This document shows, piece after piece, positions 1-33,685 of a stretch of 33,685 nucleotides of DNA. This DNA comes from a virus. The translations under genes were made by a program, and so were the position numbers. The DNA is taken from positions 1-33,685 of IMG/VR virus record IMGVR_UViG_3300032084_000083. One strand, given 5' to 3'. Numbering within the stretch: the stretch's first letter is position 1; every line of letters starts with the position of its first letter. The notes under the pieces were generated by a model, which was not told the origin of the DNA, made no database searches, and saw only the letters and a list, made by a program, of their open reading frames with translations.

Positions 1-2
1 CA

Positions 3-1211
3 ATATATTTTCCTGCTGGAACTTACTATATGACCTCTGGCATTAAGATTGAACGCAATGAGGTTCATGTTATTGGTGAAGGTTCTGAAAGTACTATCTT
101 AGAATTTAATATATCTAGTGGTGTGGCAATGGATGTTGGTTATCACAACATCGGAGGCGGTACTTTCTGGGGTTGGACGATTAGAGACATCCAGATTTTT
201 AGTAATGCTTCTAGCAGTGAGACAAACCTATTAAAAGTTAACTACCCCTTAAATGGAAAGATGGAACGTGTAAAAGTAGATCAAGCTAATTCTGTTGGTA
301 TAAGGTTTGGACGTCCACAAAACTTTGTTATGCACTCATCTGAAGTGAGGAACTCAGACGGTCGGGGTGTCATTGTTGAAAATGATTTTGTTTCTGCTCA
401 AGGCCCACAGCTTTTTGTTATGGATAGTTGTACAATTAAAAATAATGGAGATGATCCTGCGGGCACAGCTTATCAAATTGCTTTAATCAATGGCGCAGAA
501 CACGTTATTACTAATTCAATCATTGAGGGAAGTGGTTTATCTAATATTTATGTTGGCACTGATTTAACTAAGATTACTAACTGTTCTTTCGAGGGCACTC
601 CAACAAATGGTCATATTCAAGTTGGTGATAGTAGTGGCGGCGGTGTAATATCAAGTAATGTTTTTATTGGACATAACAATTTCCAAAACGGTTCGGTTGG
701 CAATGCTGTTGACTGCCAGAATTATGTAGGAATTACAATTTTTGCAAATCAATTTCAGTCTAATTCGCAAGTGCGATTAGGGTCTGATGAAGGTGACAAG
801 TATTCTATTATTGATGGCAATTATGGTTTAAATGTTCTTACTGAAATTACTGACAGTGGAACAACGGACGGTAAAATTATTTACAGAAATAGTTTAGCTG
901 GAACAACTACAGACACAGTCCAAACAATTACCGATGGCGATACAACCCCAGACGTTCGTGGCATCAACTCTCTGCACACTGCAAACACTGGGGCTACCTC
1001 CATTACTCAATTTACAGGCACAACATCAGGCGATGTTTTTTCTGTAAAGTTTGGTGATGGAAACACCACGATTGTAAATGGAACATTTATTGTTACTGCG
1101 ACAGGGGCAAACTTAACTCCATCATCTGGAGATTTAATTACATTTACAACTCTTGCTGGAACAGGATCAACAAATCGACCAGTGGCTTACGTCATAAACA
1201 ATATTACTTAA
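3..1211 (+). CDS. Tail spike/fibre, right-handed beta-helix (5' end cut off by the window)
   Basis: The frame is open from base 3 and reads IYFPAGTYYMTSGIKI across the first in-frame ATG (base 30), so the gene starts outside the window and base 30 is not its start. The phrase 'YFPAGTY' followed by a short strand is typical at the entry of pectate-lyase-type beta-helices of phage tail spikes. Short repeated beta coils rich in N, G, S and T follow to about residue 280. A separate G/T/S-rich C-terminal part of about 110 residues comes next, probably a trimerisation or receptor-binding tip. The expected role is host surface recognition, possibly with polysaccharide cleavage. No catalytic residues can be assigned by eye. 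It is the first gene of the visible late arm. Confidence 0.75.
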   Translation: MYFPAGTYYMTSGIKIERNEVHVIGEGSESTILEFNISSGVAMDVGYHNIGGGTFWGWTIRDIQIFSNASSSETNLLKVNYPLNGKMERVKVDQANSVGIRFGRPQNFVMHSSEVRNSDGRGVIVENDFVSAQGPQLFVMDSCTIKNNGDDPAGTAYQIALINGAEHVITNSIIEGSGLSNIYVGTDLTKITNCSFEGTPTNGHIQVGDSSGGGVISSNVFIGHNNFQNGSVGNAVDCQNYVGITIFANQFQSNSQVRLGSDEGDKYSIIDGNYGLNVLTEITDSGTTDGKIIYRNSLAGTTTDTVQTITDGDTTPDVRGINSLHTANTGATSITQFTGTTSGDVFSVKFGDGNTTIVNGTFIVTATGANLTPSSGDLITFTTLAGTGSTNRPVAYVINNIT

Positions 1212-1250
1212 TGCCCTTTGAGGGTGGACAGTCCAGCCAAGGAGGTAAAC

Positions 1251-1505
1251 ATGGCACTGACTAAAACAACAGTAAACGACAAGATCGAAGTAATTAACAA
1301 TGGTGACTGGTCATCAGTGCAAGTTCGCACGGCGACCATCATCAGTGAAGATGGCACAGAAATCAGCCGTACATTCCACCGTCATGTGGTAATGCCTGAT
1401 GCTGATCTCTCAGCAGAAGATGCTGATGTTGCTGCTATCTGTACTCCAGTATTCAGTGATGCGGTTAAGGCTGCTTATGCTGCTGCTCAAGCAGAGGGAG
1501 AGTAA
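1251..1505 (+). CDS. Conserved small phage protein, unknown function
   Basis: An 84-residue protein starting MALTKTTVNDKIEV. The ATG at 1251 was chosen because AAGGAGG lies about 5 bases upstream. The frame is open further back to a TTG at 1218, but that has no such site and would put the Shine-Dalgarno inside the gene. The N-terminal half looks beta-rich and the last 15 residues are Ala-rich and acidic. I recall similar 'MALTK..V.DKIEV' proteins beside tail genes of marine phages, but no function is known to me. It lies between the tail spike and another small beta-rich protein, so a tail or virion accessory role is an inference. Confidence 0.7.
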   Translation: MALTKTTVNDKIEVINNGDWSSVQVRTATIISEDGTEISRTFHRHVVMPDADLSAEDADVAAICTPVFSDAVKAAYAAAQAEGE

Positions 1506-1507
1506 TC

Positions 1508-1804
1508 ATGGTTGCTGTAACAGAAACAATTAGCTCTAACGCAAGCACAGCCTCTCTGCAGGTAGTTGGTCACTTCAACCTTTCTATCTCTGGTACATGG
1601 TCTGCTACAGTTACAGTACAACGTAGCTGGGACAACAGCACATGGTTCGATGCTGATACCTTTACATCTAACTACGAGGGTGTAGGGTTTGATGCAGAGG
1701 AAGTCTATTATCGAGCAACTGTCTCAGGGTATTCCTCAGGCTCTGTTGTCATCCGTATATCGGATAATCGTGACTTCGGTTCTAAAGACGTCTTCGTAGC
1801 TTAG
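1508..1804 (+). CDS. Small beta-sandwich-like virion protein candidate
   Basis: A 98-residue protein with alternating hydrophobic strands (GHFNLSISGTWSATVTVQRS, then VYYRATVSGYSSGSVVIRIS). The pattern resembles a compact Ig-like or carbohydrate-binding sandwich. GGGAG sits upstream of the ATG, and the gene starts 2 bases after the previous stop. It has no signal peptide or membrane segment. Its place beside the tail spike suggests a tail-fibre accessory or decoration protein. This is inference from context and strand pattern only. Confidence 0.65.
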   Translation: MVAVTETISSNASTASLQVVGHFNLSISGTWSATVTVQRSWDNSTWFDADTFTSNYEGVGFDAEEVYYRATVSGYSSGSVVIRISDNRDFGSKDVFVA

Positions 1805-1812
1805 AGGGTGTC

Positions 1813-2070
1813 ATGGAAGATAATTGGCACCTCAGTAAGTCAGTACCTGTAACTCTGGTACTGGCTATCGTTGCACAGACAGTAGCTCTTGTCTGGTATA
1901 TTTCTAGTTTAGACAGTTCCGTAAAGGCCAATGCAAGAGACATCATTCGTAATGAAACTCGTTTAGAATCTCTTGAAACTATCGTTCAGGCCCAAGCTGT
2001 AACTCTTGGTCGTATGGATGAGAATATTAAAGCTATTAGAGAATCAGTAGAAAAGATGGCTAGTCAATGA
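1813..2070 (+). CDS. Single-TM, coiled-coil membrane protein (holin or lysis accessory candidate)
   Basis: An 85-residue protein. Residues about 11-31 (VPVTLVLAIVAQTVALVWYI) form one membrane segment. The rest is a charged, heptad-like helix (RNETRLESLETIVQAQA...). The stop overlaps the amidase start by four bases (ATGA), which ties it to the lysis gene that follows. This architecture occurs in phage proteins annotated as holin-like or hemolysin-XhlA-like, although in XhlA the membrane segment is C-terminal. A role in membrane permeabilisation is plausible but unproven. The two-TM protein at 2491 is the competing holin candidate. Confidence 0.6.
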   Translation: MEDNWHLSKSVPVTLVLAIVAQTVALVWYISSLDSSVKANARDIIRNETRLESLETIVQAQAVTLGRMDENIKAIRESVEKMASQ

Positions 2071-2615
2071 GAAACATCAACGAAATCTTTGTACATTGCA
2101 GTGCAACTAAACCTCACTGGATGGAGAAGTCTAACTGCATTGATAAGGTTGAAGAGATCCGTAGGTGGCATGTAGAGGAAAGAGGATGGGCAGATATAGG
2201 TTATCATTTCGTTCTTGATCGTAATGGTGTTGTCTGCCCCGGAAGGCCAGTAGAAAAAGCAGGTGCTCATGCTAAAGGCCACAACAAAAACTCTATCGGT
2301 ATTTGTATTGTAGGTGGATTTGGTTCTGATGCTAACGATAAGTTTGAAGAGCATTATACAGAAAAACAAAGAAAAGCTCTAAATACTTTACTAGATAGCT
2401 TGACAGCAGAATATTCAGGTGCTATAATACGTGGACATAACGAGGTGTCCTCCAAAGCCTGTCCCGGTTTTAACGTAAAGGATTACCTTAATGACAGATC
2501 AAGCCTTACCGAAGAAGCAAAAGACCTTGAAGAGGGAAGTGGCAGCCCTATTGTTGGCAGTTCTTCTATTGCTGATTTGCTTATGGGTCTTCTTCGGAAA
2601 CTCCTTAGCAGGTGA
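2067..2615 (+). CDS. N-acetylmuramoyl-L-alanine amidase (T7 lysozyme-type endolysin)
   Basis: A 182-residue zinc amidase of the type 2 (PGRP/T7 gp3.5) family that cuts the amide bond between muramic acid and L-Ala in peptidoglycan. The zinc ligands are visible as H10 (FVHCSA), H124 (RGHNEV) and C132 (ACPGF). Y46 (GYHFV) and K130 match the catalytic Tyr and Lys of T7 lysozyme in position and context. The catalytic domain ends near residue 142. About 40 more residues follow, Glu/Ser-rich and then a hydrophobic/basic tail (LLMGLLRKLLSR). That tail is encoded where the next gene overlaps by 125 bases. T7 lysozyme also inhibits T7 RNA polymerase, but no such polymerase is visible here. A consensus promoter lies inside this gene at 2400-2428. 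Confidence 0.9.
   Translation: MRNINEIFVHCSATKPHWMEKSNCIDKVEEIRRWHVEERGWADIGYHFVLDRNGVVCPGRPVEKAGAHAKGHNKNSIGICIVGGFGSDANDKFEEHYTEKQRKALNTLLDSLTAEYSGAIIRGHNEVSSKACPGFNVKDYLNDRSSLTEEAKDLEEGSGSPIVGSSSIADLLMGLLRKLLSR
2400..2428 (+). promoter_or_regulatory. Consensus sigma70 promoter inside the amidase gene
   Basis: TTGACA at 2400-2405 and TATAAT at 2423-2428, 17 bases apart: all 12 consensus positions at the optimal spacing. Transcription would start near 2435, about 55 bases ahead of the holin-like gene and upstream of terminase, portal and capsid genes. This sequence is directly seen. Its activity is inferred. Confidence 0.75.
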
Positions 2616-2712
2616 GGCAGTAAAGGTACTTAACCTGCCAATCTTTACCTTTGCTGGTGCAGCCTTTGGTTTAGACTCAGTAGTTAAACAATGGAATATC
2701 AGTAATAAATGA
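2491..2712 (+). CDS. Small two-TM membrane protein, holin candidate
   Basis: A 73-residue protein with a basic N-terminus (KKQKTLKRE), a strong membrane segment (VAALLLAVLLLLICLWVFFG) and a weaker hydrophobic segment (LNLPIFTFAGAAFGLDSVV). This fits a class II-like holin or a conserved phage inner-membrane protein. The start overlaps the amidase reading frame by 125 bases. AAGGA lies 8 bases upstream of the ATG, supporting this start. The stop overlaps the terminase start (ATGA). Terminase normally follows a small terminase subunit in T7, but this protein has no DNA-binding features, so I do not call it one. Confidence 0.65.
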   Translation: MTDQALPKKQKTLKREVAALLLAVLLLLICLWVFFGNSLAGEAVKVLNLPIFTFAGAAFGLDSVVKQWNISNK

Positions 2713-4247
2713 GTGTAACTTTAGATCAGATTAGACAAGCTGCTGAGAATGATCTAGCCACATTTATTAAGCTTGTCTCACCAGAGCAAGTGTTAGGCCA
2801 ATGTCACGAGGATGTGTGTAACTGGTGGACTAGAGGGGGTTCTAAGTCTCACCAATTGTTACTCTTCCCTCGTGACCACGGCAAGTCTAGGTTGGTAGCT
2901 TACAGGGTTGCATGGGAACTAACCAAAGATCCTACGTTACGGATACTGTACATCTCAGCCACTGCAAACCTTGCAGAGAAGCAACTAGGGTTTATCAAGG
3001 GTATCTTAACCTCAGAGACTTATAGTCGTTACTGGCCTGAGCATGTTAACAAGGACGAAGGTAAACGAGTACGGTGGACAACATCAGAGATTATGTTAGA
3101 CCACCCTCTTCGTAAGAAAGAGAATGTTCGTGACCCTTCTGTCTTTACTGGTGGTCTTACCACTTCTCTCACAGGGATGCACTGTGACATTGCAGTTTTA
3201 GATGATGTTGTTGTCTATGAGAATGCATACACAGGTGAGGGACGTAATAAAGTTAAGAGCCAGTATTCTTTGTTGTCCTCTATCGAAGGGGCTAATGCAA
3301 AGGAGTGGATCGTAGGTACTCGTTACCACCCTGCAGACTTATACAACGATCTGATGCAGATGACTGAAGATCAGTATGACGAAGACGGTAACAAGGTATC
3401 TGAGGAACAGATCTACGAGGTTATGGAGAGAGCAGTAGAAGACCGGGGAGATGGTGTCGGTGAGTTTCTATGGCCTCAACAACAACGTAAAGACGGTAAA
3501 TACTTTGGCTTCAATCGTCAGATCCTAGCTAAGAAACGTGGTCAGTACCTAGACAAGTCTCAGTTCAGAGCACAGTATTACAACGATCCTACTGATCCAG
3601 ATAACGTACCGATTGAGAGTAACAGGTTTCAGTATTACGAACGTAAACATCTGAAGCAAGAGAATGGGTTCTGGTTCTACAAAGATGCTAAGTTAAATGT
3701 ATTTGCTGCAGTTGACTTTGCATTTAGTTTATCAAAGAAAGCTGACTACACAGCTATTGTAATTGTAGGTGTTGACTCAGACAATAACATCTATGTCCTA
3801 GACATTGATCGTTTCCGTACAGATCGTATCACAGAATACTTCGAACACATTCTGCAGTTATCAACCAAGTGGTCTTTCCGTAAGATGCGAGCAGAGGTTA
3901 CAGTAGCACAACAGGCAATCGTTAAGCAACTCAAGGAACTTGTTAAGCAACATGGGTTAGCTATTAGCATTGATGAGTACAGACCCAACAAACATCAGGG
4001 CAATAAAGAAGAACGTATAGCTGCTACACTTGAGCCTCGTTACGATAACATGCAGATCTGGCACTACCGTGGTGGTAACATACAGACACTAGAAGAAGAA
4101 CTACAGTCAAGGAACCCACCACACGACGATATTAAGGATGCTCTTGCTTCTGCTATTGACATTGCTGTCAAGCCTTTCAAGAGTATTCGTAGAGATAAAA
4201 GTAATAATATCGTTTGGGCTAATAATAGATTTAGAGGAGCCTCTTAA
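2709..4247 (+). CDS. Terminase large subunit
   Basis: A 512-residue packaging motor, ATPase plus nuclease, similar in plan to T7 gp19. The Walker A-like loop is PRDHGKS at residues 54-60. The Walker B-like strand is IAVLDDVVV with D165/D166. The RNase H-like nuclease has VDFAF with D336 and an acidic segment DDIKDA at about 473-478. The length suits the family. Its stop meets the portal ATG in a TAATG junction. It docks on the portal and pumps DNA into the prohead. No small terminase subunit is recognisable next to it. Confidence 0.92.
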   Translation: MSVTLDQIRQAAENDLATFIKLVSPEQVLGQCHEDVCNWWTRGGSKSHQLLLFPRDHGKSRLVAYRVAWELTKDPTLRILYISATANLAEKQLGFIKGILTSETYSRYWPEHVNKDEGKRVRWTTSEIMLDHPLRKKENVRDPSVFTGGLTTSLTGMHCDIAVLDDVVVYENAYTGEGRNKVKSQYSLLSSIEGANAKEWIVGTRYHPADLYNDLMQMTEDQYDEDGNKVSEEQIYEVMERAVEDRGDGVGEFLWPQQQRKDGKYFGFNRQILAKKRGQYLDKSQFRAQYYNDPTDPDNVPIESNRFQYYERKHLKQENGFWFYKDAKLNVFAAVDFAFSLSKKADYTAIVIVGVDSDNNIYVLDIDRFRTDRITEYFEHILQLSTKWSFRKMRAEVTVAQQAIVKQLKELVKQHGLAISIDEYRPNKHQGNKEERIAATLEPRYDNMQIWHYRGGNIQTLEEELQSRNPPHDDIKDALASAIDIAVKPFKSIRRDKSNNIVWANNRFRGAS

Positions 4248-5992
4248 TGGCAGGTGAAACAATAGAACTAGAGTACTTGCTAGGTCCAGATTCTATGGCT
4301 GTAGAGGTGGCTAATCGGTGGCGTGAGTGGTCTAACCTTCGTGAGCAGAAGGTAGAAGAGTGGAAAGAGTTACGGAACTATCTGTATGCTACAGACACTA
4401 AGACAACAAAAAATGCTATGTTGCCTTGGTCTAACAGCACCACTACTCCTAAGCTTACACAGATCATGGACAATCTCCATGCTAACTACTTTGCTACTTT
4501 GTTCCCACAGTCTAAGTGGATGCGGTTTGAAGCAGAGACTAAAGAGGCTAACACCAAAGCCAAACGATCTGTTATCCAAGCATATATGGACAACAAAGTT
4601 CGTCAGTCTGACTTTGTAAACATCTCTAGTGATTTGTTATATGATTACATCCAGTACGGCAACTGCTTTGCTACTGTGGTGTGGGAAGATAACTATCAGG
4701 TGAAAGCAGAAGGCGATCTAGTTGTAAACTATGTTGGCCCTAAGATGGTTCGTATCTCACCCTACGACATCTGCTTTAATCCTACTGCCCCTAGCTTTGG
4801 CAAGTCACCTAAGATCATTAAGTCTATTCAGACACTAGGAGAGATCCGGGGAATGATCGACAGTGACCCTTCCAAGAAATACATGGAAGCTGTCTTCGAC
4901 AAGATGATGGGTGCTAGGGCTGCAGTAACTGGTTCTGATGCTACCTACAACAAAGCTGATGGATACATTGCTGATGGCTTTACATCCATACAACAGTATT
5001 ACGAATCAGACTATGTAGAGATCCTGACATTCTACGGAGACTACTACGACAGTGAGAACGGTGTGTTGTATAAAAACCGTATCATTACTGTTGCTGATCG
5101 TGCCTATGTCTTAGCTAATGAAGAGAACCCTAGCTGGTTAGGCAGTGCTCCTATCTTCCACGCAGGGTGGAGGCCACGTCCAGACAACCTATATGCAATG
5201 GGTCCACTAGATAACTTGGTTGGTATGCAGTATCGTATTGACCACCTAGAGAACCTGAAGTCAGACGTATTCGATCAGATTGCTTACCCGATCCTCAAGA
5301 TCCGTGGTGACGTAGAGGACTTCGACTTCGAACCCGGCTCTCGTATATACATGGGAGAAGAGGGTGACGTAGGTTACATGGCACCTGATGCAACTGCATT
5401 GCAAGCAGACCTGCAAATTAGAGTGCTGGAAGACAAGATGGAAGAAATGGCAGGGGCACCTCGTCAAGCTATGGGTATCCGTACACCGGGCGAGAAGACA
5501 GCCTTTGAGGTACAATCCCTACAGAACTCTGCCTCTCGTATCTTCGAACATAAGACTGCCCACTTCGAACGTGTATTCCTTGAGCCAATCCTTAATGCCA
5601 TGCTTGAAGTGTCTCGTCGTTATATGAATATGTCAGATACAATTCGTGTACTGGATGATGCCACAGGTGCTGTGTTGTTCCAGACTATCACGAAGGATGA
5701 CATTACAGCTAAGGGTAAGATTGTTCCTGTCGGTGCTCGTCACTTTGCTGAACGTGCTCGTCGTATTCAGAACCTTACTCAACTCTATCAGATCAAGTTG
5801 TCTGATCCTACCGTGTCTGCTCACTTGTCGGGTAAAGAGTTTGCTCGTATCTTGTCTGAGGAGCTAGGTGAACCAGAGTTGTTCTCAGAGAATATTTCTG
5901 TATCTGAACAGCTAGAAACACAACAGCAGATGCAAGAGGCAGAAGCTATTAACCAAGAGCAACTAATGATTGCACAAGAGATGGGGATCTAA
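4247..5992 (+). CDS. Portal (head-tail connector) protein
   Basis: A 581-residue protein immediately after terminase and before scaffold and capsid, the canonical place of the T7-type connector (T7 gp8 is 536 residues). The sequence starts with a helical, Trp-rich part (EVANRWREWSNLREQKVEEW). In the middle it has GPLDNLVGMQYRIDHLENLK, and then GAPRQAMGIRTPGEKTAFEV, which I recognise as the portal core of marine T7-like and related phages. The C-terminal 40 residues are Gln/Glu-rich and probably coiled. It forms the dodecameric ring through which DNA is packaged and ejected. Confidence 0.9.
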   Translation: MAGETIELEYLLGPDSMAVEVANRWREWSNLREQKVEEWKELRNYLYATDTKTTKNAMLPWSNSTTTPKLTQIMDNLHANYFATLFPQSKWMRFEAETKEANTKAKRSVIQAYMDNKVRQSDFVNISSDLLYDYIQYGNCFATVVWEDNYQVKAEGDLVVNYVGPKMVRISPYDICFNPTAPSFGKSPKIIKSIQTLGEIRGMIDSDPSKKYMEAVFDKMMGARAAVTGSDATYNKADGYIADGFTSIQQYYESDYVEILTFYGDYYDSENGVLYKNRIITVADRAYVLANEENPSWLGSAPIFHAGWRPRPDNLYAMGPLDNLVGMQYRIDHLENLKSDVFDQIAYPILKIRGDVEDFDFEPGSRIYMGEEGDVGYMAPDATALQADLQIRVLEDKMEEMAGAPRQAMGIRTPGEKTAFEVQSLQNSASRIFEHKTAHFERVFLEPILNAMLEVSRRYMNMSDTIRVLDDATGAVLFQTITKDDITAKGKIVPVGARHFAERARRIQNLTQLYQIKLSDPTVSAHLSGKEFARILSEELGEPELFSENISVSEQLETQQQMQEAEAINQEQLMIAQEMGI

Positions 5993-5993
5993 A

Positions 5994-6095
5994 ATGCCAT
6001 ACATGAAGGGTAAAGTTAAACCGTACAAGAACACAACAAAAAAGCCAGCAGAGAAAAAGAAACCTATGGCTAAAAAGAAACCAATGAAGAAATAA
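5994..6095 (+). CDS. Lys-rich 33-residue microprotein
   Basis: Reads MPYMKGKVKPYKNTTKKPAE and then further Lys/Pro repeats; nearly half the residues are Lys. It starts 1 base after the portal stop, and its stop overlaps the next ATG (TAATG), which argues for a translated gene. Function is unknown. Such basic peptides could bind DNA or the capsid interior, but that is a guess. The ATG at 6003 is an alternative start. Confidence 0.5.
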   Translation: MPYMKGKVKPYKNTTKKPAEKKKPMAKKKPMKK

Positions 6096-6334
6096 TGAAA
6101 TCTATTTGGTTAAAGGGTCTTAGTGGCTCTGAGAAAGAGAAACGTAAGGCTGAGATACTAGGTTATCGTAATGCCTTCGATGCTCTTAAAGAAATTCTCG
6201 AACAGAACTTCAAGAAGAAAGAAGCAGTTCGTGATTACGAAGTACCCAATTGGGAACTACGACAAGTGGCAGTCAACGAGTACAACCAAGTGCTTGATGA
6301 TATGCTGAAAGTAATAACTTTAAACAAGGAATAA
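6095..6334 (+). CDS. Conserved small protein between portal and scaffold, unknown function
   Basis: A 79-residue, helical, charged protein starting MKSIWLKGLSGSEKEKRKAE. I recall relatives with a 'WLKGLEG' opening and a 'YRNAFD.LKEIL' helix next to the portal gene of several marine phages, with no known function. It sits where some phages keep small head-assembly genes. It could be a small terminase, but it lacks a visible helix-turn-helix and is not next to the large subunit. The start overlaps the preceding stop (TAATG). Confidence 0.65.
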   Translation: MKSIWLKGLSGSEKEKRKAEILGYRNAFDALKEILEQNFKKKEAVRDYEVPNWELRQVAVNEYNQVLDDMLKVITLNKE

Positions 6335-6337
6335 AAC

Positions 6338-7111
6338 ATGGATGTGTTTACTGAGAGTAGTCAAACCACGGACACTACTCAGCCAGAGCAACAAACTACT
6401 GAGAGTACCCCACCACAGGATTCTTTTGTAGCCAAGCTCGTTGAGGCCAAGGGAGATAATTGGAAAGATCCTGAGGTACTAGCTAAAGGGAAACTAGAGG
6501 CTGATACCTACATACAACAACTCGAAGGACAACTCACACAGATGAGGGAAGACTTGGGTAAACAGGATTATGCTAAGAATCTTCTGGACCAGTTGCAAAA
6601 TAAGGCCGCAGAACCCACCACTGCGAATACTGCAATGCCCAATAATGATACTGGTGGCACTTCAGAAGGGAACACCAACCCTGCTCTGAGTGAGGAAGAC
6701 CTGAAGAGCCTTGTCGAACGTACACTAACTGAACGAGATAAAGAGTCTGTTGTCAAACAAAATCTTGATCTTGTGAACGGAGAGTTGGAGAAGAGCTACG
6801 GCACAGAAGCCAATGCTAAGATCCAAGAGAAGTCAAAGGAATTAGGTATTAGTCTCCAACGTATGCAGGAGATTGCTGCTGAATCACCCACGGCTTTCTT
6901 TAGTCTCCTTGGCGAAGCAAAGAAGGACTTTAAACCTATGGTTCAAGGTTCAGTTCGCACAGAAGGTGTCAACATGCAAGCCTCGACAGAACGTGATTGG
7001 TCCTATTACCAAAAGCTTCGTCGGGAAAATCGTAACCTCTACTATACACCCAAAATACAACGACAACTTATGGAAGACAAAGGTCGTTTGGGCAGTAAGT
7101 TTGGAATCTAA
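6338..7111 (+). CDS. Capsid assembly scaffolding protein
   Basis: A 257-residue, acidic, helical protein directly before the major capsid gene, matching T7 gp9 in position, size and composition. The first 30 residues are Thr/Gln/Ser-rich and disordered. A helical region follows (EADTYIQQLEGQLTQMREDL), then a low-complexity linker near residues 88-112. The C-terminal stretch is basic (YYQKLRRENRNLYYTP), as expected of the part that binds capsid protein. AAGGA precedes the ATG. It would template prohead assembly and leave before DNA packaging. Confidence 0.8.
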   Translation: MDVFTESSQTTDTTQPEQQTTESTPPQDSFVAKLVEAKGDNWKDPEVLAKGKLEADTYIQQLEGQLTQMREDLGKQDYAKNLLDQLQNKAAEPTTANTAMPNNDTGGTSEGNTNPALSEEDLKSLVERTLTERDKESVVKQNLDLVNGELEKSYGTEANAKIQEKSKELGISLQRMQEIAAESPTAFFSLLGEAKKDFKPMVQGSVRTEGVNMQASTERDWSYYQKLRRENRNLYYTPKIQRQLMEDKGRLGSKFGI

Positions 7112-7122
7112 AGGATAAGAAA

Positions 7123-8088
7123 ATGTCTGGTATGAATACAGCCAATTCTACTCTCCTTACCCGTACCGAAGTATGGTCTACGGAACTCAAGGAGATTTTA
7201 CGTGATGAAATGATGGCACAACGGTACGTCCGTATGCTTGAAGGTTTCCCAGATGGGAACACTTTCCACATTCCATCAATCGGTCAAGCACAGGTAGACA
7301 ACTACGCAGAAGATACTTCCGTAGAATACCGTCCACTTGACACAGGTGAGTTCACTTTCACAGTTGATAAGTATCTGTCATCAGCTACTTACATGACTAA
7401 GAAAGCTGAGCAGGATACCTTCTACGCAAGTGAACTGATGAGCCGTTTTGTTCCTGAACAAGATCGTGCAATCATGGCTCACTTCGAAACAACCACTATG
7501 GCTGCTCCTGAAGCAGGTTTAGCTGACAATGCTCAGTCTTTGGTTGACGGAGGAATCCACCGTTTCTCAGGCGGTAATGCAGGTAAAATCGAAGTCGAAG
7601 ACTTTGCTTATGCTCGTATGAAGCTGAAGATGGCTAATGTACCTGATCAAGCAATGGTTGCTATTGTAGACCCATCAGTTGAGTTTACAATCAACACTTT
7701 GAGTGATCTTGCTGCTGTTACCAACAACCCTAAGTTTGAAGGTATCGTAAGCTCAGGTATTGCTACTGGTATGCGTTTCGTAGCTAACGTCTATGGTTTC
7801 GATGTATATACATCAAACTACTTGGCTGATGCAACAGACACTGCTCTGAAGGAACGTGACAACACAACTACCAATGACTTCAGCACAACAAACGGTAAAG
7901 TTAACTTGTTCTTCTCAGCTAATGCTACTGTGAATCCATTCGTGGGTGCATGGCGTCAGCAGCCTGAGGTAGACTATGAGTATAACAAAGACTTCCAACG
8001 TCACGAGTTTGTAACTACTGCTCGTTACGGTGTTAAGTTGTACCGTCCTGAAAACATGGTTCGTGTTATCACGACACCTACAGTATAA
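7123..8088 (+). CDS. Major capsid protein (T7 gp10-like, HK97 fold expected)
   Basis: A 321-residue protein following scaffold, close to the 345-residue T7 gp10A. Recognisable parts are an N-terminal arm (STLLTRTEVWSTELKEILRD), a region running into a spine helix (DNYAEDTSVEYRPLDTGEFT, then MTKKAEQDTFYASELMSRF), and a C-terminal YGVKLYRPENMVRVITT, the usual ending of this family. AAGGA lies upstream of the ATG. There is no sign of a gp10B-type frameshift extension: a hairpin terminator does not follow directly, and a separate 157-residue gene comes next. It is expected to be the most abundant virion protein. Confidence 0.92.
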   Translation: MSGMNTANSTLLTRTEVWSTELKEILRDEMMAQRYVRMLEGFPDGNTFHIPSIGQAQVDNYAEDTSVEYRPLDTGEFTFTVDKYLSSATYMTKKAEQDTFYASELMSRFVPEQDRAIMAHFETTTMAAPEAGLADNAQSLVDGGIHRFSGGNAGKIEVEDFAYARMKLKMANVPDQAMVAIVDPSVEFTINTLSDLAAVTNNPKFEGIVSSGIATGMRFVANVYGFDVYTSNYLADATDTALKERDNTTTNDFSTTNGKVNLFFSANATVNPFVGAWRQQPEVDYEYNKDFQRHEFVTTARYGVKLYRPENMVRVITTPTV

Positions 8089-8099
8089 GGAGATACTAA

Positions 8100-8573
8100 A
8101 TGTCTTACACTAACGCAGATGGCCTCTACATCCTCACTGATGGGGATCAAGGCGTAGCCAACCTAACTGGTGGTAACAACAACGGTGTTAAATTCTTGAT
8201 GATTGACATCGATGATGCGACTACTATTGCTGCTTCTCCAGCTGCTCCTGCTGCGAATGATGCATTCATTCCTTCAGGATCATACATCACTCGTGCAAGC
8301 TTGATTGTTTCGGATGCTTTTGCTGGTGCAACTGCTGCCCTTAACATCGGTCTGCAGACTGCTGCTGGTGCAGCTATTGCTGCTCAAGGTATCGATGCTG
8401 CTATCGCAGTAACTGCAATCGATGCTGATGGTGATGTTGTAGCTTGTGACGGTGCCTATGTAAACGGTGTTGTAACCGTAGGTGCTGCAGATGCTTATGT
8501 ATCACTTGACTATGACACAGCTGCATTTACTGCAGGTGCTGCCAAATTGGTCATCGAGTACATCGAAGTATAA
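8100..8573 (+). CDS. Putative head decoration or virion protein, Ala/Asp-rich
   Basis: A 157-residue, Ala- and Asp-rich protein with beta-strand-like stretches (YITRASLIVSDAFAGATAAL; AAKLVIEYIEV). It sits between the major capsid gene and a strong terminator, with a good AAGGAG site ahead of its ATG. Being co-transcribed with capsid and ahead of the terminator suggests it is made in large amounts, as a head decoration or capsid fibre protein would be. I do not recognise a family. It has no membrane segment or signal peptide. Confidence 0.7.
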   Translation: MSYTNADGLYILTDGDQGVANLTGGNNNGVKFLMIDIDDATTIAASPAAPAANDAFIPSGSYITRASLIVSDAFAGATAALNIGLQTAAGAAIAAQGIDAAIAVTAIDADGDVVACDGAYVNGVVTVGAADAYVSLDYDTAAFTAGAAKLVIEYIEV

Positions 8574-8584
8574 ACTAATTGGTT

Positions 8585-8607
8585 GGGGGCTTCGGCCCCC
8601 TTCCTTC
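8585..8607 (+). terminator. Intrinsic terminator after the capsid genes
   Basis: GGGGGC at 8585-8590, loop TTCG, GCCCCC at 8595-8600: a perfect 6-bp GC stem with a UUCG tetraloop, followed by the pyrimidine-rich TTCCTTCC. The tail is not a pure T run, so termination is probably partial. The position right after the capsid operon parallels the T7 late terminator behind gene 10. Confidence 0.7.
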
Positions 8608-8624
8608 CACCTTAGGAGATTGCA

Positions 8625-9095
8625 ATGGCAAACGTAAACCACAGTACACTAACAGACCCTTACTTGCATGAACCTAAGGGTATAGCATCAGCATCCTCAG
8701 GGGATGTGTATGTTGCTAATGGTGCAGGATCAGGAGCTTGGACAGCTAAAGAAACTCTTATTGAACTATCTCTTGAGGGCTATTTAGAAAATGTTTCTGC
8801 TGTAGAAAAAGTCTATGTCCCTATTCCTTTTGCTGGTACTGTTGTTAAAATTCTAACAGTTTTAGAAGCTGTAATATCTTCTGCTAATTCTACTGTTACA
8901 GTTAAGAATGCTGCAGGTTCATCTATGGGAACTTTGACAATAACTGCCTCAGGATCTGCTGCAGGTGATGTAGATACTTTAGTTCCTGTCTCAAACAATA
9001 CAGTTACAGCCGATAGTTTCATTACTATTGAAAGTGATGGAGCATCCACTAACACAGCTAAACTACGTTTTGTAGTAGTATTGGATAGAACATAA
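8625..9095 (+). CDS. Putative virion protein, beta-rich, after the capsid terminator
   Basis: A 156-residue protein with an N-terminal segment (LTDPYLHEPKGIASASSGDV) that I associate with phage structural proteins carrying a short 'LH.PKG.A.A..G.VYVADG' anchor. A jelly-roll-like domain follows (VYVPIPFAGTVVKILTVLEA...VTVKNAAG). It is expected to be a head fibre or decoration protein. TAGGAG precedes the ATG. The stop overlaps the next gene (TAATG). It lies just beyond the hairpin at 8585, so its level would depend on read-through. Confidence 0.65.
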   Translation: MANVNHSTLTDPYLHEPKGIASASSGDVYVANGAGSGAWTAKETLIELSLEGYLENVSAVEKVYVPIPFAGTVVKILTVLEAVISSANSTVTVKNAAGSSMGTLTITASGSAAGDVDTLVPVSNNTVTADSFITIESDGASTNTAKLRFVVVLDRT

Positions 9096-9826
9096 TGAGA
9101 AACACACTTCTTCAAATGGTTCAGTCTATTCTGAGTGACATGGACTCAGAGGCTGTGAACTCCATTAGTGATACAGTTGAAGCTGAACAAGTTGCTTCTG
9201 TTATCCAAGATACATTCTTTAATATTGTTGCTGCAAGGGACATCCCAGAGCACAGACAACTTATTAAACTTACTTCATTAGCTGATAGCACTAAGCCTAC
9301 TCACTTCTTGTATCCAGCTAACACCCGTCAACTTAGTCGAGTAGATTATAATATAGATGACACAGGTACCACCTATCAGGAGATAGTGTTTGTAGAACCT
9401 ATGAACTTCATTGACCGTATGAACCAAGACTCAGCTACAACAACAACTGTAACTGATGTTCTAGGTGGCACACAATTGTTTATCGGTAATGATCGTCAAC
9501 CATCATATTATACTAGCTTTGATGACAACCACATCGTCATGGATTCTTACAAATTCACTGTTGACTCTGTGTTGCAGAACAGCAAGACCAGAGCCTTTGG
9601 TTACATCTATCCGACATTTACTATTGACGATAACTTCCAGCCTGACTTGGATGACACTATGCTTCCATACTTATTGGCTGAAGCTAAATCAACTTGCTTC
9701 TCTTTGTTTAAGTCTGGTTCAGATCCTAAGATCGAACAGTCTGCTCGTCGTTTAAAGTCATTCGTACAGAATGATATGTACAAAACAAAGAAAGCTAACA
9801 TAAGACCTCACTACGGGAGAAATTAA
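9095..9826 (+). CDS. Tail tubular protein A (T7 gp11-like)
   Basis: A 243-residue protein placed between head genes and the large tail tubular protein B, as gp11 is in T7 (196 residues). The N-terminal helical part (LLQMVQSILSDMDSEAVNSI) and the C-terminal helix (LDDTMLPYLLAEAKSTCFSL) are typical of this head-to-tail adaptor family. The middle holds 'FLYPANTRQLSRVDYN'. It would form the ring between portal and tail nozzle. Its stop overlaps the next ATG (TAATG). Confidence 0.85.
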   Translation: MRNTLLQMVQSILSDMDSEAVNSISDTVEAEQVASVIQDTFFNIVAARDIPEHRQLIKLTSLADSTKPTHFLYPANTRQLSRVDYNIDDTGTTYQEIVFVEPMNFIDRMNQDSATTTTVTDVLGGTQLFIGNDRQPSYYTSFDDNHIVMDSYKFTVDSVLQNSKTRAFGYIYPTFTIDDNFQPDLDDTMLPYLLAEAKSTCFSLFKSGSDPKIEQSARRLKSFVQNDMYKTKKANIRPHYGRN

Positions 9827-10158
9827 TGGTCGAGTTTATAGAAGACACTGTTAACCAACGGTGTGTTTGTAAGACAGACAAACTTGCTACAGACATCATA
9901 ATACAAAAAGCCAACGATGGTTTTATCTTCTTTGAGATTAAGTTTGAGAAAGGTATCCTGCCCGAAGAGTTCCAAGGTAAATACTCAGGGATACCAGCAG
10001 CTAAGAAAGCCATAGAAAACTATCTAAAGAAAAAGAAGATGTCTAAGACAGCCCGTCGAAACTACTTCACAGAAGCCAGAGAAGAACGGAAGAAAAAAGA
10101 TGCCGCAAAGAATAAGTCAAAAGGTAGTGAACACGTTCATCAAGGGTCTGATAACTGA
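9826..10158 (+). CDS. Small protein between tail tubular A and B, unknown function
   Basis: A 110-residue protein. The N-terminal 75 residues look like a compact alpha/beta fold (GFIFFEIKFEKGILPEEFQG). The C-terminal 35 are Lys/Arg-rich (REERKKKDAAKNKSKG). Its last 59 bases overlap the start of tail tubular protein B in another frame. Marine podoviruses often have a similar small gene here. I do not know its function. The overlap and TAATG junction support expression with the tail operon. Confidence 0.65.
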   Translation: MVEFIEDTVNQRCVCKTDKLATDIIIQKANDGFIFFEIKFEKGILPEEFQGKYSGIPAAKKAIENYLKKKKMSKTARRNYFTEAREERKKKDAAKNKSKGSEHVHQGSDN

Positions 10159-12292
10159 GGCTGGTGAACTAACATTCCCCGAAGATGCATCCATTGACGA
10201 ACTGAACTGTCTCTTAGAGAGAGATGGTTCTCGCCGCCGTAGACTGGCCGTAGAGTTAGAGACAAGCAATGTTAACTCTACATTCACAATCAATAACTCT
10301 TTTGTGTTCACCACTGGTAGGTGGAAGAATGCGGCTGGTGTAGCTGGGTTAGACTTTGTTGTTGTACAACAAGGTACAACTCTACGTTTCTACAACACAG
10401 GCTCAGAGCCATACTCAGGTAATGAAGAAAGCTTCTCTGTTAATCTTGTATCCTATGAGTTTGCAGGTAGTATAGGTGCTGGACTAGCTAAGGTCCAGAT
10501 GGATACAATCAATGGTAATCTTGTTGTAAGTTCTGAGGCTATTGAACCTATTTATATTACCTATGATGCAGATGCTAACACCATCTCAACAACTCAGATC
10601 TCACCTCGTGTAAGAGATTTTGAATGGCAGGGTACTACAACAAACTATACAGATGGCACTGCCACGCCAAGTAAAGGTCGTGAGTATGATACAGCTAACT
10701 CAGGTTGGTCTGGTGAGAAAGGTGAAGCTGCTCTAACATCTTACCTAGCTTACGATAGTGATGGTGATGGAACTGCAGATAACGAATACCCACCCCTCAC
10801 ACATCCTTGGTACTCAGGTAAAAATGCTAGTGGTGACTTTGTTCCTGAAGAGTGGGAGAAGGTCTTTACTGGATCTACCCTCACAGGTAACGGTAGCTTT
10901 ATCCTAGACTTCTTTTCCAAGAACCGTAGTGCAGCCTCTGGTATCTCTGGTATTACAACAGAACTAGAGACAAGTAGATTTAAAGCAGTTGCAGCTTTTT
11001 CTGGTCGTGTGTTCTATGCAGGGTTGACAAGTTCAAAGAATGCTGGTAAAATACTTTTCAGTAAATACTTAGATAACATTACAGAAGTTGACAGATGTTA
11101 TCAACAGAATGATCCTACCTCTGAAGAGATTAGTGATCTTCTTGCTTCTGATGGTGGTGTTATATCAATACCAGAAGCTATGAACATTCAGAAGCTTCAT
11201 GTGTATGGAAGTTCTATCTTTGTATTTGCTGAGAATGGTGTATGGCAAATTAGTGGTGTTGATAATGTTTTCAAAGCTACTGAGTATTCCATCTCAAGGG
11301 TATCACAGATTGGTCTGACTAACCCACAGGCATTTGTAAGTGTTGAAGGTGTACCTCTCTGGTGGTCTAAACATGGGATACATACATTAGGTTTTGATCA
11401 GGTATCAGGTAGAGCACAGGAACAAAACTTATCTATTGGTTCTATCCAGACTTTCTTTGAGGCTATTGACGGTTCTGCTAGACAAGAATGTACTGCAGTA
11501 TACGATCAGACAAACAAAAGAGTACATTGGTTCTACCCTAGTAACGGTGAGACAGTAGCCAACAAGAAGAATAAAGTATTAACTCTTGATGTTACGTTGC
11601 AGTCTTTCTACCCTTGGACAGTATCGGACAGTGCCACAAGTCCAGACTATATCATGGGAGCAGAATACTATCCCGGCTTTGGTTCTAACTTTGTAAACAA
11701 CGATGTTCTTACTTTTGATGGTGATGATGTTGTAACCAGTGCAGGAGATGATGTTGTCATCTCAACACAGACAGAACTATCACAGGCTGATGCAGCTATC
11801 GTTCTTATGGTTTACGATGGTGCAACAGGTAAGATGACAATGGGTTTGTTCTCAGGAACAACCTTCCTAGATTGGGGTGATTCTAACTATAGTTCATATG
11901 CTGAAGCTGGCTATGACTTTATGGGAGACTTAATCCTCAAGAAGAATGCCCCGTATATACAAGTGTATCTACGTCCAACTGAAACAGGATACTCTGGTAC
12001 TGATGAAACTGGATACACACCTGTAAGGGAATCATCATTACTTGTCTCATCTTATTGGGACTTCCGTACTAACACTTCATCTTCGCCACAACAGGCTTAT
12101 CGTTTAAAGTACACACCTGTTGTAAATGAATCTGACTTAGGCACTTGGGACTATCCTGAGAAGGTCGTAACCACACGATTAAAAATGAGAGGGCATGGCC
12201 GTAGTATGAGGCTCAGGTTCGAGAGTGAACAGGGTAAAGACTTCGTACTACTAGGCTTTGGAATAATTAATGCAGTCAATCAGAGGTTTTAA
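10100..12292 (+). CDS. Tail tubular protein B (T7 gp12-like tail nozzle)
   Basis: A 730-residue protein with the familiar opening of this family: NTFIKGLITEAGELTFPEDA, then DELNCLLERDGSRRRRL. The length is close to T7 gp12 (794). The rest is beta-rich, with a propeller-like region (residues about 330-450, FVFAENGVWQISGVDN; VPLWWSKHGIHTLGF). It forms the hexameric nozzle below the gp11 ring. The start lies within the previous gene. A promoter-like match sits inside at 11024-11052. Confidence 0.88.
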   Translation: MPQRISQKVVNTFIKGLITEAGELTFPEDASIDELNCLLERDGSRRRRLAVELETSNVNSTFTINNSFVFTTGRWKNAAGVAGLDFVVVQQGTTLRFYNTGSEPYSGNEESFSVNLVSYEFAGSIGAGLAKVQMDTINGNLVVSSEAIEPIYITYDADANTISTTQISPRVRDFEWQGTTTNYTDGTATPSKGREYDTANSGWSGEKGEAALTSYLAYDSDGDGTADNEYPPLTHPWYSGKNASGDFVPEEWEKVFTGSTLTGNGSFILDFFSKNRSAASGISGITTELETSRFKAVAAFSGRVFYAGLTSSKNAGKILFSKYLDNITEVDRCYQQNDPTSEEISDLLASDGGVISIPEAMNIQKLHVYGSSIFVFAENGVWQISGVDNVFKATEYSISRVSQIGLTNPQAFVSVEGVPLWWSKHGIHTLGFDQVSGRAQEQNLSIGSIQTFFEAIDGSARQECTAVYDQTNKRVHWFYPSNGETVANKKNKVLTLDVTLQSFYPWTVSDSATSPDYIMGAEYYPGFGSNFVNNDVLTFDGDDVVTSAGDDVVISTQTELSQADAAIVLMVYDGATGKMTMGLFSGTTFLDWGDSNYSSYAEAGYDFMGDLILKKNAPYIQVYLRPTETGYSGTDETGYTPVRESSLLVSSYWDFRTNTSSSPQQAYRLKYTPVVNESDLGTWDYPEKVVTTRLKMRGHGRSMRLRFESEQGKDFVLLGFGIINAVNQRF
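11024..11052 (+). promoter_or_regulatory. Candidate sigma70 promoter inside tail tubular B
   Basis: TTGACA at 11024-11029, a 17-base spacer, TAAAAT at 11047-11052: 11 of 12 consensus positions. It faces the internal virion protein genes, about 1.2 kb upstream of the GNAT-like gene. It lies in coding sequence, so chance cannot be excluded. Confidence 0.4.
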
Positions 12293-12740
12293 GATACAGG
12301 CCGAAGACTACCAAGAAGTAAAAGAAGAAGCTAACGAACTTATTTATCAGAATTGGGATGACACTGGATACAAAGAAGCTGGTATAGAACTTAATCCAGA
12401 TTGGGAAGCTTACGATGCCCTTTATTATGCTGGTATGATAGGTGTCTACACAGTTAGAAAAGATAAGAAGCTTGTTGGATACTTAGTTGTTTTAGCTAGA
12501 AACCATCCTCACTATAAAGATCATATCTTTGCTTCCAATGATATTCTATTTATTGATAAAGAATATAGAAAAGGTTTAGTGGGTTACTTCTTAGTAAAGT
12601 ATGTAACAGAAGACTTAGAAAAACGTGGTGTATCTGTTCTTCTTTTTAATACAACGGTGGACAAACCTTACGATCCTATCCTTAAAAGATTAGGCTTTAA
12701 ACATTCTGAAAAACTGTATACAAAATATCTAGGGGAATAA
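12270..12740 (+). CDS. GNAT-like N-acetyltransferase fold protein (T7 gp13 position)
   Basis: A 156-residue protein with the GNAT core: a strand-turn 'GVYTVRKDKKLVGYLVVLAR', then 'DILFIDKEYRKGLVGYFLVK'. The last resembles the acetyl-CoA-binding motif A (R-x-x-G-x-G/A, here RKGLVG), followed by helix 'YVTEDLEKRG'. T7 gp13, at the same place after gp12, belongs to a family related to GNAT folds and is needed for internal virion assembly. Whether this copy acetylates anything is unknown. Its start overlaps tail tubular B by 23 bases. Confidence 0.75.
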   Translation: MQSIRGFKIQAEDYQEVKEEANELIYQNWDDTGYKEAGIELNPDWEAYDALYYAGMIGVYTVRKDKKLVGYLVVLARNHPHYKDHIFASNDILFIDKEYRKGLVGYFLVKYVTEDLEKRGVSVLLFNTTVDKPYDPILKRLGFKHSEKLYTKYLGE

Positions 12741-12741
12741 C

Positions 12742-13170
12742 ATGGGTATTGAAACAATTCTTTTAGCCACTGCAGTAGCAGGAACAGGCTATCAAATATA
12801 TCAAGGTGAGCAAGCAGCCTCTGCTCAAAGACGGGCAACCCGTGCTCAGCAACGGCAACAACAAGTTCAGGCTAGACGTTCTCGAACACAGGCTCTACGG
12901 TCAGCACAGTTACAAAGATCACAAGCACTTGTTCAGTCAGGTGCTTTAGGTATTACAGGAGGGTCTGCTTTAGGTGGTGGTTTGTCCTCTCTATCCTCTC
13001 AGCTTGGAGGTCAACTAGGATTTCAAGGTCAGATGTCTGGGTTATCTCAGCAGATTAGTTCTTTCAGTCAACAAGCTGCCTCTGCTCGTGCTCAAGCAGA
13101 CTTAGGTGGTGCTATATCAGGGGCTGCTTTAACAGGTTTTTCCGTAGGTAAAGACTATGACCTCTTCTAA
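12742..13170 (+). CDS. Small internal virion protein (T7 gp14-like)
   Basis: A 142-residue protein starting with a hydrophobic segment (ILLATAVAGTGYQIYQG). A Gln/Arg/Ala-rich helix follows (RRATRAQQRQQQVQARRSRT), then a Gly/Ser/Gln-rich part. Composition, size and place match the gp14 ejection protein, which enters the host outer membrane after adsorption. It starts one base after the GNAT stop and precedes the two giant ejection proteins. Confidence 0.8.
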   Translation: MGIETILLATAVAGTGYQIYQGEQAASAQRRATRAQQRQQQVQARRSRTQALRSAQLQRSQALVQSGALGITGGSALGGGLSSLSSQLGGQLGFQGQMSGLSQQISSFSQQAASARAQADLGGAISGAALTGFSVGKDYDLF

Positions 13171-13187
13171 TAAGTAAGGAAATATTA

Positions 13188-16100
13188 ATGGCTACTCTAT
13201 TAGAGGAACAACAGGTAACAATCCTTGGTGACGATGAAGAAGTCTCAGAGATAGTTACCCCAGATCCCTACTCAGCTTCTACAGAACGTAGGGACACTGC
13301 AGTTCTCGGAGCTACAGGGCTGTTGCCAGACGAAGTAGAGAACCTTCCTTCTGAGGTTTCTACTCGTGTAAGCAATGCTTTGATTAGTGATGTACAAGAA
13401 GTACAAGAACAACAGGTAGATGTTGAAGAAGCAGCTATTAGACTAGACGATCAGGCGGCTAAAGGCGGTGAGCTAATAGGTTTGTCTGATTACTTTGACA
13501 ACTCATTCCATGCTATGGAAAACCCAGCCTTAACTGAAACACAGAATAGAGCATCTATAAAGTATCAGCTAACAGCAGAAAAAATTCAAGATGCTATTAA
13601 GTCTCGTACAGCAGAGACTGGTGCAGGTACTGTTGTCAATTGGTTTGACCGTTATATCTTCCGTCAGTTTCCTATCGGTGCTTTCGAAGACCTTACTATG
13701 AAACGTAAGACTGTCTCAGAAGAGTTTGCCAGAGCTATTGCTGGTAATATGTCCGTAGCAGACTACGAACTTTTCTTAGACAGTAAAATTAACGAGTATG
13801 TTGATCAAGGGTTCTTCTTTGCAGATAACCCTTTAGCATTATCAGACCTTCTAAACACAATTAATAGGTTTGGTAATGATGATAATGCAGTCACTGAGGC
13901 GATCATTGGTGCTATTGATTTATTTCCTTTAGCTACTTTAGCTACGAGTGCTACCGTTAAAACAGTTAAGACTGCTGCTAAAGTAAACGAAGCTCGTAAA
14001 GTAGCAAAGATGATTAACACTATAGCAAAGTCACCTACTGCTGCTACCCGTGCAGGTGCTGTCAACGGACCAGATGCTGCAACAGAAGTAGCAGAAAACA
14101 TTGCTAGACGTACAGACGAGCCTGAGAACTTAGCAAACATGGGTCCAAGTATCACTGACCCAGTTGGAGATAAAGCTCCTGTACGGCCCTTAGGTGAGGC
14201 TGCACTGCGTAATCAGACTGCAAGGGATGTTGTCAACGAAGTCTATGCTTATGCTAACAGAGCTTTAGGTAAGATCTATGACCAAGCTCAGTTAGGTGTT
14301 TATATCTCTAATCGTATAAACTATATCCAAGAAAGTTTTAACAGAGGTGTTATAAACCACAGCTTAGACTACCAAACAAACAGACTTACAGTTTTACTAG
14401 GGCACCCTAAAACTGGTAAAGCTTTAACGAGAGAGTCAGCAGAGAAGTTTGCTGAAGATTTCCCTGAGGCTACCGTAGTACCTATCGATGAATCAAAAGG
14501 TGCTTGGGCTATTCAGGTTGATGAAGCTATAGAACTTGATGACTTTATTGCTGCTGACAAGTTTGCACAGTTAAATCATATCGAAGGTGTAACAGGTAAA
14601 CTGTTTTCTAAGATCTTCGGTAATAGGTTTACGGGTGGTTCACATCTTCGGGATAATGAGTTCCTTACTAACTTAGCCTATCGTGCAGAGAGTGGAGCCA
14701 TCCGTACTTCTCAGTTGATGCAAGGTCTTACAAGTAAGATTGGAAAGTTGTCTGGTAAAGAACTTGAACAAGTCGGTGACATAATTCAGAGGATTCAATC
14801 TAAAGACTTGGCATCTAAACGTAACTGGTTTACTGACGATGACTTCATTGATCTTTGGAAGGCTGACAACAAAGGTAAAGCTCCCTCTCAAAAAGTGTTG
14901 GATGGTTACAGAGCAACTGTGGACCTTTCAGATACAACGTATATTCTAAGAGCTACAGGCCTTATCCGTACAATGCACAGGGCTGGCTATCGTAGAATCT
15001 CCACTTTCATTGGTGGTGAACAGGTTTATACAGCAGCTAAGAAAATATCTGTTAACAGCATAGATGACTCAGCTAGAATTATTGATGCTCAGTCTGGTGC
15101 TGTCTTTACTAAGTCAGAGTATGATGGACCTCTTGTCAATGCCTTTGAAATGGACATGGACACAAACGGTGTTAAGTATGTTGTTGACACAGAACTTGTA
15201 AAACCACTTGAACCTCAAGACGTTTTAGGGTATAATGCTGGTGGTCCTCGTATCAATCCAGAGGCTACTAACTTTATTGTCTTGATGGGTAAAGACGGTA
15301 TTCCTTTAAAGACTGCTCTATCAACTAGCTCTAATAAGACTGCACTACTTGCTGCTGAACAGATGGATACTATTGCTAGAGCAATTAGGTCTAATAACTT
15401 AACAGATGATCTTGTTGCAGCTAACAACAAGTGGAACCCCGGTATCACAACCGCATCTGCAATGGAGAAGTTTCTTAGAGATGAGGATCTTCTAAGTTTG
15501 TTTGGAAATGAAACTGTTAGTATTGTTAGTAAAGCAAGAGATGAGAATGTATTTACTGGTGTAGCAGGTGAAACTTTTGCGCCGGGAGCTACCTTGGATG
15601 AGTTTACTATATTCTCTAATCGTCGGAACGATAAACCACTGACGCACTTCGGCGGTATAGCTACAGTAAATGATAACCCAATTAAAGGAATACTAAACCA
15701 AGCCAACACTGAAAGCCGTAAGATAGCCTTTAGTAACTACACGGCTGCTGCTCAAGTATCTTTGGGTAAGAAGATCAAACAGATTGCAGATCCTGATAGC
15801 TCTAATAAAGATTACCGTTCATACTACCGTAACATTGATAAGTGGTTGGACAAAGATAGTTCTAATGCTGTTATTCAAAAGATATTTGAACGCAAAAGAA
15901 TTACAGACCTTAGGTTAGGGGCAGAAGGTTTTGGGGATCGTGCTTTAACTAGACTAGCTCAAGATGTTACAGAACAATTCTATAATCTTACTGGTGTTAA
16001 GTTTAATGTAAACAACCCGACACACCTTCTAACTAACTTTGGGTTTAAAACAACATTCTTTGGAGATACTTTTCAATTACTCCTGCAATCAGCCCATAGC

Positions 16101-17591
16101 ATGACTATCATAGGTGCTACTGGAATTGATGACGGTATATCTGGTATGGTTATGGGACGCCAGTTACTTAGCTCTCTTGAAGTTGAAGGTAAACAACTTG
16201 ATATTATGATAGATAGGATGGCTGGTTTTTACGGGTACTCTAGGGATGAAATGGTAGAAATACGAGAACTATTTATTGATATGGCTCGTTATGAAGTAGA
16301 TCCAACTAACTTGGTAGAAGGTTTCCAAGCTCCTTCTGGTGCTGCTGTTCGATTAGGAAAATCACAGAAAGCTCGTGCAGTATCTAACACGGTTGGTAAG
16401 GCATGGGAAAAGACTAACAATGTTGGTATGTACTTCTTTAACAAGGGTGAGCAGATAACTCGAACAACAGCTTTTGGTGCCGCCGTAAGAAAATGGAAAG
16501 CACAAAACAAAGGTAAGTCAATACTATCTGAAGAAGGTCGTACTTGGGTGTCTAACAAAGAGCAAGCCTACTCTTTCAATATGACAAACATGAGCAGGGG
16601 TATGATACAACAAGGTGTGCTGAGAGTTCCTACTCAGTTTATGTCGTATCTTCTTCGTAGTTTTGAAGCTGTGTTTGTGGGTAAGAACATGACTGCTCGT
16701 GAACGTATGGGTGCTGCAGTTATGGTTGGACCCTTTTGGGGACTAACAGGTGTGGGTGCAGCTACGACAACTTCTGGTGTTGTAGATAACTTAAACTCTT
16801 TCTTGCCAGAAGATATGCAAATAGAACCCGGCAATGATATGTACCGTCTTATAAAAAATGGTAGTGTAGATGCCCTTTTTGCTTGGGCTGGGGATGTTTT
16901 AATTGGAGAGAATGCCCCAGAAGTTTCTATGGCAAGTCGGGTATCCCTTGGCGATGGTGTTATTGATACCTTTAGAAACTATAGAGAGGCCACTGCTATA
17001 GAAATAATAGGTGGTGCTGGTGGTGGTAAGACTGGCGATACTCTTGTTGACTTCTCTCAGTTTATGGGTTCTCTTATAAGAGGTGATGAGATTTTAATAA
17101 GTACAAAAGGTATGGAACTTCTGCGTAACATGAAGTTTATTGATAACCTTTCAAAAGGCTATGGAATATGGCAACATCAAGTTTACTCTTCTAAAACAGG
17201 TGGTGAGATAGATCCTAACCTTAATAACATAGATGCTTTGATGGCTGTTGCAGGTATTCCTTTAGAGGAAGTACAGCAAATATATGATGCTAAAGATATT
17301 ATCTTCAGAACAAACAAGACATATCGTAAATGGTCTAAGGAAGTAAAGCCTTATACCAATCAGTTTTGGAGAGCAGTCAACGATGGTAATGCTGAACTAG
17401 CTAATGAGACACTTGAGAGTATCAACATAATGGTTAGTAGGTTAAACGGCCTTACCCCTGAGCTAAGACAGAACCTAAAAGAACAGGTCTTAAAGGGTTT
17501 TGCAGACACAACTACTTTCGAAAGAATACAACAACTTCGTCGTATGGGCCTTGAGACTGAAGCTGATCAACTACAAGCTATTACAGAGTAA
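13188..17591 (+). CDS. Giant internal virion (ejection) protein, 1467 residues
   Basis: The largest protein in the window, in the place of the T7 gp15/gp16 ejection proteins. It is mostly helical with an acidic N-terminus (residues 1-90). A hydrophobic stretch lies near residues 235-265 (TEAIIGAIDLFPLATLATSA), and a second amphipathic or hydrophobic region near 1170-1210 (MGAAVMVGPFWGLTGVGAAT). I see no enzymatic motif; the transglycosylase-like domain is in the next protein. It would be injected and help form the trans-envelope channel. AAGGA precedes the ATG. T7 has the larger protein last, whereas here the larger one comes first. Confidence 0.82.
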   Translation: MATLLEEQQVTILGDDEEVSEIVTPDPYSASTERRDTAVLGATGLLPDEVENLPSEVSTRVSNALISDVQEVQEQQVDVEEAAIRLDDQAAKGGELIGLSDYFDNSFHAMENPALTETQNRASIKYQLTAEKIQDAIKSRTAETGAGTVVNWFDRYIFRQFPIGAFEDLTMKRKTVSEEFARAIAGNMSVADYELFLDSKINEYVDQGFFFADNPLALSDLLNTINRFGNDDNAVTEAIIGAIDLFPLATLATSATVKTVKTAAKVNEARKVAKMINTIAKSPTAATRAGAVNGPDAATEVAENIARRTDEPENLANMGPSITDPVGDKAPVRPLGEAALRNQTARDVVNEVYAYANRALGKIYDQAQLGVYISNRINYIQESFNRGVINHSLDYQTNRLTVLLGHPKTGKALTRESAEKFAEDFPEATVVPIDESKGAWAIQVDEAIELDDFIAADKFAQLNHIEGVTGKLFSKIFGNRFTGGSHLRDNEFLTNLAYRAESGAIRTSQLMQGLTSKIGKLSGKELEQVGDIIQRIQSKDLASKRNWFTDDDFIDLWKADNKGKAPSQKVLDGYRATVDLSDTTYILRATGLIRTMHRAGYRRISTFIGGEQVYTAAKKISVNSIDDSARIIDAQSGAVFTKSEYDGPLVNAFEMDMDTNGVKYVVDTELVKPLEPQDVLGYNAGGPRINPEATNFIVLMGKDGIPLKTALSTSSNKTALLAAEQMDTIARAIRSNNLTDDLVAANNKWNPGITTASAMEKFLRDEDLLSLFGNETVSIVSKARDENVFTGVAGETFAPGATLDEFTIFSNRRNDKPLTHFGGIATVNDNPIKGILNQANTESRKIAFSNYTAAAQVSLGKKIKQIADPDSSNKDYRSYYRNIDKWLDKDSSNAVIQKIFERKRITDLRLGAEGFGDRALTRLAQDVTEQFYNLTGVKFNVNNPTHLLTNFGFKTTFFGDTFQLLLQSAHSMTIIGATGIDDGISGMVMGRQLLSSLEVEGKQLDIMIDRMAGFYGYSRDEMVEIRELFIDMARYEVDPTNLVEGFQAPSGAAVRLGKSQKARAVSNTVGKAWEKTNNVGMYFFNKGEQITRTTAFGAAVRKWKAQNKGKSILSEEGRTWVSNKEQAYSFNMTNMSRGMIQQGVLRVPTQFMSYLLRSFEAVFVGKNMTARERMGAAVMVGPFWGLTGVGAATTTSGVVDNLNSFLPEDMQIEPGNDMYRLIKNGSVDALFAWAGDVLIGENAPEVSMASRVSLGDGVIDTFRNYREATAIEIIGGAGGGKTGDTLVDFSQFMGSLIRGDEILISTKGMELLRNMKFIDNLSKGYGIWQHQVYSSKTGGEIDPNLNNIDALMAVAGIPLEEVQQIYDAKDIIFRTNKTYRKWSKEVKPYTNQFWRAVNDGNAELANETLESINIMVSRLNGLTPELRQNLKEQVLKGFADTTTFERIQQLRRMGLETEADQLQAITE

Positions 17592-17600
17592 GGAAAAGAC

Positions 17601-20054
17601 ATGGCAATTTTTGCACCTAAACTTGAGGGTCAGATACAGGCAGAAGCTCCTGTCCAAGCCCCTCAAACAACAAGCCCCTTTGCTACTGCTTTAAGAGGTG
17701 TCAAAGACATAACAGCTACACTAGGTCGTGCAGCCCCTAGACCTGTATCAGAAGCTTCAAGAGAAAGCAGTCTAATCCAAGGATTCGGTACTGAGTTAAG
17801 TAACTTGCTTGATCTGCAAGAAGGTGGTGAAGTAGATAATATAACCTTAGCAAGGCGAGCTAAACAGGTAGCTATGAGGGCTGTTAATGCTAATGTACAG
17901 CTTCCAGATAATCTTAAAGGAGCTTATGAAGCTATCACAGGGACACCATTTGCAGCAGCAGCCTTTGATGTGGGTGACGAAGAACAATACTATGAAAACC
18001 AACGTCTTCAAAGTGAGCAGGGTTTAGCTCTAAGATCTGTTGCTAAATCTGAATTAGTCTCAGAGAATATTACAGCTACACCAGATGCGATTAATAAGCT
18101 TGTCCTACAGAAGTTAAATGAAAAGGCTGTACTAGACCAACAGATTGCCGTGCAAGATGCAAAGCTACAAGCAGGTATGCCTATAGAACCCACCCCGATC
18201 TTAGAGAGTATTCAGAATGACTATCAGATACTATCTCAAGCTGCAGTACAGGCAGAGGCAGATGGTATTGTTACTCGTGGTGAATTAAGAAATATACAGC
18301 TATCCACAAGAAATCTTATTGCATCTAAATATGGTAAGTTTGAGAGTAACAAAGCTGTCAAAGCTGTTGTAGATCAAATGAATGGTCTTGTCCAAGATAT
18401 TGCAGTAGGTGTAAGCACCGATCCTCTTTCTGTGCAACTTGATGCTGTTCAAGTAGCTTTGCAAAAGTCTGGTTTCGATAGTTTGACTATCTCCACTGTA
18501 AGGGCTATGGTAAAACAAAATCCTGAAACATTTAAAAGTCAAATACTTACTAAATTTGAAGAGAAGGGAAAGACTTTTGCAGATGCTCTAGTAGAAGCTG
18601 CAACATCAGCTATATCTGTTGATAAGTATGTAGATATATTTGGAAACAATAGAAGACCAGAGTTGAGTTCAGGAACAGGGGAGAATCCTTCATTGCTTCC
18701 TTTACCTGATATTAAGAACCAACCTGAAAATTATACAAAGATTGTTGAAAGTGTTTCTGCAATAAACTCTACAACAAAACCTGAGAACATTATTAATAAT
18801 GCTGAGACTAGAAACTCTTGGTTAAATACTCTTAACATTACTGCAAGTGCTGTTGCTTCCCAGAGTGATGAGTTTATTTTGGGTGAGAAGCTTTTGTCTA
18901 GGTTTGCCGACAACGGTATCATGACTAACCTAGATGCTGTTTATCGTACAGATCCTCTCAATGCTGCACAGACTAACGATGTTTTACAACAAGCCCTTTC
19001 TGCTGAAAGAGTACGTCAAAAGAATGAACTTGACCAACGACTAAGTACAGGTGATGGGCAATACTTTAAAGTAGACCAGACAGGTAAGGTTGTCTTCGAT
19101 ATGGAGTTTATCGAAGGTAAGTTTTCTGGGGTTCCTCAAGGTGATAGACGTTTACGTGACTTCAGAGAAACAGTCCAAAGCATCGAATCAGCAGGTGGTC
19201 TTGAAGCCTTTATGAAACTGCCTGAACAAAGTCGTAATCAAATACTTCAGGGAAGTAACCTTGAGAATATTATTACAACTAGGTTTGGAAGTACTCTAAA
19301 ACTTGTAAGCAATCTTCGTATGATAGATGGAAAACTACAAAACTTAAATTCTTTAGCAACTAAGTATCAGTCAGCCACAGACTTGTTTAGTGGTGGTCGA
19401 ATTGCCGAAGCTGTTGAAGGTGTCTTAGAAACTCTTGAGGCTGAGGACATAGCACAAGAAGCTAGAAGTGCTTTAGATCCTACTATCGAAGATGTTATCC
19501 CTGTAATAGAAGATACAGCCCCTATATCTGCTGGATTGATTGATAGAAAAGAAGCAGGTCTAGGTGGTTACTCATCTCTGTTCAATAATGCAGAAAGAAA
19601 AGACACTGCCTTTAAGGGTTATGATGTATCTACAAAAACTCTTGGAGAATTGTACGAGTTCTCTAATCCATCTGGCCCCTATGGACAGTATGTTAAGAGA
19701 GTAAACCCCGAAGATGTAACAGCAACTCCAATGGGTCGATACCAGTTTGTAGGGACTACTCTTAAAGAGGTGGCAGAACGAATGGGTCTTGATGAGTCTA
19801 CTGTGTTTGATCAGAGAACTCAGGATATTATGTTTCTGAACCATGCAAACCATGTGATAAAAAACAAGAGTAAGCCACGGCAAATTGCTAAACTAAAGTC
19901 TACTTGGGATGGCTTTAAGAAACTTAGTGATGCTGAATTACTGCAAATGATTGAAGAGATAGAAGGTTCTGTTGTACAACAAGCCTTAGATATTCCTTCA
20001 CGACTAGCACCTCAAACATCTCTACGCCCTATGGCTAGACCAACAGGGGAATAA
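17601..20054 (+). CDS. Internal virion protein with C-terminal lytic transglycosylase-like domain
   Basis: An 817-residue protein. Residues 1-630 are helical, Gln/Ala-rich and ejection-protein-like. Residues about 655-795 resemble lambda R-type (GH104) transglycosylases. E665 in FNNAERKD lies ahead of FKGYDV (671-676), like the catalytic Glu and following 'GYDV' of lambda R. 'PMGRYQFVGTTL' and 'FDQRTQDIMFLNHAN' match that family's 'GRYQ' and 'QD..AL' motifs. The C-terminus is a Pro-rich tail. A virion-borne domain of this kind makes a local hole in peptidoglycan during DNA entry, the job done by the N-terminus of T7 gp16. Followed directly by the spanin genes. Confidence 0.8.
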   Translation: MAIFAPKLEGQIQAEAPVQAPQTTSPFATALRGVKDITATLGRAAPRPVSEASRESSLIQGFGTELSNLLDLQEGGEVDNITLARRAKQVAMRAVNANVQLPDNLKGAYEAITGTPFAAAAFDVGDEEQYYENQRLQSEQGLALRSVAKSELVSENITATPDAINKLVLQKLNEKAVLDQQIAVQDAKLQAGMPIEPTPILESIQNDYQILSQAAVQAEADGIVTRGELRNIQLSTRNLIASKYGKFESNKAVKAVVDQMNGLVQDIAVGVSTDPLSVQLDAVQVALQKSGFDSLTISTVRAMVKQNPETFKSQILTKFEEKGKTFADALVEAATSAISVDKYVDIFGNNRRPELSSGTGENPSLLPLPDIKNQPENYTKIVESVSAINSTTKPENIINNAETRNSWLNTLNITASAVASQSDEFILGEKLLSRFADNGIMTNLDAVYRTDPLNAAQTNDVLQQALSAERVRQKNELDQRLSTGDGQYFKVDQTGKVVFDMEFIEGKFSGVPQGDRRLRDFRETVQSIESAGGLEAFMKLPEQSRNQILQGSNLENIITTRFGSTLKLVSNLRMIDGKLQNLNSLATKYQSATDLFSGGRIAEAVEGVLETLEAEDIAQEARSALDPTIEDVIPVIEDTAPISAGLIDRKEAGLGGYSSLFNNAERKDTAFKGYDVSTKTLGELYEFSNPSGPYGQYVKRVNPEDVTATPMGRYQFVGTTLKEVAERMGLDESTVFDQRTQDIMFLNHANHVIKNKSKPRQIAKLKSTWDGFKKLSDAELLQMIEEIEGSVVQQALDIPSRLAPQTSLRPMARPTGE

Positions 20055-20055
20055 G

Positions 20056-20295
20056 ATGTGGCTATTCAACCTGATTGTTGGCTCACGAGTACAACGCCTT
20101 GTGGCAGGTGCCTTAGGTGTCTTAGTGGTGCTCTTTGGGGCGATTCAGTTTGGACGCCAGAAAGAGAAGACGAAACAGAAGGTGCAGAACCTGAAGGCTT
20201 ACAAAGAAACGAGAGAGAAGATTGATGAAGTTGAAGTTAACACTGATAGGGATGCTGCTCTTGACAGGTTGCGGGACAACGATCAACTCCGTTGA
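20056..20295 (+). CDS. Inner-membrane spanin subunit (Rz-like)
   Basis: A 79-residue protein with one N-terminal membrane segment (LVAGALGVLVVLFGAIQFG). A charged coiled-coil periplasmic part follows (KEKTKQKVQNLKAYKETREK). This is the classic i-spanin layout, short for the family. The overlapping lipoprotein gene in another frame (20225) strongly supports the call. i- and o-spanin complexes fuse inner and outer membranes in the last lysis step of phages of Gram-negative hosts. Confidence 0.82.
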   Translation: MWLFNLIVGSRVQRLVAGALGVLVVLFGAIQFGRQKEKTKQKVQNLKAYKETREKIDEVEVNTDRDAALDRLRDNDQLR

Positions 20296-20404
20296 TGCTG
20301 TTTGTAGCATACCCCTGCCAACTGTATCACGGGATGATACAACACAAACTATCCTAGAGGTAGACAACTTCTCTGCTAAGTGGAGGGCAGCTTGTAATGG
20401 CTAA
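20225..20404 (+). CDS. Outer-membrane spanin lipoprotein (Rz1-like)
   Basis: A 59-residue protein with a lipoprotein signal peptide, MKLKLTLIGMLLLTGC, with lipobox LLTGC and lipidated Cys at 16. The mature peptide is about 44 residues. It starts inside the i-spanin gene in a different frame (71-base overlap), as Rz1 does in many phages. The frame is also open to a TTG one codon earlier, but the ATG is the better start. Its last bases overlap the next gene (20397). Proline content is lower than in lambda Rz1. Confidence 0.8.
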   Translation: MKLKLTLIGMLLLTGCGTTINSVDAVCSIPLPTVSRDDTTQTILEVDNFSAKWRAACNG

Positions 20405-20645
20405 ACTAGATAAGTCAAAGATGAAGTGCAACAAGCCTAAGAGAACTCCTAATCACCCTAAGAAGTCTCATGTTGTCAAAGCATGTGACGGTGGTAAGGA
20501 AAAGATCATTAGGTTTGGACAACAAGGTGTGAAGGGTAGCCCTGCTGGATCAGCCCGGAACAAAGCATTCAAAGCCCGTCATGCTAAGAACATTAAGAAG
20601 GGTAAGATGAGTGCAGCATATTGGGCTAACAAAGTCAAATGGTAA
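20397..20645 (+). CDS. Conserved small basic protein, unknown function
   Basis: An 82-residue, very basic protein (about a third Lys/Arg) with MKCNKPKRTP, 'KSHVVKACDGGKEKIIRFGQ' and 'GSARNKAFKARHAKNIKKGK'. I recall relatives with the same 'VVKAC.GGKEK.IRFG..G' core in marine podoviruses and other phages, without known function. Two Cys (near residues 11 and 31) could bind metal, but there is no second pair. Abundant late basic proteins may condense DNA or bind nucleic acid; that is inference. It overlaps the o-spanin stop by 8 bases. Confidence 0.65.
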   Translation: MAKLDKSKMKCNKPKRTPNHPKKSHVVKACDGGKEKIIRFGQQGVKGSPAGSARNKAFKARHAKNIKKGKMSAAYWANKVKW

Positions 20646-20875
20646 ACAACACACTTATATCCTACTTCCCTCTACCCAACATGCCATTTCAGACACATAC
20701 CAATGTAGTCTTTGAGAATGGTAGGGGTGAGGAACCCTTGAAGAAGAAAGCTAAAGAACTCAGCCCTGCAGAAATAGTGCAGAAAATAGAAATGAATAAA
20801 CCCTATGCTTACGGCCCTGACTACACTAAGCTTAGACAACCAACTGGTCAGATAGTTAATTTCGTTATTGCCTGA
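20639..20875 (+). CDS. Small protein of unknown function
   Basis: A 78-residue protein with a hydrophobic, Pro-containing start (LISYFPLPNMPFQTHTNVVF). A charged middle follows (GEEPLKKKAKELSPAEIVQK), then a 'MNKPYAYGPDYTKLRQPTG' end. No membrane segment or known motif. The ATG overlaps the previous gene's stop by 7 bases and has only a weak ribosome site, so expression may depend on coupling. I recognise no family. Confidence 0.5.
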   Translation: MVNNTLISYFPLPNMPFQTHTNVVFENGRGEEPLKKKAKELSPAEIVQKIEMNKPYAYGPDYTKLRQPTGQIVNFVIA

Positions 20876-20885
20876 GGTAAGTTAG

Positions 20886-21338
20886 ATGGACCCGATTAGT
20901 ATTGCACTAGCAAGTTTCAGTGCTGTGAAGGCTGGTGTGGCAGCAGGTAAAGAGATAACCTCACTGGCTAAGGACTTAGGAAGTCTCTTCGATGCTATTG
21001 ATGAGGTTAAAGGGGATCACGAGAAGAAGAGAAGTAGTATCTTTTCATCTGCAAATGAGGAAGCTTTAGATACCTTTGTTGCCCGGAAGCAAGCAGAGGA
21101 TCTTGAGAACCAACTAAGAGAGATTATCATAGCCACTAGGGGTTACTCAGCTTACCAAGAATTGATAAACCTTAGGAAAGATATACGGGTTCAACGTAAG
21201 AAAGAACTGGAAGATAAGAGAAAACGATCCGAAGAGTTCTGGGAATCTATATTGTTGTGGGGTTTGATATTCATTGTAACCATCATCACTTGTGGTCTTG
21301 GTTTACTAGCACTTCTCTACTACATGGATAGATTATAG
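20886..21338 (+). CDS. Coiled-coil protein with C-terminal membrane anchor
   Basis: A 150-residue protein. The N-terminal 35 residues are helical and Ala/Lys-rich (SIALASFSAVKAGVAAGKEI). A long charged coiled coil spans about 40-115 (AEDLENQLREIIIATRG). One strong membrane segment lies at about 121-146 (SILLWGLIFIVTIITCGLGL). Similar 'MDPI...A...AVK.G..AGKEI' proteins occur near the end of the structural module in marine T7-like phages. Function is unknown. A lysis or envelope-attached virion role fits the spanin neighbourhood. GAGGT precedes the ATG. Confidence 0.65.
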   Translation: MDPISIALASFSAVKAGVAAGKEITSLAKDLGSLFDAIDEVKGDHEKKRSSIFSSANEEALDTFVARKQAEDLENQLREIIIATRGYSAYQELINLRKDIRVQRKKELEDKRKRSEEFWESILLWGLIFIVTIITCGLGLLALLYYMDRL

Positions 21339-21347
21339 GAGACTGAA

Positions 21348-21476
21348 ATGCCTGTGATGAAAGTTAAAGGTGGATACCGTTGGGGTAAGACGGGTAAGAT
21401 TTATAAGACTAAGAAAGAAGCTGAGAAACAAGGTAAGGCTATCTATGCTTCTGGCTACAAGAAGAGAGGTAAATAA
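21348..21476 (+). CDS. Basic 42-residue microprotein
   Basis: Reads MPVMKVKGGYRWGKTGKIYK, then a Lys-rich 'TKKEAEKQGKAIYASGYKKRGK' type ending. The motif 'Y..KKEAEKQGKAIYASG' is common in small phage basic proteins and reads like a short DNA-associated helix. AGGAG lies 6 bases ahead of the ATG, and the next gene follows at once, so translation is likely. Function is unknown. Confidence 0.6.
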   Translation: MPVMKVKGGYRWGKTGKIYKTKKEAEKQGKAIYASGYKKRGK

Positions 21477-21477
21477 T

Positions 21478-21642
21478 ATGGCTGGACCTACACCAACTAA
21501 ACCTGCTCTATGGTCAAGAGCTAAGGCAGAGGCAAAGAAGAAGTTCAAAGTCTACCCATCAGCTTATGCTAATGCTTGGGCAGCTAAGTGGTATAAGTCT
21601 AAAGGTGGTGGCTGGCGAGGTAAAGACAACAGGGTGGTATAA
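21478..21642 (+). CDS. Small basic DUF5872-like protein
   Basis: A 54-residue protein starting MAGPTPTKPALWSRAKAEAK and containing 'KFKVYPSAYANAWAAKWYKS', the signature I associate with DUF5872. The frame is open upstream, but the ATG at 21478 directly follows the previous gene's stop and the shared N-terminus starts here. Very basic, no Cys. Function is unknown. It appears related to the next gene. Confidence 0.65.
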   Translation: MAGPTPTKPALWSRAKAEAKKKFKVYPSAYANAWAAKWYKSKGGGWRGKDNRVV

Positions 21643-21645
21643 GTA

Positions 21646-21870
21646 ATGGCTAAGGGTGGTCTAGGTAAATGGTTCGGTGAGCAATGGATCGATGTCAAGA
21701 CAGGTAAACCCTGTGGCAGATCCAAGGGTGAGAAACGGGGATACCCTGCTTGCAGACCCAAGGCGGTAGCAGGTAGCATCAGCAAGAAGGAAGCTGTTAA
21801 AAAGAAAGGACCGAAGAGAGTGTCTTGGTCCACAACAGCATCAGGTAGGAAAAGGAAGGGGAGCCGTTAA
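21646..21870 (+). CDS. Small basic DUF5872-like protein, last gene of the late arm
   Basis: A 74-residue basic protein with 'LGKWFGEQWIDVKTGKPCGR', then 'KRGYPACRPKAVAG', and a C-terminal 'SWSTTASGRKRKGSR'. The 'W..EQWVDI.TGKPCGR...' pattern with two Cys is seen in small proteins of phages and giant viruses grouped with DUF5872. Its stop codon lies in the loop of the terminator at 21856-21884. Function is unknown. Nucleic acid binding is a guess from charge. Confidence 0.65.
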   Translation: MAKGGLGKWFGEQWIDVKTGKPCGRSKGEKRGYPACRPKAVAGSISKKEAVKKKGPKRVSWSTTASGRKRKGSR

Positions 21871-21884
21871 GCTCCTCTTTTTTT
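21856..21884 (+). terminator. Intrinsic terminator between the converging arms
   Basis: AAGGGGAGC (21856-21864), loop CGTTAA, GCTCCTCTT (21871-21879): a 9-bp stem with one G-T pair, followed by T residues to 21884. The plus-strand stop codon is in the loop. The T run also overlaps the stop of the minus-strand gene ending at 21883. On the minus strand the stem is followed by a weaker T-rich run, so it may act both ways. Confidence 0.85.
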
Positions 21885-22068
21885 ATATAGTCTCACCCCA
21901 ATCATAACAAGAGTAGTCTAAAACAATCCAACCTCGTTCTTCGATGAGTGTAATGCCAAACCCTAAACTCTGTTGACATTCTGTATTTGTCTTGTACATC
22001 TCTGGGCCAGTAAATGTTTTACAGACAGAGCCATCTGCAAGACAGGCTAATACTAAAGCTGCTATCAT
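21883..22068 (-). CDS. Small Cys-containing, possibly exported protein
   Basis: A 61-residue protein starting MIAALVLACLADGSVCKTFT. The first 12 residues are hydrophobic and could be a short signal peptide or lipoprotein-like signal, though no basic residues precede them. Four Cys (9, 16, 31, 54) could form disulfides in the periplasm. The start overlaps the DUF3310 gene stop (TAATG). It is the last gene of the minus arm. No family recognised. Confidence 0.5.
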   Translation of the reverse strand: MIAALVLACLADGSVCKTFTGPEMYKTNTECQQSLGFGITLIEERGWIVLDYSCYDWGETI

Positions 22069-22292
22069 TAGTTCTCTCCTTCCATTTCAAGTATAAGTCT
22101 ATTCAAGTACCATTGTGCTTTCTTCAAGTCCTCAACAGGCTTTCCCTTATACCTGTAACGATGGAGATACTTCTTAGTATTACCTTCCAAGTATCCCAAG
22201 AACATCATCGTATCCATGTTGTCCTTCATATAGTCTATGCATTCTATCTGTCCATCACCGTAATGTGCTGGTCTATTTACAACATCAGTCAT
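22068..22292 (-). CDS. DUF3310 family protein
   Basis: A 74-residue protein with the family's core: 'VNRPAHYGDGQIECIDYMKD', 'LGYLEGNTKKYLHRYRYKGK' and 'DLKKAQWYLNRLI'. These are the usual conserved blocks (PxHY, ECID, G..KY..R...K....DL.KA.WYL) of DUF3310. Many databases call it 'nucleotide kinase', but I know of no solid basis for that. It is common in phages with replication genes. The start overlaps the PhoH stop (ATGA). Confidence 0.85.
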   Translation of the reverse strand: MTDVVNRPAHYGDGQIECIDYMKDNMDTMMFLGYLEGNTKKYLHRYRYKGKPVEDLKKAQWYLNRLILEMEGEN

Positions 22293-22987
22293 AGGTTCTC
22301 CTTCATAAATACTTTAACCCATTGAGCACATATGTCTGACCGTACAATGTCTTCTACACCAAACTCAATAATAGGAACAGGTAGCATATGCTTCTTAGCT
22401 AGGTGAATAACTTTAGACAGGCCATCAGCTTCCTTCAAGTCTGACTGTTGTACATCACCGTTAAGAACGATTGTACTATTTTCTCCCACCCTTGTCAACA
22501 ACATTTTAAGTTCATGTGTTGTTATGTTCTGTGTCTCGTCTACAATTATAAAAGCATCATCGAAGCTACGGCCCCGCATAAGAGCAAGAGGTGCCATTTC
22601 AATGTTGCCATTCTTGATTGCTGTTTCAACTGCTCCTTTTCCAAGGTGCTTCTCCAATACATCTAATACGGGCAATGCCCAAGGCATAGTCTTCTCAGTC
22701 AAGTCACCCTTGAGGAACCCTAACTCCTTACCTACGGCAACGTGAGGTCTTGTGATGACGATTTTATCAACTTCTTTCGTCGTGTAGAGGTCGGCAGCAA
22801 TAGTAGCAGTGACATACGTTTTGCCAGTTCCCGCAGGACCAAGGACAAAGATTTGGGTGAAGTCTTTGAGGGCATCTATAAACTCTTTCTGTTTGGGTGT
22901 ACGAGGAAGCAGCCCAGAAGTTTTCTTCTGAGCCGCCCCTTTATAGTTAGTCTTACGACGAGTACGTTTAGGTTCTTGTTGTACCAT
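22289..22987 (-). CDS. phoH: PhoH-like ATPase
   Basis: A 232-residue P-loop NTPase. Walker A is GPAGTGKT at residues 50-57 and Walker B is 'AFIIVDETQN' near 143-152, followed by 'RVGENSTIVLNGDVQQSD', the PhoH block. The N-terminal 25 residues are basic (KRTRRKTNYKG). PhoH ATPases are frequent in marine phages. The cellular protein belongs to the phosphate regulon, but the phage role is unresolved and RNA-helicase-like activity has been proposed for the family. I see no convincing Pho box. The start overlaps the previous stop (TAATG). Confidence 0.9.
   Translation of the reverse strand: MVQQEPKRTRRKTNYKGAAQKKTSGLLPRTPKQKEFIDALKDFTQIFVLGPAGTGKTYVTATIAADLYTTKEVDKIVITRPHVAVGKELGFLKGDLTEKTMPWALPVLDVLEKHLGKGAVETAIKNGNIEMAPLALMRGRSFDDAFIIVDETQNITTHELKMLLTRVGENSTIVLNGDVQQSDLKEADGLSKVIHLAKKHMLPVPIIEFGVEDIVRSDICAQWVKVFMKENL
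22470..22498 (-). promoter_or_regulatory. Candidate sigma70 promoter inside phoH
   Basis: On the minus strand TTGACA (22498-22493), a 17-base spacer and TACAAT (22475-22470): 11 of 12 positions. It would drive the end of phoH, DUF3310 and the last small gene. Being inside coding sequence it may be chance. Confidence 0.4.
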
Positions 22988-23427
22988 TAGATAGTTATCA
23001 ACTCTGCTGCAGTGTATGGAATGTGAAAGAACTTCTCACCTTTGGTGATGTATCTACCCTTAGCTTCCTTGAGGTTGTCCTCGGTCAGTAGGGTATCCTT
23101 GATTCTCCACACCTGCTTCATGTCATTACGAAAGATGTAGAAGTTTAGTACACCCTTCTGCTTCTGGTACATCTTAACAAGCCTACCCTTACGTTCAGGG
23201 ATACGGATCTCTGCCCAATGGGTGGGCCAATCTTCTTTCCAAGCTACCTTAACTTCAGCTTCATTGAAGTATGTGTAGTCCTTCTTCTTTGTCACCACAT
23301 CTACGTTGTAGTTCTCTTCTGTATTGACGATGGTATGCCCCTTCTTCTTGAGAAGGGACACCAGAGTTTCTTTAGCCTTAGCATCATAAGCTTCATACAA
23401 GGCTCTGTTGAATGGTCGTTTGATCAT
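22987..23427 (-). CDS. PD-(D/E)XK nuclease-like protein
   Basis: A 146-residue protein. D43 (NVDVV) and E58-V-K60 (NEAEVK), separated by a beta turn, fit the PD-(D/E)XK core. The flanking 'WPTHWAEIRIPERKGRLVKM' is a further beta/alpha block. I recall homologues as conserved hypotheticals in marine phages. The substrate is unknown, but DNA end or nick processing would suit the replication arm. The start overlaps a 22-codon ORF (ATGA). Confidence 0.6.
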   Translation of the reverse strand: MIKRPFNRALYEAYDAKAKETLVSLLKKKGHTIVNTEENYNVDVVTKKKDYTYFNEAEVKVAWKEDWPTHWAEIRIPERKGRLVKMYQKQKGVLNFYIFRNDMKQVWRIKDTLLTEDNLKEAKGRYITKGEKFFHIPYTAAELITI

Positions 23428-23492
23428 GCTACGAAGATTTCTAGCAAGGCAATTACAGTAACGACTACTGCGTATACTTCTATTCCTGTCAT
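23424..23492 (-). CDS. 22-residue membrane microprotein
   Basis: Reads MTGIEVYAVVVTVIALLEIF, then VA and stop: essentially one short membrane helix. AAGGAG lies 5 bases upstream of the ATG, one of the better ribosome sites in this arm, and the stop overlaps the next gene's start (ATGA). It fills the only gap between RNR and the nuclease-like gene. It could be a real microprotein or a leader that couples translation of the next gene. Confidence 0.45.
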   Translation of the reverse strand: MTGIEVYAVVVTVIALLEIFVA

Positions 23493-23501
23493 GTTAACTC
23501 C

Positions 23502-25421
23502 TTATGTTAGATCTACGATTTCACAAACATCACCTGAACAAGCCATCGTCTGCATGGCTACGGTGTTGTCTTCTTGTTCATACTCTGAAAGCTTTGACCA
23601 GTCAATAGCATCTGGCATACAGGACAACAGAGTTTCATAGTCATGCTTACCTACATCTTGGTATGGTGCCTGTTGATAAGTATGTTCGTTGAATGGAAGG
23701 AATGATACACCACTCATCTCATCAAAGTATTTGTACACAAAGGCACCCACCTCGAACCATTCATCCTTCTTGACATTGATAGTCACACTAGGTTTGTGTT
23801 CACACCAATGACGTTGATACATGAGCCACATCTCTAACTGTTCGATAGCAGTTAGATCAGTAGTAACTAAAGCACCCTTGGGAGACTTCACCGGGAAACT
23901 GAATACAACAGTCTGGTCTGGTTTAATGACACAAGGAGCACTTGGTACACCCTGATCCTTCATGAACTGTGTCAAGGGATCTTTAATGTCACCACGGACA
24001 GTACGGATATAATGGGGACTGTGGCGAGCATGTATGCCACTGGCACTATCCACCAACTGACTGACCGTCCCTGACGGTTTGACGCATGTAATAGCAGCAG
24101 CAACAGGTATACCAAGGCGGTCAGCCCATTCAGCATTAGTATCAACAGCCACGGAACGTAAGTGCTCAAGTGTCTTCTCCAAGCCTTTGTTCTTTGTTGT
24201 CATCAAGGGGTTGTCTGTTATCCCTGTGAGTGACACACCGAGCAGGCGTTCTGCTTCTGTGTTGGTAGTCCACACCTTTCGCAGATACGGAAACTTGGTG
24301 AAGGTTGATTGGATTGTTCCCAGAATAGTTGCCAGACGGACCTTACGTTCCAGATCTTCCACACTATCCGTAGCACGTACAACAACTTCCGTAAGATTAC
24401 AGAACTGATTAGGACGCAAGATGATTTCACTGCATGGGTTAGTCCCAAACTCATAGTCAGTATCCCGCCGCCCATTCTTTGCAGCTTGGACTTTACTTGC
24501 TTGACGATTGAATACGCCACGTTCACCACTCCCACTTTCTACTAAGGCCATCCACTCTCGCATGAATGAAACAGCATCTGGTTTTTCTGTGTAGCTCACA
24601 GAGTTATTAGCTAAGGCACGTTGAGGTTCATTCTCCCACCACTTGCCTGACTTAGCATGACGCATACGATCATCACTTAGGTTAGATAGACTGATCATTG
24701 CTGATCGACGTACACCACCTACAACAACAACCTCACCGATCTTACACATGATGTCATGGCATTCGATTGAAGATAGTTTACGTCCCTGTGCATCCTTGAA
24801 AGCCTTGACAACAAAGTTAAACAAGTCTATCAGAGGCGCAGGTCCAGAGGCCCGGCCACCGAATACTTTTAGCTTGGCACCTGCTGGACGAACACGAGTT
24901 GTGTCCCACTTAGCAATCTCACCACTGTACAGGAGTGCAATCAATTGACGGAGAGCCTTAGCCCAACCTTCCTTGCTATCCTTTACGACTATGACAGTCT
25001 CACTATCGAACAACGTAGGGATCTCTGGAAGCTTCTGAACGAACTGCCTCTCGACACTGAAGCCAACGCCAGTACCACACAACAAAATGAACATAGCCTC
25101 ATCGAAGGACTTAGGGTCATCTACGGGTAGGTAACTACAGTTGTAACCTGCTGTGTTGTCCCTCTCTAATGCTGGACCAGCAGTCATCATGGCTCGCATA
25201 GAGGGCATGACAGATAGATCTAGGATAGCTTGCTCTAGTTGATTGATGATGTCTGTAGTATCGTCTTGACCATCATACAACTTAGGGCAGACAACGTTCT
25301 CAATGTAACGGTTAACTGTCTCACCCCAATTCTCTCTACGTCCTTCGTCCTCAAGCCAACGAGCATAACGAGAAGTATGAATAAAAGATTGGTAGTCTGT
25401 TGGTAGGTAGTTATTCGTCAT
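23502..25421 (-). CDS. Adenosylcobalamin-dependent (class II) ribonucleoside triphosphate reductase
   Basis: A 639-residue monomeric-type class II RNR that makes dNTPs from NTPs. By comparison with the Lactobacillus leichmannii enzyme, the N-x-C-x-E site is N328, C330 (thiyl radical) and E332. The active-site disulfide pair is C95 (AGYNCSY) and C341 (NQFCNL). The C-terminal shuttle pair is C628 and C633 (ACSGDVC). It is about 100 residues shorter than the Lactobacillus protein (739). It needs vitamin B12 from the host and a host thioredoxin; no thioredoxin gene is visible here. The gene start overlaps the DUF1127 gene by 11 bases. This enzyme is the hallmark for which cobaviruses were named. 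Confidence 0.93.
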   Translation of the reverse strand: MTNNYLPTDYQSFIHTSRYARWLEDEGRRENWGETVNRYIENVVCPKLYDGQDDTTDIINQLEQAILDLSVMPSMRAMMTAGPALERDNTAGYNCSYLPVDDPKSFDEAMFILLCGTGVGFSVERQFVQKLPEIPTLFDSETVIVVKDSKEGWAKALRQLIALLYSGEIAKWDTTRVRPAGAKLKVFGGRASGPAPLIDLFNFVVKAFKDAQGRKLSSIECHDIMCKIGEVVVVGGVRRSAMISLSNLSDDRMRHAKSGKWWENEPQRALANNSVSYTEKPDAVSFMREWMALVESGSGERGVFNRQASKVQAAKNGRRDTDYEFGTNPCSEIILRPNQFCNLTEVVVRATDSVEDLERKVRLATILGTIQSTFTKFPYLRKVWTTNTEAERLLGVSLTGITDNPLMTTKNKGLEKTLEHLRSVAVDTNAEWADRLGIPVAAAITCVKPSGTVSQLVDSASGIHARHSPHYIRTVRGDIKDPLTQFMKDQGVPSAPCVIKPDQTVVFSFPVKSPKGALVTTDLTAIEQLEMWLMYQRHWCEHKPSVTINVKKDEWFEVGAFVYKYFDEMSGVSFLPFNEHTYQQAPYQDVGKHDYETLLSCMPDAIDWSKLSEYEQEDNTVAMQTMACSGDVCEIVDLT

Positions 25422-25605
25422 AAGTATTTCTTCCTCGTGCCCGCATTGTTAAGTCTTCTTCTAACCAAACTAATCTATCAATATCTGTCCTAGATATTCC
25501 AATGTCATTTAGTTCTTTGTCTGTCAGTTGGTTTAGTTGTTTGATTGTCTCACGGTGTTGTCGCCATGTACGTAGGTAATTCCAGTATCGCCAGATCCAT
25601 CTCAT
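25411..25605 (-). CDS. DUF1127 (YjiS-like) domain protein
   Basis: A 64-residue protein. Residues 22-48 (IKQLNQLTDKELNDIGISRT, then DIDRLVW) carry the DUF1127 signature 'L..L.D.EL.DIG..R.DI'. The N-terminus is aromatic and Arg-rich (MRWIWRYWNYLRTWRQHRE), like the usual amphipathic start of these proteins. DUF1127 proteins are abundant in alphaproteobacteria, where some act in RNA turnover and phosphate or carbon responses. Here it overlaps MazG (ATGA) and RNR, in the nucleotide-metabolism cluster. It may have been acquired from an alphaproteobacterial host. Confidence 0.78.
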   Translation of the reverse strand: MRWIWRYWNYLRTWRQHRETIKQLNQLTDKELNDIGISRTDIDRLVWLEEDLTMRARGRNTYDE

Positions 25606-25940
25606 CGTTTATCACCTGAACCTCGTAGTGTGCCACGTTCTACACGCCCGTCTAGTTTCTCCATGTTCAATTCCATAACAGACTTGAGTGTACCACCGTA
25701 GATATTAGCCAATGCTGTAGTGTAGAACAACACATCCCCTAGCTCGTGCAGCAGTTCTTCATTGCTGTAACGGGCCTTGTCACGTAACATCTTCTTGACT
25801 TTCTCTGCTACTTCCCCGGCTTCACCCACCAATCCAAGGGTGTTCTCAAAGATACGATCATTACCTTTGGTCATAATCTTACCTTCTACCCAATCAGAGT
25901 ACATGTCCAAGTATTCTTTATATTCTTTAAAGCTCATCAT
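25602..25940 (-). CDS. mazG: MazG-like nucleotide pyrophosphohydrolase
   Basis: A protein of about 112 residues of the all-alpha NTP-PPase superfamily. The metal-binding acidic motif is visible as 'GLVGEAGEVAEKVKKML' (ExxE) and 'ELLHELGDVLFYTTALA' (ExxD). It would hydrolyse (d)NTPs to monophosphates or clear modified nucleotides; an effect on ppGpp has been proposed for phage MazG. The frame is open 6 codons further, but the tandem ATGATG at 25940/25937 lies at the previous gene's stop with a purine-rich site 8 bases ahead, so I start there. It sits in the dNTP cluster ahead of RNR. Confidence 0.85.
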   Translation of the reverse strand: MMSFKEYKEYLDMYSDWVEGKIMTKGNDRIFENTLGLVGEAGEVAEKVKKMLRDKARYSNEELLHELGDVLFYTTALANIYGGTLKSVMELNMEKLDGRVERGTLRGSGDKR

Positions 25941-26122
25941 TCTTCCATCTCTTTCCAATATTGCATCTCTGCATCTGTGTTAAAGTAATCTTCAAAGCTT
26001 ATCATTCTTTCTTCTATTAAGAACTTAATGACAAACTCTTCGGTGATCTCGTTGTCTTCTAGTAGATAAGCTAATCCGTAGTTCTCTACCAATGCCCGTA
26101 ACTTACTCTCAAAATCAAACAT
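25937..26122 (-). CDS. Small acidic protein, unknown function
   Basis: A 61-residue acidic, helical protein (ALVENYGLAYLLEDNEITEE; FVIKFLIEERMISFEDYF). I recall related short 'LLE.N.I.EE.V...L...G.I...DYF' proteins in replication regions of marine phages. No function is known. Both ends overlap neighbouring genes (start overlaps the 66-residue gene by 8 bases, stop overlaps mazG), which supports a real coupled gene. Confidence 0.6.
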   Translation of the reverse strand: MFDFESKLRALVENYGLAYLLEDNEITEEFVIKFLIEERMISFEDYFNTDAEMQYWKEMEE

Positions 26123-26315
26123 CGAACTCTATCTCTATGGGATCTATTGTTGTAGAAAGTTTCTTGATGTCTTCGTAAGCTTCATCAAAACTTTCGTAGA
26201 TGATTTCCTCGTGTGCCGTATAGCCGTTAGGATATTCAACAAGACACAAATTATAGCACATTGTCTCTTCCATTTCAAATGGTCCTTCGACTATTCTATG
26301 TATCTTTAGTATCAT
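26115..26315 (-). CDS. Small acidic protein, unknown function
   Basis: A 66-residue alpha/beta protein: MILKIHRIVEGPFEMEETMC, 'YNLCLVEYPNGYTAHEEIIY' and an acidic end (PIEIEFDV). Its start overlaps the resolvase-like nuclease by 20 bases and its stop overlaps the next gene. Composition is acidic like its downstream neighbour. No family recognised. Confidence 0.55.
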   Translation of the reverse strand: MILKIHRIVEGPFEMEETMCYNLCLVEYPNGYTAHEEIIYESFDEAYEDIKKLSTTIDPIEIEFDV

Positions 26316-26649
26316 CGATCATCCCCATAAAGTATTCAAAGTCTATGACTGCCAGAGGTTTCTTTCTGTTTTCTTTTATAACCACTAGAGGCATTGCAGT
26401 TGTAGGACAATTACTTTGTGCTTGCTCCAAGTATCTAAATACTGCCATACTCTTTAGTGACTTACATTCAACACTGTAAGGAAACAAAAGTCTAGCCTTC
26501 TTTGACAGTTTTATATCCTCACCAGTCTCACCCATGATAGCAGAACGGATGTCAGTGTCAAGCTCTAATTCAGGGAAGGACTGCAAGATCCTATCCCTTA
26601 CTAGGTTCTGCAGCCTACGTCCCTTATCCTTTGCACTTCTAACTTTCAT
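26296..26649 (-). CDS. Resolvase-like PD-(D/E)XK nuclease (endonuclease I position)
   Basis: A 117-residue protein with basic start 'SAKDKGRRLQNLVRDRILQS', then 'MGETGEDIKLSKKARLLFPY' and 'SVECKSLKSMAVFRYLEQ'. D45 and E61-C-K63 form a plausible metal site, with E41/E44 nearby. The pattern suits T7 endonuclease I-like or other small phage resolvases, which cut branched replication intermediates and host DNA. SIO1-type phages carry an endonuclease I gene in this region. It overlaps the exonuclease gene by 11 bases. Exact family is uncertain. Confidence 0.65.
   Translation of the reverse strand: MKVRSAKDKGRRLQNLVRDRILQSFPELELDTDIRSAIMGETGEDIKLSKKARLLFPYSVECKSLKSMAVFRYLEQAQSNCPTTAMPLVVIKENRKKPLAVIDFEYFMGMIDDTKDT
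26534..26561 (-). promoter_or_regulatory. Candidate sigma70 promoter inside the resolvase-like gene
   Basis: Minus strand TTGACA (26561-26556), a 16-base spacer, TATCAT (26539-26534): 11 of 12 positions. It faces mazG, DUF1127 and RNR. It is in coding sequence, so it is only a candidate. Confidence 0.4.
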
Positions 26650-27496
26650 TCTTCACCTCGTACACTTGTGGTGTGTTGACAACATCCACCAGATGGAGAG
26701 GACCATTGGCATAGAGAAAGGTACGAACCTCAGGCCAGCATAGCTTACGGAACTCACAGTAACCACAGGCCACATCAAGGCGTGTATTGGGTGATGTCTT
26801 GCTTTGGGGTACAGGTGGGATACGTTCTTCTGGGATCTCCCCTTTGACCATAGCCTTAGCTGCTTCCATCTCTTCTTCTTTAGTCTTCAACTCTTCTTCG
26901 AAGTCATAGACATCTAAGCAGATGTGTCCGTTAACTTTATCGATAACAAGGAATGCACCTGCAGTTTTGTTAGTGACAAGGGGATCATCCTTACCTGCGT
27001 AGACATAGGAAGATAGCTGTGAGATGTAACCGAAGGGATCATCATCCCGAAGTGTGCCATCTTTAAACTTCTTGAAGGCGTATGGACTGGCTGACTTAAC
27101 ATCCACTGTCATACCGTCGATCACTGCGTCACGATGTCCTTTGATACCGTGTACATTTAGCTTGCCCTGTAGCCCCTTTACATCATGACCAGCAGCCATA
27201 GCTACCGTCAAGGCAAGCTCTTCAATCATGTCCCCGAAGAAGAACTTCAAGAGTGTGTTAGCACCCAGAGGCTCTGCTTCGGTAGACTTGTTGACCTTGT
27301 ACCAAAGCTTACGTCTACAGGCTGTACCGACAGAGGACAGGGAGAGGTATCCTCTGGGTTCCTGTGGTTTGCTAAACCTTTGGTTCGCAGTCAATGCAAT
27401 ACCATTACCAAGGAGACTGCCTGAGGTACCATCCCAGCCACCTTCACCCCGGATCACTTCATACATATCATCTACGAGTGTCGTTATCTGTTTCAT
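26639..27496 (-). CDS. PD-(D/E)XK exonuclease with Fe-S-type cysteines (Cas4/RecB-like)
   Basis: A 285-residue protein. The nuclease core is 'GHRDAVIDGMTVDVKSAS' (D123; D132-V-K134) followed by Q160-xxx-Y164 (ISQLSSY), the QxxxY helix of RecB-family nucleases. C60 (GTACRRKLWY) plus C244, C247 and C253 (CGYCEFRKLC) match the split Cys set that holds a 4Fe-4S cluster in Cas4 and AddB-like nucleases. There is no CRISPR context. It most likely does the work of the T7 gp6 exonuclease, degrading host DNA or recombining ends. The start overlaps the 60-residue gene by 29 bases. Confidence 0.82.
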   Translation of the reverse strand: MKQITTLVDDMYEVIRGEGGWDGTSGSLLGNGIALTANQRFSKPQEPRGYLSLSSVGTACRRKLWYKVNKSTEAEPLGANTLLKFFFGDMIEELALTVAMAAGHDVKGLQGKLNVHGIKGHRDAVIDGMTVDVKSASPYAFKKFKDGTLRDDDPFGYISQLSSYVYAGKDDPLVTNKTAGAFLVIDKVNGHICLDVYDFEEELKTKEEEMEAAKAMVKGEIPEERIPPVPQSKTSPNTRLDVACGYCEFRKLCWPEVRTFLYANGPLHLVDVVNTPQVYEVKNES

Positions 27497-27650
27497 CTAG
27501 TATTCCTAACTTCTTTGCTATGTTTATGATGTTCATTATAGACCAACCAGCTAACTCGTCAAGCTCTTCTTCAATGATGTAGAGTTTCCAAGCTAAGTAT
27601 AGGCTGATAACTAGATTGATAATTAGTATTGCATTTGTTGTATCTATCAT
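27468..27650 (-). CDS. Small single-TM protein
   Basis: A 60-residue protein. Residues about 6-25 (NAILIINLVISLYLAWKLYI) make a membrane helix, and the rest is acidic then basic (EEELDELAGW ... DETDNDTRR). Its start overlaps the preceding gene (ATGA) and its end overlaps the exonuclease gene. Function is unknown. One of several membrane microproteins in this arm. Confidence 0.55.
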   Translation of the reverse strand: MIDTTNAILIINLVISLYLAWKLYIIEEELDELAGWSIMNIINIAKKLGILDETDNDTRR

Positions 27651-27883
27651 TTGTTTTGCATATGCAATCTAAAGGCACCCTCTGGTGACTGAAGGGATGC
27701 CATAAGATCCATCATCTGTTGGTAGGACATGTAAATTATCTGATGTTCTTGCATAGCCTCATCGAATTGTCTGAGGTAGACAGTACCATCCTCTGCAATC
27801 ACCAACTCAACATCCTCAAACTTGTTGTTGTCATCTAGGGTTGTGACAACAGATGCATCAGATTCAAACTCTACAGTGTACAT
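27647..27883 (-). CDS. Small acidic protein, unknown function
   Basis: A 78-residue protein from MYTVEFESDASVVTTLDDNN; beta-rich first half (VELVIAEDGTVYLRQF), helical Met/Gln-rich second half (YMSYQQMMDLMASLQS). The frame is open 9 codons upstream, but the ATG at 27883 overlaps the previous stop (TGATG) with GAAGAG just ahead, so I start there. No family recognised. Confidence 0.55.
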   Translation of the reverse strand: MYTVEFESDASVVTTLDDNNKFEDVELVIAEDGTVYLRQFDEAMQEHQIIYMSYQQMMDLMASLQSPEGAFRLHMQNK

Positions 27884-28098
27884 CACTCTTCCTCTAAACA
27901 AAAGCCACACATATCATTCTGTGCAGGACCACCACAACTTAAACAGGTCTGCCACTTCTCACCTTCCAGCCCTCTCTTTACTAATGTCACAAAGCCTACG
28001 TCAAAGATAGCCATGAATGTCTCAGGGTCACACTCTACTTGTAATGTGGCACTACCATCCTCGTGTTCTTCTATATCTGTTACTTTTATCTCACTCAT
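27883..28098 (-). CDS. Small zinc-ribbon protein
   Basis: A 71-residue protein with an acidic beta N-terminal part (KVTDIEEHEDGSATLQVECD). The C-terminal treble-clef or ribbon is CLSCGGPAQNDMCGFC, i.e. CxxC-x8-CxxC, probably binding one zinc. The ATG at 28098 overlaps the ThyX stop (TAATG) with GGGAGA upstream; an in-frame ATG at 28125 lies inside thyX and is less likely. It could bind nucleic acid or a host protein. Confidence 0.6.
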   Translation of the reverse strand: MSEIKVTDIEEHEDGSATLQVECDPETFMAIFDVGFVTLVKRGLEGEKWQTCLSCGGPAQNDMCGFCLEEE

Positions 28099-28760
28099 TA
28101 TTGATTCTCCCTTAATGCTTTCCAACTTACAGGAAATAATTTAATCATCATTCGATCAATATCCCATGCTACCTCTGCTGTCTCTGCTTGTGTATCAGGC
28201 TTACATCGTAGGTTACACATATCAGCAAATGCATCTAGGCTACCTGACCAGTACCACTCAGTCATCATGCTCTGGGGTAGCACCATCCGGGCTTGCTCTG
28301 GACAGACACCATTCTCAAGTAATTCTTTATAGGAATCCAGACAAACTGTGTGGCAATCTTCAACCACTAAATCTGTATCCTCATCATACCACTCACCAGT
28401 ACTCCCTTGCTTCTTATCCTCACTACGCCCACGCCAAGATCTAGGTAAGTAAAACTCAGGCTCACTATCCACATACCTACGGCTAATCTCATTCCAACGT
28501 AGGAACTTATGCTTGACAAGTTGCCTAGCTACGAACACAGGTGCCTTAACGTGGAACGATGCAAAGGCATGTCCGAAGGGTGAGAGGTGCTTGTGTTTAG
28601 CTAGGTACTTGATCAACTTGACGTCCTTTGGTTGTAGCACCTTAGCCTCACCGTTATGCACCCTTGGCATGAAGTCAGACTTCTTACCGAAGGAAACTCG
28701 TGCACTGTTGACTACCGACAAGTCAGTACCCATGTGATCAATGTAAGATGCTACAATCAT
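28098..28760 (-). CDS. thyX: Flavin-dependent thymidylate synthase ThyX
   Basis: A 220-residue protein that makes dTMP from dUMP using FAD, NADPH and methylene-tetrahydrofolate. The signature RHR-x7-S region is present as K83-H84-K85 ... N90-E91-I-S93-R-R95-Y96: spacing is exact and N, E, S, R and Y are kept, but both Arg of RHR are Lys. 'EQARMVLPQSMMTEWYWSGS' and 'FADMCNLRCKPDTQAETAEV' are the later family blocks (usually AQxEIR at the end). The length is normal. It pairs with RNR in dNTP supply. The start is 2 bases after a 37-residue ORF. Confidence 0.9.
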   Translation of the reverse strand: MIVASYIDHMGTDLSVVNSARVSFGKKSDFMPRVHNGEAKVLQPKDVKLIKYLAKHKHLSPFGHAFASFHVKAPVFVARQLVKHKFLRWNEISRRYVDSEPEFYLPRSWRGRSEDKKQGSTGEWYDEDTDLVVEDCHTVCLDSYKELLENGVCPEQARMVLPQSMMTEWYWSGSLDAFADMCNLRCKPDTQAETAEVAWDIDRMMIKLFPVSWKALRENQ

Positions 28761-28762
28761 TT

Positions 28763-28876
28763 TTAGTCTTCCAATATCTGTTTAATTTTCTTCTTCAGTT
28801 GATGTGTCTCAATCAGGAATGCTACTGTCATCCCCAATACAAAGGCAGCAATTACATTCAGGATCATGCTTTCCAT
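28763..28876 (-). CDS. 37-residue membrane microprotein
   Basis: Reads MESMILNVIAAFVLGMTVAF, then LIETHQLKKKIKQILED: one membrane helix and a basic/acidic tail. The ATG overlaps the stop of the ssDNA-binding protein (TAATG), and the stop is 2 bases before thyX, so it fills the interval exactly. The layout resembles short inner-membrane phage proteins. Function is unknown. Confidence 0.5.
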   Translation of the reverse strand: MESMILNVIAAFVLGMTVAFLIETHQLKKKIKQILED

Positions 28877-29364
28877 TACCAACCCATCTCCTCTTCTTTC
28901 TCCTCATGCTTGATGTGCTCAAGGATCTTGACACCAGTCAGTGTGGTACGGCTGTACATTTTACCGTCCTGACCTTTGAAGGTGGTGATAAGGTTAGTCA
29001 CCTCTGCAGTAGATCCATTGCCGATCAGACCCATCTCTTCTGTCCAAGGATTACCATCAGCATCAGTTACCTTTGGTGCACCACCTGCTTGAGGTAAGAC
29101 AGAACCATCACGACGAGTGACCTTGTGCTTACGTTCAAACTTGATAGACAGTTGACCTTCCATCAGTCGTTTCTGGTTAGGCTTCTTCTGTGACCCTGTG
29201 GCCTGAAGCTTTGTGAACTCATCCTTAGATAATATCTGGTTCAATGTGTATGCACCTTCACATTCCACATAGGAACCTTCGTAACCATTCATGTCACGAT
29301 TGTTCTCAAAGATTCGTGCCCACTCGATGGTGCCTGTAGTTGTTACGTCTTGATATTTTGCCAT
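28876..29364 (-). CDS. Single-stranded DNA-binding protein (T7 gp2.5-like role)
   Basis: A 162-residue protein. The body is beta-rich with basic and aromatic residues (GQLSIKFERKHKVTRRDGSV). The C-terminus is a short acidic tail ending in an aromatic residue (HEEKEEEMGW), as in T7 gp2.5 and bacterial SSB, where the tail contacts polymerase and primase-helicase. It sits directly after the DNA polymerase gene. TAGGAG precedes the ATG. Sequence similarity to gp2.5 is not obvious by eye, so the call rests on tail, size and position. Confidence 0.65.
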   Translation of the reverse strand: MAKYQDVTTTGTIEWARIFENNRDMNGYEGSYVECEGAYTLNQILSKDEFTKLQATGSQKKPNQKRLMEGQLSIKFERKHKVTRRDGSVLPQAGGAPKVTDADGNPWTEEMGLIGNGSTAEVTNLITTFKGQDGKMYSRTTLTGVKILEHIKHEEKEEEMGW

Positions 29365-29396
29365 GCTAATCTCCTATGCTGGCGTTTCGTGATTCG

Positions 29397-29425
29397 TTTG
29401 TATCTTATATTCTAGTGTGTGTCAA
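29397..29425 (-). promoter_or_regulatory. Candidate sigma70 promoter between DNA polymerase and SSB genes
   Basis: Minus strand TTGACA (29425-29420), a 17-base spacer, TACAAA (29402-29397): perfect -35, 4/6 at -10. It lies at the polymerase stop and in the 47-base gap before the SSB gene, one of the few non-coding gaps of the arm, so start near 29390 would give a 25-base leader. Confidence 0.5.
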
Positions 29426-31298
29426 GCCAAGATTTACCAATATCTGTAGAACCTGCAAGGGGACACATGATGTTTAGCTCTAAGCCTGTCCACTCAATAG
29501 AGTTACGTTGTATTTCCCCTAGTCTTTCTGCTGCATCTAACGATCCTTCTACCTCTGTCTGCCATTCATCATGCGGCCATGTGACCAGCTTGAACTTAAT
29601 CTTTTCTTTTGTTGCATCCTCTATCCACTTCCGGGTGGCCCATTTCATGATGGTACTCTCACCATTCTGCAACATACCTGCCAAGGTCTTATGTTCATTC
29701 GGGACAACAACCCTGCGACTGTCATACCCTCTGAAGTATCCTCTCTCTGCGATGGCAGGGATTACTTTAGTCTTTAGTTTCTTGAGGCCAGTGATACTAT
29801 CCATGAAGTTGTTAACAGCCTGACCAGCCTGACCCGTAGATGTCTTGAGGATCTGCCCGATCTTGTTAGTACCTGCACCTAGCAGGAAGGCATAGATGAA
29901 AGTCTTAGCCATGTCTCTGGTGATATGTGGTAGACCAAGAGCCTTACGGTTTAGGTTGTGGATGTCTGTCTCGTCTTCCTTCTTACCTGTGATGATAGCA
30001 TCTATGTACTCTTGGCTCTCCATCAGGTCTGCCAGTATGCGTAGCTGGATACCTTCTGCATCTGTACCCACAAGATAGTTGCCTTCTTCTACCGTCCACA
30101 ATCCTCTGAATGGTCCGTCATACTTAGCCTTCACCCTCTCCACATCTGTCTTAGGTGTGCCGTGGAAGGCTGCCGGGATGTTGGCTTGGTTAGGTGCAGA
30201 GTGTGACAGCCTACCCGTCCATGCCCCAATGTGGTGGAACTTACCATGTATTCTACCGTCCTTACCTACACACTTCAACCACTCGTCAAGGCTGGATCGT
30301 CTACCCTCTAGTGTCAACCACTCAGCCAATGCCTTAGCCCCTGAGGGTGCATCATCAGGCAGTGTGTTGAGGTTAGTCTCATTGCACATCCATCCATATT
30401 TGGCAAACTTAGCAGACCGTGTTTGATCTGGTATCCGTTCACGTTCAAACTTTAGATACCCCTTGGTCTTGTCCACTGGTTGCCACCCTGCATCCCACAG
30501 CCTGTCGATCCTCTGTGGTGTAGATCCGGGATTGAAGGGTACATACTCCATGCATACCAGATCCTCCCCATCCTTGTATGTCTTACTGTACTTGCCAAGG
30601 GCATCCGTTACATTCTTGTATAGGCTACCATCTGCCTTCATCCGATACTTGATACGGTTGACCTCGACAAGCTTAGGCGGGAAGTCGATCTGGAACTGTG
30701 CCTCTAACTCTGACATGCGTGTTAGCACACCGCCCAGATATTCCTCTGCCATGTCCTCGTCAAACTTAAACCCATTGGTGTGCATGTCATGACAGATAAT
30801 CTGGATGTCATGCTCCATGCGTAGAGCCTTAGACCATTGCTTGTCGAAGATCATACCCTTGAATTTGTTGAACAGTTTAACAGTCACCTCTACATCATTG
30901 ATGCAGTAGTCTTCCATCTCTTGTGTCAAGCCACCTTCGAAGTCTTTGAAGTCACCCTTGTACAGGCCAAGTCTCTTGCCCCATGCATCTAGGCTATGAC
31001 CCATAGATATATTATAGTCAGCAAGACGAGAGACAACAAGAGTATCAACAACAGCACTGGGTTGAATGGTATCTCCAAGTAAACGATTAATGACAGGCAC
31101 ATCAAAACCAAGGCCATTGTGAAAAACATATTTGCTCACCCCTTTGCAGTAGGTTTTAAATCTCTGCATCTCTGCAGCATCAGAGGTAAGGTTCCTAAAG
31201 ACATGGGCCTCACCTGTGTTGACATCCTTTGAGCAGATAACCCAGATGTGTTTAGCATCCAAGCTATCTGTCTCTATGTCCATTGCTACTATCTTCAT
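29412..31298 (-). CDS. Family A DNA polymerase with 3'-5' exonuclease
   Basis: A 628-residue T7-type replicative polymerase. Exonuclease motifs: D7/E9 (AMDIETDS), 'YVFHNGLGFDVPVIN' and 'YCINDVEVTVKLF'. Polymerase motif A is TDAEGIQLR with D413, motif B is RDMAKTFIYAFLLG with Y469, and motif C is HDE with D577. Y469 aligns with T7 Y526 and E. coli F762; Tyr there favours ddNTP use and is common in virulent podoviruses. It is about 75 residues shorter than T7 gp5 (704), so the thioredoxin-binding loop may be absent or reduced. It lies between the primase-helicase and SSB genes. Confidence 0.93.
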   Translation of the reverse strand: MKIVAMDIETDSLDAKHIWVICSKDVNTGEAHVFRNLTSDAAEMQRFKTYCKGVSKYVFHNGLGFDVPVINRLLGDTIQPSAVVDTLVVSRLADYNISMGHSLDAWGKRLGLYKGDFKDFEGGLTQEMEDYCINDVEVTVKLFNKFKGMIFDKQWSKALRMEHDIQIICHDMHTNGFKFDEDMAEEYLGGVLTRMSELEAQFQIDFPPKLVEVNRIKYRMKADGSLYKNVTDALGKYSKTYKDGEDLVCMEYVPFNPGSTPQRIDRLWDAGWQPVDKTKGYLKFERERIPDQTRSAKFAKYGWMCNETNLNTLPDDAPSGAKALAEWLTLEGRRSSLDEWLKCVGKDGRIHGKFHHIGAWTGRLSHSAPNQANIPAAFHGTPKTDVERVKAKYDGPFRGLWTVEEGNYLVGTDAEGIQLRILADLMESQEYIDAIITGKKEDETDIHNLNRKALGLPHITRDMAKTFIYAFLLGAGTNKIGQILKTSTGQAGQAVNNFMDSITGLKKLKTKVIPAIAERGYFRGYDSRRVVVPNEHKTLAGMLQNGESTIMKWATRKWIEDATKEKIKFKLVTWPHDEWQTEVEGSLDAAERLGEIQRNSIEWTGLELNIMCPLAGSTDIGKSWLDTH

Positions 31299-31337
31299 AA
31301 CTTACCTATCCAATGTATGACTTCATCATGGGGATCA

Positions 31338-32930
31338 TCAGGAGAATCTATCAAACTTTTCTCTGAGCATGAAGGTGTCTCCGTCGAAGGTGAGTGATCC
31401 TGCATGTCCTGTTGTTCCTGCTGGTCTGTTCTTTGTGACCAAGAGTTTGGTGGTGTTTCTGTCATCGTCATCCTCCGACATCTTATCCCTCTCTAACTTA
31501 ACAACAACACTAGCACGTTTACCAATCGTCCGACAATCCCTTATCTGCCCGTCATCATTCTCGTGGGCGATGGTTACGATACCCACGTTTAACTCAGCCG
31601 CCATCCGGGATAACTGTACGGACAAAGCCGACAACCACTTCTCAATACTCTCGTCACCCTGCCTTGAATAGGCCAAGTCTTGGATAGGTTCAAAGAATAC
31701 ATATTTCACACCACATGCCTGACTAAAGTATCTGATCCTGTTTAGTATCTCCATTGGATCTTCGTCCACACCTATAGTAAACTGGTAGAGGTTTTCTTTC
31801 TCTGTCAATTCAATCAATGCCTGATCCACTTCCTCACCCATCTGTGCCTCGTCAATCAGATCCTTGCGGGTGAGGTTACGTTGTAGCTTGTAAGACACCA
31901 GCCCCAGCAACCCACGTTTCTTTGTCTCCTCAAGGTGACAGATAGCAATGGGAATATCTGTGTGCTTGGACAACATATGATACTCTAGGTACCTCATGAA
32001 CTCTGTCTTACCAATACCTTCGGGTGCTTGGAACACTGTCAAGTGTCCTTGCATTAGCCCTAAGGCTACCTCGTCAAAGGCTGCAATACCTGTGGGTAGG
32101 TACATTGCATCGTCTTCTTCGTGCAGGATGCCTAAGAATTGTTCGGGTGTATTCCATACATTCTGTGGTGTGTACTTCTTTGCGTTGTAGAATGCAGATC
32201 GATAGGATGTTGCTGCGCCAGACTCCAAGAACTCATTGGCATCCTTGTACTTATCATGTGGTATTCGATAAACCTTATTCGGAAACAGGTTAGCTATCTT
32301 ATCTGCTATTGCATTCCCGGCATCATCCGTATCAACCGACAACACAATCTTATCAAAGCTATTGAGCCATTCCTTTGCAGCACCTTGCCATAACTTCTTG
32401 GATGGTGATGCAGATGGTAGTGAGACACATGGATACTTATGGTCAAGCATCTGGAATGCAGACAGGGTATCAACCTCTCCCTCTGTTACAACAACAAGTC
32501 TAGCAGATCCAGCATTGAACTTATCCATGCCAAACAGTTCATCACTCTTGAACCCTGCCTCAGTCCTAAAGTCTTTGGGCATGGTACGCATCTTACGTCC
32601 ACCTGATGGATAGATGTAAGCTTGTTTCTGTATCTCTCCCTCTGCATCTACAAAGCTTTGCACCCCATAGAAATCCATAGTCTTTTCCTTAACACCTCTA
32701 TACTGCATGATCTTAGGTGTTAGAAGTTGTGTCTGTAATACTGTCACGTTGTCCTCTCTTTCTTTCAAGGGGTATTTATCTCTTGCCCAGTCCCGCAACA
32801 CCATCCCTCTATGTGGGTATGATCTATCACAAGATAAGCATTTACCATTCATATCTTCCGTCCAGTATGTAAAGGCATCACTACTAGAGCAATCCTCGAA
32901 GGGACATGGTTGATGTGTTAATCTATTCAT
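31338..32930 (-). CDS. Bifunctional DNA primase-helicase (T7 gp4-like)
   Basis: A 530-residue protein. The N-terminal zinc finger is C9, C14, C31, C34 (CPFEDC...CLSC). The TOPRIM primase core is 'LVVVTEGEVDTLSAF' and 'IVLSVDTDDAGNA'. The RecA-like helicase carries Walker A 'APEGIGKTEF', Walker B 'YVFFEPIQDLAY', and a C-terminal 'TKNRPAGTTGHAGSL' typical of the gp4/DnaB helicase end. It unwinds the fork and lays primers for the adjacent polymerase. AAGGA lies 8 bases ahead of the ATG, and a strong promoter is at 32978-33005. Confidence 0.93.
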   Translation of the reverse strand: MNRLTHQPCPFEDCSSSDAFTYWTEDMNGKCLSCDRSYPHRGMVLRDWARDKYPLKEREDNVTVLQTQLLTPKIMQYRGVKEKTMDFYGVQSFVDAEGEIQKQAYIYPSGGRKMRTMPKDFRTEAGFKSDELFGMDKFNAGSARLVVVTEGEVDTLSAFQMLDHKYPCVSLPSASPSKKLWQGAAKEWLNSFDKIVLSVDTDDAGNAIADKIANLFPNKVYRIPHDKYKDANEFLESGAATSYRSAFYNAKKYTPQNVWNTPEQFLGILHEEDDAMYLPTGIAAFDEVALGLMQGHLTVFQAPEGIGKTEFMRYLEYHMLSKHTDIPIAICHLEETKKRGLLGLVSYKLQRNLTRKDLIDEAQMGEEVDQALIELTEKENLYQFTIGVDEDPMEILNRIRYFSQACGVKYVFFEPIQDLAYSRQGDESIEKWLSALSVQLSRMAAELNVGIVTIAHENDDGQIRDCRTIGKRASVVVKLERDKMSEDDDDRNTTKLLVTKNRPAGTTGHAGSLTFDGDTFMLREKFDRFS

Positions 32931-32946
32931 AGCATCTATCCTTATA

Positions 32947-32958
32947 GAATATATATTC
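32947..32958. promoter_or_regulatory. 12-bp perfect palindrome in the primase leader (operator candidate)
   Basis: GAATATATATTC is its own reverse complement. It lies 13-24 bases downstream of the predicted start of the primase promoter and about 17 bases before the ATG, where a bound protein would block transcription or a hairpin could affect translation. Function is inferred from position. Confidence 0.4.
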
Positions 32959-32977
32959 GGGGGGCCAGAACAAGTCT

Positions 32978-33005
32978 ATTATATCCATGATCTTTCATCT
33001 GTCAA
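32978..33005 (-). promoter_or_regulatory. Consensus sigma70 promoter for the replication operon
   Basis: Minus strand TTGACA (33005-33000), a 16-base spacer, TATAAT (32983-32978): both hexamers perfect, spacing one short of optimal. The -35 box overlaps the TGA stop of the upstream gene. It lies in the 71-base gap ahead of the primase-helicase, the largest non-coding gap in the arm. Confidence 0.8.
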
Positions 33006-33586
33006 CACCTTTTTTCATGCTTACCGTTAATTAAATTTAACACACTCTCAAAATAGTCTATTAAATTCTCAGGTGTATACTCTCTTTGATATTGAGTACA
33101 TCTTGTTGTACCTTTAACATTGCCGCAGATTGATCTTAACTTTCCTTTCTCACAGTAATGTAATGTTTCATCCTTCGGCGGTAACTCAGGCAATTCATCC
33201 CTATCAATTCCACAGATATAAAGTTTAGTTTTCTTATGAGCTACATGACCAAAGTCATATTGATCAATTAATATAGTGAATCCACCATATTTATCTACCT
33301 GCCCAACATCTGGTAAATGCTTACCGAATAGCCTAGAACCTGATGGATGTTCTAGGACACCACCGTTTTGTCTTATCTTTTTTATAGACCATAGGGCAAG
33401 ATCAGCCTCCCCCGGCCTAGCATTATGAGCCATGTGTGATAACTTACCCCACGTTCTACAAGGTGGGTGACAAACCACTGGAAAATATTCTTTATAGGAT
33501 AAAGCATCTCTGCTCGCATCATATACATCCCAATTTTTTCTTTTCTTATAGGCACTATCTTTTCGTACAAACAAAGCTACATACAT
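33002..33586 (-). CDS. PPC-motif protein resembling C5-cytosine methyltransferases, lacking a clear SAM motif
   Basis: A 194-residue protein. 'VVCHPPCRTWGKLSHMA' (PPC at 41-43) resembles catalytic motif IV, 'GGVLEHPSGSRLF' (EHP at 79-81) resembles the ENV motif VI, and 'YDFGHVAHKKTKLYICG' resembles a later target-side block. I see no FxGxG SAM-binding motif, and the protein is far shorter than a full methyltransferase. It may be a methyltransferase-fold protein of unknown chemistry or a base-modification enzyme. The frame is open to 33631, but AGGAAG lies ahead of the ATG at 33586 and a promoter -10 overlaps the upstream part, so I start at 33586. Confidence 0.6.
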   Translation of the reverse strand: MYVALFVRKDSAYKKRKNWDVYDASRDALSYKEYFPVVCHPPCRTWGKLSHMAHNARPGEADLALWSIKKIRQNGGVLEHPSGSRLFGKHLPDVGQVDKYGGFTILIDQYDFGHVAHKKTKLYICGIDRDELPELPPKDETLHYCEKGKLRSICGNVKGTTRCTQYQREYTPENLIDYFESVLNLINGKHEKRC

Positions 33587-33609
33587 TTTATTATCTTCCT
33601 TTCGACTTT

Positions 33610-33626
33610 CTGTATAAAATATACAG
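33610..33626. promoter_or_regulatory. Inverted repeat overlapping a promoter -10 (operator candidate)
   Basis: CTGTATAAAATATACAG: perfect 7-bp arms (CTGTATA/TATACAG) around AAA. It covers the -10 of the minus-strand promoter at 33618-33646, a usual place for a repressor. It looks like a gammaproteobacterial LexA box, but the CTGT-ACAG spacing is 9, not 8. Confidence 0.5.
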
Positions 33627-33646
33627 CACATAAAGTATCAGATCAA
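33618..33646 (-). promoter_or_regulatory. Candidate sigma70 promoter for the PPC-motif gene
   Basis: Minus strand TTGATC (33646-33641), a 17-base spacer, TATATT (33623-33618): 4/6 and 5/6 matches. It starts transcription about 25 bases before the chosen ATG and supports that start over the upstream one. It is overlapped by the inverted repeat at 33610-33626. Confidence 0.45.
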
Positions 33647-33685
33647 ACCGCATCAGTAATGCCAACATGACCAGCACCCCGACTA

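What the first reader, a model, noticed from the sequence alone, without database searches (positions are those of the whole stretch)
33002..33586. Methyltransferase-like gene with PPC and EHP motifs but no visible SAM site
Motif IV-like and VI-like blocks are present and well spaced, yet the SAM-binding FxGxG motif is missing in a protein of only 194 residues. It is the first gene of the early arm in view, where anti-host and DNA-protection functions cluster. It could be a minimal base-modifying enzyme, half of a split methyltransferase, or a decoy.
Basis: partly seen in the sequence, partly recalled or inferred. Interest (0 to 1): 0.5.

Follow-up and report, generated by a model that had tools for sequence, protein, structure and literature searches.

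The report
Minimal cytosine-methyltransferase-like phage enzyme
A small phage gene makes a protein shaped like the enzymes that tag the DNA base cytosine, with the residues for the chemical step kept but the usual methyl-donor binding motif missing; relatives are widespread in phages and often sit beside the gene that starts phage DNA copying.

Summary
In detail: 33002-33586 (minus) is a real 194-aa gene with HPPC and EHP and no FxGxG. It belongs to phrog_12600, a family without assigned function. Two AlphaFold2 models (pLDDT 88 and 96) match the cytosine-C5 DNA methyltransferase (C5-MTase) fold: M.HaeIII is the best Foldseek hit and all 50 listed PDB hits are C5-MTases. Profile alignment puts HPPC on motif IV (catalytic Cys), EHP on motif VI and FGHxAxKxT on motif VIII. 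None of 108 members has a GxG near the start, and the segment before the Cys is about 25 residues shorter than in a reference C5-MTase. A split enzyme is unlikely: no partner half was found nearby and a 5-gene microvirus carries the gene alone. A decoy is unlikely: Cys43, Glu79, His80, Gln109 and Lys118 are invariant. Best reading: an active minimal C5-type base-modifying enzyme, probably still using SAM through a rebuilt pocket (inferred). In prophages the next gene downstream is often a replication initiator (at least 18 of 51, against 3 of 56 upstream). A homologue, Ebor Gp8, is in print as a 'putative DNA methylase', so this is an unusual variant of a known kind.

The parts
33002..33586 (-). 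phrog_12600-family gene, 194 aa, C5-MTase-like minimal protein
   Evidence: ORF and translation; phrog_12600 E 4.1e-43; fold and motifs
33595..33602 (-). ribosome-binding-like AAAGGAAG upstream of the ATG at 33586
   Evidence: read directly from the sequence
33545..33574 (-). residues 5-14 LFVRKDSAYK: loop after strand 1, where C5-MTases carry motif I (FxGxG); no GxG here
   Evidence: 0 of 108 with GxG; conservation; equivalence to motif I is inferred from the structural range and a profile alignment of zero confidence there
33518..33529 (-). residues 20-23 DVYD: strand 2 ending in a near-invariant acid, motif II-like (inferred)
33503..33511 (-). residues 26-28 RDA: R and A in 109 of 109 aligned members
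   Evidence: exception L324 (T, N at 26, 27)
33458..33469 (-). residues 40-43 HPPC: motif IV with the predicted nucleophile Cys43
33344..33352 (-). residues 79-81 EHP: motif VI (ENV in C5-MTases), Glu79 invariant
33209..33253 (-). residues 112-126 FGHVAHKKTKLYICG: motif VIII-like (YGVPQxRxRxFIVG in C5-MTases)
33071..33085 (-). residues 168-172 REYTP: family signature before the last helix; aligns with RSATP of phrog_757
33008..33070 (-). residues 173-193: C-terminal helix
31338..32930 (-). next gene downstream, primase/helicase (65% to 'DNA primase' of Roseobacter phage CRP-4, 56% to 'dual primase/helicase' of ICBM2)

Best explanation
The gene encodes a single-chain, minimal cytosine-C5-methyltransferase-like enzyme that acts on phage DNA. 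Proposed mechanism: it flips a cytosine out of DNA; Cys43 (HPPC) attacks C6; Glu79 (EHP) holds or protonates N3; His114, Lys118 and Thr120 stand where the QxRxR motif is in C5-MTases; a donor then adds a group, most simply a methyl, at C5. The SAM half is cut down: the FxGxG loop is gone and the segment is about 25 residues shorter, leaving LFxRxDSxYK...DVYD...RDA. I think this most likely still cradles SAM in a rebuilt pocket. Expression with the replication genes would mark new phage DNA and protect it from host restriction. SHOWN: gene, family, predicted fold, motif register, conservation, missing FxGxG, frequent adjacency to replication genes in prophages and small phages. INFERRED: catalysis, SAM as donor, cytosine in DNA as substrate, anti-restriction role.
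For: Models of pLDDT 87.9/pTM 0.85 and 95.9/0.91. Best Foldseek hit M.HaeIII, E 3.6e-5, all 50 listed hits C5-MTases. VIA Z 9.9 with DNMT3A 6brr_A (rmsd 4.7, 176 aligned) and 9.7 with M.HhaI 1fjx_A (rmsd 4.7, 187 aligned), all 50 listed entries C5-MTases. Profile match to 10 genomic C5-MTases: score 30.65, best of 60 column shuffles 25.6; to phrog_757 phage methyltransferases: 34.40 against 22.6. Spacing Cys-Glu and Glu-motif VIII is 36 and 39 residues here, 37 and 44 in the reference C5-MTase L228. In 111 non-redundant members Cys43, His40 and Pro41 in 109 of 109; Glu79, His80, Pro81, Ser84, Gln109, Gly113, His114 and Lys118 in 111 of 111. In a set not fetched by motif patterns, HPPC, EHP, Gln109, Gly113 and Lys118 in 12 of 12 (window included; a 13th row is a fragment). 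Phe6 (97 of 108) and Asp23 (105 of 108) fit a residual cofactor pocket.
Against: No Pfam or NCBIfam match. GxG of motif I present in 0 of 108; motif VIII arginines replaced. The residues before HPPC align to no SAM-binding segment with any confidence. R8, D10 and K14 vary in distant members, so they are weak candidates for cofactor contacts. TM-scores to C5-MTases are modest (0.46 by query length for the best hit). HPPCRxWG was itself a retrieval pattern, so part of the Cys43 count is by construction. No activity data exist; the nanopore result for Ebor could not be assigned to Gp8 by its authors (PMC11980548, passages).
Confidence: 0.55

Rival explanations
1. A C5-MTase fold that has given up SAM: the Cys/Glu core still attacks cytosine (or a modified cytosine) but does another reaction, such as deamination, removal of a C5 group, or use of a different donor.
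For: Catalytic core invariant while motif I is absent. Without SAM, M.SssI deaminates cytosine (PMC3804486, abstract in search listing), and release of hydroxymethyl or carboxyl groups by C5-MTases is discussed in PMC11347137 (passages).
Against: No donor or modified base is known for this phage; Phe6, Asp23 and Asp27 remain conserved, as would suit a residual SAM pocket; the reactions in print are side reactions of SAM-using enzymes.
Confidence: 0.2
2. A catalytically dead DNA-binding protein (decoy) that blocks or mimics a host methyltransferase or restriction enzyme.
For: Missing SAM motif; small size; accessory gene absent from the cultured relatives CRP-4 and ICBM2.
Against: Cys43, Glu79, His80, Gln109 and Lys118 are kept in all members counted, which a dead protein need not do.
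Confidence: 0.1
3. An enzyme of the same chemistry acting on another substrate, such as RNA, single-stranded DNA or a nucleotide, with the small region after motif VIII reading a short or unstructured target.
For: Very small region between motif VIII and the last helix; gene found beside Rep in ssDNA microviruses and a filamentous phage.
Against: No direct evidence for any substrate; many carriers are dsDNA phages.
Confidence: 0.1
4. Half of a split methyltransferase whose SAM-binding half is another protein.
For: The motif I signature is missing.
Against: No motif I-III partner in the flanks of 151 loci except one complete C5-MTase (L165), and none in the window or L001. A microvirus with 5 annotated genes has only capsid, pilot, scaffold and Rep besides it. 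The model begins with strand 1 of the fold, so the N-half is compressed, not cut off. A host-encoded partner was not tested.
Confidence: 0.03

Closest known systems
phrog_12600 / Rhodobacter microvirus Ebor Gp8 ('putative DNA methylase', PMC11980548, passages read)
   Same: Same family: the window protein hits phrog_12600 at 4.1e-43 and the Ebor Gp8 region by tblastn at 38% identity, E 6e-22; same HPPC/EHP/K core
   Different: Ebor Gp8 is shorter (163 aa) and has C, S and L where the window has R8, D10 and K14; its function is also untested
Cytosine-C5 DNA methyltransferases (PF00145; M.HaeIII, M.HhaI, DNMT3)
   Same: Predicted fold; motif IV Cys; motif VI Glu; motif VIII strand in register
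   Different: No FxGxG, no QxRxR, about 25 residues fewer before the Cys, no Pfam match
phrog_757 atypical phage 'DNA methyltransferase/methylase' (1506 phage records by tblastn of one member)
   Same: PPC, KxT and RSATP blocks align with PPC, KxT and REYTP; profile score above all 60 shuffles
   Different: Keeps a reduced motif I (D-x-T-G) and a longer N-terminal half; the window protein itself does not hit phrog_757 at E <= 1

Membership tests
Cytosine-C5 DNA methyltransferase (PF00145) | C5-MTase Rossmann-like fold | tested here: met
   Foldseek best hit M.HaeIII E 3.6e-5; VIA Z 9.9 and 9.7; predicted structure only
Cytosine-C5 DNA methyltransferase (PF00145) | Motif IV PC with catalytic Cys | tested here: met
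   HPPC, Cys43 109 of 109 and 12 of 12 in a set not fetched by motif patterns; register by hhalign
Cytosine-C5 DNA methyltransferase (PF00145) | Motif VI ENV, catalytic Glu | tested here: met
   Glu kept as EHP, 111 of 111; N-V replaced by H-P
Cytosine-C5 DNA methyltransferase (PF00145) | Motif VIII QxRxR | tested here: not met
   Aligned segment reads FGHxAxKxT; no arginine pair
Cytosine-C5 DNA methyltransferase (PF00145) | Motif I FxGxG for SAM | tested here: not met
   0 of 108 members with GxG in the first 25 residues
Cytosine-C5 DNA methyltransferase (PF00145) | Profile match to the family model | tested here: not met
   No PF00145 match for the window protein (E up to 10) or any of 51 members (E up to 1)
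Cytosine-C5 DNA methyltransferase (PF00145) | Motif X GNxV packing on the SAM site | tested here: inconclusive
   C-terminal helix present, but no conserved GN precedes it; GNV at 155-157 is confined to close relatives
Cytosine-C5 DNA methyltransferase (PF00145) | SAM-dependent 5-methylation of cytosine in DNA | not testable with these tools
   needs protein or virion DNA
phrog_12600 | Near full-length profile match | tested here: met
   E 4.1e-43, profile 3-189 of 203
phrog_757 phage DNA methyltransferase | Profile match, with DxTG motif I | tested here: not met
   window protein not listed at E <= 1; one relative, L148, at 0.087
Split C5-MTase | Separately encoded motif I-III partner | tested here: not met
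   none besides one complete C5-MTase in 151 loci; none in the window; host partner not tested

The most novel reading that the evidence does not exclude
A family of C5-MTase-fold enzymes that has dropped the canonical SAM site and works on cytosines exposed during phage DNA replication (rolling-circle or primase-led), using a different donor or a donor-free reaction, and is encoded next to replication genes in ssDNA microviruses, a filamentous phage, prophages with gpA-like nicking proteins and podophages alike.
Probability: 0.2. Interest if true: 0.75.

Novelty: new variant of a known kind. Interest (0 to 1): 0.45.

Why it matters
If active, this would be a very small cytosine-C5-type DNA-modifying enzyme and would show how far the SAM-binding half can be pared down, or replaced, while the base-flipping catalytic half stays fixed. 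A phage with only five annotated genes keeps it, so it should repay its cost. The repeated position beside replication initiators suggests a modification step coupled to replication, which makes a clear prediction about phage DNA that nanopore sequencing or mass spectrometry can test. It would also give a function to a phage family now labelled unknown.

Tried and rejected
Pfam, NCBIfam and PADLOC gave nothing useful; the weak TrkA_C and lectin hits lie far below their cut-offs and were dismissed. PDB sequence searches found nothing significant. Plasmids: no match at E <= 1e-5. I guessed two DNA patterns for other short phage methyltransferases; the first gave two hits, the second four irrelevant short frames; neither was used further. 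phrog_757 in 14 and then 61 genomes mostly gave weak matches to other proteins, several of them ordinary C5-MTases by position; one true member (L255) seeded A4. Extended and global profile alignments gave no confident match for the N-terminal segment.

Split enzyme: rejected as above. A constant accessory partner: rejected, because the neighbours of 42 viral loci differ widely. In that call a homologue of the window primase lay within three ORFs of the gene, on either side, in L001, L013, L018 and L031 only, so the replication link is clear in prophages and small phages, not in most viral contigs examined.

Rows dropped: one search left out sequences under 120 aa and thinned 165 unique ones to 111 at 80% identity; could not place the family ORF in 24 of 80 loci; A5 used 83 of the 107 neighbours listed. 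Neighbour genes came from a simple longest-ORF caller. In one search the Rep models were built from downstream genes, so that count is biased towards them. The four FxGxG regex matches were not inspected one by one; as no member has GxG in its first 25 residues, they lie after the motif I position.

Print: PMC11980548 (passages) calls Ebor Gp8 a putative methylase; PMC9239249 (passages) mentions accessory microviral methyltransferases; PMC13059738 (passages) did not bear on the question. A search for the name phrog_12600 found no paper, and searches listed no paper that I recognised as describing a SAM-site-less family; this is one open library only, and most listed papers were not opened.

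Full report
WHAT IS THERE. The ORF at 33002-33586 on the minus strand is real: 194 aa, ATG at 33586 with an AAAGGAAG ribosome-binding-like stretch. The window is a 33,685-base virus record. Its primase/helicase and DNA polymerase are closest to those of cultured roseobacter podophages (CRP-4 primase 65%; CRP-5 polymerase 62%); CRP-4 and ICBM2 are classed as Cobavirinae. Those two carry other small genes upstream of the primase, and neither is among the 13 phage records with a relative of this protein, so the gene looks like an accessory insert in this lineage.

FAMILY. The protein has no Pfam or NCBIfam match but hits phrog_12600, unknown function, at 4.1e-43. Relatives: 63 viral loci, 511 in a wider scan with the best 80 kept, 86 in bacterial contigs with 80 kept, and 13 of 50,697 phage records. 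In a sample drawn from the class of one carrier, 5 of 369 genomes have a match, the carrier itself (G003) and one fragment (G093) included. Among phages it occurs in Pseudomonas, Caulobacter and Xanthomonas phages and in three microviruses of 4.8-6.6 kb.

CONSERVATION. Over 111 sequences thinned at 80% identity, Cys43, His40 and Pro41 are kept in 109 of 109, and Glu79, His80, Pro81, Ser84, Gln109, Gly113, His114 and Lys118 in 111 of 111. HPPCRxWG was a retrieval pattern, so I checked a set fetched by tblastn or profile: 12 rows with the region, window included, all keep HPPC, EHP, Gln109, Gly113 and Lys118; His114 is F in one. The N-terminal R8, D10 and K14 are not kept in distant members. dN/dS is about 0.08-0.12 for the three pairs with unsaturated dS.

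FOLD. AlphaFold2 with 38 sequences gave pLDDT 87.9 and pTM 0.85; with 51 more diverse ones 95.9 and 0.91. Foldseek ranks M.HaeIII first (E 1.5e-4, then 3.6e-5) and all 50 listed PDB hits are C5-MTases in both runs. In the viral library most named hits near the top are cytosine or SAM-dependent methyltransferases. VIA-align gives Z 9.9 to DNMT3A (6brr_A, rmsd 4.7, 176 aligned) and 9.7 to M.HhaI (1fjx_A, rmsd 4.7, 187 aligned); all 50 listed entries are C5-MTases. These Z values are above the 7-8 that the tool calls typical of models without a clear match, but not far above, so the sequence evidence matters.

MOTIFS. A profile of 51 members aligned with 10 genomic C5-MTases (E 0.0017 for one comparison) puts HPPC on PPC of motif IV, EHP beside ENV of motif VI (within a few columns) and FGHxAxKxTxLYIxG on YGVPQxRxRxFIVG of motif VIII. 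The score, 30.65, exceeds that of all 60 column shuffles (maximum 25.6); against phrog_757 it is 34.40 (maximum 22.6). Spacing Cys-Glu-motif VIII is 36 and 39 residues here, 37 and 44 in the reference C5-MTase. From the Phe of the first strand to the Cys there are 37 residues here and about 63 in that reference. GxG in the first 25 residues: 0 of 108. Motif names and M.HhaI roles are recalled, not from a call.

HOW IT PROBABLY WORKS. By the known C5-MTase mechanism (recalled), Cys attacks C6 of a flipped cytosine and Glu contacts N3, so that C5 can take a group. Those residues are invariant here, which argues for catalysis. The donor is the open question. The shortened N-terminal segment keeps near-invariant Phe6, Tyr13 and Asp23 and invariant Arg26 and Ala28 and could form a compact SAM pocket, but no tool here tested that and no alignment supports it with confidence. 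I put SAM-dependent C5 modification first and a SAM-free reaction second.

NEIGHBOURS. In 51 prophage-type loci with a same-strand downstream gene, at least 18 of those genes are replication initiators: phrog_91 nicking 7, phrog_453 6, phrog_702 4 and L195 1. Of 56 upstream genes 3 are. Fisher p = 1.4e-4, not corrected for relatedness of the prophages. As a second look, of 56 loci where the gene was placed, 19 have a Rep-like ORF in the flanks, and it is the next same-strand gene downstream in 14 and the next upstream in 3; those models were built from downstream genes. In the three microviruses the next annotated gene is Rep, in filamentous phage fSU1 a putative replication protein, in Caulobacter phage Jess A a primase, and in the window the primase/helicase. 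Against this, most of the 42 viral loci show no such neighbour, Meltemi has terminase next, and Persinger has small ORFs next.

PRINT. Ebor Gp8, a family member, is called a putative DNA methylase on HHpred evidence covering residues 37-160; its authors found modified bases but could not assign them to Gp8 (PMC11980548, passages). So the link to methylases is not new; the absence of motif I across the family and the replication neighbourhood were not seen in the searches named.

VERDICT. This is a minimal C5-MTase-like protein, not a split half and probably not a decoy. By strict membership it fails two defining features of the C5-MTase family (motif I, motif VIII arginines) and its Pfam model, so I do not file it as a member; it most likely works like one.

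Noticed in passing
L137-L216 (prophage-type loci): The gene directly downstream is often a replication initiator of several PHROG types (91, 453, 702): at least 18 of 51 downstream against 3 of 56 upstream.
   Followed up: partly
L179:8961-9575: A second, distant family member lies about 350 bp downstream of the first on the same strand, with HPPCQ in place of HPPCR: a tandem pair of paralogues.
   Followed up: no
L192:58-657 and L156:7989-8567: Two bacterial copies are interrupted by a stop codon in the middle of the gene.
   Followed up: no
L001: A 12,981-bp contig identical to the window over its last 1,129 bases continues past the window's right edge and carries, on the other strand, a long ORF that looks like a tail protein, so it may link the two ends of this phage genome.
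   Followed up: no
L325:4279-5519: In Caudoviricetes cta39025 the unannotated family gene directly follows an annotated DNA N6-adenine methyltransferase.
   Followed up: no
L019, L022, L023, L025, L026, L028: One subgroup carries a related ORF of about 83 aa directly after the gene in six loci; function unknown.
   Followed up: no
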